Below are positions 1 through 64,000 of a stretch of 64,000 nt of DNA, piece by piece. The DNA is taken from contig NZ_BDCR01000004.1 of NCBI RefSeq assembly GCF_001618385.1, positions 372,001 to 436,000 on the forward strand, in the 5' to 3' direction. The position numbers and the translations under genes were made by a program. The notes beneath the pieces are model-generated. The model searched no databases. It was not told the origin of the DNA and worked only from the letters and a program-made list of their open reading frames with translations. Every line of letters begins with the position of its first letter. Position 1 is the stretch's first letter. Source of the DNA: Paludibacter jiangxiensis. GTDB lineage: Bacteria > Bacteroidota > Bacteroidia > Bacteroidales > Paludibacteraceae.

Positions 1-2
1 CA

Positions 3-3000
3 ACCTCTTCCGAAGTGGAAGAACAATTGACGAAACAGGTTGAAAATTATCTCTTTGGATTCAAGGAGGTGAAAAAGAAAGATACCTATTCCGAATCGAA
101 AGACGGGATGATGTATATTTATGTGGAGCTCAACGATGACGTAAAAAATGCCGATGAGTTTTGGTCGAAGCTGAAGCATGGTCTGAACGAATTCAAATCG
201 TCGTTGCCCACCGGGGTGTTGGCTCTGATTGCCAACAGCGATTTCGGCGATACGTCTGCGCTGCTGATCTCCCTGTCGTCGGATACCAAGGGATACAAAG
301 AGATGGAAGAGCAGCTGAAGAAGCTGAAAGCCGAATGTCGGAAAATCCCCGCTGCATCGAAGATTAAAGATTACGGTATTCAGCGTGAAAAAATTTATGT
401 AAACGTCGAACCGGAGAAGTTGAATGAGTACAATATCAAATCGTTATCGTTGCTGGCACAGTATCAGCCCAATGGGTTGGTTTCTCCGGCCGGAACCCTG
501 AAAACGGGTACCAACAATCTCAGTGTTCATTTTCCGCCGAACTTTCAATCGGAAAAAGATTTGGCCGATCAGATTGTATTCTCCGACCCGAAGGGTGGGG
601 TGGTGCGCCTGAAAGATATTGCGACGATAGAACGTTGCAGCGATAAAGATCCGGACAGCTATATCAAACAGAATGGAAAGAGAACCATTTTGCTTTCGCT
701 CGAAATGCAGCCGGGTAATAATATTGTTTCGTTTGGTAAGGATGTGCAACAGGCACTCGATAATTTCAAAAAGCATTGTCCGAGTGGCATCGAAGTAAAT
801 GTTATTTCCAATCTTCCGGAGTATGTGAACGAATCGGTTACCGATTTTATGCGCGAATTTGTGATCGCGATTATTGCCGTAGTGCTGGTGGTAATGTTGT
901 TGCTGCCGCGCCGTGTGGCTTCCATTGCCGGGTTAACGGTGCCCATCTCGGTAATGATTACGCTTGGATTTCTCTACTTCTTCGGCGTGGAACTCAACAC
1001 CGTTTCGTTGGCAGGATTGATCCTGGTGCTGGGGATGATTGTGGATAACTCCATTGTGGTGATCGACAACTATGTCGATAAGAAGGATCATAAAATGTTT
1101 TCGTGGCATGCAGCCATCAAGAGTGCACGCGAGCTGGTAACACCTATCATTACGGCAACGCTGGCCATCTGTGTGGTTTACATCCCGCTCGGGTTTATGA
1201 TGCCCGGAACCTCCGGTGACTTCCTTAAGCCGTTGCCTCTGACTATTTGTATTGCATTAGTGGTTTCTGTGGCCGTTGCACTCTTTGTTGTTCCGTTCCT
1301 TAACTTCTATTTTATCAAGAAAGGGCTTAAAGCAGATGATGAAAAAAAGAGCAAGTCGTTTCTGGATATTATGCAGGCGGCCTTTGATGCAACCCTCGAG
1401 AAGGCATTCCGTCATCCCAAACGTACTTTGGCTATCGGTGTGGGCTCTATTGTTTTGGCCATTGTTCTGTTCAAAAGCATCGATCAACGTCTGTTTCCCG
1501 AGGTAGAGCGTAATCAGTTTGCCGTAGAGGTCTATCTGGATGAAGGTGCTTCGCTTGAAAGTACCGCCAAGATTATGAATCAACTCTCGGACATGCTCGA
1601 AAAAGACAAACGCGTGACGAAGGTTACCAGTTTTATCGGAACCAGTTCTCCCCGCTTCCATACCGCTTATGCTCCCCACATGCCGGCTCCAAACTATGGC
1701 CAGTTGATGGTAAACACGATCGATAACGAAGCAACCCGTGAAATTTGTGAAGAGTATAACAATAAACTTGCAGGTGCTTTTCCGAACGCGCATGTGAAGT
1801 GGAAAATTCTTGCCCTTCAAAAGAGTAAATATCCTATCGAATTGCGTATTACCGGCGATTCTATTAAGGATATCCGCAAGGCAGAGGCCATGGTCGATTC
1901 GGTGATTAAACCGGTGAAAGGTATTGCCTGGGTAAATCCCGATTGGGGCCAGAAGAGCCAAAGCATTCGCGTCGATCTCGATAAAGACAAGGCCAATCGC
2001 ATGGGATATTCCAAAGGGGTGGTTGCCACTTCGGTGATGGTCGGACTCAATGGTGTTCCGCTGACAACCGTTTGGGAAGGCGATTATCCGGTAGGTGTAG
2101 AACTGAAGCAGGATCAGGGAGAAAAGAAGGATGTGAATTTCCTTGGTAACCAGCTTGTAACCTCTCCGATGAGTTATTCGGCCATGCCACTACGTTCGTT
2201 TGCCAAATTTTCGCCCGAATGGAACGAGGGAACGATTGTTCACCGCAATGGTACCCGTACGTTGACGATTCAAATCGATGTGGCGTCCAACTATATTGCA
2301 TCGGCTATTACCAATGAAATTCGTCCGCAACTCGATAAACTCAAATTTCCCGATGGGGTAACTTTGTCGTACGGCGGTGAAATCGAAGATCAGGAGATGT
2401 CGTTTATCCCGATGTCTATCGCTTTGGTGCTGAGTATCGGACTTATTTTCCTTATTCTGTTGTTCCAGTTCAAAAAGATAAAGATGGCTTCCATCATCAT
2501 GTCGACCATGTTGTTAAGCTTGCCTGGTGCTGCCATCGGACTGTTTTTAGCCCGTTATCCGTTCAGTCTCACCGCATTCTTGGGAATCACCAGTTTGTGT
2601 GGTATCGTGGTGCGAAACGGGATTATTCTGATTGATTATCTGCGCGAGTTGCGGGTAGAGCATGGCATGGGCGTGAAAGAGGCGGCTCTGGCTGCCGGCA
2701 AGCGCAGAATGCGTCCTATCTTCCTGACCTCTGCTGCAGCTTCGGTGGGTGTGATCCCGATGATTATAAGCCGTTCCCCGCTGTGGGGACCGTTGGGAAC
2801 CGTCATCTGTTTTGGTTTACTCATCTCAATGGTGCTGACGCTCTTTATTCTGCCGGTGTTATATACCGTTCTTTATAAAGAGAAACCCAACGAAAAGAGA
2901 AAAAAACATCATATGCCCTACCAGAAAAGCGTGGGATCGGGAGCAACCATCCTGTTGTTGTTATTTAGTTTGTCGTCAATTTCTTTGTCGGCGCAGAAAC

Positions 3001-4286
3001 GCGAAATTTCGCTGGATGAATGCAAGAAACTGGCGGTGCAAAACAATGCAAAAATAAAGGAGGCCAATCTCGATTTGCAGGCTTCGCAGGAGACGCGAAA
3101 AGCGGCTTTCACCAGTTATTTTCCAAAAATCAGTGCTTCGGCCAACTGGGTCAAGTTCAGCGAAAACCTGCTCAAGGTAAATGTTCCTTCGGTCAATTTG
3201 CCGGTCTATAACGGAGACATGTCGACATTGGCCTCGGCAACTCAGTTCGCTTATTTTCCGGGCATGTCTGTATCGACTCTCGATAAAGCAGTTGTTGGAA
3301 ATATACTCATTATGCAACCGGTATTTGCCGGAGGACGTATTATCAACGGCAATAAGCTTGCAAAACTGGGAGAAGATGTCAATGCCAGCAAGGTAGTGCT
3401 TTCGAAGAGTGAAGTATTGCAAAAAGCCGAAGAGCAGTACTGGCAGATTGTGTCGTTGCGCGAAAAGATGAAGACGTTGCGCATGTTGCAAATGTTGCTT
3501 GATAGTACCTATAAACAAGCTAACGATGCGTATCATGCAGGTTTGATTAATCGTAATGACGTGATGAAAGTAACCCTGAAAAAAAGCGATACGAAAATCA
3601 ATGAACTCCAGCTCTCCAATGGTATTAAACTATCTACCATGGTTTTGTGTCAGTATATTGGTCTGCCTTACGATTCTGCAATCGTATTTGGAGAAGAGAT
3701 TCCTCTCTATAAAATGCCCGAGCAGGTATATCTTGATTCGAAACAGGCTGTAACAAACCGCGAGGAGTATAAATTGCTCAATAAAAGCGTAAAAGCCGAA
3801 GAATTGCAGTCAAAGTTAAAATTGGGAGAGTACATGCCCGAAGTTGCCGTTGGGGTAGGAGGTGTATATCAGAATGTTGCAGGTTCGCACAATTCGTTTG
3901 GGTTGGTAATGGCTTCGGTCAAAGTGCCGATTTCTGATTGGTGGGAGGCTTCGCATACAATGAAAGCCCGTAAACAAAAGGAGCAGATAGCCCGTACCCA
4001 AAGCAAGAACAACACTGAATTGCTGGCACTAGAAATTGAGAAGACGTGGAACGAACTGATTGAATCTTATAAGCAGATTGCTATTGCCAGCGAATCCATC
4101 GGACAGGCAGAAGAAAATCTTCGCATAAACCGGGATAATTTCAATGCCGGGATGATAAATATATCCGATTTGCTTGAAGCTGAAACGATGCTTCAACAGG
4201 CTAAAAACCAGTTGACGGATAGTCAGACCAGATATAAATCCAAACTGGCAGCTTACCTGCAGGTAACCGGTAGATACGAAAAGTGA
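3..4286 (+). CDS. RND efflux transporter fused to TolC-like outer membrane factor (5' end outside window)
   Basis: One uninterrupted reading frame joins an inner-membrane RND pump to an outer membrane factor. Numbering from the first in-window alternative start (GTG at 15), residues 1-280 are periplasmic porter sequence, membrane segments lie near 281-490 and 796-955, and the TM4 motif reads GMIVDN (D344, N345) where AcrB has two aspartates. The open frame runs to the left edge, and by comparison with AcrB about 60 residues are missing, so the true start lies outside. Residues 955-966 are Lys/His-rich, then M967 (ATG at 2913) begins a Sec-type signal peptide ending in LSAQ (about 994). The remaining 430 residues are a TolC-family helical/beta-barrel protein of normal length. 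The RND C-terminus is cytoplasmic, so an internal signal peptide could be cleaved to release the outer membrane part. Substrate cannot be told; the adaptor gene presumably lies upstream. Confidence 0.9.
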   Translation, partial: TSSEVEEQLTKQVENYLFGFKEVKKKDTYSESKDGMMYIYVELNDDVKNADEFWSKLKHGLNEFKSSLPTGVLALIANSDFGDTSALLISLSSDTKGYKEMEEQLKKLKAECRKIPAASKIKDYGIQREKIYVNVEPEKLNEYNIKSLSLLAQYQPNGLVSPAGTLKTGTNNLSVHFPPNFQSEKDLADQIVFSDPKGGVVRLKDIATIERCSDKDPDSYIKQNGKRTILLSLEMQPGNNIVSFGKDVQQALDNFKKHCPSGIEVNVISNLPEYVNESVTDFMREFVIAIIAVVLVVMLLLPRRVASIAGLTVPISVMITLGFLYFFGVELNTVSLAGLILVLGMIVDNSIVVIDNYVDKKDHKMFSWHAAIKSARELVTPIITATLAICVVYIPLGFMMPGTSGDFLKPLPLTICIALVVSVAVALFVVPFLNFYFIKKGLKADDEKKSKSFLDIMQAAFDATLEKAFRHPKRTLAIGVGSIVLAIVLFKSIDQRLFPEVERNQFAVEVYLDEGASLESTAKIMNQLSDMLEKDKRVTKVTSFIGTSSPRFHTAYAPHMPAPNYGQLMVNTIDNEATREICEEYNNKLAGAFPNAHVKWKILALQKSKYPIELRITGDSIKDIRKAEAMVDSVIKPVKGIAWVNPDWGQKSQSIRVDLDKDKANRMGYSKGVVATSVMVGLNGVPLTTVWEGDYPVGVELKQDQGEKKDVNFLGNQLVTSPMSYSAMPLRSFAKFSPEWNEGTIVHRNGTRTLTIQIDVASNYIASAITNEIRPQLDKLKFPDGVTLSYGGEIEDQEMSFIPMSIALVLSIGLIFLILLFQFKKIKMASIIMSTMLLSLPGAAIGLFLARYPFSLTAFLGITSLCGIVVRNGIILIDYLRELRVEHGMGVKEAALAAGKRRMRPIFLTSAAASVGVIPMIISRSPLWGPLGTVICFGLLISMVLTLFILPVLYTVLYKEKPNEKRKKHHMPYQKSVGSGATILLLLFSLSSISLSAQKREISLDECKKLAVQNNAKIKEANLDLQASQETRKAAFTSYFPKISASANWVKFSENLLKVNVPSVNLPVYNGDMSTLASATQFAYFPGMSVSTLDKAVVGNILIMQPVFAGGRIINGNKLAKLGEDVNASKVVLSKSEVLQKAEEQYWQIVSLREKMKTLRMLQMLLDSTYKQANDAYHAGLINRNDVMKVTLKKSDTKINELQLSNGIKLSTMVLCQYIGLPYDSAIVFGEEIPLYKMPEQVYLDSKQAVTNREEYKLLNKSVKAEELQSKLKLGEYMPEVAVGVGGVYQNVAGSHNSFGLVMASVKVPISDWWEASHTMKARKQKEQIARTQSKNNTELLALEIEKTWNELIESYKQIAIASESIGQAEENLRINRDNFNAGMINISDLLEAETMLQQAKNQLTDSQTRYKSKLAAYLQVTGRYEK

Positions 4287-4292
4287 GAAGAG

Positions 4293-4340
4293 ATCTGCCG
4301 GACGGTTGTAAATGAAATAGAGTCAAATTGTCCGGCAGAT
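4293..4340 (+). terminator. Hairpin downstream of the efflux fusion gene
   Basis: A perfect 11-bp inverted repeat (4293-4303 with 4330-4340, arms rich in GC) follows the efflux gene stop by 6 nt. The loop is long (26 nt) and no T-run follows, so this may be a transcript-end stabilising hairpin rather than an intrinsic terminator. Confidence 0.45.
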
Positions 4341-4443
4341 ACTTCTGAAAAGAGACTTTAGTGAAGAATAATCTGATAATAAATAGAATGACTTTTGTTT
4401 AATAACCAGTCGGTTAAAAAAGGCTAAACAAAAATTGGATTCT

Positions 4444-4474
4444 TTTGCAGTTTGCTCTTTCGGGAGTACATTTG
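4444..4474 (+). promoter_or_regulatory. Promoter of the MarR-type regulator
   Basis: TTTG at 4444-4447 and TACATTTG at 4467-4474 are separated by exactly 19 nt, matching the Bacteroidetes -33/-7 consensus. Transcription would start near 4480, about 50 nt before the MarR start codon. Confidence 0.75.
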
Positions 4475-4530
4475 CAAGGATTAACAATTCGATTAGACAT
4501 CGTCATTGCATCTAAAATTGAACTAAAAAT

Positions 4531-4977
4531 ATGGAAGCTGTAGTAGAATACGAAACCGTACTCAATATTCTTTCCGGCAGGGTCGGAGATAAAATAAAGC
4601 GGCCTTTCTATAAGGCATTTGCTCGCGAATGTATTGCTATCTCGTCCGAGCAATATGCCATACTTGCTTGTTTGGTAAAACAAAATATGGTAACACAGCA
4701 AACTCTGTGCGGCCTGACAAAGAAAGATAAGCCTAACGTTACCCGTCTGATTGATCGTCTGGAAAATAAAAGCCTTGTACAAAGGATTGCAGACGCAGAA
4801 GATAAACGTAAAAAACGTATTTGCATTACCGAGCAAGGAATGCTGGTTTATGAAAAGGTGAACCATATTGTATCTGACATGGTTTCTCATGCTATGAAGA
4901 ATATTGACGAAGGTCAACTGGTGGTCTTTCAGGATGTATTAAGACATATGATGCACAATCTCTCAATGGTTGTCTGA
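4531..4977 (+). CDS. MarR family transcriptional regulator
   Basis: A 148-residue protein of normal MarR length. The winged helix-turn-helix occupies roughly residues 35-110: the recognition part reads KPNVTRLIDRL, followed by a wing containing DAEDKRKKRICIT, a typical MarR DxRxxxx-type segment. Flanking helices would make the dimer interface. MarR proteins usually bind palindromes near their own promoter and respond to small phenolic or other ligands. It lies 244 nt downstream of the efflux fusion gene on the same strand but has its own promoter, so regulation of the pump is plausible by neighbourhood only. No palindromic operator was evident around its promoter. Confidence 0.88.
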   Translation: MEAVVEYETVLNILSGRVGDKIKRPFYKAFARECIAISSEQYAILACLVKQNMVTQQTLCGLTKKDKPNVTRLIDRLENKSLVQRIADAEDKRKKRICITEQGMLVYEKVNHIVSDMVSHAMKNIDEGQLVVFQDVLRHMMHNLSMVV

Positions 4978-5132
4978 ATTGCTCTGTTTTGCTATAAATG
5001 GCGTGTTTGTGTGTCGTCCGGCATGCAAACTTTTTATTGTTGACGTTATAAATCAAAGCGTAAGATTAAAAAATTACATAAATTACTGTTTGTAGAATTG
5101 TTACAAACTACTTCCAGTCAAAAAAACGTGCC

Positions 5133-6956
5133 GTGAGTTCAAGACTTTTCACCCTTCTTAAGAGCTATCTCTTCTTTATTCTTCTTTTTGTAGTGCAGAA
5201 ACCGCTTTTCATGCTCTACCATTGGGATCAGGCCTCTAAAGCTTCGATCGGTGACTGGTTTGCTGTGATTTGGCATGGATTGCCCATGGATCTTTCTACG
5301 GCTGGTTACTTCGTCGTTATTCCGGCTTTACTGCTTATTGCGTCCATTTGGGTCGATCGCAGGTATATTGCTCCGGCGGTGAATGTCTACGGTATTATCA
5401 TTTTGCTTGTTATCACTCTTATCTTTTTAGTCGATATAGAGTTATACTCCTATTGGGGTTTTCGGATCGATACCACGCCGCTGTTTTATCTGAAATCGCC
5501 CAAAGATGCGCTGGCAAGCGTCTCTACCTGGATGCTGATTTTGGGCATTGTTTGTTTTGCGCTCTGTTTTGCCGGTGTTTACTGGCTTTTCCGCCGCTAT
5601 GTGCTCAGTTTGTATCAAAAGATGCCGAAGGTACCCGTACGTCGCGTTGTGTATACCATTTATATGACGTTACTGGCGGCCTTGCTGTTTATTCCGATTC
5701 GGGGAGGTATTTCTGTGTCGACAATGAATGTGGGAACAGCTTATTTTAGTAACGTATTGTTTCTCAATCATTCGGCCGTGAATCCGGTATTCAACCTGAT
5801 GGCTTCTTTCGGGGCAGAGAACGATTTCGGACAACAGTATCGTTTTATGGACGACAAAGAGGCGCATCGTATATTCTCTGAACTCAGGGAAAAACCGGTT
5901 GCTGCCGATTCTGTTCCGGTAGTGTTAAATCAGCAACGCCCTAACGTTATCTTCTTTATTCTTGAGAGTTTCATGTCGAAAGATTTTGAATCGCTGGGCG
6001 GGCTTCCTGTGGCGCAAAACCTGAATCGTTTGTGCGGAGAAGGGGTGGTGTTTACCCATATCTATGCCAACAGTTTCCGTACCGACAGAGGAATTATTGC
6101 TAACCTGAGCGGTTATCCGGCGCAGCCCACTACATCCATCATGAAGTATCCGGTGAAAAGTCAGAGCCTGCCCTCCATTCAGAAATCTTTGAAGAATGCG
6201 GGATATGCCTGCTCGTACTATTACGGTGGCGATGCCGACTTTACTAATATGCGATCGTACCTTATGAGCTCGGGCATCGACAAAATTATTTCGGATAAGG
6301 ATTTTTCATTGAAAGAGCGCATGTCAAAGTGGGGAGCTCCCGATCATATTCTGATACGCCGACTACTCAACGATTTGCAGCATCCGCCCCGTCAGCCGTT
6401 TTTTACCGTTGTGCAGACTCTTAGCAGTCATGAACCTTTTGAGGTGCCGATGCACCGTCTCAAAGATCCGTATCTCAATTCGGTAGCCTATACCGACAGC
6501 TGTTTGGGGGTATTTATCGATGCTATGAAGAAATCACCTCTTTGGAAAAATACGTTGCTTGTATTTGTTCCCGATCATGCCATGCGTTATCCGGCAACCA
6601 TTGAGAATACCGATCCTAACCGATATAAAATTCCTATAATTTGGGCGGGTGGGGCTGTGCGGAAACCGATGAAGGTCGATCGTTATGGTAGTCAGATTGA
6701 TCAGGCAGCTACACTGCTTTACCAGTTGGGAATCGATCATTCGGCATTTACTTTCAGTAAAAACCTGTTGAATCCCAACAATCCGCAGTTCGGTTTCTTT
6801 GACTTTGTCGACGGGTTCGGTTTCGCTTCACCGCAACGTGAGGTGGTGTACGACCATGCTCAGAAAAAGGTGGTATACGGAGATCAGGCATCAGTGGAAT
6901 TTACCAAAGGAAAAGCTTTTCTGCAATGTTTGTATGACGATCTGGCCAGACGGTAA
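5133..6956 (+). CDS. LtaS-like membrane sulfatase-fold phosphotransferase
   Basis: A 607-residue integral membrane protein: about five N-terminal transmembrane segments (residues 8-195), then an extracytoplasmic alkaline-phosphatase/sulfatase-fold domain (about 270-590). Family signatures are NVIFFILES at the start of the domain, the probable catalytic threonine T317 in SFRTDRG, SSHEPFEVP, and the metal-binding VPDHAMRYP. The family transfers phosphoglycerol or phosphoethanolamine groups onto polymers or glycans at the outer face of the inner membrane. Gram-negative members are not lipoteichoic acid synthases, so here the acceptor is unknown; glycan, lipid A or periplasmic glucan decoration are options. 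The start is GTG at 5133, placed directly before the first hydrophobic segment. Confidence 0.85.
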   Translation: MSSRLFTLLKSYLFFILLFVVQKPLFMLYHWDQASKASIGDWFAVIWHGLPMDLSTAGYFVVIPALLLIASIWVDRRYIAPAVNVYGIIILLVITLIFLVDIELYSYWGFRIDTTPLFYLKSPKDALASVSTWMLILGIVCFALCFAGVYWLFRRYVLSLYQKMPKVPVRRVVYTIYMTLLAALLFIPIRGGISVSTMNVGTAYFSNVLFLNHSAVNPVFNLMASFGAENDFGQQYRFMDDKEAHRIFSELREKPVAADSVPVVLNQQRPNVIFFILESFMSKDFESLGGLPVAQNLNRLCGEGVVFTHIYANSFRTDRGIIANLSGYPAQPTTSIMKYPVKSQSLPSIQKSLKNAGYACSYYYGGDADFTNMRSYLMSSGIDKIISDKDFSLKERMSKWGAPDHILIRRLLNDLQHPPRQPFFTVVQTLSSHEPFEVPMHRLKDPYLNSVAYTDSCLGVFIDAMKKSPLWKNTLLVFVPDHAMRYPATIENTDPNRYKIPIIWAGGAVRKPMKVDRYGSQIDQAATLLYQLGIDHSAFTFSKNLLNPNNPQFGFFDFVDGFGFASPQREVVYDHAQKKVVYGDQASVEFTKGKAFLQCLYDDLARR

Positions 6957-7004
6957 AATTTTGTTATCTGTATACAAGTTATGATATCAATTGTCTGCAT
7001 GAGC

Positions 7005-7012
7005 TATATTTG
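7005..7012 (+). promoter_or_regulatory. -7 element of the START-like gene
   Basis: TATATTTG is a perfect TAnnTTTG box located 22 nt before the ATG at 7034. It also shows that an apparent TTG start at 7010 lies inside the promoter and cannot be used. No clear -33 TTG was found at the ideal spacing. Confidence 0.55.
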
Positions 7013-7033
7013 TACTCTAAAGAGAAGATTGAG

Positions 7034-7651
7034 ATGAAAAACAAATGGAAATACCTTGCAATATTTTGGCTGTCAACCATGATTTTTCCTTTCCTGACTT
7101 CAGCTCAAAACTGGAAGTTTATCAAAGAAAAGCATGGGGTTCAGTTATACTCACGCCATGAAGCGGGCAAAGGATTGAAATATTTCAAGGGGATTGCTGA
7201 AATACAGGCATCAGCCGACAAAGTTTTTGCAATGCTCGAAAATGTGCATCAAACCGACTGGTGGACAAAAGATGTTACACAGTTGAAAGTGTTAAATTAC
7301 GAGAAAGACCGTTTGGCACAGCTGTACGTGGTTTACCGGTTACCCTGGCCATTCAAATACAGAGAGTTGTATATTAATATCACAGCCTCAATAAACCCGT
7401 TAACCGGAGAACGCAGGTTAACTTCCATCCCATTTCGGGGCACAAGTGTTGAAACTAGAGATTACGTCCGGATTAAGAATTTTTGGGAAGAATATAAAAT
7501 TTGGCCCATCGACAAAAACCGCTCCCGTCTGGAACTTGAATTCTACATTGATCCCGGAACCGGATTGCCCGACTGGCTGGTAAACATGGTGTTGGCCGAT
7601 TCTCCCATTCGGATCATCAAAACAATAAGAGAGTATTTGTATGGGACTTAA
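7034..7651 (+). CDS. Secreted START/SRPBCC-like lipid-binding domain protein
   Basis: A 205-residue protein with an N-terminal signal peptide (about 25 residues, ending FLTSAQ) followed by a START-type fold: an ASADKVFAML segment, a DWWTKDV segment, a PWPFKYRELYI strand and a C-terminal amphipathic helix (IRIIKTIREYL). This is the layout of bacterial START domain proteins that bind a hydrophobic ligand in a deep cavity. The protein should be periplasmic. The start was moved to ATG 7034 because the longer reading frame begins within the -7 promoter box. The gene stands alone between the LtaS-like gene and a strong terminator. Ligand unknown. Confidence 0.78.
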   Translation: MKNKWKYLAIFWLSTMIFPFLTSAQNWKFIKEKHGVQLYSRHEAGKGLKYFKGIAEIQASADKVFAMLENVHQTDWWTKDVTQLKVLNYEKDRLAQLYVVYRLPWPFKYRELYINITASINPLTGERRLTSIPFRGTSVETRDYVRIKNFWEEYKIWPIDKNRSRLELEFYIDPGTGLPDWLVNMVLADSPIRIIKTIREYLYGT

Positions 7652-7730
7652 AAGAAAACTAACACAGTTTGAGTTGGCGCTTAGTTCATTCTTCCCTGTT
7701 TCCTGATACAATTTTCCAAATGATGTATAG

Positions 7731-7761
7731 AGCCCTGTCCTCAATAGGACGGGGCTTTTTT
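7731..7761 (+). terminator. Intrinsic terminator after the START-like gene
   Basis: An 11-bp stem (7731-7741 pairing with 7746-7756, one G-U pair), a CAAT loop and a run of T residues. A textbook Rho-independent terminator 80 nt after the stop codon at 7651. Confidence 0.9.
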
Positions 7762-7815
7762 GTTATCTATAAAAATAATGTTAACCTAAATATGTATTTA
7801 ACGAAAAGAAATTTG

Positions 7816-7823
7816 TAGTTTTG
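7816..7823 (+). promoter_or_regulatory. Possible -7 element upstream of the DUF1398 gene
   Basis: TAGTTTTG matches TAnnTTTG. It would start a transcript near 7830 with a leader of roughly 200 nt before the DUF1398 gene at 8029; the leader contains a small reading frame at 7857. A -33 element is not clear. Confidence 0.4.
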
Positions 7824-7856
7824 AGGCGACAATCACTATTTTTTGTAGCACGACTT

Positions 7857-7961
7857 ATGATCAATCAGAGTAACCCTTGGCTTTTGATCGATTTTTCTGC
7901 ACCGTGCCGAAACCAATCCGAAGAACAGGATAAAGGAGATACAATGGAAATAGGTATTTGA
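7857..7961 (+). CDS. Possible 34-residue small protein or leader peptide
   Basis: A short frame beginning ATG at 7857 and ending TGA at 7959-7961, some 33 nt after a TAnnTTTG box. The product begins MINQSNPWLLIDFSAPCRNQ and continues with an acidic tail (SEEQDKGD) ending MEIGI. An internal ATG at 7944 is preceded by AAAGGAG, an unusually good Shine-Dalgarno match for this phylum, and would give only five residues. No homologue is recognised and no membrane segment is apparent. It could be a small protein, an upstream regulatory frame for the DUF1398 gene, or chance. The rest of 7652-8028 holds only the terminator and promoter listed separately. Confidence 0.25.
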   Translation: MINQSNPWLLIDFSAPCRNQSEEQDKGDTMEIGI

Positions 7962-8028
7962 AGATATTGGCTAAACAATTGCTTATCTTGCACAAAGAAT
8001 TCTAATATCACTCTAAAACCTAAAAACT

Positions 8029-8418
8029 ATGTTTACAGTAGATCAGATTGAACAGGCTCACAGCAAGGTGAAGTCTGGCGCCGACTTTCCCAAATATATT
8101 GCAGAAATCAGGCAAATGGGCGTTACTGCTTTTGAAATCTGGGTGAAGGATGGTCATACTATATATTTCGGCGAAGATGGTTTTCAAGCCAAATCATTGC
8201 CTCAATACGATGCTTTGGTTATTAATGACGAATGCGATCGAAAACGGTTTATTCACTATTTGAAAATCCACCAGCAAGGCCAGACCGACTTTTATACCTT
8301 TTGTTATCATTGTGCTGAAACTGGTATCGAGAAATGGTTTGTAAGTCTGGACGATATGCTCTGTTTCTATTTCGATAAAGCTTCAATCGAAGTACTGGAA
8401 GAACGGATTCCTCATTAA
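8029..8418 (+). CDS. DUF1398 family protein
   Basis: A 129-residue cytoplasmic protein that resembles the DUF1398 family (E. coli YbcV-like, sometimes labelled phage envelope protein). Family-like features are an N-terminal helix (FTVDQIEQAHSKVKSGADFP), the GVTAFEIWVKDGHTIYFGEDG strand pair, and a conserved YHCAETGIEKWFVSLDDM segment near residues 92-111. Function is unknown for the family. The upstream leader is about 200 nt; the next gene begins 14 nt downstream, so the two are probably cotranscribed. No signal peptide or membrane helix. Confidence 0.75.
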   Translation: MFTVDQIEQAHSKVKSGADFPKYIAEIRQMGVTAFEIWVKDGHTIYFGEDGFQAKSLPQYDALVINDECDRKRFIHYLKIHQQGQTDFYTFCYHCAETGIEKWFVSLDDMLCFYFDKASIEVLEERIPH

Positions 8419-8432
8419 TAATTGTCATATCG

Positions 8433-8783
8433 ATGAAAGAGTTTGCATTGATATTCAGGATGGACATAACCACTAAAGAAGCCCAACCAACCGAAGAACA
8501 GATGCGCGGGTATATGGAGCAATGGATGTCGTGGATAAATTATATTGATCAAGAAGGACAACTGGTCGAAGGAGGTAACCACTTTTCCAGAGAAGGACGG
8601 GTTCTGAAAGCGGGCAAAAGTATTATAGAAGGGCCTTATATTGCAGATGGAAATTCAATTGCCGGTTATATACTTATCCGTGCTACAGATATGGATGATG
8701 CAACACGTGTTGCAGAAAAATGCCCGATACTACAAGGTGAAAATACAAGTGTGGAAATACGGGAACTGGGGCAGCCCGGCTAA
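8433..8783 (+). CDS. YCII-related (DGPF-type) domain protein
   Basis: A 116-residue protein of the YCII-related ferredoxin-like fold: an N-terminal FALIFRMD strand, a central helix with MRGYMEQWMSWINYI, the EGPYIADGNSIAGYILIRA segment equivalent to the DGPF(A/T)E motif, and a C-terminal VEIREL strand. Family members are small dimeric enzymes or regulators with few known activities, often next to ECF sigma factors, which are absent here. It starts 14 nt after the DUF1398 gene and is probably in the same transcript. Confidence 0.8.
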   Translation: MKEFALIFRMDITTKEAQPTEEQMRGYMEQWMSWINYIDQEGQLVEGGNHFSREGRVLKAGKSIIEGPYIADGNSIAGYILIRATDMDDATRVAEKCPILQGENTSVEIRELGQPG

Positions 8784-8869
8784 TAGATCACATACCAGAC
8801 TGATTCACTACTCAATATGGTGAACATCGAAAATTGATGTGCGTTTTTTAATCAAATAATCTTACAATC

Positions 8870-10060
8870 ATGAGAAAAATCTTTTTAATCTTTTTTGCAG
8901 CTGTATCTGTTTCTCTTTCGGCTCAGAATGAGGGGATACAGTTTCTTGGTGATTCAACGTTACAGTCGGCTTTAGCCAAAGCCAAACAAGCGAACAAACT
9001 CCTCTTTGTCGATTGTTACACATCCTGGTGCGGACCTTGTAAGTATATGGCAAAGAATATATTTCCATTGCCAGAAGTCGGAAACTTTTTTAATCAGCAC
9101 TTTCTGAACTGGAAAGTGGATTGTGAGAAAATTAATAAGGTAGATGCCGGTCAATTTGCAAAATACAACATACGTGCCTGGCCTACTTATCTCTTTCTTG
9201 ACGGAGATGGAAATATTGTACACATGGCTCTGGGAGCTGGCCCTGCATCGTTTTTTTTGGAGACAGGAAAAGCGGCGCTGGATTCAACTAAAAATTTGAT
9301 CGGACTGCAGAAAAAAATCAACCATGGAGATCGCTCTCATGAAACCCTGAAAAATTACTATTCCTGCAATATATCTGCAGATACGAAATACATAGACGAA
9401 CATTTCTCGCTCGTAGATGACTCTGTCCGGTTCTCGAGACCTTCATGGGATTTGTTTTCCTATTTTATGATGAATATTGATGGTTTCGCCTTTAATTTCT
9501 TTGTCAAAAATAAAACGCAATACGAAAAAAAATTCGGACAAGAAGCTGTAGATAATAAGCTTACCAGTCTGTTTGGGTATTATGCCCGTCCGGGAAAAGA
9601 GAGCCAGTATGAAAAACTGTCGAAAATAGATACAGCACTCTTTGCAAAAGCGAAACTAATCAATGAATTCCGTAAAGCTCAAATGAGCTATTCTACCGAT
9701 AAAACGAATAAAGAAGCATGGGATAAATTGATAAACATGACATCGACTTTATTCACTGCGCACAAATTTACGGTTTGGGAACTGAATGATGTAAGTTGGA
9801 TGGTCTACGAAAACTATAAAAAGTTTAAGGATACCAATGCGTTGAAGCAGGCTCAGATATGGTCGAAGAAAACCGTGGATAACAAGCCTGATACGCACGC
9901 TTTTAACGATACTTATGCACATATTCTGTTCGATTTGGGAAATAAAAAAGAGGCCATTCAGAAAGAAGAACTGGCTCTGAAACAAGCAACGGAACAAAAT
10001 GCGCCTGACCAGATTAAATTCTATTCTGACGAACTGAAAAGATTTCGGGGAGACAAATAA
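8870..10060 (+). CDS. Secreted thioredoxin-fold protein
   Basis: A 396-residue protein with a signal peptide (residues 1-18, ending LSAQ) and a thioredoxin domain over about 25-140. The redox motif SWCGPCK places the active cysteines at C54 and C57, and the cis-proline loop is visible in IRAWPTYLFLDGDG. The remaining 250 residues are helical and lack a named motif; several stretches look TPR-like (for example KEAWDKLI, ALKQAQIW, AHILFDLGNKKEAIQ). Bacteroidetes encode many such periplasmic thioredoxin-like proteins for disulfide reduction or protein repair. Monocistronic by spacing. The specific substrate is not predictable. Confidence 0.85.
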   Translation: MRKIFLIFFAAVSVSLSAQNEGIQFLGDSTLQSALAKAKQANKLLFVDCYTSWCGPCKYMAKNIFPLPEVGNFFNQHFLNWKVDCEKINKVDAGQFAKYNIRAWPTYLFLDGDGNIVHMALGAGPASFFLETGKAALDSTKNLIGLQKKINHGDRSHETLKNYYSCNISADTKYIDEHFSLVDDSVRFSRPSWDLFSYFMMNIDGFAFNFFVKNKTQYEKKFGQEAVDNKLTSLFGYYARPGKESQYEKLSKIDTALFAKAKLINEFRKAQMSYSTDKTNKEAWDKLINMTSTLFTAHKFTVWELNDVSWMVYENYKKFKDTNALKQAQIWSKKTVDNKPDTHAFNDTYAHILFDLGNKKEAIQKEELALKQATEQNAPDQIKFYSDELKRFRGDK

Positions 10061-10127
10061 AACGGTAGATTTCTACCAATAGATTTCTTGCTTGGATCAA
10101 AGATCATGGTTTTTAAAACAAAATTTC

Positions 10128-10135
10128 TACCTTTG
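10128..10135 (+). promoter_or_regulatory. -7 element of the leader peptide / aminotransferase unit
   Basis: TACCTTTG matches the consensus TAnnTTTG exactly. The predicted start near 10141-10143 leaves about 27 nt before the leader peptide ATG at 10169. At the ideal -33 distance the sequence is TGG rather than TTG. Confidence 0.65.
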
Positions 10136-10168
10136 CATTATGCTTTCGGGCTATTAAAAAAATTGAGA

Positions 10169-10240
10169 ATGAGAATTAGTTTAAACATTATTGCGGTCAT
10201 TATTATTATCATCGGAATCCCCTGGATTTGCCGAAGGTGA
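10169..10240 (+). CDS. Isoleucine-rich leader peptide (attenuator)
   Basis: A 23-codon frame with ATG at 10169 and TGA at 10238-10240. Ten of 23 residues are isoleucine, including five consecutive Ile codons at 10199-10213 preceded by a Val codon, and the peptide ends PWICRR. It lies just after a consensus -7 box, ends 25 nt before a strong terminator, and precedes the aminotransferase gene. This is the arrangement of ilv/leu-type attenuation leaders, where ribosome stalling at scarce charged tRNA-Ile prevents terminator formation. The composition could in principle also be a small hydrophobic membrane peptide, but position and downstream structures favour a leader. Confidence 0.75.
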   Translation: MRISLNIIAVIIIIIGIPWICRR

Positions 10241-10304
10241 TAGTTTTGTGTTGCGCAAAATATCCAACCCCCTTTCGGTAAATACCGGAAGGGGGTTTCT
10301 TTTT
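10231..10304 (+). terminator. Attenuator: terminator with alternative antiterminator pairing
   Basis: The terminator stem is 10266-10279 with 10284-10297 (five consecutive C-G pairs, one G-U), followed by a T-rich tract to 10304, and it ends 27 nt before the aminotransferase start. The last leader codons, 10231-10237 (CCGAAGG), can instead pair with 10272-10278 inside the 5' arm, giving seven base pairs including one G-U. A ribosome finishing the leader would cover 10231-10237 and favour termination; one stalled on the Ile codons would leave it free. Confidence 0.7.
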
Positions 10305-10330
10305 ATATTCACTTTTATAATTTTTGTCTT

Positions 10331-11518
10331 ATGAATGTATCATCAACCGGCAGGTTTGCCACTCGTATGGAAGGAGTTCCCCGTTCGTTTATCCGTGAAA
10401 TTTTGAAAGTAGCCATTTCGCCCGAAGTGATTTCGTTTGCGGGTGGCTTACCCAATAAAGAGTTGTTCCCGTTAGAAGAACTTCAGGCGAGCGCAGCGAA
10501 ACTGATGTCGGGATCGGACCGGAATATTCTCCAGTATGCCAATACGGAAGGGTACCTGCCATTGCGTGAGAAGATTGCTGAACGGTATGCTCGCAAAGGT
10601 TTGAAGATAGATTCCAAAAATATTCTTATTACAAACGGTTCGCAACAGGGGCTCGATTTGCTAGGGAAAATCTTTATCAATGAGGGTGATGCCGTGTTGA
10701 TGGAAGAACCCGGATATTTGGGTGCTATACAGGCTTTCTCCATCTTTCATCCCCGCTTTGTAACGGTTCCGCTCACCGACGAAGGTATTGATGCTCAAAT
10801 ATTAAAACAGAAGATTAATGCGGAGAATCCCTGTCTGGCCTATCTGATTCCCAATTTTCAAAATCCGTCCGGCATTAGCTATACAGAAGAGCGTAGACGC
10901 GAAGTTGCTGAAATATGCCAAGGAAAACCGATGTTTTTGGTGGAAGACGATCCTTATGGCGATATTCGGTTCCGGGGAGAACGCAAAAACTCGTTTTACC
11001 ATTATTTGCCCGAGCAAACTATATTGCTGGGAACCTTTTCAAAAACGGTTGTTCCGGCATTTCGCATGGGTTGGATAGTGGCTCCTGATGATGTGATGGA
11101 ACGCCTCATTATTGCAAAACAGGCAGCTGATCTGCACACCGATTATTTTACGCAGCGATTGGTGCATCAGTATCTCTCCGATTATAACATCGATCAGCAC
11201 ATATTACAAATTTGTCGGGCTTACGGCAAACAGGCTGAAGCAATGATTTCTGCCATTGAACGGTATTTCCCGAAAGAGGTAATGTTTACAGGTCCTGAAG
11301 GGGGTATGTTTTTGTGGCTGACGCTACCCGAAGGTCAGAGCGCGATGAAATTATTTGACTTGGCCATCAAAGAGAACGTGGCTTTTGTGCCCGGAAATCC
11401 ATTTTACGTGGGCAAAACGGACGTGAATACCTGTCGGCTGAATTTCTCCTGTTCCAATGAGTCTGAAATTGAAGTGGGGATTTGTAGGTTGGCAAAAGTA
11501 CTTACAAGATTAGGATAA
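10331..11518 (+). CDS. PLP-dependent class I/II aminotransferase (LysN/2-aminoadipate type)
   Basis: A 395-residue fold-type I aminotransferase. Visible are the N-terminal ISFAGGLPNKELFP, the TNGSQQGLDLLGKIF segment, the IPNFQNPSG motif, VEDDPYGDIRF, and the PLP-lysine loop GTFSKTVVPAFRMGW. This pattern belongs to the LysN/ARO8-like branch, which includes 2-aminoadipate, aromatic and branched-chain aminotransferases. There is no MocR DNA-binding domain. An isoleucine-rich leader peptide and terminator upstream suggest expression rises when charged tRNA-Ile is scarce, so a role in branched-chain amino acid synthesis is the favoured inference, but substrate specificity is not set by the motifs I can read. 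Confidence 0.85.
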   Translation: MNVSSTGRFATRMEGVPRSFIREILKVAISPEVISFAGGLPNKELFPLEELQASAAKLMSGSDRNILQYANTEGYLPLREKIAERYARKGLKIDSKNILITNGSQQGLDLLGKIFINEGDAVLMEEPGYLGAIQAFSIFHPRFVTVPLTDEGIDAQILKQKINAENPCLAYLIPNFQNPSGISYTEERRREVAEICQGKPMFLVEDDPYGDIRFRGERKNSFYHYLPEQTILLGTFSKTVVPAFRMGWIVAPDDVMERLIIAKQAADLHTDYFTQRLVHQYLSDYNIDQHILQICRAYGKQAEAMISAIERYFPKEVMFTGPEGGMFLWLTLPEGQSAMKLFDLAIKENVAFVPGNPFYVGKTDVNTCRLNFSCSNESEIEVGICRLAKVLTRLG

Positions 11519-11529
11519 TACGTACTCTA

Positions 11530-11565
11530 TTTCTTACCGGATGTCCTGTGTCATTCGGTAAGAAA
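11530..11565 (+). terminator. Hairpin after the aminotransferase gene
   Basis: A 14-bp stem (11530-11543 with 11552-11565, one G-U) with an 8-nt loop, 12 nt after the stop codon. The following TTTGTTG is a weak T-tract. It is probably the transcript end. Confidence 0.7.
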
Positions 11566-11673
11566 TTTGTTGAATGTTTATCCTCTTCCAATCTATTGTT
11601 TTTTTATTGATTGATCGGATTATAAAATCAATTTTCGCACAAAAAAGGAGAATATATTTTATCAAAAAATAAC

Positions 11674-11681
11674 TACATTTG
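11674..11681 (+). promoter_or_regulatory. -7 element of the rhamnosidase gene
   Basis: TACATTTG is an exact TAnnTTTG match 45 nt before the start codon at 11727. No TTG was found at the usual -33 distance. Confidence 0.5.
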
Positions 11682-11726
11682 AGAGTGACTCATTAGGTCG
11701 AATAATGTTCATTAATCAGTACCAAA

Positions 11727-14700
11727 ATGAAACGCTCAACTACAATTCTTAGCTTCCGGGCAATACTGTTTCTGCTGCTATATCTGTCTGTTAATTCGGT
11801 GGTTATTGCACAGTCAACCTCTCTTTGTAAAATAACGAACCTACTTACGGAATACACATCTACGCCGATAGGTATTGACGTTGCCAAACCCCGGTTTAGC
11901 TGGCAAATGCAGGTTGAAGGTAATGAACGGGGATACTTCCAGAAAGCGTATCAAATTGTGGTCAATGATGACAAAGGCAACACGGTCTGGAATAGTGGCA
12001 AACAGGAAAGCAATATTTCTCTCAATATTGAATATCACGGCATTCCTTTGCAGGCTGAAAACCGTTATCAATGGCATCTGACGGTCTGGAATCAAAAAAA
12101 TGAAGAGCTTACGGCCGGTTCGTGGTTCGAAACGGGTTTAATGAATCCTTCGATCCAGGCCTGGAATGGAGCAAAATGGATTGGAGGTACCGGCGATCAA
12201 ATTCCATTCTATTCCCAATATTTTTCTGTATTCAAAATTGGTTGTACCGTTCAGCTCGATGCAGTTTCCGGTTCTTCTAAGGCTTCTCTTGTGTTTGGTG
12301 CGAATGATAAACGGTTGATGGATAAAAATAAGAATGTGTTTAATCTGTCCAATAAGCTAAATGCGTCTTACATCAGGGTGGAACTGGATTGCTCAAGTCT
12401 TATCAATAAAAAAGAGGATTTTGCACAGATAAAGGTTTACAGGGTAGGGTACCAACCTGAAGACAAACAAGACAAGCCTATTGGCTCTGTTGAGATCCCA
12501 ACATCCATTATCAATGTCAGGAATGTGTATGCTGCTCATACCATCCTGATAGAGTCGTCGGTTGGCACTTTGAATTTTGAAGTTGACGGACAAAAAATTA
12601 TGATCCCCAAGCCGGCAAATCATAATATTTATATTCCTTTCGGGATTCAGGTAAATCCAATGGGCGTTGGTGGCGATTATATCGGATTTCCGATGTTGGC
12701 AGACGTGGGCTTTATGCTTGGTAAACAACAGAAAGCCGCTTTTTCGAATTTACAAATACGCAATTACCGGAGTCCTTCTAATGTTTTATTTGCGGAAGAT
12801 ATTCCGGATGACGGTAAATATCAGGGCATTTTTGCTAAGGCACTCAAAGGTGGCAAAACAAATGTTGAAATTAAAAATCATTCGATTATTCTTTCCGGTG
12901 GCCAAAACGGGTGTTTTGTTGTGGCTAATCCTTCCCGAAATGCAATGCCAATGTTGCGAACTGTTGTTGACAATGGTAATAAAAATATCCGGTCGGCTCG
13001 CGTGTACGTAACGGCAAGGGGTGTTTACGAACTATGGATTAACGGAAAAAGGGTAGGGAACGACTGGTTTAATCCGGGACTCTCGCAGTACGATAAAACT
13101 CATTTTTATCAGACTTATGACGTGACTTCTTTGTTGCAAAAGGGTAAAAATACCGTAGGTGTTATGCTGGGTGAAGGCTGGTGGAGCGGTAACCTTTCTT
13201 ATTTGCCTGTCAACTGGAATTACTTCGGCGACCGCCAATCTCTTTTGATGAAAATGGTCATCCGTTTCAATGACGGCACATCTAAAACAGTCACTTCCGA
13301 TCCGTCCAAATGGAAATATTTTGCCAATGGCCCAGTTCGTTACGGAAGCTTCTTTCAGGGCGAAGTATACGATGCGACGAAAGAACAATTGATTGAGAAA
13401 TGGGCGACTTCGGATTATGATGATTCGGCGTGGAGCAAGGCGATGGAGGTGTTGACTGATGGAACAACTTATAAGGACTCTATGACCGAAAAAGATCATC
13501 AGGCAACTGTTGAAAAAATGCCGGTTTTCAGCAATACTGATCAAGCAGAACTGATAGGACAGATCGGCGAAAATGTCAAACAGGTCAACGAACTCACGGC
13601 TCAATTAGTGAGTGAAGTTCGTCGCGGTGTGTATGTATATGATATGGGGCAAAATATGGTAGGAGTACCGTGCATTCATCTTGAAGGGTATAAAAAAGGT
13701 CATGTAATTACATTTCGGTTTGCGGAAATGCAATATCCCGACCTGAAAGAATACCGCGAGAATAAGGATATGATCATGCTGGAGAATATTCGGGCAGCAC
13801 TGGCACAGGATATCTATCGTTGCAAAGGCGGTGAAGAGATATTTCAGCCTCGTTTTACCTTTCACGGTTATAGATATATCGAAATTACAGGACTTGATAA
13901 GCCATTGCCTCTTTCCTTTGTTAAAGGCAAAGTTTTGAGTTCAGTTCCAAAAATAACCTCTCATTACTCGACATCCAATCCGGATGTTAATCGCCTGTGG
14001 AAAAACATTTGCTGGTCAATGCAGGGTAATTTTTTGTCTATCCCGACGGACTGTCCGCAACGCAACGAGCGGATGGGCTGGAGTGGCGATATTTCAGTGT
14101 TTTCCCGTACAGCTACTTACATGGGAATGGTTCCTCAGTTTCTTCGCCGACATGTGCTTGCACTGCGCGATACTCAGTATGGCGATGGACGTTTTGCCGA
14201 TGTGGCTCCTATTGGAGGTGGCTTCGGGGGTATTGTGTGGGGTAGTGCCGGCATTACTGTCCCCTGGGAATCGTACCTTCAATACGGAGACAGCGCTATG
14301 CTGGCAGAACATTACGATGCCATGAAACGTTATATCGACTATTTGAATAGAAACATCGATGCGAAAACTGGTATCACCACTACAGGTCAACTGGCAGACT
14401 GGCTGAGTCCTGAGGGTAATCTGATCGGTCCTGTTGGTGTGAATAATCTTGTGTGGGATGCCTATTATGCTTACGATCTGGATTTAATACACCGCATTGC
14501 AAAAATTCTTGGCAAAGAAGAAGATGCTACAACGTATGCTACACTTTTTGAAAAACGCAAACAGCATTTCAATGCTACTTACATTGATTCGGCAACAAAG
14601 AAAACACGCCAGTTGTTTCCTCCAAAAACATTTGATAATCAGGTATCTTACGTAGTTCCTCTGGCGTTTAACCTGCTGAACGATTCCAACAGAGAACCTG

Positions 14701-15377
14701 CAATCCGTTACCTTGTTCGTAATATCGGTCATGAAGTAAAAGACGACAAGGAAATTATTCGACCGCCATATTCCCTGATGACAGGTTTTGTGGGAACTGC
14801 ATGGATTAGTAAAGTGTTGTCGGATAATGGGTTGGATTCTATTGCCTATAGACTGCTTCAGCAAACAACCTATCCATCATGGCTTTATCCGGTAAAACAG
14901 GGGGCTACTACCGTTTGGGAACGACTGAATTCGTATACACTTGAAAATGGATTCGGAGGCAATAATAGCATGAATTCCTTTAATCATTATTCGTTTGGCT
15001 CGGTGGGGGCATGGATGTATAACTATTCTCTGGGAATTGATCGTGACGAAACTGACCCCGGATTCAAGCATTTTATGCTCCGGCCAACTCCCGATCCGGA
15101 TGGAGTTATGACTCATGCGGAAGGGTATTACGACTCGATGTATGGGCGTATAGAGAGCTCCTGGAGGCTGGAGAATGGGAAAACGATTTATCGGTTTACT
15201 GTGCCGGCAAATACCTCTGCGACTCTCTTCCTTAAAGCGCCTGATGTAAACCGGATCAGTGAGAGCGGGACTGCAGTTAAATTTGCGAAGGGCATACGTT
15301 TCCTGAAAAGTGAAAATGGAAAATCATTGTTTGAATTAGGCTCCGGAAATTACAGCTTTGAAGTTCTAAATCAGTGA
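11727..15377 (+). CDS. GH78 alpha-L-rhamnosidase, secreted
   Basis: A 1216-residue glycoside hydrolase family 78 enzyme that removes terminal alpha-L-rhamnose from plant or bacterial glycans. It has a signal peptide (about 29 residues), an N-terminal beta domain with TPIGIDVAKPRFSWQM, then about 250 residues not found in compact GH78 enzymes (about 165-410), the carbohydrate-binding-like domain with VYVTARGVYELWINGKRVG, and an (alpha/alpha)6 barrel. The conserved acidic segment DCPQRNERMGWSGD covers residues 775-788, and the C-terminal domain has NSFNHYSFGSVGAWMY. Length exceeds the usual 900-1000 residues because of the insert. No SusC/SusD pair or other glycanase lies nearby, so it is not in an obvious polysaccharide utilisation locus. 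Its last 7 nt overlap the convergent transglutaminase-like gene. Confidence 0.92.
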   Translation: MKRSTTILSFRAILFLLLYLSVNSVVIAQSTSLCKITNLLTEYTSTPIGIDVAKPRFSWQMQVEGNERGYFQKAYQIVVNDDKGNTVWNSGKQESNISLNIEYHGIPLQAENRYQWHLTVWNQKNEELTAGSWFETGLMNPSIQAWNGAKWIGGTGDQIPFYSQYFSVFKIGCTVQLDAVSGSSKASLVFGANDKRLMDKNKNVFNLSNKLNASYIRVELDCSSLINKKEDFAQIKVYRVGYQPEDKQDKPIGSVEIPTSIINVRNVYAAHTILIESSVGTLNFEVDGQKIMIPKPANHNIYIPFGIQVNPMGVGGDYIGFPMLADVGFMLGKQQKAAFSNLQIRNYRSPSNVLFAEDIPDDGKYQGIFAKALKGGKTNVEIKNHSIILSGGQNGCFVVANPSRNAMPMLRTVVDNGNKNIRSARVYVTARGVYELWINGKRVGNDWFNPGLSQYDKTHFYQTYDVTSLLQKGKNTVGVMLGEGWWSGNLSYLPVNWNYFGDRQSLLMKMVIRFNDGTSKTVTSDPSKWKYFANGPVRYGSFFQGEVYDATKEQLIEKWATSDYDDSAWSKAMEVLTDGTTYKDSMTEKDHQATVEKMPVFSNTDQAELIGQIGENVKQVNELTAQLVSEVRRGVYVYDMGQNMVGVPCIHLEGYKKGHVITFRFAEMQYPDLKEYRENKDMIMLENIRAALAQDIYRCKGGEEIFQPRFTFHGYRYIEITGLDKPLPLSFVKGKVLSSVPKITSHYSTSNPDVNRLWKNICWSMQGNFLSIPTDCPQRNERMGWSGDISVFSRTATYMGMVPQFLRRHVLALRDTQYGDGRFADVAPIGGGFGGIVWGSAGITVPWESYLQYGDSAMLAEHYDAMKRYIDYLNRNIDAKTGITTTGQLADWLSPEGNLIGPVGVNNLVWDAYYAYDLDLIHRIAKILGKEEDATTYATLFEKRKQHFNATYIDSATKKTRQLFPPKTFDNQVSYVVPLAFNLLNDSNREPAIRYLVRNIGHEVKDDKEIIRPPYSLMTGFVGTAWISKVLSDNGLDSIAYRLLQQTTYPSWLYPVKQGATTVWERLNSYTLENGFGGNNSMNSFNHYSFGSVGAWMYNYSLGIDRDETDPGFKHFMLRPTPDPDGVMTHAEGYYDSMYGRIESSWRLENGKTIYRFTVPANTSATLFLKAPDVNRISESGTAVKFAKGIRFLKSENGKSLFELGSGNYSFEVLNQ

Positions 15378-16483
15378 GACACAGGTGGTGCGTAAAAATC
15401 GTTCAGCGAATGGGTATAAATGCAATAATCCAGTTTGTATTTACCCTGAAAAACAGTAGGATTTTTTGCTCCCTGAGGTACAAGCATCAGCGCTTTCTTG
15501 CCGTCAATGGTAAGTTTTTCAGTATCCGTACCTTCCCGGTTGTCGAACGGACAATTGAAATAATAAAGGTATGGATATATCCAGTTGGTATACATTCGTT
15601 TGCTTGCTCCCGATAACGAACTTATTTCAAGTTGTGAATAGTGTTCTTTAATGGCTTTCTGAAATTCGACGGCATTAAGAGGAATTCCATGCAATACCGG
15701 CATAGCATCCCACTGACTATCCAGTAGTACCCATTTCTTCAGGTCATTCAGATATACTTCGGCAACAACATGTCCGGCTCCTGATAATCTGGTCTCCACA
15801 TCCTTTACTTTCAAACTGAGCACTCTTGCCTTTAGACCAATTGAGTTCATGCATGCTGCTGTAACGATACCAAATTCAACACAACGAAAATTGTCTCCTT
15901 TTTCTGCTTTCTCGAGAATATACAAGGCGTCTTTCTTCTCGGCCGCATTATACCCATCGTGCTTCCATAATCCATGAATCCAGTGCATAACTTTCAGGGC
16001 TCGTTCCGAATTGCTTTCGGCTCCTTTAACAAGTCGATCGATACGATATTTGTCCCGCAACTGAATCAGGTAAGGATTTTGATTGTTATTCTCGTAAATA
16101 AGATGAGCAGGCAGAGATGCAACAGAATCAAAGGTTAAGGTTGTAAAATGCGGTTTAATTGCCTGGATCACAGTTATGGCATACGATGTGTCATTGAGCA
16201 AAACAAAAAACTTATGGCTCTGACCGGGATGAAGGAAGAATTGAATGCTATCTTTATCTGTGTAAAAAGTAAAATCTTCGACAGGTAGAAAACACTGAAT
16301 AGTGAGGGTGTCAGCGGTTATTTGAGGTGAAATTTTCCACTGGCCTTCATACCAGTCATCGCCCAGCCGGTAGTCTGCCATTGAATCTTTTGCAGTTATA
16401 ACGGGTAAGCCGTGGTATGTTTTTTGAGCCTGTGAAAATAGAAATGATAACAGGAAAGTCGTACAAAATATGAATTTACGCAT
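15371..16483 (-). CDS. Secreted transglutaminase-like superfamily protein
   Basis: A 370-residue protein with a signal peptide (about 19 residues, FLFSQAQ). An N-terminal beta region (20-140) precedes a transglutaminase-like papain-fold core: the cysteine in NFRCVEFG, the histidine in GAGHVVAEVYL and the aspartate in WVLLDSQWD form the expected Cys-His-Asp triad. Such proteins act as periplasmic proteases, amidases or crosslinking enzymes. It overlaps the 3' end of the convergent rhamnosidase gene by 7 nt and lies at the end of a leftward run of small genes with gaps of 23-54 nt, so it may belong to that transcript. Confidence 0.8.
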   Translation of the reverse strand: MRKFIFCTTFLLSFLFSQAQKTYHGLPVITAKDSMADYRLGDDWYEGQWKISPQITADTLTIQCFLPVEDFTFYTDKDSIQFFLHPGQSHKFFVLLNDTSYAITVIQAIKPHFTTLTFDSVASLPAHLIYENNNQNPYLIQLRDKYRIDRLVKGAESNSERALKVMHWIHGLWKHDGYNAAEKKDALYILEKAEKGDNFRCVEFGIVTAACMNSIGLKARVLSLKVKDVETRLSGAGHVVAEVYLNDLKKWVLLDSQWDAMPVLHGIPLNAVEFQKAIKEHYSQLEISSLSGASKRMYTNWIYPYLYYFNCPFDNREGTDTEKLTIDGKKALMLVPQGAKNPTVFQGKYKLDYCIYTHSLNDFYAPPVSH

Positions 16484-16506
16484 AGATTCAGTATTGTATG
16501 CGACTA

Positions 16507-16755
16507 TTATCCCATTGTATCCTCCTTTTGTTTGTTGGTATAATAGTCGTTGATTATAATCGTTGCTTGATCAACATCGTTACTCGAAATCATTACTTTG
16601 ACATTTCCGGCGATAGAAGGATTAAACGCATACGCATTTAAAAGAGCATTTACAAGATAAGACTCAATTTCGGCATTCTCCAAAAGGCTTTGTATGAGCT
16701 GCGCTTCCCATAATGTTCCGGCGTAAGCTTCAACGGCATGTTCTTTATTCTGCAT
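16507..16755 (-). CDS. DUF2007 family protein
   Basis: An 82-residue protein resembling DUF2007 (putative signal-transducing domain): EAYAGTLWEAQLIQSLLENAEIESYLVN near the N-terminus and a KVMISSNDVDQATIIINDY C-terminal half. The family has a ferredoxin-like or PII-like fold and unknown function. It sits 23 nt upstream of the transglutaminase-like gene and 52 nt downstream of a small membrane protein gene, probably in one leftward operon. Confidence 0.75.
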   Translation of the reverse strand: MQNKEHAVEAYAGTLWEAQLIQSLLENAEIESYLVNALLNAYAFNPSIAGNVKVMISSNDVDQATIIINDYYTNKQKEDTMG

Positions 16756-16807
16756 AATTGCTATTGTTGTTTGTGTTGTGCTTCTTTGACGTGCAACTGC
16801 TTTATTC

Positions 16808-17011
16808 TCAATTTTCCTGCTTCATCTTTTTCAGCCATAAAACGACCGCCCACGCCACAGTGATGATACATAAAATAATCACCGGAATCAATACGGAATG
16901 GATAAAGTGATGAAAATATGCTCCAATCAGTACAAAGACACTACCAATAGCAATTTTCAGCACCATTAGTTCAACGTTCATCCATGTGGTTTTCTTTTTG
17001 AAAAAGTTCAT
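16808..17011 (-). CDS. Small two-helix membrane protein
   Basis: A 67-residue protein: a Lys-rich N-terminus (MNFFKKKTTW), two hydrophobic segments (about 13-33 and 37-59) and a basic C-terminus (LKKMKQEN). Composition implies an inner-membrane hairpin with both ends in the cytoplasm. No family recognised. Gaps to both neighbours are short (28 and 52 nt), which suggests cotranscription. Confidence 0.65.
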   Translation of the reverse strand: MNFFKKKTTWMNVELMVLKIAIGSVFVLIGAYFHHFIHSVLIPVIILCIITVAWAVVLWLKKMKQEN

Positions 17012-17039
17012 AATGTACGATCTTTAAGTTGTAGTTTAA

Positions 17040-17342
17040 TCACCGACAACGCTTCTTTCTGCAAATACCTTTCCCCCCAATAATGCCCCATCCTCCACTG
17101 CCAATTAAAAAACCGAAGGCATACCAACTGCCATTGTTGTTTTGAGCATACATGGTCACATCTTTGTTGAATAGCATTCCTATGAAATCGAAAGGTGCAA
17201 TGATGCCATGCCACAAACCGCCCCAGAATCCATAAGTATGTCCTTTAAGACACGCATCCACAACTTCTTTATGGGCACAACTTACGGTTAGTAGCAAGCA
17301 AAACAATAGAATGATGTACAATGATATTCGATTTTTGGTCAT
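17040..17342 (-). CDS. Small conserved lipoprotein
   Basis: A 100-residue protein with a lipoprotein signal peptide (LLTVSC, Cys about residue 21). The mature part contains HTYGFWGGLWHGIIAPFDFIGMLF and NNNGSWYAFGFLIG, a pattern I associate with a widespread small uncharacterised family; two amphipathic stretches and a Gly-rich end (GSGGWGIIGGKG) follow, and it ends in a basic tail. It should be membrane anchored. Function unknown. It lies between the ThpR gene (54 nt upstream) and a small membrane protein gene (28 nt downstream). Confidence 0.7.
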   Translation of the reverse strand: MTKNRISLYIILLFCLLLTVSCAHKEVVDACLKGHTYGFWGGLWHGIIAPFDFIGMLFNKDVTMYAQNNNGSWYAFGFLIGSGGWGIIGGKGICRKKRCR

Positions 17343-17396
17343 CTGAATTGAGTTTTGATGTGGTGACTATAAATAATCTGTCCGAAAATAGTTGAA

Positions 17397-17987
17397 CTAA
17401 GTTTCTTTCTCTAACGCAGAATCGTTTAGCCTGAATGTTTCTATTGGTTTGTATTGCGAACCATCAGGCGACAAAATGCTTTCATACAAAACAACCGATT
17501 GTCCTTTACAGACTATTGGTAACATGTTTGTCATTTCGTCAATTGTATTTACAAGTTGCGGAGTCGCTATTTGCCGGGATGCAAACCGTCCAACTGTAAT
17601 GTGGGGCACAAAAGGCTGTTTGTCGGCGAAAAAGCCAATAGAAGCCAAAGCCTGATCGATTTCGTTTTTTAAGGCAATCAGACTGTCTGATTTGTCGATA
17701 CCCAGCCAAAGTACCCGCGGATTACGTTCCGAATAAAATATCCCTGTCGAATTAATAGCAAAGGTAAAGCTCCGCAAATTGTCTGTTATGGCAAAAATAG
17801 TGTCTTGTATGACGGAAACCTGTTGTGTGGAAATCTGCCCGAAAAAGAAAAGCGTCAGATGAAGATCGTCCGTCGATATCCATCTGATACGATAGTCTGA
17901 TAAATCCGATTTCAGTTGGTTTATAGCTTCGGTAACGAGTGTTTCTCCATTGTATGGAATAGCAAGAAAAACTCTTTTTGTTTTCAT
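17397..17987 (-). CDS. thpR: RNA 2',3'-cyclic phosphodiesterase (ThpR)
   Basis: A 196-residue 2H phosphoesterase. Both catalytic HxTx motifs are present: HLTL in DLHLTLFFFG and HITV in FVPHITVGRF, spaced as in ThpR/LigT proteins. The N-terminus MKTKRVFLAIPYN matches the family's first strand. ThpR opens 2',3'-cyclic phosphates at RNA or tRNA-half ends to 2'-phosphates; the cellular role in bacteria is uncertain. It follows pdxH by 24 nt, so the two are likely cotranscribed. Confidence 0.88.
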   Translation of the reverse strand: MKTKRVFLAIPYNGETLVTEAINQLKSDLSDYRIRWISTDDLHLTLFFFGQISTQQVSVIQDTIFAITDNLRSFTFAINSTGIFYSERNPRVLWLGIDKSDSLIALKNEIDQALASIGFFADKQPFVPHITVGRFASRQIATPQLVNTIDEMTNMLPIVCKGQSVVLYESILSPDGSQYKPIETFRLNDSALEKET

Positions 17988-18011
17988 TTGGCTAATTCAA
18001 TACAGGCAGAA

Positions 18012-18701
18012 TTATGGAGAAAGACGTTGTTTGGTCCAGGTATTATCTGCTTGCAATTCGTATAGTATTCTATCGTGTAATCGGTTAGATCTTCCCAGCC
18101 AGAATTCCACTTTGGTAGGTGCCAGGCAATATCCTCCCCAGTTTTCTGGACGAGGCACCGGTTTTCCGCTGAATTCTTTTTCGATATCTTCCATGCGCAG
18201 TTCTAATTCATGTCTGGAGTTCACCGGCTGACTCTGCATTGAAGCCCATGCACTGATCTGGCTCCCTCTTGGGCGACTGCTAAAATAATGATTTGCTTCT
18301 ATCGGAGGAATGCGATGAACGATGCCTTCTATTCTCACTTGTTTATACAATTCAAGCCACAGAAAAGTAAGTGAAGCATAATTATTTGCTTCAAGTTCAT
18401 GCGATTTACGACTGGAGTAATTGGTGTAGAAGATAAAACCGCGTTCATCAAAGCCTTTTAACAAGACAACTCTTCCGGATGGTTTCCCATCGGGAGTTGC
18501 CGTTGCTAGGTGCATTGCGTTGGGTTCCCGCAATTTATTGCTTACAGCTTCATTGAACCAGACTTCAAACTGGTCTATCGGGTTTTCTTTAAGATCCGAT
18601 TCCGCTATTCCGTTGGATATGTATTCGTTGCGAAAATTGGCAACCAATTGACGAAGAGATTTACCTTGTATTTGCCCGGATATACTTTTGAAAAAATTCA
18701 T
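18012..18701 (-). CDS. pdxH: Pyridoxamine 5'-phosphate oxidase
   Basis: A 229-residue FMN enzyme that oxidises pyridoxine or pyridoxamine phosphate to pyridoxal 5'-phosphate. Family motifs include the AMHLATATPDGKPSGRVVLLKGFDE FMN-binding region, YTNYSSRKSHEL, FSSRPRGSQISAWAS, and the C-terminal EFWLGRSNRLHDR signature. Length is normal. A TAnnTTTG box on the minus strand (18706-18713) lies only 5 nt upstream of the ATG, so the mRNA may be leaderless or transcribed from further upstream. PdxJ, the ring-forming enzyme of the same pathway, is encoded separately at 33.2 kb. Confidence 0.93.
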   Translation of the reverse strand: MNFFKSISGQIQGKSLRQLVANFRNEYISNGIAESDLKENPIDQFEVWFNEAVSNKLREPNAMHLATATPDGKPSGRVVLLKGFDERGFIFYTNYSSRKSHELEANNYASLTFLWLELYKQVRIEGIVHRIPPIEANHYFSSRPRGSQISAWASMQSQPVNSRHELELRMEDIEKEFSGKPVPRPENWGGYCLAPTKVEFWLGRSNRLHDRILYELQADNTWTKQRLSP

Positions 18702-18740
18702 TCTACAAAAATAGTATTGTTGCTACATTATGAATGCAGG

Positions 18741-19118
18741 TTAGTTGTTGTTAAACCGCAAATAGTTTATGACTTTTTGAGAAAAGCCATCACATTTTGT
18801 GTTTTTAAAGTCAATAGATAAGTACTCTTTATTCATGTAATAAAGATGTGTAGTCGGAGGTGAGTAATAATCTTCCGAACCGGCATATATCAACGTAATA
18901 GAATCACCTTTCAGTTGATATTGATACTGTTCATTGTGAACACTGGCATTTGAATGGTATACGACACCTGTATTTGAATCAAACGTCAACGTGTCTGCCA
19001 TATCTCTTGCAATCCATCGGCCAACTATATTAATATTATTGGGCATTGGCAGATCATTGTTACAACTTATAAATCCGATGGTAATCAATGATAGAATAAC
19101 AAAATAATAAAATTTCAT
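18741..19118 (-). CDS. Small hypothetical lipoprotein
   Basis: A 125-residue protein when started at ATG 19118, giving a lipoprotein signal peptide with lipobox ITIGFISC (the Cys is about residue 19); a longer frame from 19154 would bury this signal. The mature part includes VGRWIARDMADTLTFDSNTG and KGDSITLIYAG, which look like a small beta-barrel (lipocalin-like) layout seen in many Bacteroidetes lipoproteins. No specific function. It precedes pdxH by 39 nt. Confidence 0.65.
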   Translation of the reverse strand: MKFYYFVILSLITIGFISCNNDLPMPNNINIVGRWIARDMADTLTFDSNTGVVYHSNASVHNEQYQYQLKGDSITLIYAGSEDYYSPPTTHLYYMNKEYLSIDFKNTKCDGFSQKVINYLRFNNN

Positions 19119-19394
19119 AATGGTAAGATTGAACTGATTCGTATGCTTAATCAAATTAATCTTACGCCCTTCAGTTGGGTTTTCTCTTTAGATTATTCGG
19201 TACTTATTGACCGAAAGGATACTTAAACGGTTTTATCTGCTTCTCTAAGCTTTTTTATAACCGACTTCTTAATGGATTTATATCACAAAGATAATGCCTG
19301 ATTAACGATTTTTTACTCTTAATTGATAATTTTTTTTCGCGATTTTTCTATGATTTCTAACTCATAATCATTTCTGTTGAACAGCCTTATTCGT

Positions 19395-19402
19395 TACCTT
19401 TG
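19395..19402 (+). promoter_or_regulatory. -7 element of pabB-pabC
   Basis: TACCTTTG is an exact TAnnTTTG match ending 18 nt before the pabB ATG at 19421. A TTG at 19377 is closer than the usual 19-nt spacing. Nothing else was recognised in 19155-19420 beyond AT-rich sequence. Confidence 0.5.
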
Positions 19403-19420
19403 TAGAGCAATAAAAAAAGG

Positions 19421-20407
19421 ATGAATAAAACAATTACGGTAACAAAAGAACTTGCAATTCGCACAATGAATTTCTGGGGCTCGGAAGGACGTCCATTCTT
19501 GTTTGTTATTGATTTTCTGCAAAATGAACCCATTGTTCTTGCACTTGATGAAATAAACGAGCAACAGTTTCTTTTCAAAACTCCGTTGCTGTCTAATGTA
19601 AATCCTTGTTCGTCCGGTCTTCCGATAGAAATTGAAGCTTTTCCGATGCCTAAAGAGGAATATGAGGGTCAATTTAAAAAAGTCTTAGCGGAAATACGTC
19701 GTGGCAATAGTTTTGTAGTGAATCTTACCTGCCAGACACCGATAAAATGTAATACGTCAACGCACCATATTTTCCACGCGTCAAAATCAAAATATGGACT
19801 TTGGTATAAAGATCATTTTGTGTGTTTTTCTCCAGAGACATTTGTACAAATAGAAGATGGTTGCATTAAGACTTTTCCCATGAAAGGCACAATTGATGCT
19901 AACAAGCCTAATGCAGCGGAGGATATTCTGAATGACGAAAAAGAAAAAGCAGAACACAATTGCGTGGTTGATCTTTTACGCAATGACCTTAGCATGATAG
20001 CCGAGAATGTAGAAGTGACCCGTTATCGGTATATTGATAAAGTATTAACTGAAAAAGGAGCTCTTTTGCAGGTAAGTTCTGAAATAACCGGCATATTGAA
20101 TGCTGACTATAAGAATCATTTGGGAGATATCATTTTTTCTATGCTACCCGCAGGTTCAATAACAGGTGCGCCAAAGATTAAAACCACAGAAATTATTCTT
20201 GATGCTGAAAACTATGATCGTGGTTATTATTCAGGAGTATTTGGTGTTTTCGATGGTCATAAACTTGATAGCGCCGTGATGATTCGCTTTATAGAAGAAA
20301 CGGCGCAAGGTCTCGTATTTAAGAGCGGAGGTGGAATTACTGCCAAAAGTAATCTGGACAATGAGTATAACGAAATGAATGCTAAAGTATATGTGTCTGC
20401 TACTTGA
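19421..20407 (+). CDS. pabB: Aminodeoxychorismate synthase component I
   Basis: A 328-residue chorismate-binding enzyme that converts chorismate plus ammonia to aminodeoxychorismate for folate. Signatures are the MKGTID motif with the lysine characteristic of PabB, EKAEHNCVVDLLRNDLSMIA, LPAGSITGAPKIKT, and GYYSGVFGVFDGHKLDSAVMIR. It is shorter than E. coli PabB because the N-terminal extension and the glutamine amidotransferase are absent; the amidotransferase must be encoded elsewhere. Its 3' end overlaps pabC by 29 nt, implying translational coupling. Confidence 0.9.
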   Translation: MNKTITVTKELAIRTMNFWGSEGRPFLFVIDFLQNEPIVLALDEINEQQFLFKTPLLSNVNPCSSGLPIEIEAFPMPKEEYEGQFKKVLAEIRRGNSFVVNLTCQTPIKCNTSTHHIFHASKSKYGLWYKDHFVCFSPETFVQIEDGCIKTFPMKGTIDANKPNAAEDILNDEKEKAEHNCVVDLLRNDLSMIAENVEVTRYRYIDKVLTEKGALLQVSSEITGILNADYKNHLGDIIFSMLPAGSITGAPKIKTTEIILDAENYDRGYYSGVFGVFDGHKLDSAVMIRFIEETAQGLVFKSGGGITAKSNLDNEYNEMNAKVYVSAT

Positions 20408-20987
20408 AAGTATTAAAGTTGAAAATGGGCGTCCTTGTAATCTGGAAGATCATATAAACAGAATGAATAATTCGAGAAGGTGTCTATTTGGAATACAGAA
20501 TCCTATCATTCTCTCAGATCAACTATTTGATAAAGAGATAAAAGGAGTTGCAAAATGCCGGATTGTTTATTCCGAAACAATTCATTCTGTAGATAGCCTC
20601 CCTTACACGCCCCGTCTGATCAATACACTATATCTGATAGAAAAAAACGATATCGATTACACATACAAATATGCAGACAGAAGCGCATTTCAAAATTTAC
20701 CGGCGCACGCTCCTGACGAAGACTTTCTCATCGTAAAAAATGGGTATATTACCGATACCACCTTTTCTAATATAGTGTTTTTTGACGGGAACCAATGGGT
20801 TACACCTTCCACTTACCTGCTTAACGGTACACAACGCCAACGATTATTGAGAGAAGGGCGCATTGTTAGTCGTAATATTAAAGCCGATGATCTGGATTCT
20901 TTCCTTTATGCTCGTTTAATAAACGCAATGCTCGATTTTGATTCTGCTCCGTTTATTGAAATGTCTGCTATCAGGGTTTCTCAATAA
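20379..20987 (+). CDS. pabC: Class IV aminotransferase, probable aminodeoxychorismate lyase
   Basis: A 202-residue fold-type IV PLP enzyme. The PLP-binding lysine is in TYKYADRSAF, and the glutamate/cofactor loop reads KNGYITDTTFSNIVFF with LLNGTQRQRLL after it. Position after and overlapping pabB indicates the aminodeoxychorismate lyase that releases pyruvate and 4-aminobenzoate. The protein is short (E. coli PabC has 269 residues), as usual for this Bacteroidetes subgroup. The ATG at 20379 lies inside pabB; a later ATG at 20391 is also possible. Confidence 0.85.
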   Translation: MLKYMCLLLESIKVENGRPCNLEDHINRMNNSRRCLFGIQNPIILSDQLFDKEIKGVAKCRIVYSETIHSVDSLPYTPRLINTLYLIEKNDIDYTYKYADRSAFQNLPAHAPDEDFLIVKNGYITDTTFSNIVFFDGNQWVTPSTYLLNGTQRQRLLREGRIVSRNIKADDLDSFLYARLINAMLDFDSAPFIEMSAIRVSQ

Positions 20988-21417
20988 TCAATTAAGAGAA
21001 AGATTTACTCTATTGGTGGGTTTCAAATGTTTTTTTAATAAACAAACAGACGAACGATAATGAACTGATAGAATATGTTTTTAAGTCTGTTCTTCTAAGA
21101 TACCGGCAAAACTTTATATAGATTTATTTGCTCTTCGCAAGTGTTTTACTATTAAATAATGTTTTATTTATTATGTGTGATTATAATCCGGTTGCAGATT
21201 CACAAATCTACAACCGGATTTCTTTTTGGATAACTTTTCGACAATGTAAAAAAATTATATGTCTAATATTCTGATAGATGTATTTTTTTTTGGAAAACTT
21301 CTCAAAAATAGTAGTCAAAATATTTTTCTTTTCGAATAATCTATCGTATCATTGTATTCTGAAAAACGAACAATACAACTGAACAATAAACGCCTTATAA
21401 TTAAAACTTTTTGACAA
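20988..21417 (+). other. 430-nt intergenic region before nrdJ
   Basis: It holds the pabBC terminator (listed separately) and AT-rich sequence. I see no convincing NrdR box or cobalamin riboswitch ahead of this B12-dependent reductase. TATCATTG at about 21347-21354 is a one-mismatch -7 candidate 64 nt before the start. Confidence 0.4.
21185..21227 (+). terminator. Terminator of pabBC
   Basis: Stem of ten plus five pairs with one internal mismatch (21185-21200 with 21205-21220), a short loop, then TCTTTTT. Strong intrinsic terminator about 200 nt after pabC. Confidence 0.85.
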
Positions 21418-23985
21418 GTGGAAAAGCAAACTTATTCTTACGATGAAGCATTTCAGTCCTCCCTTGAATATTTTCAGGGAGACGAGTTGGCCGCACGCGT
21501 GTGGGTAACTAAATATGCACTCAAAGATTCGTTCGGCAATCTTTATGAAAAGAATCCGGATGACATGCACCATCGCATTGCATCTGAAATTGCACGTATA
21601 GAATCAAATTATCCCAATCCGTTGTCGCACGATGAACTTTTTGACCTTTTGAAAGGGTTTAAGTACATTGTGCCACAAGGTAGTCCTATGACTGGAATCG
21701 GGAACGAATTTCAGGTTGCATCACTTTCAAATTGTTTTGTAATTGGTTTCGATGGAGATGCCGATTCTTACGGAGCTATTATTAAGTTGGACGAAGAACA
21801 GGTTCAACTGATGAAACGCCGCGGTGGAGTAGGGCACGACCTTTCTCATATCCGCCCCAAAGGTTCACCCGTTAAAAACTCTGCTCTTACATCTACTGGC
21901 TTGGTGCCGTTTATGGAACGTTATTCCAATTCAACCCGTGAGGTGGCACAGGATGGCCGTCGTGGAGCTTTGATGTTGAGCGTTTCCATAAAACACCCTG
22001 ATTCAGAATCTTTTATTGATGCAAAACTGGAACAGGGCAAAGTAACCGGTGCTAACGTATCGGTAAAAGTGCATGATGATTTCATGCAAGCGGTTGTAAA
22101 TAACACACCTTTCAATCAGCAATATCCTATTAACTCTGCGAATCCTACGGTCATTAAAGAAATTGACGCCAATGTTTTGTGGAAGAAAATCATTCATAAC
22201 GCATGGAAATCGGCAGAACCAGGTGTGCTTTTCTGGGACACGATTCTAAAAGAGTCGGTTCCTGATTGTTATGCAGATATGGGATTCAGAACTGTGTCTA
22301 CCAATCCTTGTGGCGAAATTCCTTTGTGTCCTTATGATAGCTGCCGCTTGTTGGCAATCAATCTGTACTCGTATGTTGTAAATCCGTTTACGAAAGATGC
22401 TTATTTTGATTTTGACTTGTTCAAAAAGCATGTGGCATTCTCTCAGCGTATCATGGATGACATAATCGACCTGGAAATGGAAAAGATCGATAGGATACTT
22501 GAGAAAGTTAAATCTGATCCTGAAAGCGAAGATATAAAGCTTACTGAGGTACAATTGTGGGAAAAGATTAAACGTAAAACTGCCATGGGTCGCCGTACCG
22601 GTGTGGGCACTACAGCCGAAGGCGATATGTTGGCCGCATTAGGTTTGATTTATGGTACAGACGAAGCGACGGACTTCTCTGAAAAAGTACATAAAACAGT
22701 AGCATTAGCTGCTTATGCTTCATCTGTTGAAATGGCGAAGGAACGTGGTGCTTTTGAAATATATGACACTAAACGTGAGGCCGGCAATCCTTACATCAAC
22801 AGACTGAAAGAGGCTGATCCTAAATTATATCAGGACATGGCGAAATACGGACGTCGAAATATCGCCTGTCTAACCATCGCGCCAACAGGAACAACCAGCA
22901 TGATGACGCAAACTACATCAGGCATTGAACCTGCATTCTCATGCTACTATAAACGCCGCAGGAAGGTGAATCCAAATGATCCTGAAGTACGTGTGGACTT
23001 TGTTGATGAAGTAGGCGATACCTGGGAAGAGTATTTTGTATTCCACCACAAATTTGTGACTTGGATGGAAGCCAATGGTTATTCTACAACCAAACATTAT
23101 TCTGACGAAGAACTGGAAGAAATGCTTGCTAAATCGCCATACAACAAAGCAACTTCTGCTGATGTTGACTGGCTGAAAAAAGTACAGATGCAGGGACGTA
23201 TTCAAAAATGGGTCGACCACTCCATTAGCGTTACAATCAACCTTCCATCGGATGTAACAGAAGAATTGGTGGAAACATTATACGTTGAAGCCTGGAAGTC
23301 CGGATGCAAAGGTTGTACCGTTTACCGTGAAGGATCTCGTGCCGGAGTACTTGTTTCTGCGAGCAAAGACAAGAAAAAAGAAGACGAAGAAACAGAAGAA
23401 AAGCAGGAAAAAGACAAAAAATGCTTCTGTTATACCGAAGTATCAGTTCGCCCTAAAGAACTCGACTGCGACGTGGTTCGTTTTCAGAATAACAAAGAAA
23501 AATGGATTGCTTTTGTCGGCATCATGAACGATCGTCCGTATGAAATCTTTACTGGTTTGTCGGATGATGAAGATGGTATCTTATTGCCAAAAAATGTAAC
23601 GGAAGGTAAGATCATTAAGAATGTATCAGAAGACGGATCAAAACGTTATGACTTCCAGTTCACTAATAAACGTGGTTACAAAACGACGGTAGAGGGTTTG
23701 TCTCACAAATTCGACCCTGAATTCTGGAACTATGCAAAACTGATTTCCGGCGTATTGCGTTATGGAATGCCTATCGATCAGGTTATAAAATTGGTATCCG
23801 GATTACAACTCAATAGCGAGTCAATCAATACCTGGAAAAACGGGGTTGAACGTGCATTGAAAAAATACATCCCTGATGGTACGACCATAGAAGGCAAACA
23901 GTGTCCTAACTGCGGACAGGAAACCCTGATTTATCAGGAAGGCTGCCTATCTTGTAAATCATGTGGTTATTCACGATGCGGTTAA
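21418..23985 (+). CDS. nrdJ: Adenosylcobalamin-dependent (class II) ribonucleotide reductase
   Basis: An 855-residue enzyme reducing ribonucleotides with adenosylcobalamin, independent of oxygen. Motifs: the first redox cysteine region QVASLSNCFVIGF, the radical cysteine/glutamate motif NPCGEIPLCPYDSCR, GTTAEGDMLAALGL, and the phosphate-binding TIAPTGTTSMM. A Lys/Glu-rich linker (about 648-672) leads into a TSCPD-type domain, and the tail carries zinc-ribbon cysteines (CPNCG and CLSCKSCGYSRCG), which include the shuttle pair that re-reduces the active site. The start is GTG at 21418. The gene stands alone between two terminators and its B12 requirement is fitting for an anaerobe. Confidence 0.93.
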   Translation: MEKQTYSYDEAFQSSLEYFQGDELAARVWVTKYALKDSFGNLYEKNPDDMHHRIASEIARIESNYPNPLSHDELFDLLKGFKYIVPQGSPMTGIGNEFQVASLSNCFVIGFDGDADSYGAIIKLDEEQVQLMKRRGGVGHDLSHIRPKGSPVKNSALTSTGLVPFMERYSNSTREVAQDGRRGALMLSVSIKHPDSESFIDAKLEQGKVTGANVSVKVHDDFMQAVVNNTPFNQQYPINSANPTVIKEIDANVLWKKIIHNAWKSAEPGVLFWDTILKESVPDCYADMGFRTVSTNPCGEIPLCPYDSCRLLAINLYSYVVNPFTKDAYFDFDLFKKHVAFSQRIMDDIIDLEMEKIDRILEKVKSDPESEDIKLTEVQLWEKIKRKTAMGRRTGVGTTAEGDMLAALGLIYGTDEATDFSEKVHKTVALAAYASSVEMAKERGAFEIYDTKREAGNPYINRLKEADPKLYQDMAKYGRRNIACLTIAPTGTTSMMTQTTSGIEPAFSCYYKRRRKVNPNDPEVRVDFVDEVGDTWEEYFVFHHKFVTWMEANGYSTTKHYSDEELEEMLAKSPYNKATSADVDWLKKVQMQGRIQKWVDHSISVTINLPSDVTEELVETLYVEAWKSGCKGCTVYREGSRAGVLVSASKDKKKEDEETEEKQEKDKKCFCYTEVSVRPKELDCDVVRFQNNKEKWIAFVGIMNDRPYEIFTGLSDDEDGILLPKNVTEGKIIKNVSEDGSKRYDFQFTNKRGYKTTVEGLSHKFDPEFWNYAKLISGVLRYGMPIDQVIKLVSGLQLNSESINTWKNGVERALKKYIPDGTTIEGKQCPNCGQETLIYQEGCLSCKSCGYSRCG

Positions 23986-24003
23986 CGATTTGACAATAAA
24001 TAG

Positions 24004-24042
24004 AAAGGAGAAGTGCTTTTTGTACTTCTCCTTTATTGTTTT
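24004..24042 (+). terminator. Terminator of nrdJ
   Basis: Perfect 11-bp stem (24004-24014 with 24024-24034), 9-nt loop, then ATTGTTTT, 18 nt after the stop codon. Confidence 0.88.
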
Positions 24043-24117
24043 ATACCGCCTGGTTATATGCAAACTTTATTGCCTCGTATTCTTTAGAATTAAATTGCAG
24101 AAAAAATTCTTTATTCT

Positions 24118-24148
24118 TTTGTGAAACCAAGGCTTTTAGCTACATTTG
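24118..24148 (+). promoter_or_regulatory. Promoter of the sdhCAB operon
   Basis: TTTG at 24118-24121 and TACATTTG at 24141-24148 with a 19-nt spacer: one of the best Bacteroidetes consensus promoters here. The leader is about 115 nt, AT-rich, with no recognised structure. Confidence 0.85.
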
Positions 24149-24268
24149 CAGTGCATTTTAAAATAGGTTCTTTAGGTTCAATAAGCCTCATTTACAAAAG
24201 ATTAAGGCAAAACAAATTAACATTCTGCTTATTATTATCCTTTCAATAAACATCAATTCAAAACTGTT

Positions 24269-24940
24269 ATGAAGTTATTTATTATCGATTCTTCGATTGG
24301 AAGAAAGCTCATTATGAGTTTGTCAGGGCTATTCCTATTTGTCTTTTTGACCTTGCACACCTTTCTCAACATGTTGTTGTTGGCTGGGCCTGCAACGTAT
24401 CAGGCAGGATGTGAATTTATGGAATTGCCTGTTGTTACAGTAATGGTACCCATTCTGGCTGCCGGTTTCTTTGTTCACATTGCTTATGGTATCTGGTTGT
24501 CATGGATGAACTTACGCGCTCGTGGCGAAGTGGGTTATGCTTCCGGCAAAAAATCACAAACAACATCATGGGCTGCCCGCAACATGTTTGTTTTAGGCGC
24601 TATCGTTTTGTTGTTCATTGCGTTGCACTTAACTCATTTCTGGGCTAAAATGCAGTTGCAAGCCTTTATGGGTGGTGCAGAACAAGTACATGCAGAGGAA
24701 GCTTACGGTTTGGTAGCTACTTTGTTGCGCAATCCGGTTTATAACCTTTTGTACATTGCTTGGTACTGGGTATTGTGGTTTCACCTTACACACGGTTTCT
24801 GGAGCGCATTTCAAACCATCGGTGTCAACAACAGCAAATGGCAACCTCGTTTGCAGGTAATCGGCATTATTTACGCAACTATCCTTATTGCTTGCCTTAC
24901 CGGTATTAATGTTTACTTCTTATTAGGATGCGGAGCTTAA
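24269..24940 (+). CDS. sdhC: Succinate dehydrogenase / fumarate reductase cytochrome b subunit
   Basis: A 223-residue membrane protein with five hydrophobic segments, matching the single-subunit di-haem cytochrome b558 anchors of type B succinate:quinone oxidoreductases. Conserved histidines sit in membrane contexts (TLHTFLN, FFVHIAYG, ALHLTHFWA, WFHLTHGFWSAFQ), as needed for two haem b groups. It anchors SdhA and SdhB to the inner membrane and exchanges electrons with the menaquinone pool. In anaerobic Bacteroidales this complex mainly works as a fumarate reductase feeding succinate and propionate formation. First gene of a three-gene operon, 38 nt before sdhA. Confidence 0.92.
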   Translation: MKLFIIDSSIGRKLIMSLSGLFLFVFLTLHTFLNMLLLAGPATYQAGCEFMELPVVTVMVPILAAGFFVHIAYGIWLSWMNLRARGEVGYASGKKSQTTSWAARNMFVLGAIVLLFIALHLTHFWAKMQLQAFMGGAEQVHAEEAYGLVATLLRNPVYNLLYIAWYWVLWFHLTHGFWSAFQTIGVNNSKWQPRLQVIGIIYATILIACLTGINVYFLLGCGA

Positions 24941-24978
24941 TCTCTTCTTTATTTCAGAATACAATAAACAGATAAGAT

Positions 24979-26919
24979 ATGACACAAATTAATTCTAAAA
25001 TTCCCGAAGGGAAGTTAGCTGAAAAGTGGAACAACTATAAAGCCTCTCAGAAGCTCGTCAACCCGGCAAATAAACGCCGTTTGGACGTTATTGTTGTAGG
25101 TACAGGTTTGGCCGGTGCTTCAGCTGCCGCATCACTTGGTGAACTCGGCTTTAATGTTTTGAACTTCTGTATCCAGGATTCACCCCGTCGTGCTCACTCT
25201 ATTGCTGCACAGGGTGGTATCAATGCTGCTAAAAACTACACAAACGATGGTGACTCTGTTTACCGTCTTTTCTACGATACAATCAAAGGTGGTGACTATC
25301 GTGCCCGCGAAGCAAACGTTTATCGTTTGGCCGAAGTTTCCAACTGTATTATTGACCAATGTGTTGCTCAGGGTGTTCCTTTTGCACGCGAATACGGAGG
25401 TTTGCTCGACAACCGTTCTTTCGGTGGCGCTCAGGTATCACGTACCTTCTATGCTAAAGGTCAAACAGGACAACAGTTGTTGTTAGGTGCTTATTCCGCT
25501 CTTAGCCGTCAGGTTGGTAAAGGTTCTGTAAAACTTTACACCCGTTACGAAATGATGGATGTTGTAGTGGTTGATGGCAAAGCACGCGGTATTATTGCCC
25601 GTAACCTTCGCACCGGCCGTTTGGAACGTTTCTTTGGTCACGCAGTAGTTATTGCTACCGGTGGTTATGGAAATACCTTCTTCCTGTCTACAAATGCTAT
25701 GGGATCTAACGGATCTGCTGCAATTCAGGCATATAAGAAAGGTGCATATTTCGCAAATCCTTGCTACGCTCAGATCCACCCGACCTGTATTCCGGTTCAC
25801 GGTGAATTCCAGTCGAAACTGACGTTGATGTCAGAATCACTGCGTAACGACGGCCGTATCTGGACTCCGAAAAAGAAAGAAGATGCCGAAGCTATCCGTG
25901 CTGGTAAACTGAAACCTACTCAGATTGCAGAAGACGATCGCGATTACTATCTCGAACGTCGTTATCCTGCTTTTGGTAACCTGGTTCCACGTGACGTTGC
26001 CTCTCGTGCTGCAAAAGAACGTTGCGATGCCGGTTATGGTGTAGGTACAACAGGTCTCGCCGTTTACCTCGACTTCTCTGAAGCTATCAATCGTCTGGGC
26101 CGTGATGTTGTTGAAGCACGTTACGGTAACCTTTTCCAGATGTACTATAAAATCGTTGACGAAAATCCGTACGAAACTCCGATGATGATCTATCCGGCTA
26201 TCCACTACACAATGGGTGGTATCTGGGTTGATTACGAATGTATGACCAGTGTAGAAGGTCTGTTCGCCATCGGTGAAGCTAACTTCTCTGACCACGGTGC
26301 AAACCGTTTGGGTGCTTCTGCTTTGATGCAGGGCTTAGCTGACGGTTATTTCGTATTGCCATTCACTATTCAAAACTATTTGGCTGACGAAATTCGCACA
26401 CCGCGCATGAGTACCGAAAAAGAAGAATTTGTTGAAGCTGAAAACTCAGTACAATCAAAAATTCAGAAATTGATGTCAATCAAGGGTAACCGTTCGGTTG
26501 ATTCAATTCACAAAGATTTGGGTCATGTGATGTGGAACTTTGTGGGCATGGGCCGTACAAAAGAAAGCCTTGAAAAAGCGTTGGAAGAGATCAAACAAAT
26601 CAAGAAAGAATTCTGGAGCAACGTATTCATTCCTGGCGAAAGCGAAGATTTGAATACCGAGCTGGAAAAAGCTCTTCGTGTAGCTGACTTCATCGAAATC
26701 GGTTACTTGATGGCGAAAGATGCTCTTCACCGTGAAGAATCTTGCGGTGGTCACTTCCGCGAAGAATACCAGACAGAAGAAGGCGAAGCAAAACGTCAGG
26801 ACGACAAGTTCTCTTACGTAGCTTGCTGGAAATACGAAGGCGAAGATCAAGAGCCGACTCTTTTGAAAGAACCACTGGTATACGAATCTATTCATGTTCA
26901 ACAACGGAATTATAAGTAA
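24979..26919 (+). CDS. sdhA: Succinate dehydrogenase / fumarate reductase flavoprotein subunit
   Basis: A 646-residue flavoprotein that interconverts succinate and fumarate. The dinucleotide-binding motif is [12 protein letters not shown]; the covalent FAD histidine is in [11 protein letters not shown]; active-site segments include QIHPTCIP and the C-proximal [16 protein letters not shown]. Length (646) is that of the Bacteroidetes type B enzyme, longer than the E. coli subunits. The next gene sdhB begins 5 nt after its stop. Codons look strongly selected (highly regular CGT and GGT use), consistent with high expression. Confidence 0.95.
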
Positions 26920-26924
26920 GCAAA

Positions 26925-27680
26925 ATGGAAAAAACAATTAATATAACCCTGAAAATATGGCGTCAGAAAGGGCCTCAGGCTAAAGGCGCTTTTGAAAGCT
27001 ACCAGTTGAGCAATATTTCTACCGATAGCTCATTTTTGGAAATGCTCGACGTATTGAACGAAAAGTTAGTTTCTGAGAAAAAAGAACCGGTAGTATTTGA
27101 CCACGACTGTCGCGAAGGTATCTGCGGTATGTGTTCTCTTTATATCAATGGTCACCCACACGGACCAGATGAAGACGTAACTACCTGTCAGTTGCACATG
27201 CGTAAGTTCAAAGACGGCGAAACTATTACCATCGAACCGTGGCGTTCTCGAGCTTTCCCTGTAATCAAAGACCTTATGGTGGATCGTAGCGCTTACGATA
27301 AGATTATGCAGGCTGGTGGTTTTATTTCAATCAGCACCGGTGGTGTTCCTGACGCGAATGCAATTCCTATTTCGAAAGAAAAAGCTGACGAAGCTATGGA
27401 TGCTGCATCTTGCATCGGTTGTGGAGCTTGTGCTGCCGCTTGTAAAAACGGTTCTGCTATGTTGTTCGTTGCTGCTAAAGTTAGCCAGTTGGCTCTGTTG
27501 CCACAGGGTAAAATTGAAGCTGCTCGTCGTGCAAAAGCAATGGTTTCTAAAATGGATGAGCTTGGTTTCGGTAACTGTACCAACACAGGTGCTTGCGAAG
27601 CTGAATGTCCTAAAAATGTTTCCATTTCGCACATTGCACGTCTGAACCGTGAGTTCCTTGTTGCAAAACTGAAAGACTAA
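26925..27680 (+). CDS. sdhB: Succinate dehydrogenase / fumarate reductase iron-sulfur subunit
   Basis: A 251-residue iron-sulfur protein. The [2Fe-2S] cysteines lie in [18 protein letters not shown] with a further Cys in TTCQLHM; the [4Fe-4S]/[3Fe-4S] cysteines are in [14 protein letters not shown] and [17 protein letters not shown]. It passes electrons between the SdhA flavin and the cytochrome b subunit. Spacing to sdhA of only 5 nt shows translational coupling. Confidence 0.95.
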
Positions 27681-27698
27681 TCAGAGCGTTATTTTTCG

Positions 27699-28067
27699 AT
27701 GGATTTCAAATTTGTACATAACAACATCAATGTCTTCGATCTTCAGAAGAGCTTGGCCTTTTACGATAAGGCGCTGGGGCTGAAAGAAGTTCGACGGATC
27801 AATGCTCCGGATGATAGTTTTATAATCGTATATTTATCGGACAATCAGACAAATCATCGATTAGAATTAACATGGTTAAGGGATCGAACCGAACCCTATG
27901 ATTTAGGAGATAATGAAATACACATCGCTTTTACGACACAGCATTATCAGGAAGCGCATCAGCTTCACCAGCAAATGGAGTGTATCTGTTTCGAAAATGA
28001 AGCAATGGGGATTTATTTCATAGAAGATCCGGATGGATATTGGGTTGAAATCCTACCCGAAAGATAA
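27699..28067 (+). CDS. gloA: Glyoxalase I-like VOC protein
   Basis: A 122-residue vicinal-oxygen-chelate protein close in length and pattern to bacterial glyoxalase I. The four expected metal ligands can be placed: His in FVHNNINV, Glu in HRLELTWL, His in EIHIAF and Glu in YWVEILPER. DLQKSLAFYDKALGL matches the family's N-terminal helix and EDPDGYWVEI its end. It would isomerise the methylglyoxal-thiol adduct to a lactoyl thioester; the thiol used here is unknown. It follows sdhB by 18 nt, probably in the same transcript, and is followed by a strong terminator. Confidence 0.85.
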   Translation: MDFKFVHNNINVFDLQKSLAFYDKALGLKEVRRINAPDDSFIIVYLSDNQTNHRLELTWLRDRTEPYDLGDNEIHIAFTTQHYQEAHQLHQQMECICFENEAMGIYFIEDPDGYWVEILPER

Positions 28068-28080
28068 CCTGTAATATATT

Positions 28081-28122
28081 AACTGCCTCGGATTGTAGCA
28101 TTACAATTTGAGGCAGTTTTTT
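28081..28122 (+). terminator. Terminator of sdhCAB-gloA
   Basis: A 17-bp stem (28081-28097 with 28102-28118, two G-U pairs), GCAT loop and a run of T residues, 13 nt after the gloA stop. Very strong intrinsic terminator. Confidence 0.93.
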
Positions 28123-28146
28123 GTGCGTGAAACTCTTCTCAAAAGG

Positions 28147-28176
28147 TTGAAATCTGATAAAAAATCGGTAACTTTA
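28147..28176 (+). promoter_or_regulatory. Promoter of purA
   Basis: TTG at 28147-28149, a 19-nt spacer and TAACTTTA at 28169-28176 (one mismatch from TAnnTTTG). Confidence 0.65.
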
Positions 28177-28226
28177 CACGCATTTCCACGTAAGATTCAT
28201 AGTGTATGACTATAAAAAATAAACAA

Positions 28227-29492
28227 ATGAAAGTTGATGTTCTGTTAGGCCTTCAGTGGGGCGACGAAGGAAAAGGAAAAGTAGTTGACGTACTCACACC
28301 CAAATATGGTGTGGTGGCTCGATTTCAGGGCGGTCCGAATGCAGGACATACCCTCGAATTCGAAGGTCAGAAATATGTATTAAGATCAATTCCTTCCGGA
28401 ATTTTTCAGGGCAACAAAATCAATATTATCGGTAATGGGGTAGTGCTTGATCCGGCTCTCTTCAAAGTTGAAGTTGAAGGTCTCGAAGCTTCCGGTCACG
28501 ATCTGACGAAACGTCTCCTCATTTCAAAGAAAGCTCACTTAATTTTGCCAACACACCGTCTGTTAGATGCAGCCTATGAGGCCGCTAAAGGTGATGCTAA
28601 AATTGGAACCACAGGTAAGGGCATCGGTCCGACATACACAGATAAGATTAGTCGTAATGGTGTAAGGGTAGGGGATTTGCTCCATAATTTTGATAAAAAA
28701 TATGCAGCTGCCATTGCTCGCCATAAGGCTATGCTGGCTCAATACAACTATCCTCTCGATCAATTGGAAACGATTGAAAAAGAATGGTTTGCCGGAATTG
28801 AAGTGCTGAAAAAATTCCAATTCATAGATAGCGAGCACGAAGTAAACAACTATATTGCAAAAGGTAATTCAATTCTTGCAGAAGGTGCTCAGGGTACCAT
28901 GCTTGATATTGATTTCGGTTCTTATCCATTTGTTACTTCGTCAAACACAATTTGTGCAGGAGTTTGCACAGGATTGGGCGTAGCTCCGAGAAATATCGGT
29001 GAAGTATTTGGAATTTTCAAAGCATATTGTACCCGTGTGGGTAGTGGTCCTTTCCCTACTGAATTGCACGACGAAATTGGTCAGAAAATCAGAGATTTAG
29101 GCCATGAATATGGTTCTGTAACCGGACGTCCGCGTCGTTGTGGCTGGGTCGATTTGGTTGCTTTGAAATATGCGATTATGATCAATGGCGTTACTCAATT
29201 AATCATGATGAAGAGCGATGTACTGGACGATTTCGATGCCATCAAAGCTTGTGTAGCTTACAAAATGAATGGAGAGGAAATCGACTATTTCCCTTACGAG
29301 GCAGATGATTCTATCGAACCGATTTATGCAGAACTACCGGGCTGGAAATGCGATATGACCAAAATGCAGCATGAAAACGAGTTTCCTGAAGAATTCAATG
29401 CTTATGTTGATTTTCTTGAAAAAGAACTCAAGACTCCAATTAAAGTCGTTTCTGTTGGACCCGATAGAAAACAAACAATTTTCAGAGGATAA
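28227..29492 (+). CDS. purA: Adenylosuccinate synthetase
   Basis: A 421-residue GTP-dependent enzyme joining IMP and aspartate in AMP synthesis. The start at ATG 28227 gives the usual MKVDVLLGLQWGDEGKGK N-terminus; a frame from 28206 adds seven residues lacking family similarity. Motifs: the GDEGKGK P-loop, QGGPNAGHT, GTTGKGIGPTYTDKISR, EGAQGTMLDIDFGSYPFVTSS and TGRPRRCGWVDL. Single gene with its own promoter; it converges on nrnA. Confidence 0.95.
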   Translation: MKVDVLLGLQWGDEGKGKVVDVLTPKYGVVARFQGGPNAGHTLEFEGQKYVLRSIPSGIFQGNKINIIGNGVVLDPALFKVEVEGLEASGHDLTKRLLISKKAHLILPTHRLLDAAYEAAKGDAKIGTTGKGIGPTYTDKISRNGVRVGDLLHNFDKKYAAAIARHKAMLAQYNYPLDQLETIEKEWFAGIEVLKKFQFIDSEHEVNNYIAKGNSILAEGAQGTMLDIDFGSYPFVTSSNTICAGVCTGLGVAPRNIGEVFGIFKAYCTRVGSGPFPTELHDEIGQKIRDLGHEYGSVTGRPRRCGWVDLVALKYAIMINGVTQLIMMKSDVLDDFDAIKACVAYKMNGEEIDYFPYEADDSIEPIYAELPGWKCDMTKMQHENEFPEEFNAYVDFLEKELKTPIKVVSVGPDRKQTIFRG

Positions 29493-29514
29493 TAATTTAT
29501 CTGAAGACCAAATA

Positions 29515-29548
29515 AAAAGAGAGGAATCTTGCTTAGCAGGATTCCTCT
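29515..29548 (-). terminator. Terminator of the pdxJ-nrnA operon, overlapping the nrnA 3' end
   Basis: A 9-bp stem (29520-29528 with 29540-29548) followed on the minus strand by CTTTTTATTT. The upstream arm is made of the last nrnA codons, so the terminator is partly coding. Confidence 0.75.
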
Positions 29549-30567
29549 AATTCTTTCTGGTAATGGGGGAGTGCCGCCTTCAGTTTTTTAACGGTATCCT
29601 TCATCGATTCGTAGCTCTCACCGCCCGAAGCATTTATATGTCCGCCGCCATTAAAAAGCGTAGATGCAACCTTGTTTACCGGGAAAGTTCCCCGTGAACG
29701 AAGTGACAGTTTTACCATATCTTTGCCTTCTTTCACCAGCACAGAGAATACAATTCCTTTGATACTCAACGGAATATTTACAAAACCCTCGGTATCACCT
29801 TCTTTGTAGTTGAATTTATCGAGTTCGGCTTTTGTTAATGTGATGATTGCAGTATGATATTCGGGCAAGATCTCCATCTTCTGTCCAAGTGTATAGCCCA
29901 TAAGTCTCAATCTATCAACGGAATACGTATTATAGACTTTTGAGTAAATCGCATCTTTATCTACACCTTTTTTTAGCAGTTCGGAGATGATATAATAGAT
30001 CTCAGGATCGTTTGAATTAAAAGTAAACGCACCTGTATCCGTCATCATTCCGGAATAGAGACATTCTGCACACGATAAAGTCATTTGCGGAAAGAAACCC
30101 ATCGAATAAATCAAACGAAAGACCAGTTCCGAAGTAGATGCAATTTTAGGATACGAAATGACTACATTGCAAAAATCATCCGGATCGCGGTGATGGTCAA
30201 TTAAAATCTTTTTGCATGCAAGATTCTTTACAATGCTGTTTAGATTTCCAATTCTGGTCAATGTGTTAAAATCGAGCGCAAACAACAAATCACATTTCTT
30301 CAAGGCAATTTCAGTTTGTTCTTTCATTTCATCATACACCAATACATTTTCTGCGCCGGGCATCCAGGCAAGAAAATCAGGAAAACGATTCGGAACGATT
30401 ACCGAAACTTTTTTTCCGCATGTTAGTAAATGTTGATACAATCCGAGTGCCGATCCAACGGCATCACCATCCGGACTCATGTGTGTAACGATTGCAATTT
30501 GCTTTGCATTTTCGATCTGTGATAAAGTTTCGTCAACTTTGTGCTTATCTATAATCTTAGTGAGCAT
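29533..30567 (-). CDS. nrnA: DHH family phosphoesterase, NrnA-type
   Basis: A 344-residue DHH/DHHA1 protein. The DHH domain contains HMSPDGDAVGSALGL, FALDFNTLTRIG, the LIDHHRDPDDF motif and MMTDTGAFTF; the DHHA1 domain ends with NKVASTLFNGGGHINASGG, the nucleotide-binding GGGH signature. NrnA degrades short RNA oligonucleotides to mononucleotides and can dephosphorylate 3'-phosphoadenosine 5'-phosphate. Last gene of the leftward pdxJ operon, 108 nt after the DJ-1 gene. Confidence 0.9.
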   Translation of the reverse strand: MLTKIIDKHKVDETLSQIENAKQIAIVTHMSPDGDAVGSALGLYQHLLTCGKKVSVIVPNRFPDFLAWMPGAENVLVYDEMKEQTEIALKKCDLLFALDFNTLTRIGNLNSIVKNLACKKILIDHHRDPDDFCNVVISYPKIASTSELVFRLIYSMGFFPQMTLSCAECLYSGMMTDTGAFTFNSNDPEIYYIISELLKKGVDKDAIYSKVYNTYSVDRLRLMGYTLGQKMEILPEYHTAIITLTKAELDKFNYKEGDTEGFVNIPLSIKGIVFSVLVKEGKDMVKLSLRSRGTFPVNKVASTLFNGGGHINASGGESYESMKDTVKKLKAALPHYQKELEESC

Positions 30568-30675
30568 TCGATATTTCCGTTTATGTGTTTTGTCCTGTCC
30601 AAATATTCAAATTTGAGTCAATTCAAATTTCCTATAATTAATATTATGTTAAGTAGAATTGACAAGGGCGAAGAG

Positions 30676-31233
30676 TTACCTCATTAGCATTCCCTGAGCA
30701 ATTTTATCTGCTACCTCTTTCCCCTGGAGAATTTCTACCAACTGAAGACCGAACTCAATGGCAAAAGCTGGTCCTTTAGCCGTAACCACATTTCCGTCTT
30801 TTACGGTCCCATTATTTGAAAGCACAGCTCCCGTTAATTCATTTTCGAATCCGGGATAACAAGTTGCATTCTTTCCGTTCAATATATTAAGATGTCCAAA
30901 AACTTTTGGCGCGGCACAAATTGCTGCAACCAATTTATTCTGTTCAAAATGTGCCTGAAGTAATTTTCCTAGTGCTTCGTGATTTTGAAGATTTTGCGCA
31001 CCAGGCATTCCACCTGGCAGAATTAGTAGCTCACTACCGTCAAAAGCTACATCTTCAAAAAAAGTATCCGCCACAATATTAATGTTGTGGGCTCCGGTAA
31101 CTTTCAGATCTTTTGTGATCGAAACGATTGTCACAGGTACGTTCCCCCTTCGGAGAACATCAATAGTAGCAACCGCTTCAATCTCCTCAAAGCCATTGGC
31201 TAAAAAGATAAATGTCCCTTTCCTATTTAACAT
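30676..31233 (-). CDS. DJ-1/PfpI family protein
   Basis: A 185-residue DJ-1 superfamily protein. The nucleophilic cysteine is in VAAICAAPKVFGHL; the acidic partner is in the N-terminal ANGFEEIEAVATIDVLRR; GGMPGAQNL and CYPGFENEL are also typical of the YajL/DJ-1 branch. Members are annotated as glyoxalases, deglycases or redox chaperones, and the real activity is debated. It begins 9 nt downstream of tonB, so it is translated from the same transcript. Confidence 0.88.
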   Translation of the reverse strand: MLNRKGTFIFLANGFEEIEAVATIDVLRRGNVPVTIVSITKDLKVTGAHNINIVADTFFEDVAFDGSELLILPGGMPGAQNLQNHEALGKLLQAHFEQNKLVAAICAAPKVFGHLNILNGKNATCYPGFENELTGAVLSNNGTVKDGNVVTAKGPAFAIEFGLQLVEILQGKEVADKIAQGMLMR

Positions 31234-31242
31234 AATATTTCC

Positions 31243-32025
31243 CTATTTAAGAATGAAACGATATGTAATTGTTCCTATAGCTTCATTGGAACCGGAAGAA
31301 AATTTACTTCTGCGGGCAGCTTGTAATGCTGCTTCACGAAGTGCATCGCTGGATGTTGTCGCCGAGCCAATATATGCTCTGATTACATTTCCATCCTTAT
31401 TAACAGTCACATTCACAGTTACTTTTCCTTCATCATTAGAATTGTATGAAGGACTGGGTGTTGATGTTATCGATCGCCCTGAAACATTGGCGACCACACT
31501 TCCGGTACCTCCGACTTTACCTAAGGGATTTCCTTTTATGCCATCTCCTTTCTGTCCGTCTCCGCTACCATTACCGTGATTTGAACCGAATACACTGCCC
31601 ATTTTTCTGGCTTTATCGGTAATAGCCGCCTGTTGTGCAGCCTGAGCTTTCACTTGCTGCTGCTTCATCAGTTCCTGCTGAATCTTTTTTCTGTTATCTT
31701 CCAGCTCTTTAGCGGTCTGTTTTTTGACAGTTGTTTTCTTTTTTTCTACTGTTTGCACAGGAGATTCATTAGCCTGTGTAGCTAAGTTTTCGTCATCACT
31801 GGCCTGTTGTTTTGTGTGAGATGGAGGAGGTGGAACTGCCTGAGTAGGAGGTGCAGGATTAGTAACAGCAGCCCCTACCCCATCTTCCGCATCTCCGAGA
31901 TTGATTTCTACCGGCTCAGTGTAATTGTCCTGAATGGAGACAATTCGAACCAGAAAAAATAAAAGCAATAACAGGGTTGCAAATAAAGTTGTACCTGTAA
32001 GACCGTATATTTTTGATTTCCTCAT
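31243..32025 (-). CDS. tonB: TonB-like energy transducer
   Basis: A 260-residue protein with one N-terminal membrane segment (about residues 11-29), a Pro-rich stretch with TNPAPPTQAVPPPPS (about 57-71), a Lys/Gln-rich coiled region (100-140), a Gly-rich linker, and a C-terminal TonB-like domain with GKVTVNVTVNKDGNVIRAYI and EAALQAARRSKF ending FILK. It should link the ExbB-ExbD proton channel to outer membrane transporters or, in this conserved layout, act in a Tol-like envelope role. Downstream of exbD by 29 nt. Confidence 0.85.
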   Translation of the reverse strand: MRKSKIYGLTGTTLFATLLLLLFFLVRIVSIQDNYTEPVEINLGDAEDGVGAAVTNPAPPTQAVPPPPSHTKQQASDDENLATQANESPVQTVEKKKTTVKKQTAKELEDNRKKIQQELMKQQQVKAQAAQQAAITDKARKMGSVFGSNHGNGSGDGQKGDGIKGNPLGKVGGTGSVVANVSGRSITSTPSPSYNSNDEGKVTVNVTVNKDGNVIRAYIGSATTSSDALREAALQAARRSKFSSGSNEAIGTITYRFILK

Positions 32026-32054
32026 ATTTACGTTTGTTCAACAGTTACAACCGT

Positions 32055-32462
32055 TTACTCTTTTTGGGTAGCCAAAATCATTTTAACATGTAATTGGTGT
32101 CCAATGTCCAATACCGAAACCAAATCCTGTAATTGGATGGTACGGTCAGCACGTAATATAACGGTAGCATCGGATGTATTTGCAACCATCTGTTGTATTG
32201 TCGGTTGAATTTGTACAAGTGCTATAGGAAGGTCGTTCAAATAATAGCGCAAACCTTCAGGATCTTCTTTGATAGAGATATTGATGGTTTGTTTCGACAT
32301 TTTTTGCACATTGGCCGTTGCTTTTGGTAATACCAATTGAATAACCGATGGGTTTACAAGAGTAGAAACAATCAGGAAGAAAAGCAACAGAAAAAACATG
32401 ATGTCATTCAACGAAGCCGTATAGACTTCGGGTTGCATTTCCCGTTTACGTTTGATAATCAT
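32055..32462 (-). CDS. exbD: ExbD/TolR family protein
   Basis: A 135-residue protein with one transmembrane helix (about 20-38) holding the conserved aspartate (LNDIMFFLLLFFLIV) that carries protons, and a periplasmic domain containing VILRADRTIQLQDLVSVLDIG, the ExbD/TolR fold signature. Works with the ExbB-type protein encoded 23 nt upstream and the TonB-like protein downstream. Confidence 0.9.
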   Translation of the reverse strand: MIIKRKREMQPEVYTASLNDIMFFLLLFFLIVSTLVNPSVIQLVLPKATANVQKMSKQTINISIKEDPEGLRYYLNDLPIALVQIQPTIQQMVANTSDATVILRADRTIQLQDLVSVLDIGHQLHVKMILATQKE

Positions 32463-32485
32463 ACGATAAAGTATTAAAAGTCTGA

Positions 32486-33163
32486 TTATTTATTACGAAG
32501 CAAATTCAGGAACTGATTGCTCTGACGTTCCATGCTGGAAATGATTCGGTCGATACGGCCGTTGAGAATATGATAGGCCGAGAATGCAATAATACCAACC
32601 AACAGACCGGCGGCCGAAGAGATCATCTTTTGATAAAGACCTCCGGAGATACCACCAATACTGATATTGTCGGTCAATGAAATGCTATAGAAAATTTTGA
32701 TAACCCCGAAAATTGTTCCAAGAAAACCGAACATCGGAGCAACAGAAGAGATAATGGCTAAATAATTCATGCCCTGGCTCATGTCATCCACCTGTTGGCG
32801 GGCTTCTGCTTCCATCGAATCTTTGATGTCGCTTACCGGGTTACCAAGATTTTTCAATCCACAGGTAAGTACCTCTCCAATAGGCATATTGCTGCTTTCG
32901 CAAACTGTAATGGCTTTGTCTATATTGCCTTCTTTTAGCATCGGGGCAATCTTATCTACCAGATTCTTAGTTTTTGACGATTTATGTAGTTCAAATGAAC
33001 GAACAATAATGACGTAAACAGCTACTAAAAGCAAAAATGCAATAGGAGCTAAAATCCAACCACCTTTTAAGACGATGTCAAACATAGTTTCGGTTTTTTC
33101 AGAAGTAACCGGAGTTGTGGTAGGAAGCTGTGCAACAGCCTGCAGGATAAGCATTAAGTTCAT
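32486..33163 (-). CDS. exbB: ExbB/TolQ/MotA family proton channel protein
   Basis: A 225-residue membrane protein with three hydrophobic segments: about 34-52, 134-158 and 178-200. The signature region reads MNYLAIISSVAPMFGFLGTIFGVIKIF followed by AAGLLVGIIAFSAYHIL, matching the MotA/TolQ/ExbB family. It forms the pentameric channel around ExbD helices and uses the proton gradient. It lies 60 nt downstream of pdxJ, a gene order common in Bacteroidales. Confidence 0.92.
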   Translation of the reverse strand: MNLMLILQAVAQLPTTTPVTSEKTETMFDIVLKGGWILAPIAFLLLVAVYVIIVRSFELHKSSKTKNLVDKIAPMLKEGNIDKAITVCESSNMPIGEVLTCGLKNLGNPVSDIKDSMEAEARQQVDDMSQGMNYLAIISSVAPMFGFLGTIFGVIKIFYSISLTDNISIGGISGGLYQKMISSAAGLLVGIIAFSAYHILNGRIDRIISSMERQSNQFLNLLRNK

Positions 33164-33223
33164 GGGAAAATAAATGATTTAATTTTACGACAGAATAGTT
33201 TTATGCCCAAAGGCACAAATTAA

Positions 33224-33937
33224 TTACAATAACTGCTTTTTATATGAATTTATTGTTTGTTCCAAACCTAAATATAAGGCATCACAAATGAGTGCATGAC
33301 CTATTGATACTTCGGCCATCCAGGGAATGTTCTTGTGAAGGTAGCTAAGATTCACCAGACTTAAATCGTGACCTGCATTAACACCCAAACCCACTTCACG
33401 AGCTACCTTTGCAGCTTCAACAAAGGGAGCAACTGCCTGGTCTGGAGAAAGAACGTAATTTGTAGCATAAGGTTCTGTATACAATTCAATTCTATCGGTT
33501 TCAGTCAACGCGGCATTACGTATATTATCAGGGTTGGTATCAATAAAGATTGACACACGAATGCCGTGCGATTGAAATTCCGCTACAACTTCTTTTAGAA
33601 AGGCTGCATGCGCAATTGTATCCCATCCGGCACTGGAGGTAATGGCATCGTGAGCATCCGGCACTAATGTTACCTGTTCGGGTTTGACCTTACAAACCAA
33701 ATCTATAAATTCAGGTGAAGGATAACCTTCAATATTGAATTCGGTAGTAACAATCGGACGCAATGCATATACGTCAGCATAACGAATATGTCGCTCATCA
33801 GGTCTTGGATGTACGGTTATGCCTTCAGCCCCAAATAATTGACAATCAGTTGCAACTTTTAACACATCCGGCGCGTTGCCTCCTCTTGCATTACGAAGAG
33901 TTGCTATTTTGTTGATATTAACACTTAACTTCGTCAT
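33224..33937 (-). CDS. pdxJ: Pyridoxine 5'-phosphate synthase
   Basis: A 237-residue TIM barrel that condenses 1-deoxyxylulose 5-phosphate with 3-amino-2-oxopropyl phosphate to pyridoxine phosphate. Motifs: [31 protein letters not shown] (catalytic His and phosphate contacts), [16 protein letters not shown] and the [12 protein letters not shown] phosphate loop. First gene of a six-gene leftward unit (pdxJ-exbB-exbD-tonB-DJ-1-nrnA) and divergent from nadK. With pdxH at 18 kb it shows the DXP-dependent B6 pathway. Confidence 0.95.
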
Positions 33938-34007
33938 TAAATTTTTCTGCTATATTTGTAAGTATGATACGCATTTTGTTTCTTTGCATATCGGTTGGTT
34001 ATAGAGA

Positions 34008-34038
34008 CAAAGTTAAGGAAAAAACCAGCAACCACCAA
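34008..34038 (-). promoter_or_regulatory. Promoter of the pdxJ operon
   Basis: On the minus strand, TAACTTTG (34008-34015) and TTG (34036-34038) lie 20 nt apart, a near-consensus promoter about 70 nt upstream of the pdxJ start. Confidence 0.75.
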
Positions 34039-34161
34039 GATTGCTTTTTCTTAATTGATGATTTATCCAAAAATAGTATTGTGTTTATAATCTTTGTAAT
34101 CAATAGATTGCTTCTACGAATCGCCTTCCGTATCATTTAAAATATATAAAAATGAAATGAT

Positions 34162-34223
34162 CATGTTGCTTCACAACACCTCAGGGTTCCCTATTGCTAT
34201 CGGGAAATAATTTCAGCAACATG
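34162..34223 (+). repeat. Nested inverted repeat in the nadK leader
   Basis: A perfect 9-bp outer repeat (CATGTTGCT at 34162-34170 with AGCAACATG at 34215-34223) encloses an inner 5-bp pair (TTCCC 34187-34191 with GGGAA 34202-34206). It ends 38 nt before the nadK start, a position suited to a leader RNA fold or operator. Confidence 0.5.
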
Positions 34224-34261
34224 CAGTTCCATATGTCATTAAACAAGAAAATTATAATCAT

Positions 34262-35140
34262 ATGAAAATAGCTCTCTTCGGAAATACTTTTCGTCAGGAA
34301 GCCATAGATACTGCAACGCATTTATTGACAACCTTACAAAAGAAAAATATTGAGGTATTGATTGAAGCATCGTTTTTTGATTTTCTGAAGAACGCGGGAT
34401 GCGATATTACAGTTTCACCAGAGAATACAATTAATGATGGAGATTTCTCCGCGGATATAGCTCTGAGCCTTGGAGGAGATGGTACGTTTCTGAATACGGC
34501 AAAACATGTTGGAAGTAAAGGAATTCCCATTTTAGGAATTAACGCCGGGCGTTTGGGGTTTTTGAGCGATGTGGCGGACAATGAAATTGAGGCTGCTCTT
34601 GATGAGATTGTTAATCATCAATATCAAATTGAAGAACGTTCTGTACTACAATTAATAACAGATAATTCAGATTGGCAGGAATATGCTTTTGCGTTGAACG
34701 AAATTGCATTGCTAAAGCAAGATACGTCATCTATGATGACCATTCATGTTAGCGTCAAAGGAGAATTATTGAATTCCTACAGGGCTGACGGTTTGATTAT
34801 TTCTACTCCTACCGGTTCCACTGCCTATTCTATGAGTGTTGGTGGCCCGATTGTTGTCCCTCAATCAAACACGTTCATTCTTGCGCCGGTAGCCTCTCAC
34901 ACATTGAGTATAAGACCTTTAATTATCCCGGATAATTGGGAACTGGAAATTTCCATCAGCAGCCGCTCTAAAAGTTTTCTTGTGGCCCTTGACGGACGTT
35001 CCGATGTTTTTCCCCAAAGCACCAACCTGAAAATACGGAAAGCGGAGCATACGGTCAAAGTATTGAAGAGAGCCAACCACACTTTCTTTAATACGCTAAA
35101 ATCCAAATTAATGTGGGGTGCTGACAAACGAATGGAATAA
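34262..35140 (+). CDS. nadK: NAD kinase
   Basis: A 292-residue enzyme phosphorylating NAD to NADP. The GGDGTFLNTAKHV motif holds the catalytic aspartate; NAGRLGFLSDV and DGLIISTPTGSTAYSMSVGGPIV are the NAD- and ATP-binding family signatures. Length is typical. It lies 21 nt upstream of fmt and is probably cotranscribed. A structured sequence precedes it. Confidence 0.95.
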   Translation: MKIALFGNTFRQEAIDTATHLLTTLQKKNIEVLIEASFFDFLKNAGCDITVSPENTINDGDFSADIALSLGGDGTFLNTAKHVGSKGIPILGINAGRLGFLSDVADNEIEAALDEIVNHQYQIEERSVLQLITDNSDWQEYAFALNEIALLKQDTSSMMTIHVSVKGELLNSYRADGLIISTPTGSTAYSMSVGGPIVVPQSNTFILAPVASHTLSIRPLIIPDNWELEISISSRSKSFLVALDGRSDVFPQSTNLKIRKAEHTVKVLKRANHTFFNTLKSKLMWGADKRME

Positions 35141-35161
35141 TTGCAGATTTAAGATATACTG

Positions 35162-36121
35162 ATGAATAAGAAAGATTTAAGGATAGTTTATATGGGTACT
35201 CCCGACTTTGCTGTGGAGAGCCTTCGTGTTTTAGTGGAAAATGATTATAATGTTGTGGGTGTGATTACTATGCCCGACAAACCAGCCGGGCGTGGATACA
35301 AAATCCAATTCTCACCGGTCAAACAATATGCATTAGAAAAAGGGTTAACTCTCTTACAACCGGAAAAACTGAAAGATCCTGTTTTTCTGGACGAATTAAA
35401 ATCATTAAATGCTGATTTACAGATTGTGGTTGCATTTCGGATGCTTCCTGAGGCTGTTTGGAATATGCCTCGTTTTGGAACTTTCAACCTTCATGCATCA
35501 CTTTTACCTCAATATCGTGGTGCCGCTCCAATCAACTGGGCGGTTATCAACGGTGATACTGAAACCGGAGTAACGACATTCTTTCTGACTCACGAAATTG
35601 ACACCGGAAATATTATTTTACAAGAAAAAGTAGCTATTGAAGAAACAGAAAACGCTGGGGATATTCATGATAAACTCATGATAACTGGATCTAAGCTGGT
35701 ACAAAAGACTGTGGATATGATCATTGATGAGAATGTATCTTCTATGCCCCAGCCTGCAACTATGACATTGAAAGCGGCCCCGAAAATTTTCAAAGAGACC
35801 TGCAAAATTGATTGGAACCAAAATACTGCGACTGTCTATAATTTTATCCGGGGATTAGCACCCTACCCTGCCGCATGGTCTTTATTGAAGACAGAAAACG
35901 GAGACGAACTGAATGTTAAAATCTTTGAAACGGAAAAAGAGCTAACAACGCATACGCTTACCTGCGGGAGTATCGTGATTGAATCTCCCAAGCAGGTAAA
36001 AGTAGCTGTTATTGATGGTTTTATCCGGTTGAAAAGTATTCAGGTAGCCGGAAAGAAAAGAATGTCTGTTGAAGACTTTTTACGCGGAAATAAGCTTACG
36101 GAAGCTTATAAATTTGAATAA
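35162..36121 (+). CDS. fmt: Methionyl-tRNA formyltransferase
   Basis: A 319-residue enzyme that formylates initiator Met-tRNA using 10-formyltetrahydrofolate. Motifs: YMGTPDFAVESL, MPDKPAGRG, and the SLLPQYRGAAPINWAVINGD loop with THEIDTG after it; the C-terminal domain has FIRGLAPYPAAW. It follows nadK by 21 nt and ends 5 nt before the stop of the convergent HIT gene, so its terminator lies within that gene. Confidence 0.95.
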   Translation: MNKKDLRIVYMGTPDFAVESLRVLVENDYNVVGVITMPDKPAGRGYKIQFSPVKQYALEKGLTLLQPEKLKDPVFLDELKSLNADLQIVVAFRMLPEAVWNMPRFGTFNLHASLLPQYRGAAPINWAVINGDTETGVTTFFLTHEIDTGNIILQEKVAIEETENAGDIHDKLMITGSKLVQKTVDMIIDENVSSMPQPATMTLKAAPKIFKETCKIDWNQNTATVYNFIRGLAPYPAAWSLLKTENGDELNVKIFETEKELTTHTLTCGSIVIESPKQVKVAVIDGFIRLKSIQVAGKKRMSVEDFLRGNKLTEAYKFE

Positions 36122-36126
36122 GGACG

Positions 36127-36519
36127 CTAAGCAAAAAAACTGATATTATAAGCTAAGCTCTTCATCTCTTCGGGTGAGAGCTTTAGCTTTTCTTTTGCAA
36201 AATTGATGTCGGCTTCCGAATTCAGGGGTACCAAATGTATGTGGGCATGTGGCACATCAAGTCCGATGACAGCAACGCCTACTCTTTTACAGGGAACAGC
36301 CTTTTCGATAGCCTTTGCAACTTTCTTGGCAAAAAGAATATAGGCCTGAAGGGTTACATCATCCAGATTGAAGAGGTAATCCTCTTCAATTTTCGGAACC
36401 ACCAACGTGTGTCCCTTGGCGACGGGATTAATATCAAGGAATGCAAAAAAACGATCGTCTTCTGCCACTTTATAGCACGGTATTTCGCCTGCAATAATAC
36501 GAGAAAAAATAGTTGCCAT
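36127..36519 (-). CDS. HIT family nucleotide-binding protein
   Basis: A 130-residue histidine triad protein. The catalytic HxHxHxx motif is DVPHAHIHLVPL; FFAFLDINPVAKGHTLVVPK is the conserved N-terminal part. HIT proteins of this length hydrolyse nucleoside phosphoramidates or adenylylated compounds. The start is 30 nt downstream of the greA stop, so they are probably cotranscribed. Confidence 0.92.
   Translation of the reverse strand: MATIFSRIIAGEIPCYKVAEDDRFFAFLDINPVAKGHTLVVPKIEEDYLFNLDDVTLQAYILFAKKVAKAIEKAVPCKRVGVAVIGLDVPHAHIHLVPLNSEADINFAKEKLKLSPEEMKSLAYNISFFA
36150..36197 (+). terminator. Terminator of nadK-fmt, located inside the convergent HIT gene
   Basis: A 12-bp stem with one bulged base (36150-36161 with 36177-36189) and a following TTTTCTTTT. 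It terminates rightward transcription about 30-75 nt after the fmt stop while being coding sequence for the HIT protein C-terminus on the other strand. Confidence 0.65.
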
Positions 36520-36549
36520 AATTGTTAGTTTTATTGACCTGTTCGATTG

Positions 36550-37020
36550 TTAAATTGAAATATCTACAATCTCAAAAGGAATAATACCTGATGGCACTTT
36601 TACCTGAACAGTATCACCAACTTTCTTACCCATCAAACCCTGACCGATTGGTGTGCTAACCGACAACTTACCTTCTTTCAGATTAGCTTCACTTTCAGAA
36701 ACCAACATGTAAGTCATAACCTGCCCGTTATTTTGATTTTTAATTTTGACTTTATTCAAAATTTGTACACTATCGGTATTCAATGTGCTTTCATCAATTA
36801 CACGGGCATTGGCCAAAGTGTCTTTCATTTTTGCAATTTTCATTTCAAGCAGACCCTGAGCTTCTTTTGCGGCATCATATTCTGCATTTTCAGACAAGTC
36901 GCCTTTGTCGCGGGCTTCGGCAATCTGACGCGAGATAGCTGGCCGTTGTACACTCTCCAATTGATTAATCTCTTCCAATAGCTTTTTGTAACCCTCCTGG
37001 GTCATATACGATGTTGCCAT
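36550..37020 (-). CDS. greA: Transcript cleavage factor GreA
   Basis: A 156-residue GreA protein: an N-terminal coiled coil (MTQEGYKKLLEEINQLESVQ to about residue 75) with the acidic tip DLSENAEYDAAKEAQ, and a C-terminal FKBP-like domain (TPIGQGLMGKKVGDTVQVKVPSG). GreA enters the RNA polymerase secondary channel and stimulates cleavage of backtracked RNA. Its leader holds a hairpin plus T-tract described separately, a possible attenuator. Confidence 0.95.
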   Translation of the reverse strand: MATSYMTQEGYKKLLEEINQLESVQRPAISRQIAEARDKGDLSENAEYDAAKEAQGLLEMKIAKMKDTLANARVIDESTLNTDSVQILNKVKIKNQNNGQVMTYMLVSESEANLKEGKLSVSTPIGQGLMGKKVGDTVQVKVPSGIIPFEIVDISI

Positions 37021-37056
37021 GGTAAAACCTGTTTTTATTGTAATTGATTGAAAATA

Positions 37057-37088
37057 AAAAGAATTCCGACTATTGCCGGAACTCTTTT
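37057..37088 (-). terminator. Hairpin with U-tract in the greA leader
   Basis: On the minus strand a 12-bp stem (37077-37088 with 37057-37068, one G-U) is followed by TTTATTTTC. It lies about 37 nt before the greA start and some 40 nt after a TAnnTTTG promoter box, so it is either an attenuator or the terminator of the upstream gene. Confidence 0.65.
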
Positions 37089-37130
37089 CTTATTTTGTTA
37101 TACTAAAATGTTCGTTGAATAATTACGCTA

Positions 37131-37138
37131 CAAAGATA
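37131..37138 (-). promoter_or_regulatory. -7 element of greA
   Basis: TATCTTTG on the minus strand matches TAnnTTTG exactly, about 110 nt upstream of the greA start. No clear -33 TTG at the best spacing. Confidence 0.6.
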
Positions 37139-37174
37139 CTGATTTTTTCTTTCTGATAATATCGCCTGAAAAAA

Positions 37175-37582
37175 TTAAAATTTTCGGCTAAAGATTTCAC
37201 TAAAAATAATTCCTCTTTTTATTTCATCGTAATCAGAAAAATCAGGCAAAGAAATTTTTTCCTGCTCTTCGGTATCGTTTAATGTTGTTGATACAACAGG
37301 CGCTATTTTTACAACTGTGTCTTTATGTAACTTCTTTTCTTCGTCCAGAAAAGGTTGAGACTTATGTTGAACAGTCTCTTTTTGGTATTCCGGAACGTGA
37401 GACAGCACCTGATCTTTATCCATTGTCAGCTCTCTTATTACATCTTCCCAACTTTGTGCAGGAGTAGATGGTGCTGATGGCTCAGATTCCGCTCTCTTAG
37501 TTTTCTTCTTGGACAATATACTGCTCAAAACCGCAATAATGACAGCAATAACATAAATGATATTTCCTGAATTATCGGCCAT
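37175..37582 (-). CDS. Hypothetical single-span membrane protein
   Basis: A 135-residue protein with one N-terminal hydrophobic segment (about residues 8-23, IIYVIAVIIAVLSSILS) followed by a basic KKKTKR stop-transfer sequence and a hydrophilic, probably disordered cytoplasmic region rich in Glu, Lys and Ser. The C-terminus FSDYDEIKRGIIFSEIFSRKF is the most structured-looking part. No family recognised. It lies 54 nt after metK and may be cotranscribed with it. Confidence 0.65.
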   Translation of the reverse strand: MADNSGNIIYVIAVIIAVLSSILSKKKTKRAESEPSAPSTPAQSWEDVIRELTMDKDQVLSHVPEYQKETVQHKSQPFLDEEKKLHKDTVVKIAPVVSTTLNDTEEQEKISLPDFSDYDEIKRGIIFSEIFSRKF

Positions 37583-37636
37583 GTTTATCGGTGTTTTGAA
37601 CTGTAAAGATACACAAATATATAAAAATTCAACGGC

Positions 37637-38926
37637 TTAAAGAGAAAATTCTTCGCGAATTTTGTCCACGTAATCCAATTTTTCCCAAGTAAACAGTTCT
37701 ACTTCTTTTTCAATAGTATCAGTGTAACGAGAAGAAAAAGTTTTTTTTACTACCTGCGGTTCGCGACCCATATGTCCGTATGATGCAGTCTCAGAGTAGA
37801 TAGGATTTCTTAGCTTCAATCGTTGTTCAATTGCTTTCGGACGCAAATCAAACAGCTTTTCCAAACGAAGAGCTATTTCTTCATCTCTCATTTCTACATT
37901 GGCTCTTCCATATGTATTTACATATACGCTAAGAGGTTGAGCCACACCAATAGCATAGGAAACCTGGACCAGAATTTCATCGGCAACACCCGCAGCAACC
38001 GCATTTTTTGCGATATGACGCGCAGCATATGCTGCAGAACGGTCTACTTTTGAAGGATCTTTTCCAGAGAATGCACCTCCTCCGTGAGCGCCTTTGCCTC
38101 CGTAGGTGTCAACAATAATTTTACGCCCTGTCAATCCGGTGTCACCATGCGGGCCGCCGATAACAAATTTGCCGGTCGGATTAACGTGCAAAATATAATT
38201 GTCATCGAGCAACTTTTTCCATTCAGGATTCTTTGCCAATACCCTGGGGATAAGAATATTTTTCACATCTTCCTTGATTTTAGCTACCATTTCTTCGTCG
38301 GCTTCAGCCTGAGTTTTGCCGTTTCCTGCCAACACAAACTCATCATGTTGAGTGGAAACCACAATGGTGTGAATGCGTTGTGGCACGCCATCTTCTGAAT
38401 ACTCTACAGTAACCTGTGATTTGGCATCAGGACGCAAATAACCAATTTCTTTAGCTTCGCGACGTAAAATAGCCAATTCGATTAATAATTGATGCGACAA
38501 TTCCAGAGGCAGAGGCATGTAGTTTTCTGTCTCTTTTGTAGCATAACCAAACATCATGCCCTGATCACCGGCACCCTGATTGAGAGGTTCTGCTCGTTCA
38601 ACACCACGGTTGATATCGTCTGACTGTTCGTGAAGAGCAGAAAAAACACCGCAAGCATCACCGTCAAATTTATATTCGCTCTTTGTATAGCCAATCTTAT
38701 TGATTACCTGACGGGCTACTTCCTGTACATCAACATAAGCACTCGATTTAACTTCACCTGCTAATACTACCTGACCTGTTGTAACTAAGGTTTCACAGGC
38801 TACTTTTGAATTTTCATCGAATGCCAGAAAATTATCCAGAATTGCATCGGAAATCTGGTCGGCAACCTTGTCAGGATGCCCTTCAGAAACTGATTCTGAA
38901 GTAAATAAATAATTCGTCGTCTTCAT
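37637..38926 (-). CDS. metK: S-adenosylmethionine synthetase
   Basis: A 429-residue enzyme making S-adenosylmethionine from methionine and ATP. Motifs: [18 protein letters not shown], the [12 protein letters not shown] hexapeptide region, [21 protein letters not shown], and the P-loop-like [23 protein letters not shown]. It is longer than E. coli MetK (384) because of loop insertions usual in Bacteroidetes. A long 5' leader with promoter, possible pseudoknot and terminator-like hairpin precedes it, which suggests control by its product or by methionine supply. Confidence 0.95.
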
Positions 38927-39110
38927 TTAGATAATACTTTATTAAACTAACAATAAAAGCATGAAATCGTTTCACGCCTTGTCATGCTATGAATAAAATT
39001 TGGTTGGGATAAAAAGGCAATGCTTAAGTAGCACTGCATTAACGAGAAAGAATCACGTTTTAGCATTTTTTTCCGTGGTTGCAAGCAATCAAATCTATCC
39101 ACTATTTTGA
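38927..39110 (-). ncRNA. Candidate structured metK leader (possible SAM-responsive element)
   Basis: Read on the minus strand from the predicted start near 39110. A closing stem GGATA/TATCC (39096-39100 with 39007-39011) encloses a hairpin CACG/CGTG (39074-39077 with 39054-39057) whose loop holds six bases (39062-39067) complementary to 39019-39024, giving an H-type pseudoknot; the latter region can alternatively form a 7-bp hairpin (39031-39037 with 39017-39023). The leader ends in a terminator-like hairpin at 38956-38980. It does not match the SAM-I consensus; the topology resembles SAM-II, but I cannot confirm any known class. Confidence 0.45.
38951..38980 (-). terminator. Terminator-like hairpin before metK
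   Basis: On the minus strand an 11-bp stem (38970-38980 with 38956-38966, two G-U pairs), a 3-nt loop, and a tail reading TTTTATT ending about 25 nt before the metK ATG. Suitable as the expression platform of a leader-controlled gene. Confidence 0.6.
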
Positions 39111-39115
39111 CGATG

Positions 39116-39145
39116 CAAAGTTACGTCATTTTGTTCTAATTGCAA
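39116..39145 (-). promoter_or_regulatory. Promoter of metK
   Basis: On the minus strand, TAACTTTG (39116-39123) and TTG (39143-39145) with a 19-nt spacer: full Bacteroidetes consensus, about 190 nt upstream of metK. Confidence 0.85.
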
Positions 39146-39171
39146 ATAATCTCTGCTGAAAATATTAGCGT

Positions 39172-39209
39172 TCAATAAAAAAGCCTGCATTTCTAATCGA
39201 AACACAGGC
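39172..39209 (-). terminator. Terminator of the OmpP1/FadL-like gene
   Basis: On the minus strand an 11-bp stem (39199-39209 with 39183-39193, two G-U pairs), 5-nt loop and TTTTTTATT. It closes the outer membrane protein transcript just upstream of the metK promoter. Confidence 0.9.
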
Positions 39210-39234
39210 CCCTTGTAAATTATTCTACAGAAAA

Positions 39235-40746
39235 TTAATAGCGCAAGCCAATGGTAAAGGCTAAATTGCTATTATGCGTAGTCAATCTTGCCGGAGCTAA
39301 ATTGATATCGTCATATGGGTAAAAGTCCTGTTTCTGATTACTCAACACATATGCAAGGTCGAAGTTCCAGTTGTTATAGCGGAACCCGATACCTGCCGTA
39401 AAGTTCTGGGTATTTACATCCAGAAAATATTCGCTGTCGGTACGTACTGAGTTGTTTGCTAAAACTCTGTAGGCATCAGGTTTAGTTGCCGGAGAAATAT
39501 AGTTGTATCCTAAACGTAATGCTATATTATCAGTTGCACGGAATTCTCCTCCAACTTTAAAACTGCTTACCGATTTCATATTTGCTTTTACACCTTCGTT
39601 TTCAAATTCAAACGACTGACTGTCTCCATCCTGATTTTTTAATTTCATAGTGGTAAAATCCTGATACTGGTAATCAAAGCTTAGAATTCCTTTTTTACCT
39701 AATACAGCAGCTAAACCAAAAGTATAGTAAGACGGCGTTTGAACTTTATACTTACTGTAACCGCCTTCATCCGGAGTCGATATTGTACCTTTCCGTTCTG
39801 TGTCGTAATTTAACGATGCGTAATAATTATCCGTCATGTTATAAAACATTGGGGTATGATATGCAAAACCTAAACGCAGGAAATCTACCGGGCGCACAAT
39901 AACGCCTAATTTTACGTCAAATCCTGATCCTGTAGTATAGATTTCATTTCTGAGATTCATACTTCCTCCGGAACCAAAAGTTTCTCCATAGTTGCTTATC
40001 AGTGAATAGTTCAGACTTTGCCATCCGATAGAAGCACCCAAATAAACGATATTGGAAATATTTCCAGCGTAACCAATGCTGTATTGGTCAATATATCCTC
40101 TCTCAGAATAGCTATAAGACGGACGAACTGTTTCTGTAGTACCTAACAATGTTGTCCACTGATTCGTTCCACTCGAACTCGGATTAATCAGGTACCCTTC
40201 ATATCCCAATACTGAGATCCATGGAATACTTGTATTGTTGAATGGATCATTGGACGATTGAAGAGCTGATTCGGGAATTCCACCTGTACGATAAGCTATA
40301 TTATCGGTCAAAGATGAAAGCTGGTTAGCACCAGAAACTACCCCATTCCTGTTAAAAGACTTTAGGCGGTCAAACGTAAAGCTCAGGGCAGAACTATACT
40401 GATCGGTACCAGGAATTGTTGCAACTATAGACAAGTTATTGAAATGCGCAAAGATATTATTGTCGCTGTTAGTTACACCTTTCCATGTAGAATTTGAAGA
40501 ATTATTCATCATATTCAGAGTCGCGGTTAACTCCGAACTCCTATATACTCCTAAACCTGCAGGATTGAGTGAAATTGCAGAGGCATCACCTCCCAGAGCC
40601 GTAAAGGCGCCACCCATACCCATGTAACGTGCAGTTCCTTTTAATTGTGTTTGCGAAGCTTTAAGTGCATCAAATTCATCTTGAGCATGAATGACGGCAA
40701 CAAAGCCTAGTAACAAACCTAATGAAAGCAAACTCTTTTTTATCAT
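39235..40746 (-). CDS. OmpP1/FadL/TodX-type outer membrane protein
   Basis: A 503-residue beta-barrel protein with a signal peptide (residues 1-21, VIHAQ). The N-terminal segment TARYMGMGGAFTALGGDASAISLNPAGLG is the hallmark of the OmpP1/FadL/TodX family, whose N-terminus plugs the barrel. The C-terminus ends in alternating aromatic residues (FTIGLRY), the usual barrel-assembly signal. FadL-like proteins admit hydrophobic substrates such as fatty acids or aromatic compounds; PorP/SprF-like proteins have a related look but the MGMGGA motif favours FadL. The upstream aromatic-rich secreted protein gene is 59 nt away and probably cotranscribed. Confidence 0.85.
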   Translation of the reverse strand: MIKKSLLSLGLLLGFVAVIHAQDEFDALKASQTQLKGTARYMGMGGAFTALGGDASAISLNPAGLGVYRSSELTATLNMMNNSSNSTWKGVTNSDNNIFAHFNNLSIVATIPGTDQYSSALSFTFDRLKSFNRNGVVSGANQLSSLTDNIAYRTGGIPESALQSSNDPFNNTSIPWISVLGYEGYLINPSSSGTNQWTTLLGTTETVRPSYSYSERGYIDQYSIGYAGNISNIVYLGASIGWQSLNYSLISNYGETFGSGGSMNLRNEIYTTGSGFDVKLGVIVRPVDFLRLGFAYHTPMFYNMTDNYYASLNYDTERKGTISTPDEGGYSKYKVQTPSYYTFGLAAVLGKKGILSFDYQYQDFTTMKLKNQDGDSQSFEFENEGVKANMKSVSSFKVGGEFRATDNIALRLGYNYISPATKPDAYRVLANNSVRTDSEYFLDVNTQNFTAGIGFRYNNWNFDLAYVLSNQKQDFYPYDDINLAPARLTTHNSNLAFTIGLRY

Positions 40747-40805
40747 AATATATTTGTTTTAATAATGATATCTATTTTACATTCGTTTCTACTTTAGGCG
40801 ATCGG

Positions 40806-42116
40806 TTAACGACGGCCACCTCCGCTACTACTGCTACGCGAACCACCACCTGAATAACTTCCACTACTTCCTGAAGAGTAGCTTGATCTGCTGCCCGACG
40901 AGTAACTGGACGAACTACTGTTATAGTCAGAAGATGAAGATCTTCTGCTACTATTGTCGTAGTTGCTACTATTGCTGGATGAGCTTCTTGATTCGCTATT
41001 GTTGCGGGTAGAATAGCCAGATGATGGAACTGATACAGTTTCAGAGCTGCGACGACTGCCTGCTCCACTGGAATAATTTCCTCGTGAATTATAAGAAGGA
41101 GCACTGGTGACACTGCTACCCATTGAACGACTGCCTCCGCTAACAGTAGCACTGGTTGTGCCAGCAGCACGGCTACCGCTGTTTACATTATAGCCTCTAT
41201 TTGAAAGGAAATTATTCCAAAATGTAGTGTTCTGATTGCTGCCTCTTGTACCGATTGTATTGCTACGTGTGCCCGAGGTTGAAGAACTGAATGAACTACG
41301 ACTGCTTCTTGATCCTGTAGTAGAAGAAGCAAAGCGCGAGCCGGTCATTGAACTGCGAGCAGTTCCTGTTGCAGCCTGTCTTCTGCTGTCAGCAGTATAG
41401 TTATATGGAACAGAGCGTCCCCAATTGCCACCATACCAACCTCCATATCCGTAGGAGTATGGATAACCGCCCCATCCATAATAAGGATATCCCCAGCTGT
41501 AATATCCACCGTAATATGGATAATCCCAACCAAAGCCAGAACTCCAACCGAAGCTCCAATCCCAGTAAGGATCATACCAGCTGGAATACCACGGAGAATA
41601 CCAGTTATTCCAGTATCCACTATAACCCATATACTCGCCGTATTGATAATGGCGATATCCGCCGTAAGGCCATCCCCAGCCAAAATTGTCATAAACATTT
41701 ACAGTCCAGTTTACGTTATCGAGAGGATATGCACCGTTTTCGTCACCATCGTTGATGATAATAGTACCATCAGGATTATGGAAACGTTTGATCCTGTTTG
41801 CATATTCGCCATTAGCAATTCCGACTTTAGAGCTGTCTATAACCGGTTCCTGGTTATCTCCGGAATAATAAACGGTATCGCCATTCATATTCCTTACCAC
41901 AACAATATCTTTTCCTCCCACTCTTGTCGATTCAATTTTGTATTGATCGTTGTTTGGAGCAGAAGATTCAGCATTTTGAACTACAGGTTTTGCCTGTTGT
42001 GTCTGCAATGGTTTGTCTTTTCCGGGTTTATAATAAAGGTCATCGTAAAGATCTTGCCCGAACACAAATGCCGGAAGCGACATCAGGGCGGCTACGAAAA
42101 ACACTTTTGCTTTCAT
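40806..42116 (-). CDS. Secreted low-complexity protein rich in Trp/Tyr/Gly and Ser/Arg
   Basis: A 436-residue protein with a signal peptide (1-20, FVFGQ). Residues 21-130 are ordinary sequence including GGKDIVVVRNMNGDTVYYSGD. Residues about 135-240 are extremely rich in Trp, Tyr and Gly (for example GYSGYWNNWYSPWYSSWYDP), and residues about 250-436 are almost entirely Ser, Arg, Gly, Thr and Asn, ending SSSGGGRR. No cysteine or catalytic motif. This layout suggests an aggregating or matrix-forming envelope protein, perhaps associated with the outer membrane through the aromatic region. Function unknown. Cotranscription with the FadL-like gene downstream is likely. Confidence 0.7.
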   Translation of the reverse strand: MKAKVFFVAALMSLPAFVFGQDLYDDLYYKPGKDKPLQTQQAKPVVQNAESSAPNNDQYKIESTRVGGKDIVVVRNMNGDTVYYSGDNQEPVIDSSKVGIANGEYANRIKRFHNPDGTIIINDGDENGAYPLDNVNWTVNVYDNFGWGWPYGGYRHYQYGEYMGYSGYWNNWYSPWYSSWYDPYWDWSFGWSSGFGWDYPYYGGYYSWGYPYYGWGGYPYSYGYGGWYGGNWGRSVPYNYTADSRRQAATGTARSSMTGSRFASSTTGSRSSRSSFSSSTSGTRSNTIGTRGSNQNTTFWNNFLSNRGYNVNSGSRAAGTTSATVSGGSRSMGSSVTSAPSYNSRGNYSSGAGSRRSSETVSVPSSGYSTRNNSESRSSSSNSSNYDNSSRRSSSSDYNSSSSSYSSGSRSSYSSGSSGSYSGGGSRSSSSGGGRR

Positions 42117-42242
42117 GATTATATCTCCTTTTCTTTAAGGGTGAATTTTTACCTTTTTATATTAGACAGAATTGTAATCTTCCGGTTTAATTTTTTGGAA
42201 AAGATTTCAATATAGAACGTTTTCGGTCTCAGAATTATTATC

Positions 42243-42277
42243 TAAGTTTGTATACTTTTTTATTATGGGCAAAGTTA
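42243..42277. promoter_or_regulatory. Back-to-back -7 elements for prmA and the low-complexity protein
   Basis: TAAGTTTG (42243-42250, plus strand) points to prmA at 42340, and TAACTTTG (42270-42277, minus strand) points to the gene starting at 42116. Both match TAnnTTTG; -33 elements are weak. The two transcripts would overlap across this interval. Confidence 0.45.
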
Positions 42278-42339
42278 TACCAAAAGCCCTGTGAATAATA
42301 CATTTCGCTTGTATTTTAACGAAAATAAACCAAACACTG

Positions 42340-43179
42340 ATGGATTACATTGAACTCACATTATCTCTTAACAATTCGCGAGGTTTTGAGAACGATATAG
42401 TATCTGCAACACTCGCTGAAATCGGATATGAGAGCTTTGTCTATACAAATGACGGAATGAAAGCCTATTGTGCTGCATCGTTATTTGATGAAAAAGACCT
42501 AAAAAACTGGAAAGAAACTTTACCTTGTGATATTGAAGTTGAATATACCTTCGAGCTGATAAAGGATAAGAACTGGAATGAAGAGTGGGAAAAGCACTAT
42601 TTTTCTCCTATCGTGATTGGCGATGATTGTGTGATTCACAGCTCATTTCACACAGATGTGCCCAAAGCGAAATACGATATTTTGATTGATCCTAAAATGT
42701 CATTCGGTACTGGTCATCATGAGACGACAAGCCTTATTATCGGTGAATTGATAAAGATGAATCTAGCCGGCAAATCGCTCCTTGACATGGGGTGCGGAAC
42801 GGGAGTACTAGCGATTCTGGCTGCCATGAAAGGAGCACAACCAATTACAGCTATTGATATTGACGAATGGGCTTACGATAATACAGTTGAGAATATACGT
42901 CTGAATGGTTATCCTGATATAGAAATAGCCAAAGGCGGTGCTGAATTGCTTTCCGGACGCAAGTTCGATATTATCCTTGCCAACATAAATCGTAATATTC
43001 TTCTCAATGATATGAAACATTACGCAGCTTGTCTTTCTTCAGGAGGCTTACTACTAATGAGCGGATTTTACAAGACTGATATGCCTGCTATTGAAGCTGA
43101 AGCTACGGAAAATGGACTGACTTTTATAAAATTTGAAGAAAAAAATAACTGGGTAACCACGGTATACGAAAAACGTTGA
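42340..43179 (+). CDS. prmA: Ribosomal protein L11 methyltransferase
   Basis: A 279-residue class I methyltransferase. The SAM-binding motif is LLDMGCGTGVLAILAAMKGA, the acidic motif II is AIDIDEWAYDNTVEN, and the catalytic-site loop reads DIILANINRNILLND; SFGTGHHETTSL upstream is specific to PrmA. The N-terminal 80 residues form the substrate-recognition domain that holds L11. It precedes argF' by 65 nt on the same strand. Confidence 0.92.
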   Translation: MDYIELTLSLNNSRGFENDIVSATLAEIGYESFVYTNDGMKAYCAASLFDEKDLKNWKETLPCDIEVEYTFELIKDKNWNEEWEKHYFSPIVIGDDCVIHSSFHTDVPKAKYDILIDPKMSFGTGHHETTSLIIGELIKMNLAGKSLLDMGCGTGVLAILAAMKGAQPITAIDIDEWAYDNTVENIRLNGYPDIEIAKGGAELLSGRKFDIILANINRNILLNDMKHYAACLSSGGLLLMSGFYKTDMPAIEAEATENGLTFIKFEEKNNWVTTVYEKR

Positions 43180-43244
43180 TACGTTGAATTTTTGAAGCGT
43201 TGACAAAAGGTATATTGCAACGATTACACACTTAAACACTGATT

Positions 43245-44198
43245 ATGAAGACTTACACGAACGTAAAAGATTTGGGTGACCTGAAAGCTGCGGTTGCCGA
43301 AGCGCTTGAGATAAAGAAAAACCGTTACGCATATAAACATCTGGGCGAGAATAAAACGCTGTTGATGGTATTTTTCAATTCGAGCTTGCGTACGCGCCTG
43401 AGCACCCAAAAAGCCGGAATGAACCTTGGGATGAACACTATTGTGCTGGATGTCAATCAGGGCGCATGGAAACTCGAAACTGAACGGGGTGTTATTATGG
43501 ATGGTGATAAAACCGAACATCTGCTCGAAGCTATTCCTGTTATGGGATGCTATTGCGATATTATAGGCGTACGTTCGTTCGCACAGTTTGAAAGCAAAGA
43601 ATACGACTATAACGAAACCATTATCAACCAGTTTATAAAATATTCCGGTCGTCCCGTTTTTAGCATGGAAGCGGCTACAGGGCACCCTCTGCAGGCTTTT
43701 GCCGATTTGATTACCATTGAGGAGTATAAAAAAGCCAAACGTCCGAAGGTTGTTCTGACTTGGGCACCCCACCCTAAGGCTTTGCCTCAGGCCGTTCCTA
43801 ATTCATTTGCCGACTTTATGAATGACGCAGATGTGGATTTTGTGATTACGCACCCGCACGGTTACGAACTGGATGAAAAATTTGTTCGTGGTGCTCGTGT
43901 GGAATACAATCAGGATAAAGCATTGGCTGGTGCCGACTTTGTTTATGCCAAAAACTGGGCCGCTTATACGGATCCTAACTATGGGCAAATATTGAGCAAA
44001 GATCGTTCGTGGACGGTAAGTACAGAAAAGATGGCGTTGACTAACAACGCTTACTTTATGCACTGCCTGCCGGTGCGTCGCAACATGATTGTGACCGATG
44101 ATGTAATTGAAAGTCCGCAATCGATAGTGATTCCGGAAGCTGCCAACCGTGAGATTTCGGCGCAGGTAGTTTTGAAACGCATGCTTGAAAACCTGTAA
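43245..44198 (+). CDS. argF': N-succinylornithine (or N-acetylornithine) carbamoyltransferase
   Basis: A 317-residue transcarbamylase of the Bacteroidetes arginine pathway. The carbamoyl-phosphate loop is FFNSSLRTRLSTQKA rather than the STRTR form of ornithine enzymes, and the specificity loop is VIMDGDKTEHLLEA. HPLQAFADL, MTWAPHP-like LTWAPHPKALPQAVPNSF, and MHCLPVRRN match the Bacteroides fragilis N-succinyl-L-ornithine enzyme. At the position that is Pro90 in that enzyme and Glu92 in the Xanthomonas acetylornithine enzyme, this protein has Thr90. A small residue there fits succinylornithine use. It starts a pair with argB 4 nt downstream. Confidence 0.88.
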   Translation: MKTYTNVKDLGDLKAAVAEALEIKKNRYAYKHLGENKTLLMVFFNSSLRTRLSTQKAGMNLGMNTIVLDVNQGAWKLETERGVIMDGDKTEHLLEAIPVMGCYCDIIGVRSFAQFESKEYDYNETIINQFIKYSGRPVFSMEAATGHPLQAFADLITIEEYKKAKRPKVVLTWAPHPKALPQAVPNSFADFMNDADVDFVITHPHGYELDEKFVRGARVEYNQDKALAGADFVYAKNWAAYTDPNYGQILSKDRSWTVSTEKMALTNNAYFMHCLPVRRNMIVTDDVIESPQSIVIPEAANREISAQVVLKRMLENL

Positions 44199-44202
44199 AT
44201 CG

Positions 44203-44970
44203 ATGGAAAAACTGACAATTGTAAAAGTTGGCGGAAAAATAGTAGAAGAAGAAACTTCACTTAAACAACTTTTGAGCGATTTTGCAGCTATCGAGGGTCA
44301 TAAGGTGTTAGTTCACGGCGGAGGACGCTCGGCGACCGCTATTGCAGCCAAACTGGGCATTGAGAGCGTAATGGTCAATGGCAGGCGTGTGACCGATGCC
44401 GAAACGCTAAAAGTGGTGACTATGGTCTACGGCGGTTTGGTCAACAAAAACATTGTGGCACAGTTGCAGGCAATGGAGATCAACGCGCTCGGACTGACAG
44501 GTGCCGATATGAACTATATGCTTTCAGCCAAACGTCCGGTGGGCGAAGTGGATTACGGCTTTGTGGGTGATGTAAAGTCGGTGAATGCCGGTTTGCTGGC
44601 CGATCTGATTTCAAAAGACATTGTACCGGTATTGGCTCCGCTTACGCACGACAAACAGGGGCATCTCCTCAATACCAATGCAGACACCATTGCCGGAGAA
44701 GCAGCCAAAGCGCTGGCTAAATTTTTCGACTTAACGTTGGTCTATTGCTTTGAAAAGAAAGGCGTTTTGCGCGACGAGCACGATGACGACAGCGTGATTG
44801 CAGAAATAGACAAAGAGGCTTTTGCGCAATATGTTGCCGACGGAGTGATTCAGGGTGGAATGATTCCCAAACTGGAGAATGCTTTCGAAGCAATTGATGC
44901 CGGGGTTAGTCAGGTGATTATCACTAAAGCTGATGCTATAGACGGAACATCGGGCACCAAGGTGAAGTAG
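44203..44970 (+). CDS. argB: Acetylglutamate (probably succinylglutamate) kinase
   Basis: A 255-residue amino-acid kinase. The start at ATG 44203 gives MEKLTIVKVGGKIVEE, the family's first strand and glycine loop. VHGGGRSATAIAAKLG, VMVNGRRVTDAETLKVV and GGMIPKLENAF are typical ArgB motifs. It phosphorylates the N-acylated glutamate in arginine synthesis; given the adjacent succinylornithine-type transcarbamylase, the acyl group is probably succinyl. It begins 4 nt after argF' and ends in a hairpin. Confidence 0.92.
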   Translation: MEKLTIVKVGGKIVEEETSLKQLLSDFAAIEGHKVLVHGGGRSATAIAAKLGIESVMVNGRRVTDAETLKVVTMVYGGLVNKNIVAQLQAMEINALGLTGADMNYMLSAKRPVGEVDYGFVGDVKSVNAGLLADLISKDIVPVLAPLTHDKQGHLLNTNADTIAGEAAKALAKFFDLTLVYCFEKKGVLRDEHDDDSVIAEIDKEAFAQYVADGVIQGGMIPKLENAFEAIDAGVSQVIITKADAIDGTSGTKVK

Positions 44971-44997
44971 CAATATCCATTCACAACATACGAACAG

Positions 44998-45067
44998 AAC
45001 CATTAAGAAATAAAAAGGTCTAAAGAGAACAACTCAACAGCCTTGGTTTCTTAATGGTTTTTTGTTT
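44998..45067 (+). terminator. Hairpin after argB
   Basis: A perfect 13-bp repeat (44998-45010 with 45047-45059) with a long 36-nt loop, followed by TTTTTTGTTTG. Probable terminator of prmA-argF'-argB. Confidence 0.6.
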
Positions 45068-45073
45068 GTACAA

Positions 45074-45139
45074 CGTTAGAGCTACGCCCCTCGCTTTTTT
45101 GGGAGTCGCTGGTGTATTACCAAGACAACAGGGCTAACG
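45074..45139. repeat. REP-like intergenic element
   Basis: Two near-identical half-sites, GCTACGCCCCT (about 45081-45091) and GCTAACGCCCCT (about 45133-45144), lie in direct orientation, and CGTTAG (45074-45079) is the inverse of CTAACG (45134-45139). GC content stands out from the surroundings. It looks like an interspersed palindromic repeat of the kind scattered between Bacteroidetes genes. Copy number cannot be seen here. Confidence 0.4.
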
Positions 45140-45171
45140 CCCCTATTCCAGTTTAAACAAAATCATTGAGG

Positions 45172-45211
45172 CATTAAGAAGCATGAAGGAATCTTCTCAA
45201 TAATCTTAATG
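45172..45211 (-). terminator. Hairpin after the type IX-sorted protein gene
   Basis: CATTAAGA (45172-45179) pairs with TCTTAATG (45204-45211). It lies 17 nt past the stop of the leftward gene; the T-tract is poor, so terminator status is uncertain. The left arm resembles the argB hairpin arm at 45001. Confidence 0.35.
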
Positions 45212-45227
45212 TCTTAATAGATTTCGA

Positions 45228-47489
45228 TTATCTCCTTAATGTCAGATATCCCGTGTAATGTTCAACGGCGTTGGTCTTTGTGTCAGTCGTTTCGAGGATA
45301 TAGTAATAAGTTCCGTCGGGTAGATTCTTCCCGAGGAAGTTGCCGGTACCTTTACCATCCCACTCATTTTTATAATCATTGCTCTTGTAAACCAAATCAC
45401 CATTCCGATTGAATACCTCAAATTTCAGACGCAAGTGAGGCGCATGTATAATTTCAAATGTGTCATTAAATGTGTCATTATTTGGAGAGAATCCATCAGG
45501 TATAATAAGAGCTGCTACAGGAACATTCGTTATTGTCGGTTTAGGAGCAACGAATCCGTCTTCTGTGTTGTGCGGGTCGTTCGACAAAACATCCGTAATG
45601 TTACCCATTAACTTAGAACTACCTTCCGTTGTAGCCTGGTTATAAACCTTTCCTGAATACCAGTGTGAATCTATTCGTAAAGAAATAACGATGGAATCGG
45701 TTTGTTGCGGAGCTAAGCGACATTTGGATGCCAGTAATGTTGCAATATCACTATTCCCGTCATACAAACTGTTGGCAACAAGAGCTCCGCTGGCAACAAC
45801 ACTCTGCACTTCGAAGGTTTCACCGTGGGTGAATACTTTTGTCAGATCATCATTTACCTGAATGTTGGCTAGTGTGTCTTTTGATGAAACAGGCATTGTA
45901 TTTTTCAGCGTAATGGTGTACTTCCAGCTAAACTTCGTTTTTCCGTCAAATTTAGGTGTAGTAGCCGTTTTGGTTACACTCAACACCTGTTGATTTGAAT
46001 CTGCCGTATAAATAATGGTTGGCTTATCTTCCGTAAGCGATTTTGGATCGGAGTAGTCAGTTACAAGTTTTCCAAAAATATCTATTGCAGCTACCTGGGC
46101 CAAATTTACCACGTAACCGGTATCCACATCAGCCTTTGTAATTTTATAATCGGCTGTAAAAGTGGTATAATCGGTTGCACCCGGAGCTAAACTATCTATA
46201 GGTGTTCCCACAACCGCAACTTTAGGATCCACTATATGAATATTGGTGAGCTTGTATTTTCCGGTATTTGCAATGGTGAACGTATAATGAACCTGGTCAC
46301 CTGCATCGCCCTCAATACCATTATGGTTTGCATCTACTACTTTTGCCTGTTTCAGCAATGCAATCGCACCTTTGTTGTTATTACTGGCTTTCGTATAATT
46401 AGCTTCCCTCTGGGTTGAAAGTGTAGCAAGGCTATCAAACTTAAGACTTAATACTTCCGATCCCGGAACGCTACCCACCAAGCTGGATTCCTGATAATTA
46501 AATTGCCAGTCATCCGTACTTGGATAGTACCCCGTGTTGTTTGGCGCTTTTCCGTAACGCGTTATGTAATTGGCCGCTGACGAAAATCCCAGCATGTTTG
46601 TTTTCGAGTTATGTTGAAGGCTGATAGTGGCCGAAGCCGTTGTGTTGCCGTAAATATTCCACGTGCGGGCAATACCTGCAAGGTCCGATTCGTCTGGTGC
46701 TGAAGCCGCATACGAATTGACATTGACGTGCATCGTATTGGCCGTGGCCGGTGACACGGTGGCAGGAGTATAGTCGTTCACCGCATATCCTACAGGGAAT
46801 ATAAACGCGCCTGTATAATTTTCCTTTACCAAGTGACCCGATGATGCCGTAACCACATATTTATCGGCATCATAGCCCAAAAGATTGGCAATGCTGGTAA
46901 GCACCATATCCCGGGTGTTCAAAAAGAGATGACCGGTGGTAAACGTGATGGAGGTCCCCACACGGGCATCGGTGTTGAGCAGTAGTACCCCTTTGGGGTT
47001 GTTGATCTCCATAGACGTGATGGTGTTTTGCAAACTGTTGGCAGGATTGCCGCCGTTACCGCCATCCAGTATCTGTTGCGTGATGGTTCCGGTATTGGGG
47101 TTGGGTTGCTTGAACACGAAAGTTCCGGTACCAGTACCATGATTTTGTATAGTCCAGGCAGTATTGGAACCATATATGCGCGCACCGGGGAATATCTTCA
47201 GCGTATCGCCGTAAAAGAGAAGTTTTTCGCCATCTTCGATATACACGCGGGCATTGGGCCCCAACACCACGTTGCCATACCATTGCGTGGTGCTGCCAGC
47301 GGCCACAGTATAGGTATCGTCAATATAAATAGATCCGGTAGTTTGGGCGTGAGAAGTAAAAATGCAAAAGAACAATAGTAAAAACAATATAATCACCTTA
47401 CGCTTCTTTTGATTAAAGTAATCCTTCAGGTAACAAAAAGAAATATGAAGGATTCTGTGATCTTGGTTGATGTATAAGCAGTTTATCAT
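45228..47489 (-). CDS. Surface protein with type IX secretion type B sorting domain
   Basis: A 753-residue secreted protein. The N-terminus has a long charged region and a hydrophobic signal core (about residues 31-46, ending TSHAQ). Residues 50-390 are beta-rich (GSIYIDDTYTVAAGSTTQWYGN). Residues about 395-640 hold two DUF11-like/Ig-like modules (VHYTFTIANTGKYKLTNIHI and FSWKYTITLKNTMPVSSKD). The last 90 residues are a gliding-motility-type (type B) sorting domain: IIPDGFSPNNDTFNDTFEI, LKFEVFNRNGDLVYKS, WDGKGTGN, LPDGTYYYILE and a final GYLTLRR. Such domains direct export through the type IX system, usually with a SprF/PorP partner that is not in this window. Last gene of the leftward surface locus. 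Confidence 0.85.
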   Translation of the reverse strand: MINCLYINQDHRILHISFCYLKDYFNQKKRKVIILFLLLFFCIFTSHAQTTGSIYIDDTYTVAAGSTTQWYGNVVLGPNARVYIEDGEKLLFYGDTLKIFPGARIYGSNTAWTIQNHGTGTGTFVFKQPNPNTGTITQQILDGGNGGNPANSLQNTITSMEINNPKGVLLLNTDARVGTSITFTTGHLFLNTRDMVLTSIANLLGYDADKYVVTASSGHLVKENYTGAFIFPVGYAVNDYTPATVSPATANTMHVNVNSYAASAPDESDLAGIARTWNIYGNTTASATISLQHNSKTNMLGFSSAANYITRYGKAPNNTGYYPSTDDWQFNYQESSLVGSVPGSEVLSLKFDSLATLSTQREANYTKASNNNKGAIALLKQAKVVDANHNGIEGDAGDQVHYTFTIANTGKYKLTNIHIVDPKVAVVGTPIDSLAPGATDYTTFTADYKITKADVDTGYVVNLAQVAAIDIFGKLVTDYSDPKSLTEDKPTIIYTADSNQQVLSVTKTATTPKFDGKTKFSWKYTITLKNTMPVSSKDTLANIQVNDDLTKVFTHGETFEVQSVVASGALVANSLYDGNSDIATLLASKCRLAPQQTDSIVISLRIDSHWYSGKVYNQATTEGSSKLMGNITDVLSNDPHNTEDGFVAPKPTITNVPVAALIIPDGFSPNNDTFNDTFEIIHAPHLRLKFEVFNRNGDLVYKSNDYKNEWDGKGTGNFLGKNLPDGTYYYILETTDTKTNAVEHYTGYLTLRR

Positions 47490-47503
47490 TATCCTGTTAG
47501 GGC

Positions 47504-48265
47504 TTATCTAAAAACAAAATTACTAACAGTCTGAGTGGACCAATATCCACCTGTAGCCCCTGTAAAACCAACCCAGCCCAACGGAGAACCTAATACACTT
47601 GGTATATCCACAGAAAAGTATTTAGTTGTTGTATTTGTAGTTGATTGTTCATCCATTTTTACAGTTAACGTTTTCGCACTGTAATTGTAAGTAATAGTAA
47701 AGATTATGGGATTACCACTAGCCAAATTAACAGGACTTACCGGATCATAAGGAGTGGTTATCACTCCATTGGTAAGAAATTTAATTCCATTAGTTCCATA
47801 TATGTTGATAGCAATAGCAATGCTTGGTGAAATACCTTGATAGCCTAAATTATTAGCATGAAGGCCAAGAGATGTGGTCGTCGCATTTTGTATTACAAAA
47901 CAGATTCCATCAGCGGGATTATAATTATAGGTCTTACAACCGCCCCAACCATACCAGCTTGTACAGATATACGAAAAATCAGATGGCGTATAAGTAAATG
48001 TCGCAGTAAAATTTCTTCTCATTCCCATTTTAAGCTTGTAAAAAGCAGAGCTTGCTTGAGAAAGCTCACTCGTTGTTAATGTCAGTACGCGATTGACAAT
48101 AGAAGGTGCTACGTTTCCATTGTTATTAATCTGCCATCCTGAACTTCCATTCATGTAAATATAATGCGGTTGGTTCAGCGCCCAGAATTTCTGTATCGGA
48201 GGTTGAGCATTCGATAGCAGACAAACACCCAACAATAAAACAACTAATTTCGTTCTCATGGTCAT
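47504..48265 (-). CDS. Secreted L-type lectin-like domain protein
   Basis: A 253-residue protein with a signal peptide (about 20 residues). The mature protein is one legume (L-type) lectin-like beta-sandwich: a SGWQINNNGN start, FTATFTYTPSD, ADGICFVIQN (the sugar-site Asp region), SIAIAINIYGTNG, then LTVKMDEQ and GWVGFTGATGGYWSTQTVSNFVF at the end, which is the classical last strand. Some metal-binding residues of plant lectins are not obvious, so carbohydrate binding is not certain. It lies 4 nt downstream of the large fibre-like gene and 14 nt upstream of the type IX-sorted protein gene, so all three are one transcript. Confidence 0.78.
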   Translation of the reverse strand: MTMRTKLVVLLLGVCLLSNAQPPIQKFWALNQPHYIYMNGSSGWQINNNGNVAPSIVNRVLTLTTSELSQASSAFYKLKMGMRRNFTATFTYTPSDFSYICTSWYGWGGCKTYNYNPADGICFVIQNATTTSLGLHANNLGYQGISPSIAIAINIYGTNGIKFLTNGVITTPYDPVSPVNLASGNPIIFTITYNYSAKTLTVKMDEQSTTNTTTKYFSVDIPSVLGSPLGWVGFTGATGGYWSTQTVSNFVFR

Positions 48266-48269
48266 TTAA

Positions 48270-51200
48270 TTAGTTATAGTTATTGCCGATTGTCCACCAG
48301 AAAGTGCTACCGTCATAGAAGAAAGAAAGAATATCGAATGCGCCAGCTGATTGAGTAAGATAAGGGACTCCATTGCCTCCATTGATTACTTTATTAGTAG
48401 TTCCTGAGGCAAAGCCCAAAGTGCTATTCCCTGCATTTTTCACAATAATTACACCATACATTCCTGCTTTTACGTTAGATATTGTCAGTGTATTTGTTCC
48501 GGCATCTAAAGTCCATGAAGCAGAAGATCCTTTACTTAAGTCCCATGTTAGAGAATTCCCTGTAGACGAAGTCCCCTTAGCACCAGCAGTAGTAAAAGTT
48601 CCTTGTACCGGCGAAGTATAATTTGTTGCGTTTACGGTGCCATCCACGCCAAGAGTTGGAATGGAAGCGCCTGTATTACCCGGCTTGGTAAATGTAGGAT
48701 CACTTGCTGGGGTAGATGAAGTGCTCAATCCTACCCCTACATTGCCGTTGGCTAAAACTGTTACCCCACTGCCGGTAGTGCTGTTTGCCTGTATGGTAGC
48801 TACTTTTCCTGTAGCTGAAGATGAATAAGTTGCGCTATTTACCACATTGAGTAATCCGTTTGTGGAAGTATTGGTAGAAGCGGAAACAGACAATCCTGTA
48901 CCACTTGTCAAACTATTTCCTGCTATTGAAAAGATATTTCCGGTAGTTCCTGTACTATTCCATGTAATCGGGTTCGTATTCATTGTAACAGTACGTGTAT
49001 TATTCAGAGCACCATTGGAATTGTATATGTTTGGCAAATCCGACGGACTTGCCCAACTTAAATTTCCCGAACCATCGTTTGCCAAAAGTTGCCCGCTTGC
49101 TGTGGCTTGAGCAGCAGGCATTACTAATGAATAGGTTGATGTTGAGGCTGCTGCCGATACTGTTGCCGTTCCCGAAGTAGAACCTGTAAGTGTAAGTGTT
49201 TTGCCCGATGCTAATACGGTATTGCCGACGGAAGTAATGGTTAGGGCATCTGATAATAATGAAGGCGAGACGGTGGTGCTAGTTGTAGCAGGAGTAATGG
49301 CAAATGCCATATAGGCATAATTACTTGCAGTAAAAGAATAACCCATATTGGTGGTTGTCCCTGTTGTTGCTTTTTTATATCCTATTGTACCATAGTAACT
49401 TGAGCCGGCTTGTAACGATGATAATATAGTTTGTCCATAAGAAGCTGTTGGAGTGCCTGATGTCCCAATGAAATCCATTACAATTTGCCCTGTAGATGAT
49501 GCCGGATACAAAAGAGCAGAACTATAGTAGCCCGTAGCAGCAGTTAATGGCGTATTTAATGTTTGTACATTGGATAAAACGAAAGCTGAAAAACCTATAC
49601 AAACGCCACTGTTATCGGGTTGGGTAACAACAATATCATGTGTGCCTGGAGTTGGAGCAGCTAAAGTCCACATTTCAATCCTCGTATTTCCTGAACCTAC
49701 GGTTTGGAATTTTGTTAGATTTTGACCAAACCATGTAACAGACGAAGCCGAACTATAATTATAGGAATAAACCAAAGCAACTACTAAAACTGTGTTATTC
49801 AGAGATGAGGAAATAGGATAACCCGTATAAGTGTAAGTTTGAGAATTACCGTTGCAATATTGATCTGTTATTAAATTATTTACACGAATGATACTTCCGG
49901 TGCTTGCTACACCTGTTTGAAAAATAATATTACCCGAACCACCTGCACCGGCTCCGTTACTTGCCTGAATGTACATGTCGGCACCGGGCGTGTTGCTTGC
50001 TCCTGCCTGTGCACCTCGAATAACGGTATTCGTAGGTGTGCCGCCTTCGCCTTTGCCAAAGATAGTGATGTCGGCATTAAATGTTTTATCACCTGAAAAA
50101 GTTTGTGCGGTTGTGGTTACTAATCCTCTTGCCGATGCTGATGCATCTGGAATATTGAATGTATGAACTGTTCCGCTTGATGTGATGTTAAAGTCTGTAC
50201 CTGTTGTTCCAGTTGCAAAAGTTTGAGTAAGCCCGGTTAACCCATTCAAAGAAGTAATTCCTCCACCTGCATTAGGGATATTCAATTCCCCTGTTGTGCT
50301 ATTGTATGTAGCAACTCCACCTGTACCGGTTGTTGTAAGCGAAATAGCTGATCGCGCTCTGGCATCAGTATAATACAAATTTGTACCCTCTGGAACGACT
50401 GATGTATTAAGCGTTTTCCAGGTTTTATCACCGCTCCAGTATTGGGATGTTGTCCCATTTGTTATTGCGGGTTCTTTGCTATTAAATTTATTCCAGTCTG
50501 CACTGTTCAAATATCCGTCAGTAGAAGTAGTTGCCTGGCTAATAGAAAATATTCCCGATGTATTATTATAGCTCAATGGAGCGGTTGCACTTAATGAGCC
50601 TAATGTGATGAACAATGGGGCTCCCGTTATTTTTGACCAACCAATATTGTTGATGGAAACATCAGTACGAGTATTAGGTGTGTTGTCTGCCACTGTAAAT
50701 TCCGAACCGAAATTCAAGGTGCTTCTTTGCGTCAGTCCTGTGCCATTGGATTGTACAGTCTGGTAATAGGCACTTGTCAGATATGTATTAGCATCAAAAC
50801 CCCATGTTGATGTTCCACTGTTATACTTTAAAAATCCATTTGAAAGAGTTGGTACAGATTTCCCCTGTATTCCTTTTACAACTGGTGAAGCTGCAGTACC
50901 CCCTAAATCGCCAGCTAATTGTACTCCACCCAATGTTGTTGAAGTTGCCGAGGACAGAGAAATAGTTTTGGCAGCACTTCCATCATAAGTTGTTCCTATG
51001 TTCAATTGAAGTCCGGCTCCAGCCGTCAAAGCATTAGGAGTTACGGCTGTTATTGTTGTTGATCCACCGAGTGCAACACTATTGCCATTAATCGTTATTG
51101 AAGAATTAGCTAAATCTACATTCGGTATTGACGATATATAGTTTGTTGTAGTTCCCGATTGCTTAACATATCCAGTTCCGCTTAGTGCGGGCTGCTTACC

Positions 51201-52577
51201 ATTAAAGGTATTCCACTCAGTATTACTAATCAACCCTCCTGTTACGCTAGAAGAAGTATTTGCCATCGGAATATTTAACGTAGTACTTCCACCCAATGAA
51301 ACTGGCGATGTACTCCATGATGGCGCCGCTCCTGTAGTCCCAGTAGATAATGAGATTGACCCTATGGAAGATATTGCTTGCTGCCGAACAACTCCTGTGC
51401 CATCTACACTTAACAGCTGGTCAGTAGTAGCACCCGTTTGTAAACCCTCTAGTCGCAAAGGATTAGAAGCCGATTTTACATGCAGCCTATTACTCGGATT
51501 TGTGGTATTTCCAATGCCGATTCCCACATTCCCAGTTTCTACTACTTTTACTAAATCGATCGCATCAGGATCCCAGTCTCCATTTGCACGAATCCTGAAT
51601 TCTGAGTTCGTTGAGGTTTTATCTGCATCAATAATAACATCCAATCCGGTACTACTTACTATATTACCAGTATTTCCCAAGAACAAAGAAGCTCCTGACC
51701 ATGCTGATATGCCTCCTGGAACAGTTGTAACCCCCAAGCCCAAAGCTTCATTTGTATCGAATGAAAACAATCTCATTTTTTCCTTTCCATTCGTGCCAAA
51801 AACCAAATCTTTTTGATCTGTAGTTCCCAAATAATTTTGTCCTGTTCCTGTACCCGGGTTCGTCAAGCTATTCCCGGTTAACAACCAGGCATACGTAGAC
51901 GGACTAACTGGAGACCAGTTTGTGCCGTTGTAACCAAGAACTTGCCCAGTTGTAGCAACTGTTGTAGTTCCCAGTGGAGAACCATTAATTTTTGTGACAG
52001 TCAATGCTGGATTTAAAGAAGAAGTTCCAGACGCAGTTCCAGTAACATCTCCGCTACCTGTCCAAATAATAGACTGATTAGTGGCTGTCAGCGTATTCCA
52101 TTTTGAACCATCCCAACGAAAAAGGGTTGAACTCCCTGGTGCAATAATAACACCTCCCACTGTAATTGACTGTACGGAAGTGTTGCTATTGGATACCTGA
52201 AAAATTCTACCCGGAGTATTGTCGGTTGGGGGGTCGAGAGAGAGGGTTCCTCCTGTACTTGTTTTTACGACAGCGCCAGAAAAAGCATCTACAGTGGACG
52301 TTCCAATCTTACCGCTTGATAGGTCTGTTATATCTGTCGATCCCAAAATAGTAGAGCCGGCATTGTGAAGTGTAGCTTTTGGCGCAGTAGTGCCGATGCC
52401 TACATTGCCTGTAGTGTTTTTGTTGTATATGTCGTTGCCCACTTGCTTCCATTTCGATTGATCGATATTTTGTATCGTGCCTTTATTGTCGATCACGCGC
52501 ACGGTTTGTGCACATACACCCAGTGTAAGCATCACCGCCAAAAGAAAAAATATCCGGATTTTAGAAGAAGAAAGCAT
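48270..52577 (-). CDS. Large secreted tail-fibre-like protein
   Basis: A 1435-residue protein when started at ATG 52577 (a TTG nine bases upstream is less likely), with a signal peptide ending LGVCAQ. After VRVIDNKGTI the N-terminal part contains GNVGIGTTAPKATLHNAGS and a GSKWNTLT module, as in phage tail-fibre-like proteins. The body is rich in Thr, Ser, Gly and Asn with irregular repeats: GGLISNTEWNTFNGKQPA and DGYLNSADWNKFNSKEPA, TTLGGVQLAGDLGGTAA, and YYTDARARSAI. The C-terminus ends in a small domain DILSFFYDGSTFWWTIGNNYN typical of fibre tips. No type IX sorting domain was seen. Probably a long trimeric or extended surface fibre; adhesion is an inference. Confidence 0.75.
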   Translation of the reverse strand: MLSSSKIRIFFLLAVMLTLGVCAQTVRVIDNKGTIQNIDQSKWKQVGNDIYNKNTTGNVGIGTTAPKATLHNAGSTILGSTDITDLSSGKIGTSTVDAFSGAVVKTSTGGTLSLDPPTDNTPGRIFQVSNSNTSVQSITVGGVIIAPGSSTLFRWDGSKWNTLTATNQSIIWTGSGDVTGTASGTSSLNPALTVTKINGSPLGTTTVATTGQVLGYNGTNWSPVSPSTYAWLLTGNSLTNPGTGTGQNYLGTTDQKDLVFGTNGKEKMRLFSFDTNEALGLGVTTVPGGISAWSGASLFLGNTGNIVSSTGLDVIIDADKTSTNSEFRIRANGDWDPDAIDLVKVVETGNVGIGIGNTTNPSNRLHVKSASNPLRLEGLQTGATTDQLLSVDGTGVVRQQAISSIGSISLSTGTTGAAPSWSTSPVSLGGSTTLNIPMANTSSSVTGGLISNTEWNTFNGKQPALSGTGYVKQSGTTTNYISSIPNVDLANSSITINGNSVALGGSTTITAVTPNALTAGAGLQLNIGTTYDGSAAKTISLSSATSTTLGGVQLAGDLGGTAASPVVKGIQGKSVPTLSNGFLKYNSGTSTWGFDANTYLTSAYYQTVQSNGTGLTQRSTLNFGSEFTVADNTPNTRTDVSINNIGWSKITGAPLFITLGSLSATAPLSYNNTSGIFSISQATTSTDGYLNSADWNKFNSKEPAITNGTTSQYWSGDKTWKTLNTSVVPEGTNLYYTDARARSAISLTTTGTGGVATYNSTTGELNIPNAGGGITSLNGLTGLTQTFATGTTGTDFNITSSGTVHTFNIPDASASARGLVTTTAQTFSGDKTFNADITIFGKGEGGTPTNTVIRGAQAGASNTPGADMYIQASNGAGAGGSGNIIFQTGVASTGSIIRVNNLITDQYCNGNSQTYTYTGYPISSSLNNTVLVVALVYSYNYSSASSVTWFGQNLTKFQTVGSGNTRIEMWTLAAPTPGTHDIVVTQPDNSGVCIGFSAFVLSNVQTLNTPLTAATGYYSSALLYPASSTGQIVMDFIGTSGTPTASYGQTILSSLQAGSSYYGTIGYKKATTGTTTNMGYSFTASNYAYMAFAITPATTSTTVSPSLLSDALTITSVGNTVLASGKTLTLTGSTSGTATVSAAASTSTYSLVMPAAQATASGQLLANDGSGNLSWASPSDLPNIYNSNGALNNTRTVTMNTNPITWNSTGTTGNIFSIAGNSLTSGTGLSVSASTNTSTNGLLNVVNSATYSSSATGKVATIQANSTTGSGVTVLANGNVGVGLSTSSTPASDPTFTKPGNTGASIPTLGVDGTVNATNYTSPVQGTFTTAGAKGTSSTGNSLTWDLSKGSSASWTLDAGTNTLTISNVKAGMYGVIIVKNAGNSTLGFASGTTNKVINGGNGVPYLTQSAGAFDILSFFYDGSTFWWTIGNNYN

Positions 52578-52620
52578 GTTGACCAATACCTTATTTTTTG
52601 ATTGTATATAAACTAAAACG

Positions 52621-52662
52621 GAAAAAGCAATTAAGAGGCAAGGTAGATGCCTTGCCTCTTAA
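52621..52662 (-). terminator. Strong terminator between the 247-residue and 1435-residue genes
   Basis: A perfect 13-bp repeat (52631-52643 with 52650-52662), 6-nt loop, and on the minus strand TTGCTTTTTCC. It lies within the leftward surface locus, directly after the 247-residue gene, and should lower expression of the downstream genes. Confidence 0.85.
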
Positions 52663-52679
52663 GAAATATCTGAAAAATA

Positions 52680-53423
52680 TTATTTAACCCACTGGATTTC
52701 TATTCTATCACCGACATACAATGCATAGTCTTCTCCAGCATTAACACTTGAATTCTTAACAATAACATCATAAGGTGCAGATGCACCAAGTGTATAGTCA
52801 ACTCCAGCCAACAATTTAACACCATTTCTATATACAGAAATTTTCTCAATACTTGCTGGAATTGATGCATCACCCGAGTAAGTAAAGTTTTTTGAAGCAT
52901 CACTAACTTTATCGTTATATTTTCCACCTTTAACAAGATCAGTAAACAAAAGTTTTTGAACAGCACCGGTAGCTTCGTCACGAACTAATAATGTCCAACC
53001 TGCTGTTGAAGCTGAGGGATCGGTTGATGTGTGTGTTGGAATACCTGCTGTGGCCGCACTTCCCGTAGCAAAACTAATTCCATCCAAACCAAAAACCTTG
53101 CCATCTGTAGTGATATAAGTATTATCAGTCAATGTACCACCTAACTGCCATGTGGTAGTAACCCCAGTTTTATCGTCAGATGTATTAGTAATGGCTGTGA
53201 TACCATTTTGAACTTGTAAGTACTTGATAGTTCCTTTATTGTCAATCAGGCGAATAGTTCCATTAGCTTTTACAGCTGTTCCTGCCACATCACTATTCTT
53301 AACAACTCCGAGGTTAGCAACAGCTGTGGTTGTGTTCTGAGCGTTTGCCGTAAAAGCAAAAGTTCCAATGGCAAGCGTAAGGCCGGCCACTTTCATCCAA
53401 TTTTTAGTAGAATTTGTTTTCAT
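52680..53423 (-). CDS. Secreted fibre-like structural protein, 247 residues
   Basis: A signal peptide (about 28 residues, FTANAQ) is followed by a Thr/Ala/Gly-rich protein. GTIRLIDNKGTIKYLQ near residues 55-70 matches the N-terminal motif of the neighbouring 1435-residue protein. LLVRDEATGAVQKLLFTDLV (about 145-164) is a shared module of this locus, and the C-terminal domain with ISVYRNGVKLLAGVDYTLG and GDRIEIQWVK resembles phage tail tip and fibre proteins. No lipobox or sorting domain. Its own strong terminator suggests it is the most abundant product of the locus, perhaps a repeating subunit. Function is inferred only from sequence style and context. Confidence 0.68.
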   Translation of the reverse strand: MKTNSTKNWMKVAGLTLAIGTFAFTANAQNTTTAVANLGVVKNSDVAGTAVKANGTIRLIDNKGTIKYLQVQNGITAITNTSDDKTGVTTTWQLGGTLTDNTYITTDGKVFGLDGISFATGSAATAGIPTHTSTDPSASTAGWTLLVRDEATGAVQKLLFTDLVKGGKYNDKVSDASKNFTYSGDASIPASIEKISVYRNGVKLLAGVDYTLGASAPYDVIVKNSSVNAGEDYALYVGDRIEIQWVK

Positions 53424-53481
53424 CTCTTCGATTTTTGAAATGTGAATAAATTAGAAAATTAAATATAGATTATTGATCCTT

Positions 53482-54447
53482 TTATTTCCATTGATAAATT
53501 TTGATTTCATCTCCCGCAAAACATCCGCTATCAAATACAGCATCCGGTTTTAAAATAATGCTGGATGCTCCTGCTGTAGCGCTGAAGTCTATTTCGGCAC
53601 CATTTCGGTACACCTGTATTTTATCGGCAGAGCTTATGGGATAAGGAGTCGGAAAATTTAGTTGTCCATCTGTTGCCTTATAAACCGCTACTTTCCGGCC
53701 GCTTGCCATGCTTGATGCTGATACAGATTTGACAACACCAGTAGCAGGGTCGGCCACCAGAATATTATCGGCATCGCTGCCCGTTTGCAGGCCGGTAATG
53801 GATAATGTATTGGTAGCATCCGTATTGATAGTGGTAGGACGGGTCAGGTTCCCGCCAAATGAGATGGTATGCGTGGAGGGGTCATAACTCAGCCCGTTGG
53901 TGGCATTCAGGTTTTGAATAAGTTCGTTGAAAGAAATTTTGCGCAATACTCCCGAAGGATCGGAAACAATCAGGCTGTCTGATTTTGATCCCGGTTGAAG
54001 ACCCGATAAGGAAAAAGTATTAACCGATGAAGCGGTAATTGTTGTGGGCTTGATAAGAGAACCACCGAGCTGTACGGTGTTAGCACCGCTTTTCGATAGT
54101 CCGTTTTCGGCATTAGTAAGCGAAGAGGTGGAAGAAATGTCAATTATTTTAATCCATTGCGTTCCATCGTTATAATAAATACCTTCGGAAACATATGGCA
54201 AATTAGTCCCATTCGTGGTTTTATTATACACTAACATCCCCTTTACATGCGATGTTAAAGGAGCTGGCGATGTCGTTAGATTCAAGTTGACGCGGGGTAA
54301 CAACATACCCTTTTTCCCATTAGCAGCATCCCCCAATTCTAAATAGGCATTGGCATCAGAAGGACCTGTTGTGCCACCGATTTTAGTTTGAGAGTGAACA
54401 TGGGAAAAAATAACGCAGATGAATATAGCTGCAATTACTTTTCTCAC
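53482..54447 (-). CDS. Secreted fibre-like protein, 321 residues
   Basis: GTG start at 54447 directly before the signal peptide (about 19 residues, HVHSQ). Residues 20-100 (DANAYLELGDAANGKKGMLLPRV; EGIYYNDGTQWIKI) form a module common in Bacteroidetes fibre-like proteins. Two tandem repeats follow, GLQPGSKSDSLIVSDPSGVLR and GLQTGSDADNILVADPATGVV, then a C-terminal domain with KIQVYRNGAEI and GDEIKIYQWK that corresponds to the end of the 247-residue protein. First gene of the leftward surface locus; 58 nt from the next gene. Confidence 0.68.
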   Translation of the reverse strand: MRKVIAAIFICVIFSHVHSQTKIGGTTGPSDANAYLELGDAANGKKGMLLPRVNLNLTTSPAPLTSHVKGMLVYNKTTNGTNLPYVSEGIYYNDGTQWIKIIDISSTSSLTNAENGLSKSGANTVQLGGSLIKPTTITASSVNTFSLSGLQPGSKSDSLIVSDPSGVLRKISFNELIQNLNATNGLSYDPSTHTISFGGNLTRPTTINTDATNTLSITGLQTGSDADNILVADPATGVVKSVSASSMASGRKVAVYKATDGQLNFPTPYPISSADKIQVYRNGAEIDFSATAGASSIILKPDAVFDSGCFAGDEIKIYQWK

Positions 54448-54483
54448 AGATAATTATAGTTTTCTCTTTAGATATTCTTAATA

Positions 54484-54535
54484 ATCCGTCTATTAACTTT
54501 GTTCATTTAATCTACAGTTAGTTAAATAGACGGAT
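54484..54535 (-). repeat. Long inverted repeat in the surface-locus leader
   Basis: ATCCGTCTATT is repeated perfectly in inverse orientation and extended by TAAC/GTTA with one bulged T (54484-54497 with 54521-54535), spacing 23 nt. It lies 36-88 nt upstream of the first surface gene and downstream of the predicted promoter, so it would be a hairpin in the mRNA or a dyad operator on DNA. No T-tract follows on the minus strand. Confidence 0.6.
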
Positions 54536-54605
54536 CAATGGTCATAATCAACACTTCTCACTGCATTGCCAAAGAAGATTGATTTTTTGACATATTTTAG
54601 TCTTG

Positions 54606-54613
54606 CAAATGTA
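54606..54613 (-). promoter_or_regulatory. -7 element of the surface locus
   Basis: TACATTTG on the minus strand matches TAnnTTTG exactly; 19 nt upstream the sequence is ATG rather than TTG. Predicted leader about 150 nt. Confidence 0.55.
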
Positions 54614-54982
54614 TGGAATTTATTTATTTCATCATTTATTAATGATACATAATTATGTTAAATATAATAAATTAAGCAATTGAAATTCACGTAAATAACA
54701 TAAATTATGTTTACATGCGCTTGTTGTTGGCTTTTTTATAAAAAACTGCCTATAAATTATCCAAAAGATTACAGATACTCCAGTACCCAAAATCGAATAA
54801 ACCTGACACAATATCGTCTCCCTGCGCAGCTAAAAACTCCCCACCCAATTTGCGTCCCAAATTTATTTTTCACATCATCCCTATGGTCATAAATATGAAT
54901 GCCAAAAGAGGGAATTCCGTTCTATTTTCAAAAACCTGATATAAAACATCCTTTATGCGCAGGGTTTATTGCAAGAAAAGAA

Positions 54983-54990
54983 TATATTTG
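54983..54990 (+). promoter_or_regulatory. -7 element of sixA
   Basis: TATATTTG matches TAnnTTTG 42 nt before the sixA start. No well-spaced -33. Confidence 0.5.
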
Positions 54991-55032
54991 CCTTAGAAAC
55001 ATGAGAACAATCAATTCAAAAACATTTATACT

Positions 55033-55518
55033 ATGAAAAAGCTTATACTTATCCGTCATGCAAAAGCGGAAATTCTACAACCCGGTATCCCGGATGTTGA
55101 TCGTATTCTTTGTGAAAGAGGAAAAAGTGATGCTGTTAAAATGGCCAACCAGCTGTATAGCACAGAAATAACACCGAATGATGTAATTTGCAGTCCGGCA
55201 AAAAGAGCAGTGGAAACAGCTACTGTCTTTGCTGAACAATACGGCATAGAAAGGCTCATCAAAGAGGAATTCCTTTATGGAGATTACAATTTTGCCGACA
55301 TAAAACAGTTGCTAATTGAAGAAGTTCCTTTGGCCGACACCGTTTTAATTGTAGGTCATAACCCTAATCTTTCTTATATTATCGCCAAACTTACCGGTAA
55401 TTTTAACCAGCATCTTCCTACTGCGGCTGTGGCAGTCCTTGAATTCGATATTGAAAAATGGGACGATTTACAACCTTCGACGGGTGTTTTGGAAATGTTT
55501 TTCTATCCCGATAAATGA
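55033..55518 (+). CDS. sixA: SixA-type phosphohistidine phosphatase
   Basis: A 161-residue histidine phosphatase. The N-terminal RHG motif appears as LILIRHAKAE; the second active-site histidine is in LIVGHNPNLS; the arginine of VICSPAKRAVETA completes the site. Short SixA proteins dephosphorylate phosphohistidine in phosphotransfer or nitrogen PTS proteins in enterobacteria; the target here is unknown. Its stop overlaps the start of the next gene by 4 nt (ATGA), so they are coupled. Confidence 0.87.
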   Translation: MKKLILIRHAKAEILQPGIPDVDRILCERGKSDAVKMANQLYSTEITPNDVICSPAKRAVETATVFAEQYGIERLIKEEFLYGDYNFADIKQLLIEEVPLADTVLIVGHNPNLSYIIAKLTGNFNQHLPTAAVAVLEFDIEKWDDLQPSTGVLEMFFYPDK

Positions 55519-55883
55519 ATAAAGAATCTGTCGCAAAAACTATTGACGAATACATCGCACGTTTCCCGGACGAAATAGCTATCAGGCTTCAAAAGGTACG
55601 GGAAACGATTCGCGGTGTAGCGCCGGATGCGGAAGAAGGAATCAGCTATCAAATCCCGGTGTTCAAGCTTCACGGTCCGATGGTTTATTTTGCAGGATAC
55701 AGAACACATATCGGATTCTACCCTACCTCGTCTGGCATCGAACGGTTCAAAGAAGAATTATCAGAATTCAAAATCGGGCGCGGAACTGTCCGGTTTCCCC
55801 TGAACAAGGAAATTCCTTATGACTTGATTGCCCGCATAACAGCGTTCCGGTATGCCGAGAACATTGCCAAAAAGAAGCAGTGA
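55515..55883 (+). CDS. DUF1801 (YdhG-like) family protein
   Basis: A 122-residue protein of the DUF1801 family: FPDEIAIRLQKVRETIRGVAPDAEEGISYQIPVFKLHG, then HIGFYPTSSGIERFKEEL and GTVRFPLNKEIPYDLIARI. The fold is shared with frataxin-like iron chaperones of the YdhG group, and a role in metal handling has been suggested for some members, but the function here is unknown. It overlaps sixA by 4 nt and converges with a small membrane protein gene. Confidence 0.82.
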   Translation: MNKESVAKTIDEYIARFPDEIAIRLQKVRETIRGVAPDAEEGISYQIPVFKLHGPMVYFAGYRTHIGFYPTSSGIERFKEELSEFKIGRGTVRFPLNKEIPYDLIARITAFRYAENIAKKKQ

Positions 55884-55896
55884 GGAAGCAATTGTA

Positions 55897-56190
55897 TCAG
55901 TTCTTTTTGAAAAAGACGATATAAGTAATGCCTACCAGATTTGTAAAAATCCCCACTGGGATCAGCATTTTCACGCCGCCCATATTACTGATACCTTGAC
56001 TACTCAAAGAGGTTATTTGCAGTAACATTGCGGCATATGTCACAACGAGTCCAATAGAAAAGAAAATAACTCCAATTGCCAGTTTCAGCATAAACGGTAG
56101 TTGTGTATTCTTGGTAAATTTAGGATATAAGAACCAGAGGCCAGTAACAGGCATCAAAATAAGTACTAAGCACAAAAACATTGTTATCAT
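55897..56190 (-). CDS. Small three-span membrane protein
   Basis: A 97-residue hydrophobic protein when started at ATG 56190; a frame from 56274 would add 28 residues without obvious coding character. Three membrane segments: about 4-22, 33-56 and 74-92. Contains SLSSQGISNMGGVKMLIPVG between the last two. No family recognised. It follows the next leftward gene by 90 nt. Confidence 0.5.
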   Translation of the reverse strand: MITMFLCLVLILMPVTGLWFLYPKFTKNTQLPFMLKLAIGVIFFSIGLVVTYAAMLLQITSLSSQGISNMGGVKMLIPVGIFTNLVGITYIVFFKKN

Positions 56191-56280
56191 AAACTGCTGT
56201 GGAATTATTCTATTGATAATTATGCAAAGATAACAATTTTGGATTGGTAATCTTCCGAAAGAAAGCGGTGGCAAGCATAC

Positions 56281-56805
56281 TTACTTTCGGCTCCACGGAC
56301 CGAGCTGATCAAGAATCTGATTTTCGAATATCCGCTTCAACTCCTGATTCTCCTTTGGAGTTAATTTTTTCGTGTTGATTTCGCGCCAGCGATTAAAACC
56401 AATTCCCTTTGATACCGCTTCAAGTCCTATTTGAGTAGTTCGGGCCGTATCGCTAATATTCATAACACAATGCAGGGTTTCGTTTCTGTTCTTCAGATAA
56501 AAATAGATATGGCAAAAATGAGCTGTGTAAGTGTTTTTAAGTTCCACTTTTTGCCCGCTTTGTAAGGTTACTACCAATTGATAATCAGGATTTCGTTCTT
56601 TGAAGATGTTAATCTTGCTCAACAGAGCCTGTCTCGAACATTGGAATGTATAATACTCAGCCCAAGGGTAGTCGTCGGTATTGAGATTAATACACGAATA
56701 CAGAAAAGAAAATCCCACAACTAATCCAAAGAACATTGCAAATAGCTTATCTTTGAAAGCCGGAATGCTTTGCTGGTTACGCAATTTTCTAAAGTTCGTT
56801 TCCAT
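56281..56805 (-). CDS. Hypothetical membrane-anchored protein
   Basis: A 174-residue protein started at ATG 56805: the longer frame from 56892 would run through a perfect TAnnTTTG promoter box (56823-56830) and is not used. One membrane segment (about residues 21-38, FAMFFGLVVGFSFLYS) is followed by a soluble domain with VVTLQSGQKVELKNTYTAHF and WREINTKKLTPKENQELKRIF. No family recognised; probably periplasmic domain. Confidence 0.55.
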   Translation of the reverse strand: METNFRKLRNQQSIPAFKDKLFAMFFGLVVGFSFLYSCINLNTDDYPWAEYYTFQCSRQALLSKINIFKERNPDYQLVVTLQSGQKVELKNTYTAHFCHIYFYLKNRNETLHCVMNISDTARTTQIGLEAVSKGIGFNRWREINTKKLTPKENQELKRIFENQILDQLGPWSRK

Positions 56806-56822
56806 AGACACAGAATATACCT

Positions 56823-56830
56823 CAAATATA
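56823..56830 (-). promoter_or_regulatory. -7 element of the membrane-anchored protein gene
   Basis: TATATTTG on the minus strand; TTG about 23 nt upstream (56854-56856). It fixes the downstream ATG at 56805 as the start. Confidence 0.5.
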
Positions 56831-56925
56831 GTGCTTTTTATTACGATTTTGCGCAAAATATTAGTGTCAGTATATTCATTTATCTTCAACATAGCAGATA
56901 GTTACCCTCAAACAAAATAATATTT

Positions 56926-57270
56926 ATGAACACACTGATTTCTTGCTGTGGCCTTGATTGTGCCGATTGTGGTGCGCGTAAAGCGACCTTACTAAACGAT
57001 GACGAACTGAGAAAACAAACCGCGGAAGAGTGGTCAAAACAATTTGGTGTTGACATGCCGTATGAGATCATTAACTGCACCGGCTGCCGTGAAGAAGGCG
57101 TTAAGTTTGTGCATTGCAATGAATGTCAGGTACGTAATTGCGTGAAAGAAAAAGGGTACGATACTTGTGCTGATTGTGCGGAACTGGAAAGCTGTTCTAT
57201 TGTTGGAGGCATTCACCAACATGCTCCATTTGCATTGGAAAATCTGAAGGCGTTACAAAAGCAGGAGTAA
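56926..57270 (+). CDS. DUF3795 cysteine-rich protein
   Basis: A 114-residue protein of the DUF3795 family. Eleven or more cysteines lie in pairs: ISCCGLDCADCGA, INCTGCREEG, HCNECQVRNCVKEKG, DTCADCAELESCSI. They probably bind zinc or an iron-sulfur cluster. Family members are common in anaerobes and have no established role. Single gene; convergent with uvrB. Confidence 0.85.
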   Translation: MNTLISCCGLDCADCGARKATLLNDDELRKQTAEEWSKQFGVDMPYEIINCTGCREEGVKFVHCNECQVRNCVKEKGYDTCADCAELESCSIVGGIHQHAPFALENLKALQKQE

Positions 57271-57349
57271 ATACGGCAACGAAATACACGGATTAGACAG
57301 ATAATCTTTTAGTTCCATTCCGTTTTTTCTGCGTATTCCGTGTGCTGAA

Positions 57350-59365
57350 TTATTTTTTATTTTTCAACAACTCTTCCAGCTTGATAAGTTCGTCGCGATA
57401 TTGAGCAGCTTCAATGAATTCAAGTTTTTTAGCGGCATCATGCATGGCTTTACGGGTCTTTTCGATGGCTTTTTCAAGGGCTGGACGGCTCATGTACTGA
57501 ACCACGGGATCGGCTGCTATATTCACATTTTCCGGTTCAACATAAGCCTTCATTGCTGCTTTTTCGGCAGCCTGTTTACCTAAAACGGATGTGTGACCCT
57601 TGCGGATCGATTTTGGAGTGATGCCGTTGGCTTCGTTATATGCCAACTGTTTCTCTCGGCGACGAGCAGTTTCGTCAATAGTCTGACGCATGCTATCGGT
57701 GATTTTATCGGCATACATAATCACACGACCGTTCAGATTACGAGCCGCACGCCCGGCTGTCTGCGTGAGTGATCGGTGCGAGCGCAGGAAGCCTTCTTTG
57801 TCTGCATCCAGGATAGCCACCAGCGACACTTCGGGTAAATCGAGCCCTTCACGAAGCAGGTTCACACCAACAAGAACATCAAAGAGTCCGTTACGGAGAT
57901 CTTCCATAATCTTCACCCGTTCCAGCGTATCAACGTCGGAGTGGATATAGTTACAGCGGATACCCATTTTCATGAAATAGTCAGTGAGCTCTTCTGCCAT
58001 TCGCTTGGTAAGCGTAGTGACAAGCACCCGTTCGTCTTTTTCGGTGCGCTGTGCAATCTCCTCCATTAAGTCATCTATCTGGTTGAGACTGGGTCGTACG
58101 TCAATAATGGGATCGAGAAGGCCGGTAGGACGTACCACCTGCTCTACCACTACCCCATCCGACTGCTTCAATTCATAGTCGGCCGGCGTAGCGCTTACGA
58201 ATATTACTTGCGGTGTCAGCGTTTCAAATTCTTCAAATTTCAGCGGACGGTTGTCCATAGCTGCCGGTAAACGAAATCCATATTCTACCAGATTCTGTTT
58301 ACGTGAAGCATCGCCTCCATACATCGCCCGGATCTGTGGTACCGTGACGTGGCTTTCGTCAATTACCATCAAAAAATCATTTGGAAAATAGTCGAGAAGG
58401 CAGAAGGGCCGGCTACCCGGAGCACGCCCGTCAAAATAACGCGAATAGTTCTCTATGCCGGAACAATAACCCAATTCGCGGATCATCTCAAGATCGTAAG
58501 TCACTCTCTCCTGGATTCTTTTGGCTTCGTAGGGCTTGCCTTCCGATTCGAAAAAAGCCACCTGCTTCATCATATCGTCCTGAATCTCGTTTATAGCGCG
58601 ATTGATGCGTTCTTTCGTCGTAACGAAGATATTGGCCGGATAGATTTGGTATTGATCAAATATCTCGATGGTATTGCCATTGAACGGATCTATCGTTTCA
58701 ATTTCGTCAATCTCATCACCCCAGAAAACAACCCTTAAAGCAACGTCTGAATATGCAAGAAATATATCAACCGTTTCGCCTTTAACCCGAAAATTACCTC
58801 GATTGAAATCAATTTCGTTTCTGGAATACAAACTATCCACCAAAGAACGGAGAAACGCATTTCTGGCTATCGTTTGCCCTTTGTGAATTGGAATGGTATT
58901 GCTGTAAAAGTCCTCCGGATTTCCGATACCATAAAGACAGGATACGGACGAAACCACCAGCACATCTCTTCTCCCGGACAACAAAGCTGAAGTCGCCGAA
59001 AGCCTTAGCTTCTCTATTTCATCATTTATTGAAAGGTCTTTTTCAATATAGGTGTCGCTGGTCGGAAGATAGGCCTCGGGTTGGTAGTAATCGTAGTAAG
59101 ATACGAAATATTCTACCGCGTTATTTGGAAAGAAACTCTTGAACTCTCCGTAAAGCTGTGCTGCTAAAGTCTTATTGTGGCTCAAAACCAGTGTCGGGCG
59201 GTTCACCTCCTGCACCATATTGGCTATGGTAAAGGTTTTTCCGGAACCGGTCACCCCCAGCAATGTCTGAAACTTTGTCCCATGGTTGAGCCCCTCGGCC
59301 AACTGACGGATTGCTTCAGGCTGGTCGCCGGTAGGTTTATATTCCGATATAATTTTGAAATCCAC
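57350..59365 (-). CDS. uvrB: Excinuclease ABC subunit B
   Basis: A 671-residue helicase-fold protein that loads onto damaged DNA with UvrA and recruits UvrC. GTG start at 59365 before DFKIISEYKPTGDQPEAI. Walker A is LLGVTGSGKT, the damage-probing hairpin is YYDYYQPEAYLPTSDTYIEKD, Walker B region is LMVIDESHV, motif VI is SLTQTAGRAARN, and the C-terminal UVR domain contains EAAQYRDELIKLEELL. Normal length. It lies 12 nt downstream of the HAD phosphatase gene, probably cotranscribed. Confidence 0.96.
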   Translation of the reverse strand: MDFKIISEYKPTGDQPEAIRQLAEGLNHGTKFQTLLGVTGSGKTFTIANMVQEVNRPTLVLSHNKTLAAQLYGEFKSFFPNNAVEYFVSYYDYYQPEAYLPTSDTYIEKDLSINDEIEKLRLSATSALLSGRRDVLVVSSVSCLYGIGNPEDFYSNTIPIHKGQTIARNAFLRSLVDSLYSRNEIDFNRGNFRVKGETVDIFLAYSDVALRVVFWGDEIDEIETIDPFNGNTIEIFDQYQIYPANIFVTTKERINRAINEIQDDMMKQVAFFESEGKPYEAKRIQERVTYDLEMIRELGYCSGIENYSRYFDGRAPGSRPFCLLDYFPNDFLMVIDESHVTVPQIRAMYGGDASRKQNLVEYGFRLPAAMDNRPLKFEEFETLTPQVIFVSATPADYELKQSDGVVVEQVVRPTGLLDPIIDVRPSLNQIDDLMEEIAQRTEKDERVLVTTLTKRMAEELTDYFMKMGIRCNYIHSDVDTLERVKIMEDLRNGLFDVLVGVNLLREGLDLPEVSLVAILDADKEGFLRSHRSLTQTAGRAARNLNGRVIMYADKITDSMRQTIDETARRREKQLAYNEANGITPKSIRKGHTSVLGKQAAEKAAMKAYVEPENVNIAADPVVQYMSRPALEKAIEKTRKAMHDAAKKLEFIEAAQYRDELIKLEELLKNKK

Positions 59366-59377
59366 AGCTGTAACTAA

Positions 59378-60100
59378 TTAAAAATTAAACAATGAATCCC
59401 ATTGATTGTAAAGTTCTTCCATGCCTGACAGTACAATATTTGCACCGGCATCAATCAGCACATCGTCTTCCAGAATACCGGTATTGATGGCTATGGTAAA
59501 GATACCAGCTCCTTTGGCAGATTGCACTCCGAGGGGAGCGTTCTCCACAACTACAGCTTCCCAGGGTTTTACGCCAGCTTTTTGTAAGCCCATCAGGTAA
59601 GGTTCAGGATTGGGCTTTCCATATTTTACGTCGAAAGCCGTAACCATTTTATCCTGACTGAAAATTCCCGGATAGTAAACCTCCAGATTATCAAGTAGAC
59701 TTGCCTGTCCCGAGCCGGTTACCAAAACAATATCCAACCCTTTTGCTTTGATCTTATTCAGCAAATTGTCGGCAAAAGGCATAGGTATAGTTTCACTAAG
59801 ATCTCTGAATTCTTCGCTTTTGTGTTGATAAATGGCATCCATCTCTTCCTTGGTGGCATTACGCCCCAGTTCGCGTTGAAAAATGCCGTTAATGGTTCCC
59901 GATCCGGTTCTTCCTTCGTGCATGTAAGCCTCATAATGCGAAAAAGGCATTCCAATATTACGGATAGCTCTGACCCAGGCTTCGGCATGTGCCGGCATTG
60001 AATCGAAAAGAACGCCGTCCATGTCGAAAAAGACAGCTTTAAGTGAAAACTCGGGATATGAATGTTGTTGTGTAAAATCGTTAACTGGTTGAAGTGTCAT
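59378..60100 (-). CDS. HAD-superfamily hydrolase (beta-phosphoglucomutase-like)
   Basis: A 240-residue HAD hydrolase. Motif I is VFFDMDGVLFDSMPAH (nucleophile and acid/base Asp pair), motif II is IVLVTGSGQ, the lysine and acidic motif III/IV are YGKPNPEPYL and VVVENAPLGVQSAKGAG. The helical cap after motif I marks the phosphoglucomutase/phosphatase subgroup; substrate is probably a sugar phosphate but not determined. Upstream of uvrB by 12 nt. Confidence 0.88.
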   Translation of the reverse strand: MTLQPVNDFTQQHSYPEFSLKAVFFDMDGVLFDSMPAHAEAWVRAIRNIGMPFSHYEAYMHEGRTGSGTINGIFQRELGRNATKEEMDAIYQHKSEEFRDLSETIPMPFADNLLNKIKAKGLDIVLVTGSGQASLLDNLEVYYPGIFSQDKMVTAFDVKYGKPNPEPYLMGLQKAGVKPWEAVVVENAPLGVQSAKGAGIFTIAINTGILEDDVLIDAGANIVLSGMEELYNQWDSLFNF

Positions 60101-60174
60101 GCCTTAAAACTATTTATTTGATTCTTAAATTTATACTTCCAGCGCGGTTTTCAGGTATGAATAAAAGGTTTGGC

Positions 60175-60864
60175 TCAATTAGAAGAGGGCATTTCTCCGT
60201 TTACATCTATCAATCTTTTTATATTGAAATAGAATCCTCTAATGTTTATTCTGTTTTTTGCTACAGTGATAAAATCACAATCACTATAAACAAAGCGTTG
60301 GTCGACCGGAAACAATCCCAGCAGATAAATCAGCTCATATTCATCCGAAACCGAAATTACATGCCATGGCGTCATTTGCGTTCTCCCATCTCCTGTAGAA
60401 AAAATGGCTGCGGCTATTTGTTTCGCTTTCAGCGTGTAAAGATGAGCTAAATCGTTTCTGCCGGTCATATGATACGCATAAGCCAGTTGATTGAGCTTAT
60501 ACAAGTCTAATGGAAATACAGCTAATGATTGTTTGGTAAGTCGAATAATGGTATCGCAGTCCGCAGTTGTCTTATTTACCTTTCGGGCGTACGAAAACAA
60601 CAACGAATCTTTTGTATTGTGATAGTAAGGCTTGTATTCTTTTTGCAACGTATAACCATAATACAGCGAACGTACCTGCTCCATCGTCATGGTGGTATCA
60701 TTTGCCAGAAAACGCTGCATTAGTTTCGGATAATAACAGTCAGACTTTTCATCAACAATAATTCTTCTTAGCGAATTATAGTTCGGAGGCGTGGTGGGTT
60801 GTTTTTGTGCAACACATAAAGTAGTTACTGATATAACAAGTCCCAATAATATATTTCTTAGCAT
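60175..60864 (-). CDS. DUF4919 family secreted protein
   Basis: A 229-residue protein with a signal peptide (about 19 residues, TLCVAQ). It resembles DUF4919, a Bacteroidetes family: LRRIIVDEKSDCYYPKLMQRF, VRSLYYGYTLQKEYKPYYH, and the C-terminal ISVSDEYELIYLLGLFP with FYFNIKRLI. Largely helical. Function unknown. It lies 74 nt from the HAD gene and 61 nt from the membrane protein gene upstream. Confidence 0.75.
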   Translation of the reverse strand: MLRNILLGLVISVTTLCVAQKQPTTPPNYNSLRRIIVDEKSDCYYPKLMQRFLANDTTMTMEQVRSLYYGYTLQKEYKPYYHNTKDSLLFSYARKVNKTTADCDTIIRLTKQSLAVFPLDLYKLNQLAYAYHMTGRNDLAHLYTLKAKQIAAAIFSTGDGRTQMTPWHVISVSDEYELIYLLGLFPVDQRFVYSDCDFITVAKNRINIRGFYFNIKRLIDVNGEMPSSN

Positions 60865-60925
60865 GTTATGTGCAATTTATAAATTAAAATAACTCTATCA
60901 AAAAACACTTCTCTAATGGAGATAA

Positions 60926-61852
60926 TTACAATTTTACCGACGGTATAATTCTTCGTATAGCATGAATTCCCCAAACGACCAGAAAAGCCAGTCCGATGCG
61001 GGGAACTACGATCCAAAACATCGATACACCAATAGAAACAAACAGTAACGTATCTTCCAGTAACGAGTGATTGACGGCAATATGATAGTTGAGCATATTG
61101 GCATCCCTCTTGTTTACGATACCTTTTTCCACCTGTTCGATCACCACAGCCGATCCGTATGCCAGTCCGAGTGTTTGTGCAACAAACCACAGGAATGAAA
61201 CTTCCCTTGAGAGTCCGAAAAACTTCATGAGTGGCGCGAAGAAATTTGATATTTTATCAAGCCACTTAAATTCGTTGAGCAGGTTTTGTAGAATAAATAG
61301 CCCATAAAGAATTAGGGAAACCTTAATAATCAATATCATGGAACTTTTAGCCCAGAGAAGCAAAACATCCGTGACAGAAGAAAGATGGGTTGCCTGTTCG
61401 GTAGAATGCGATACAGAAAATCCTGTTGTTGGCAAAAGCCAGTTTAGCAATAGAGCAGCCGTAAAACTCATTCCAATGCGCACTACCAGCATGTTCAATA
61501 CAGAGGAACCAGTTCGTTTTTGTACGGCAGTTTCAATTATCAAACTATGCGATATAAGGCACATAATGGCCAGAATCGTTATCTCTCGCATTCCCAGTGT
61601 CATGGTTGCAATAACAGCCAAAACCGAATAGAGAGGCAAAAACAGGCTGGTAATAAAGACAATAGCGGAAGCCCCGGGCAAGCCAATATGTGTAAATACA
61701 GGAGATAAATATTGTGCCATCCAGTCCATTACACCCCAATATTGCAAAAAACTGACCAACAAAGCCACCGGCAGCATTAATTTTAGCAGCCAAACGATGG
61801 TATGAGTGGCTTTCGGCAAAGCCAGACGAATACAAGATATGACTCTTTGCAT
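60926..61852 (-). CDS. Nucleoside recognition (Gate) domain membrane protein
   Basis: A 308-residue membrane protein with about seven to eight hydrophobic segments. It carries two gate-type repeats: PVALLVSFLQYWGVMDWMAQYLSPVFTHIGLPGASAI and the second half NEFKWLDKISNFFAPLMKFFGLSREVSF, as in SpmA/SpmB-like and YjiH-like nucleoside-recognition proteins. Transport role and substrate unknown. Its ATG overlaps the stop of the Nudix gene by one base (TAATG), so the two are translationally coupled. Confidence 0.82.
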   Translation of the reverse strand: MQRVISCIRLALPKATHTIVWLLKLMLPVALLVSFLQYWGVMDWMAQYLSPVFTHIGLPGASAIVFITSLFLPLYSVLAVIATMTLGMREITILAIMCLISHSLIIETAVQKRTGSSVLNMLVVRIGMSFTAALLLNWLLPTTGFSVSHSTEQATHLSSVTDVLLLWAKSSMILIIKVSLILYGLFILQNLLNEFKWLDKISNFFAPLMKFFGLSREVSFLWFVAQTLGLAYGSAVVIEQVEKGIVNKRDANMLNYHIAVNHSLLEDTLLFVSIGVSMFWIVVPRIGLAFLVVWGIHAIRRIIPSVKL

Positions 61853-62358
61853 TATAACTCCTTATTCAATGACTTCATTACCAACATGAAATCATGTTCA
61901 AAATTAGGGGTGAAAATTCCTTTACCTAATGAGGATTTGATTTCGTCAATACTCCAGAAACGACCTTCATCCAGCTCGTTGTAGTCGAGCTTGAATTTAC
62001 CGTCGTAAACGGTTCGGAATGCATTTACCAATTCTTTTTCTACCGCCGATTGCCAAACATAACGAGAAACAAAACTCGAAGTAAACCCCGTAACTCCCAA
62101 TTCTTCAAATGCTTCACGATTTAAAGCAGTTTCCACGTTTTCTCCGTAATCCACATGACCACCGACCGCCGTATCCCATTTACCGGGTTGTGTATCCTTG
62201 GTCATTGCTCGTTTTTGAAGAAAGAGTTCACCCTTACTGTTGAAAATATGGAGATGTACCACCGGATGCAACCAAAACGTTCCCCCGTGACATTCTTTTC
62301 GGGTAGCTTTTCCGATTACGTTTCCCTGCTCATCTACCAAAGGAAATATTTCGTCCAT
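61852..62358 (-). CDS. Nudix hydrolase (YfcD-like)
   Basis: A 168-residue Nudix protein. The full Nudix box GHVDYGENVETALNREAFEELGV matches GX5EX7REUXEEXGU. The N-terminus (EIFPLVDEQGNVIGKATRKECH; LHPVVHLHIFNSKGELFLQKR) is that of the YfcD/isopentenyl-diphosphate-isomerase-like subgroup, but isomerase-specific residues are not complete, so it is likelier a hydrolase of an unknown pyrophosphate. Coupled to the downstream membrane protein gene. Confidence 0.87.
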   Translation of the reverse strand: MDEIFPLVDEQGNVIGKATRKECHGGTFWLHPVVHLHIFNSKGELFLQKRAMTKDTQPGKWDTAVGGHVDYGENVETALNREAFEELGVTGFTSSFVSRYVWQSAVEKELVNAFRTVYDGKFKLDYNELDEGRFWSIDEIKSSLGKGIFTPNFEHDFMLVMKSLNKEL

Positions 62359-62412
62359 AATTGTTTGATCTGAATTAAATTGCTTCCAGTAAGACCTTCA
62401 CTAAAAACAATG

Positions 62413-62420
62413 CAAAGGTA
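62413..62420 (-). promoter_or_regulatory. -7 element of the Nudix gene
   Basis: TACCTTTG on the minus strand matches TAnnTTTG exactly, 54 nt upstream of the Nudix start. Confidence 0.55.
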
Positions 62421-62443
62421 CTATATTTTCAGGTATGAGAAGG

Positions 62444-62494
62444 TAAAAAAAACGAAACGGCTTATAGCGTTTCATTATCAAACTATAAGCCGTT
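62444..62494 (-). terminator. Terminator of the HD-domain gene
   Basis: A perfect 12-bp repeat (62483-62494 with 62456-62467) and on the minus strand TTTCGTTTTTTTT. It separates the HD-domain gene from the Nudix promoter. Confidence 0.85.
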
Positions 62495-62523
62495 GTCTGT
62501 TGTTTTGCATCTGGTCGGGATTC

Positions 62524-63135
62524 TTATCTGGATTTGTCAGCCAGTTCCTTTTCCTGCATTGCTTTAATGGTCTCATCTATCAGGTAATCAAATTCCCATC
62601 CAAGCATCTCAGCTCCTTGTTGAATGACATCCCGCGAACATCCGGCCGCAAACTTCTTGTCTTTGAACTTCTTTTTAAGCGAAGAAACTGTCAGATCCAG
62701 TGTGCTTTTGCTTGGCCGCATAAGTATTGCCGCACCAATCAGACCTGTCAGTTCGTCTATCGCATACAGCACTTTTTCCATTTCATGTTCCGGCTTGACA
62801 TTTACTCTGTGACCATAACCATGAGAAACCACCGCCCGTTCAATCTCAGGATCAATATTCTCTGCCTCCATAATTTCCTGAATTTTAATACAATGTTCAT
62901 CCGGGAATTGCTCAAAATCCAGATCGTGTAACAAGCCAACCAATCCCCAAAATTCCTGTTCTTGTGTATAGCCTAAGATTCGAGCAAAATAACGCATGGT
63001 AGCTTCTACAGTTTCAGCGTGTTGAATATGAAACTCCTCCCTGTTGAATTGTTTCAAGAGCTTAATTGCACTGTTTCTGGAGACGATCGGGCTTATTCGT
63101 GCGGCATTATCCTTTGGTAAATGTTCTATTCTCAT
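62524..63135 (-). CDS. HD-domain phosphohydrolase
   Basis: A 203-residue HD-superfamily protein. Metal ligands can be placed at HAETVEATMRYF, the HD pair in GLLHDLDFEQFP, a further His in VVSHGYGHR, and an Asp in YAIDELTGLIGA. Such proteins hydrolyse phosphate esters of nucleotides or small molecules; the subgroup resembles those labelled hydrolase with no known substrate. It lies 13 nt downstream of the DUF4249 gene and ends at a strong terminator. Confidence 0.82.
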   Translation of the reverse strand: MRIEHLPKDNAARISPIVSRNSAIKLLKQFNREEFHIQHAETVEATMRYFARILGYTQEQEFWGLVGLLHDLDFEQFPDEHCIKIQEIMEAENIDPEIERAVVSHGYGHRVNVKPEHEMEKVLYAIDELTGLIGAAILMRPSKSTLDLTVSSLKKKFKDKKFAAGCSRDVIQQGAEMLGWEFDYLIDETIKAMQEKELADKSR

Positions 63136-63148
63136 AATTGTAATTCAA

Positions 63149-64000
63149 CTATTTGAAAATTGTTTCAGCTCTGGAAATAGCATATGCGGCAAAATAACCT
63201 CTGGGATTATTTATCGCGTTTTTCGGGAAAGTCTGTATGATATTTGTCCTGATATTGGCCGGCTGACCTCCTAACAGAGGATTATGGCCACGGGATTCAT
63301 TTTTTACTTCTCCTATAAAATTATAATAATCCTGTGAGATACTGCATGTTTCCAACATTACCCGATCGCCGGAATGAATTTTTTCCGCTTTATTTTCAGA
63401 ACGAATATATAACATGGTTTTGCCGCTCACTTCCATCCCGTCAAACAAAGCATCGCTAATTAATCCCCATTCTGTAATTGTATCCGAGATACATGTTTTA
63501 TTTTTATAAGCTTTGGTCAGATAATAGTTAGATACTCCTGATGGATCTTTCATCCAAGCATTTACAGCCCACACATTTTCATAAAGAAGGACTTGCTTTT
63601 CCACCTGTATCTTTTTGAGCGGAGGAACTGCATTAAGCGTACTTGTAGCTGTATATGTTTCTTTGATGTCATCTTCATTTACATCTATATCACTTATAGT
63701 TAAAGTATAAGTACGTCCAGCCACACCAAAATAATTCGATGGTGTTTTATATGCCCCCTTTTCCTGTGCATCTTCGTGTAACGTTATGGATGTAATGCCA
63801 TCACTGAGAGTGACCGATGCACCTGAAACTACACTGACTGGCTGGTCACAAAAATAATTGCCTGTCTTTTTAAGACGCACCACATGCTCCGTGGTGTCGG
63901 TACTAATAGCGCCGTCTACGACAAGTTCTACCGGGATAGAATCAAGGTTGACATTGAAATCTGTTGTACAGGACACAAACGCTATTGCCATAAAAATTGC
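63149..64000 (-). CDS. DUF4249 family lipoprotein (5' end outside window)
   Basis: The frame stays open to the right edge. The first in-window ATG (63991) would leave only MAIAFVSC before the lipobox cysteine, too short for a signal peptide, so the true start lies beyond the window. The visible 280 residues (from that ATG) match DUF4249: LDSIPVELVVDGAISTDT, HVVRLKKTG, VSGASVTLSDG and a Gly-rich LLGGQPANIRTNI near the C-terminus. These lipoproteins often accompany TonB-dependent receptors that carry a carboxypeptidase-like domain; such a receptor gene may lie upstream. Confidence 0.8.
   Translation of the reverse strand, partial: AIFMAIAFVSCTTDFNVNLDSIPVELVVDGAISTDTTEHVVRLKKTGNYFCDQPVSVVSGASVTLSDGITSITLHEDAQEKGAYKTPSNYFGVAGRTYTLTISDIDVNEDDIKETYTATSTLNAVPPLKKIQVEKQVLLYENVWAVNAWMKDPSGVSNYYLTKAYKNKTCISDTITEWGLISDALFDGMEVSGKTMLYIRSENKAEKIHSGDRVMLETCSISQDYYNFIGEVKNESRGHNPLLGGQPANIRTNIIQTFPKNAINNPRGYFAAYAISRAETIFK

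Follow-up and report, generated by a model that had tools for sequence, protein, structure and literature searches.

Five genes of Paludibacter jiangxiensis, designated P1 to P5, probably (at a rough probability of 0.6) encode a modular surface appendage with a link to type IX secretion (the type IX secretion system, T9SS), in which P1 would provide the base, P2 the connector or shaft, P3 the tip, P4 a lectin and P5 a surface protein. The reading of these genes as a modular fibre, presumably displayed at the cell surface, draws on the conserved order of P1, P2 and P3 among unrelated flanking genes and on the gene with a T9SS signal that adjoins them. The conserved core of the cassette is P1-P2-P3; P4 is an optional component, and P5 is common but not universal. 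The cassette is rarely carried and unnamed, and its spread extends far beyond the genus.

The window, i.e. the whole stretch of 64,000 nucleotides that was analysed, holds the five open reading frames on the minus strand (54447-45228), separated by gaps of 58 (P1-P2), 93 (P2-P3), 4 (P3-P4) and 14 nt (P4-P5) (Table 1). The N termini of P1 to P5 resemble Sec signal peptides and are followed by a glutamine (HSQ, NAQ, CAQ, NAQ and HAQ, respectively), as expected under the Bacteroidetes Q-rule (PMC5837995). Beyond P5 lie housekeeping genes for PrmA, OTCase and an amino-acid kinase, the last two being nearest and on the other strand, and the opposite flank comprises a histidine phosphatase-family gene (PF00300), DUF1801, DUF3795 and UvrB; no phage genes flank P1-P5. 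The first-pass annotation had described five consecutive leftward genes for signal-peptide proteins, with gaps of 4 and 14 nt among the last three and no phage genes nearby, and the reading frames, N termini and housekeeping flanks bear out this description. Its figure of 1435 residues for P3 corresponds to the ATG start.

Table 1. Features of the P1-P5 locus, in positions of the window
Feature	Positions	Strand	Description
P1	53482..54447	-	321 aa, GTG start, secreted
Domain X of P1	53485..53697	-	residues 251-321, beta-rich, C-terminal end VYRNG..CFAGDEIKIYQWK
P2	52680..53423	-	247 aa, secreted; N-terminal tag and domain X
P2 N-terminal tag IRLIDNKGTIKYLQ	53214..53255	-	residues 57-70
Domain X of P2	52683..52931	-	residues about 165-247
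Hairpin	52631..52662	-	13 bp, then T-rich tract; intrinsic-terminator/attenuator-like
P3	48270..52586	-	1438 aa from TTG; 1435 aa from ATG three codons on
P3 N-terminal tag VRVIDNKGTI	52473..52502	-	two residues past predicted signal cleavage
P4	47504..48265	-	253 aa, L-type (legume-like) lectin
P5	45228..47489	-	753 aa; own N-terminal domain, DUF7507/DUF11-like modules, CHU_C C-terminal domain (CTD)
Type B CTD of P5	45231..45506	-	residues 662-753
Candidate -7 element TACATTTG	54606..54613	-	~160 nt upstream of P1, read from sequence

P1 and P2 are adjacent in all 17 P2-bearing genomes found, which belong to the Bacteroidales and a Flavobacterium-like family, with P3 as the next gene in 15 of the 16 loci where this could be judged. 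A gene with a T9SS signal lies alongside in 11 of the 14 loci that could be assessed for it, coding for a type B protein in nine and for a small type A protein in two. Three loci (L143, L167 and L170) carry the triad or pair on a sufficient span of sequence with no adjacent T9SS-signal gene; hence P5 is either unlinked there or not always the partner. The closest complete operon, found in G008 (L043), reads P1-P2-P3-P5-PorP/SprF-PorE-like. Flanking genes differ between the genomes that keep the order, and the arrangement must therefore reflect more than chance. Absence of this order from every relative was named at the outset as grounds for abandoning the idea of a surface structure; the order is conserved in relatives.

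The lectin assignment of P4, made in the first reading, is upheld by PF00139, which scores 42.5 bits (gathering cut-off 26.3); PF18483 scores 64.6 bits (E 1.5e-17), below its cut-off of 78.3, and a PDB search returned the legume lectin 7elv (E 3e-10). The P4 slot is empty in G001 and holds a different protein of 457 aa in G003. A 303-aa gene in the same slot of L142 was considered as a hidden PorP/SprF and rejected, having no Pfam or NCBIfam match.

Judged by their primary structure, P1 and P2 constitute two related families that are defined by a homologous C-terminal domain X, found in these two proteins only; P2 is the family-defining member and is rare. P1 is built of an N-terminal module widespread in Bacteroidota, ‘LGGTL’ repeats and domain X, and has a single invariant cysteine (residue 309 here) in 17 of 17 orthologues. 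The tag motif was found in 17 of 17 P2 proteins, and in the form V(R)VIDNKGT it is common to the N termini of P2 and P3, is lacking in P1 and hardly occurs elsewhere. At about 10-17 residues it is short, and it may be no more than an ordinary homologous strand. Scans of P2 against Pfam, NCBIfam and PHROG yielded no family, curated families gave no match for P1-P3, and searching PDB sequences for matches to P1 and P3 gave nothing useful. Single-chain AF2 models had a mean pLDDT of 41 for P2 (three sequences) and 48 for P1 (six sequences) and are usable for domain X only, most of which in P1 reaches about 75-86. Foldseek with domain X gave weak matches to phage tail and portal-tail (connector) domains, those in the PDB failing E 0.001.

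P3 is fibre- or tip-like, and its C-terminal modules are shuffled even between close relatives. The P3 slot contains the chaperone S74 in G1046 and G1118 and Collar in G008, an S74 or collar tip domain is also encoded by P3-like genes in G008 and G030, and YadA-head repeats are present in P3 of G003 and G1148; Gp10_C, too, is among the modules of P3 relatives. A profile scan of the window's own P3 detected no S74 or collar tip domain. The fibre reading is favoured by these modules and their shuffling, by the tag in P2 and P3 and domain X in P1 and P2, and by the likeness of domain X to phage tail and connector domains together with the conserved hairpin between P2 and P3.

The modules of P3 relatives, the phage-like domain X and one short stretch of P3 that matches a 636-kb phage record may recall a domesticated phage tail-fibre module or a prophage remnant, and P3 does share with phage tail fibres its length, repetitiveness and exchangeable tips. 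In contrast to phage tail fibres, however, P1-P3 are Sec-exported, virion genes are lacking and the IDNKGT tag replaces the virion-attachment domain. Signal peptides occur on all genes, the loci read are all free of flanking phage genes, no relatives of P1 or P2 were found among PHROG, phage or viral-contig records, PHROG gave no convincing match for P1-P5, and T9SS partners accompany the conserved order. A prophage remnant was thus rejected and a phage origin of the cassette is highly improbable; at most, individual tip modules would be phage-derived. The suggestion that three of the proteins resemble tail fibres stands as far as P3 relatives carry phage or trimeric-fibre modules, but does not extend to P1 and P2, which by sequence are no homologues of phage tail fibres. 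The YadA-head repeats are reminiscent of YadA-type trimeric autotransporter adhesins, yet YadA_anchor, the C-terminal barrel, had no match in the window's P3 or in scanned P3 relatives, so that passage through the outer membrane must differ from the YadA type. Type V (FimA/Mfa) fimbriae of Bacteroidales are likewise multi-gene secreted appendages, and head-to-tail assembly is imaginable for the present proteins as well, but P1-P5 differ in having neither a lipoprotein signal peptide nor a fimbrillin domain: no lipobox was seen in them, their signal peptides ending in ...Q, and Pfam and NCBIfam fimbrillin profiles gave no match.

P5 is a predicted T9SS type B substrate. Its CTD scores 77.8 bits against CHU_C (cut-off 27; E 6.9e-22) and 52.2 bits against TIGR04131 (cut-off 35), its modules match DUF7507 and, weakly, DUF11, and its true start probably lies downstream of the called ATG. 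These matches agree with the type B sorting domain and DUF11-like modules first noted in P5; the accompanying claim, that only the last gene has a recognisable route across the outer membrane, also held in Pfam and NCBIfam scans, where P5 alone among P1-P5 carries such a signal. The host genome encodes the T9SS core (PorP, PorK, PorL, PorM, PorN and SprA, the latter by SprA_N). A PorP/SprF carrier downstream of a type B substrate is usual, not universal; none lies directly downstream of P5, the carriers being located elsewhere in the genome, which gives eight PorP hits in all. Among them is a cargo-less carrier of the matching clade (G000:C1:937,898-938,953), which adjoins a PorE-like OmpA-domain protein and has paralogues on C3 and C4. 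In its CTD, P5 shares 57-58% identity with two PorP+PorE-linked cargos from its own genome, and at most 39% otherwise, and the G008 carrier is 58% identical to the matching carriers, as against 21-27%. The predicted carrier clade in the host genome ends in ...SPRYY. The grouping of CTDs and carriers into clades, the G008 operon and the host T9SS genes favour the T9SS-linked reading. The counterpart carrier in G001 has its own cargo, and a 288-aa gene in L044 that looked like PorP by eye gave only a weak FISUMP match.

Type B substrates accompanied by PorP/SprF and a PorE-like anchor are exemplified by PorE-PorP-PG1035 of P. gingivalis (PMC9143113) and Fjoh_3952/3951/3950 of F. johnsoniae (PMC12618676). 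The likeness lies in the CTD of P5, which belongs to a clade where PorE-like genes come after the carriers, and in G008, where this arrangement directly follows P1-P2-P3-P5; unlike those systems, P5 of the window has neither carrier nor PorE in cis, and its gene comes after P1-P2-P3 and a lectin, an arrangement upstream of a PorP-PorE-clade type B gene for which no description was found in the literature searched. In F. johnsoniae, orphan type B substrates have been shown to depend on one common orphan shuttle, as has the existence of a static class linked to PorE (PMC12618676). The sprC-sprD-sprB-sprF genes of that species similarly encode accessory secreted proteins ahead of a surface protein of type B, sprC and sprD accompanying SprB and supporting its function (PMC5879114). 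The SprF gene, however, lies in cis there, and SprF is linked to GldK through cysteines of its C-tail (PMC12635249), whereas the carriers predicted here have no C-terminal cysteines. None of the loci examined in relatives contained an sprB operon; the long-tailed SprF-like gene of G214 and G1170 is an orphan near sprA.

The sprC/sprD precedent would also suit P5 as an ordinary type B adhesin, with P1-P4 as separate secreted accessory proteins that form no joint structure. The genomes examined commonly carry type B adhesin genes next to PorP/SprF, and many secreted Bacteroidota proteins that are otherwise unrelated have the N-terminal module of P1. This explanation is nevertheless rather unlikely, since P1 or P2 stands beside none of roughly 15 other type B-PorP loci in two Flavobacteriaceae-like genomes, a common tag and a common domain X link P1, P2 and P3, and P1-P2-P3 also occurs without P5, which makes the triad and not the adhesin the conserved unit.

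For the modular appendage, the following mechanism is proposed. P1-P5 enter the periplasm via Sec, as their signal peptides show. The type B CTD would then direct P5 across the outer membrane via the T9SS, to be held at the surface by PorP/SprF supplied in trans. The best candidate for this role is the cargo-less carrier, which its PorE-like neighbour may tie to peptidoglycan. P1, P2 and P3, in this order, would build a thin fibre with a base (domain X only, with the invariant cysteine), a connector or repeating shaft (tag and domain X) and a long tip (tag and exchangeable modules). In the weakest step, the tag of each subunit may dock on domain X of the preceding one. P4 would add sugar binding. 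P1-P4 have no known export signal; their likeliest way out, though itself less probable than not, would be through the T9SS translocon bound to P5. The literature searched gave no precedent in which proteins without a CTD are carried through the T9SS. Adhesion to polysaccharide, particles or other cells is the proposed function. Against the fibre reading stand the poor AF2 models of P1 and P2 outside domain X, the Foldseek result against the PDB, a carrier not encoded in cis and the three loci without a T9SS neighbour. It is unlikely that P1-P2-P3 forms, more specifically, an undescribed Bacteroidota appendage in which P2 polymerizes head to tail, its VIDNKGT tag seated in the neighbour's domain X, P1 starts the polymer, a phage-like P3 caps it, and export hitch-hikes on a T9SS substrate.

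Assembly in the periplasm or at the inner face of the outer membrane, for instance as an envelope scaffold of which P5 is the sole exported member, would accord with the signal peptides of P1-P3, unaccompanied by a known outer-membrane export signal, and with the three loci lacking a T9SS partner. It is very unlikely, however, as the fast exchange of P3 modules, the exchangeable tips, the lectin and the carbohydrate-binding (CBM_5_12) modules fit outward-facing adhesins, and fibre proteins of 1400-1800 aa with S74 chaperones would be unusual for the periplasm. If true, the surface appendage would contribute a defined gene unit and two protein families without a name to what is known of Bacteroidota surface structures, which are poorly charted. 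It would bear on whether a protein that lacks a T9SS signal can pass the outer membrane by binding to a protein with such a signal. It would also extend the prediction of an orphan substrate with an orphan carrier beyond F. johnsoniae, and exemplify the exchange of fibre tips among phage-like modules and surface proteins of bacteria.

The GC content of the P1-P5 locus (0.35-0.46) does not indicate recent acquisition, and an Rfam search across it gave no match. The hairpin between P2 and P3 has a z of -4.4 (orthologues -4.9 and -5.5) and is conserved, with paired changes within the genus. Being terminator-like, it splits P1-P2 from P3-P5, so that expression probably differs among the five genes; P1 and P2 may be produced in excess over P3-P5. 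Upstream of P1, TACATTTG, a candidate -7 element of the Bacteroidota type (consensus TAnnTTTG), is identical in the two genus relatives.

The five genes P1 to P5 most probably encode an adhesive fibre linked to the type IX secretion system (T9SS), and their P1-P2-P3 core is a real and conserved gene unit that is rarely carried. The first-pass annotation had placed all five correctly on the minus strand, as well as the gaps of 4 and 14 nt between the last three, and its length for P3 holds (1435 residues from the ATG; 1438 if a TTG start is used). Each product begins with a Sec-type signal peptide, as had been proposed, followed by a glutamine, which is the Q-rule (PMC5837995). No phage gene occurs in the surroundings, again as described; the flanks are PrmA, OTCase, an amino-acid kinase, a histidine phosphatase-family gene and UvrB. 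The lectin-like P4 proved to be a legume-type lectin (PF00139 above the cut-off; PDB match 7elv), and P5 has the type B T9SS C-terminal sorting domain (CTD) attributed to it, together with DUF7507 and a weak match to DUF11. P1, P2 and P3 gave no convincing match among the Pfam, NCBIfam and PHROG families, and no description of the cassette was found in the open-access literature (subscription papers and preprints lay outside the search). Elsewhere in the window, a secreted Tyr/Gly/Ser-rich low-complexity protein of 436 residues, without a Pfam match, is kept across the genus.

Coordinates of the cassette genes and associated features
Feature	Location	Strand
P1	window 53482-54447	minus
P2	window 52680-53423	minus
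P3	window 48270-52586	minus
P4	window 47504-48265	minus
P5	window 45228-47489	minus
P1-leader hairpin	window 54481-54537	minus
Tyr/Gly/Ser-rich protein	window 40806-42116	minus
Type A CTD protein and 212-220-aa protein, before P1	L163:6821-8000	
Type A CTD protein and 212-220-aa protein, before P1	L171:6566-7837	
IS982-family transposase	L163:10045-10851	
Apparent P2 frameshift	L171:9093-10054	
PorP/SprF and PorE-like pair	G000:C1:937,898-941,209 (L130:9898-13209)	
Type B adhesin-PorP matches, contig ends	L129; C4:1,110,597 onward	
Orphan SprF-like gene, G214	L174:389-1387	
Orphan SprF-like gene, G1170	C7:33473-34426	

Gene order, on whose conservation in relatives the earlier proposal had been staked, is conserved, with P1 directly upstream of P2 in 17/17 genomes. 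In two relatives of the genus the cassette lies between the same flanks, the P4 slot holding a 457-residue protein in one (G003) and being empty in the other (G001), while in G008, from another genus of the same family, P1-P2-P3-P5 is followed by PorP/SprF and PorE-like genes at an unrelated site. A P2 profile retrieved further loci from 13 of the 299 genomes of a Flavobacterium-like family, but from a single genome in each of two wider samples (1/395 and 1/247). The nearest named relatives of P1 belong to a Bacteroidota MAG (90%) and Paludibacter sp. SA7853_bin1 (84%). A P3-type gene follows P2 in 15 of the 16 assessable loci, L170 being without P3 and L166, interrupted by a contig end, being left out; in L163 (G1046) a transposase gene sits between the two. 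A type B CTD gene follows the cassette in nine loci, including one (L164) that falls slightly below the TIGR04131 cut-off, and in L163 and L171 a small type A CTD protein, with a neighbour of no known family, perhaps stands in for P5. A gene with either T9SS signal thus adjoins in 11 of 14 loci (17 minus three that are cut off). Among some 15 other type B-PorP loci of two genomes (G1170, G242), which served as a control, none had P1 or P2 as a neighbour. Degenerate cassettes occur in two flavobacterial genomes, one with an in-frame stop in P3 (L167) and the other with the P2 frameshift listed for L171.

The products are built from shared parts. An hhalign comparison identifies the C-terminal half of P1 as a homologue of P2 (probability 98%, E 7e-15), and their common beta-rich C-terminal domain, termed domain X, is recovered alone with larger alignments (96%, E 4.5e-9); it was found in no other ORF of the searched loci, apart from duplicates and fragments of P1 and P2. 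P2 and P3 share a short N-terminal tag, V(R)VIDNKGTI (89%, E 2e-6 between profiles). In P3 it comes two residues past the signal cleavage site, in P2 about 20-50 residues in. All 17 P2 proteins and nearly every P3 carry the tag, none of the 17 P1 proteins does, and among about 1005 other ORFs 2 have it. The simplest reading of this layout (P1, X; P2, tag and X; P3, tag and tip) would make P1 the base, P2 the connector or shaft, and P3 the tip. A head-to-tail polymer, in which P2 would form a chain by inserting its tag into a neighbour's domain X, started by P1, capped by P3 and exported by riding on a T9SS substrate, is an unlikely elaboration, with about one chance in five. A cysteine located 13-14 residues before the end of P1 is invariant (17/17), and mature P2 contains no cysteine. 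AF2 models were poor overall, with the exception of P1 residues 251-320 (pLDDT mostly ~75-86). Foldseek with this C-terminal part matched phage tail and portal-tail chains (9efk, 8es4, 8i4m, 9ilp) and viral models, one of them a tail-collar fibre protein, with probabilities of 0.9-1.0 over 73-85 columns; since the PDB E-values do not pass 0.001, the modelled likeness of domain X to such domains is a hint.

P3 varies between close relatives. Only residues 1-471 and 1297-1438 of the window protein align with that of G003, and only the N-terminus and one relocated segment (80% identical) with that of G001. The tips in this slot comprise Collar and Gp10_C (G008), S74 (G1046 and G1118, the latter with additional Gly-rich and CBM_5_12 modules) and a YadA head (G003, G1148). 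In these respects P3 behaves like a fibre undergoing diversification.

A 13-bp hairpin followed by T's separates P2 from P3 in the window (z -4.4) and is kept, with paired changes, in both genus relatives (z -4.9 and -5.5); G008 has a different hairpin at the same position, and the P1-P2 gaps have none. Together with a TACATTTG element about 160 nt 5' of P1, conserved within the genus, this suggests a single promoter and reduced read-through into P3-P5. The P1 leader has a further hairpin of about 15 bp (region z -2.5), without an Rfam match, whose inner arms are partly conserved in G001 and G003.

The host genome (G000; 3.66 Mb in four contigs, with a single cassette) codes for porP-porK-porL-porM-porN and SprA, with eight PorP/SprF and ten type B CTD matches, two of each lying in the repeated ends of contig C4. 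No PorP/SprF gene stands beside P5 in the window. The P5 CTD shares 57-58% identity with the CTDs of two cargos, on contigs C3 and C4, whose genes both precede PorP and PorE-like genes, and no more than 39% with the others. The carrier adjoining P5 in G008 shares 58% identity with the host's C1, C3 and C4 carriers and 21-27% with its remaining ones. The C1 carrier pair is without an upstream type B cargo gene. Orphan type B substrates of F. johnsoniae have an orphan shuttle in common, cross-talk there is predicted by CTD similarity, and one class, linked to PorE, is anchored statically (PMC12618676); in addition, type B proteins bind PorP-like proteins (PMC9143113). On these grounds P5 is predicted to be carried in trans, by the C1 carrier or a paralogue of it, and would be fixed rather than moved. 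The G001 counterpart of the C1 carrier (L135) has its own cargo upstream, so carrier sharing must be allowed. Unlike SprF, which uses C-tail cysteines (PMC12635249), the C1 carrier and its paralogues lack them. Near sprA in both G214 and G1170 lies an orphan SprF-like gene, long-tailed and with a CxC motif at the C-terminus; it perhaps corresponds to the Fjoh_1677 shuttle and is a candidate carrier for the flavobacterial P5 proteins.

Related arrangements occur outside the cassette. In Pinibacter, Edaphocola and G077 (L062, L070, L144) the P5 N-terminal domain is encoded directly 3' of genes that have the N-terminal module of the P1 type, in one case with a type A CTD in place of type B, which represents a looser, wider pairing of fibre and anchor. 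In four P2-less loci (L044, L045, L050, L066) fibre-like genes adjoin a type B CTD gene, with PorP/SprF present in the last three and S74 ending the P3-like genes of the first two. Both ends of the host's contig C4 hold matching type B adhesin-PorP matches in inverted orientation, and the assembly probably breaks there because of these repeats of large adhesin genes.
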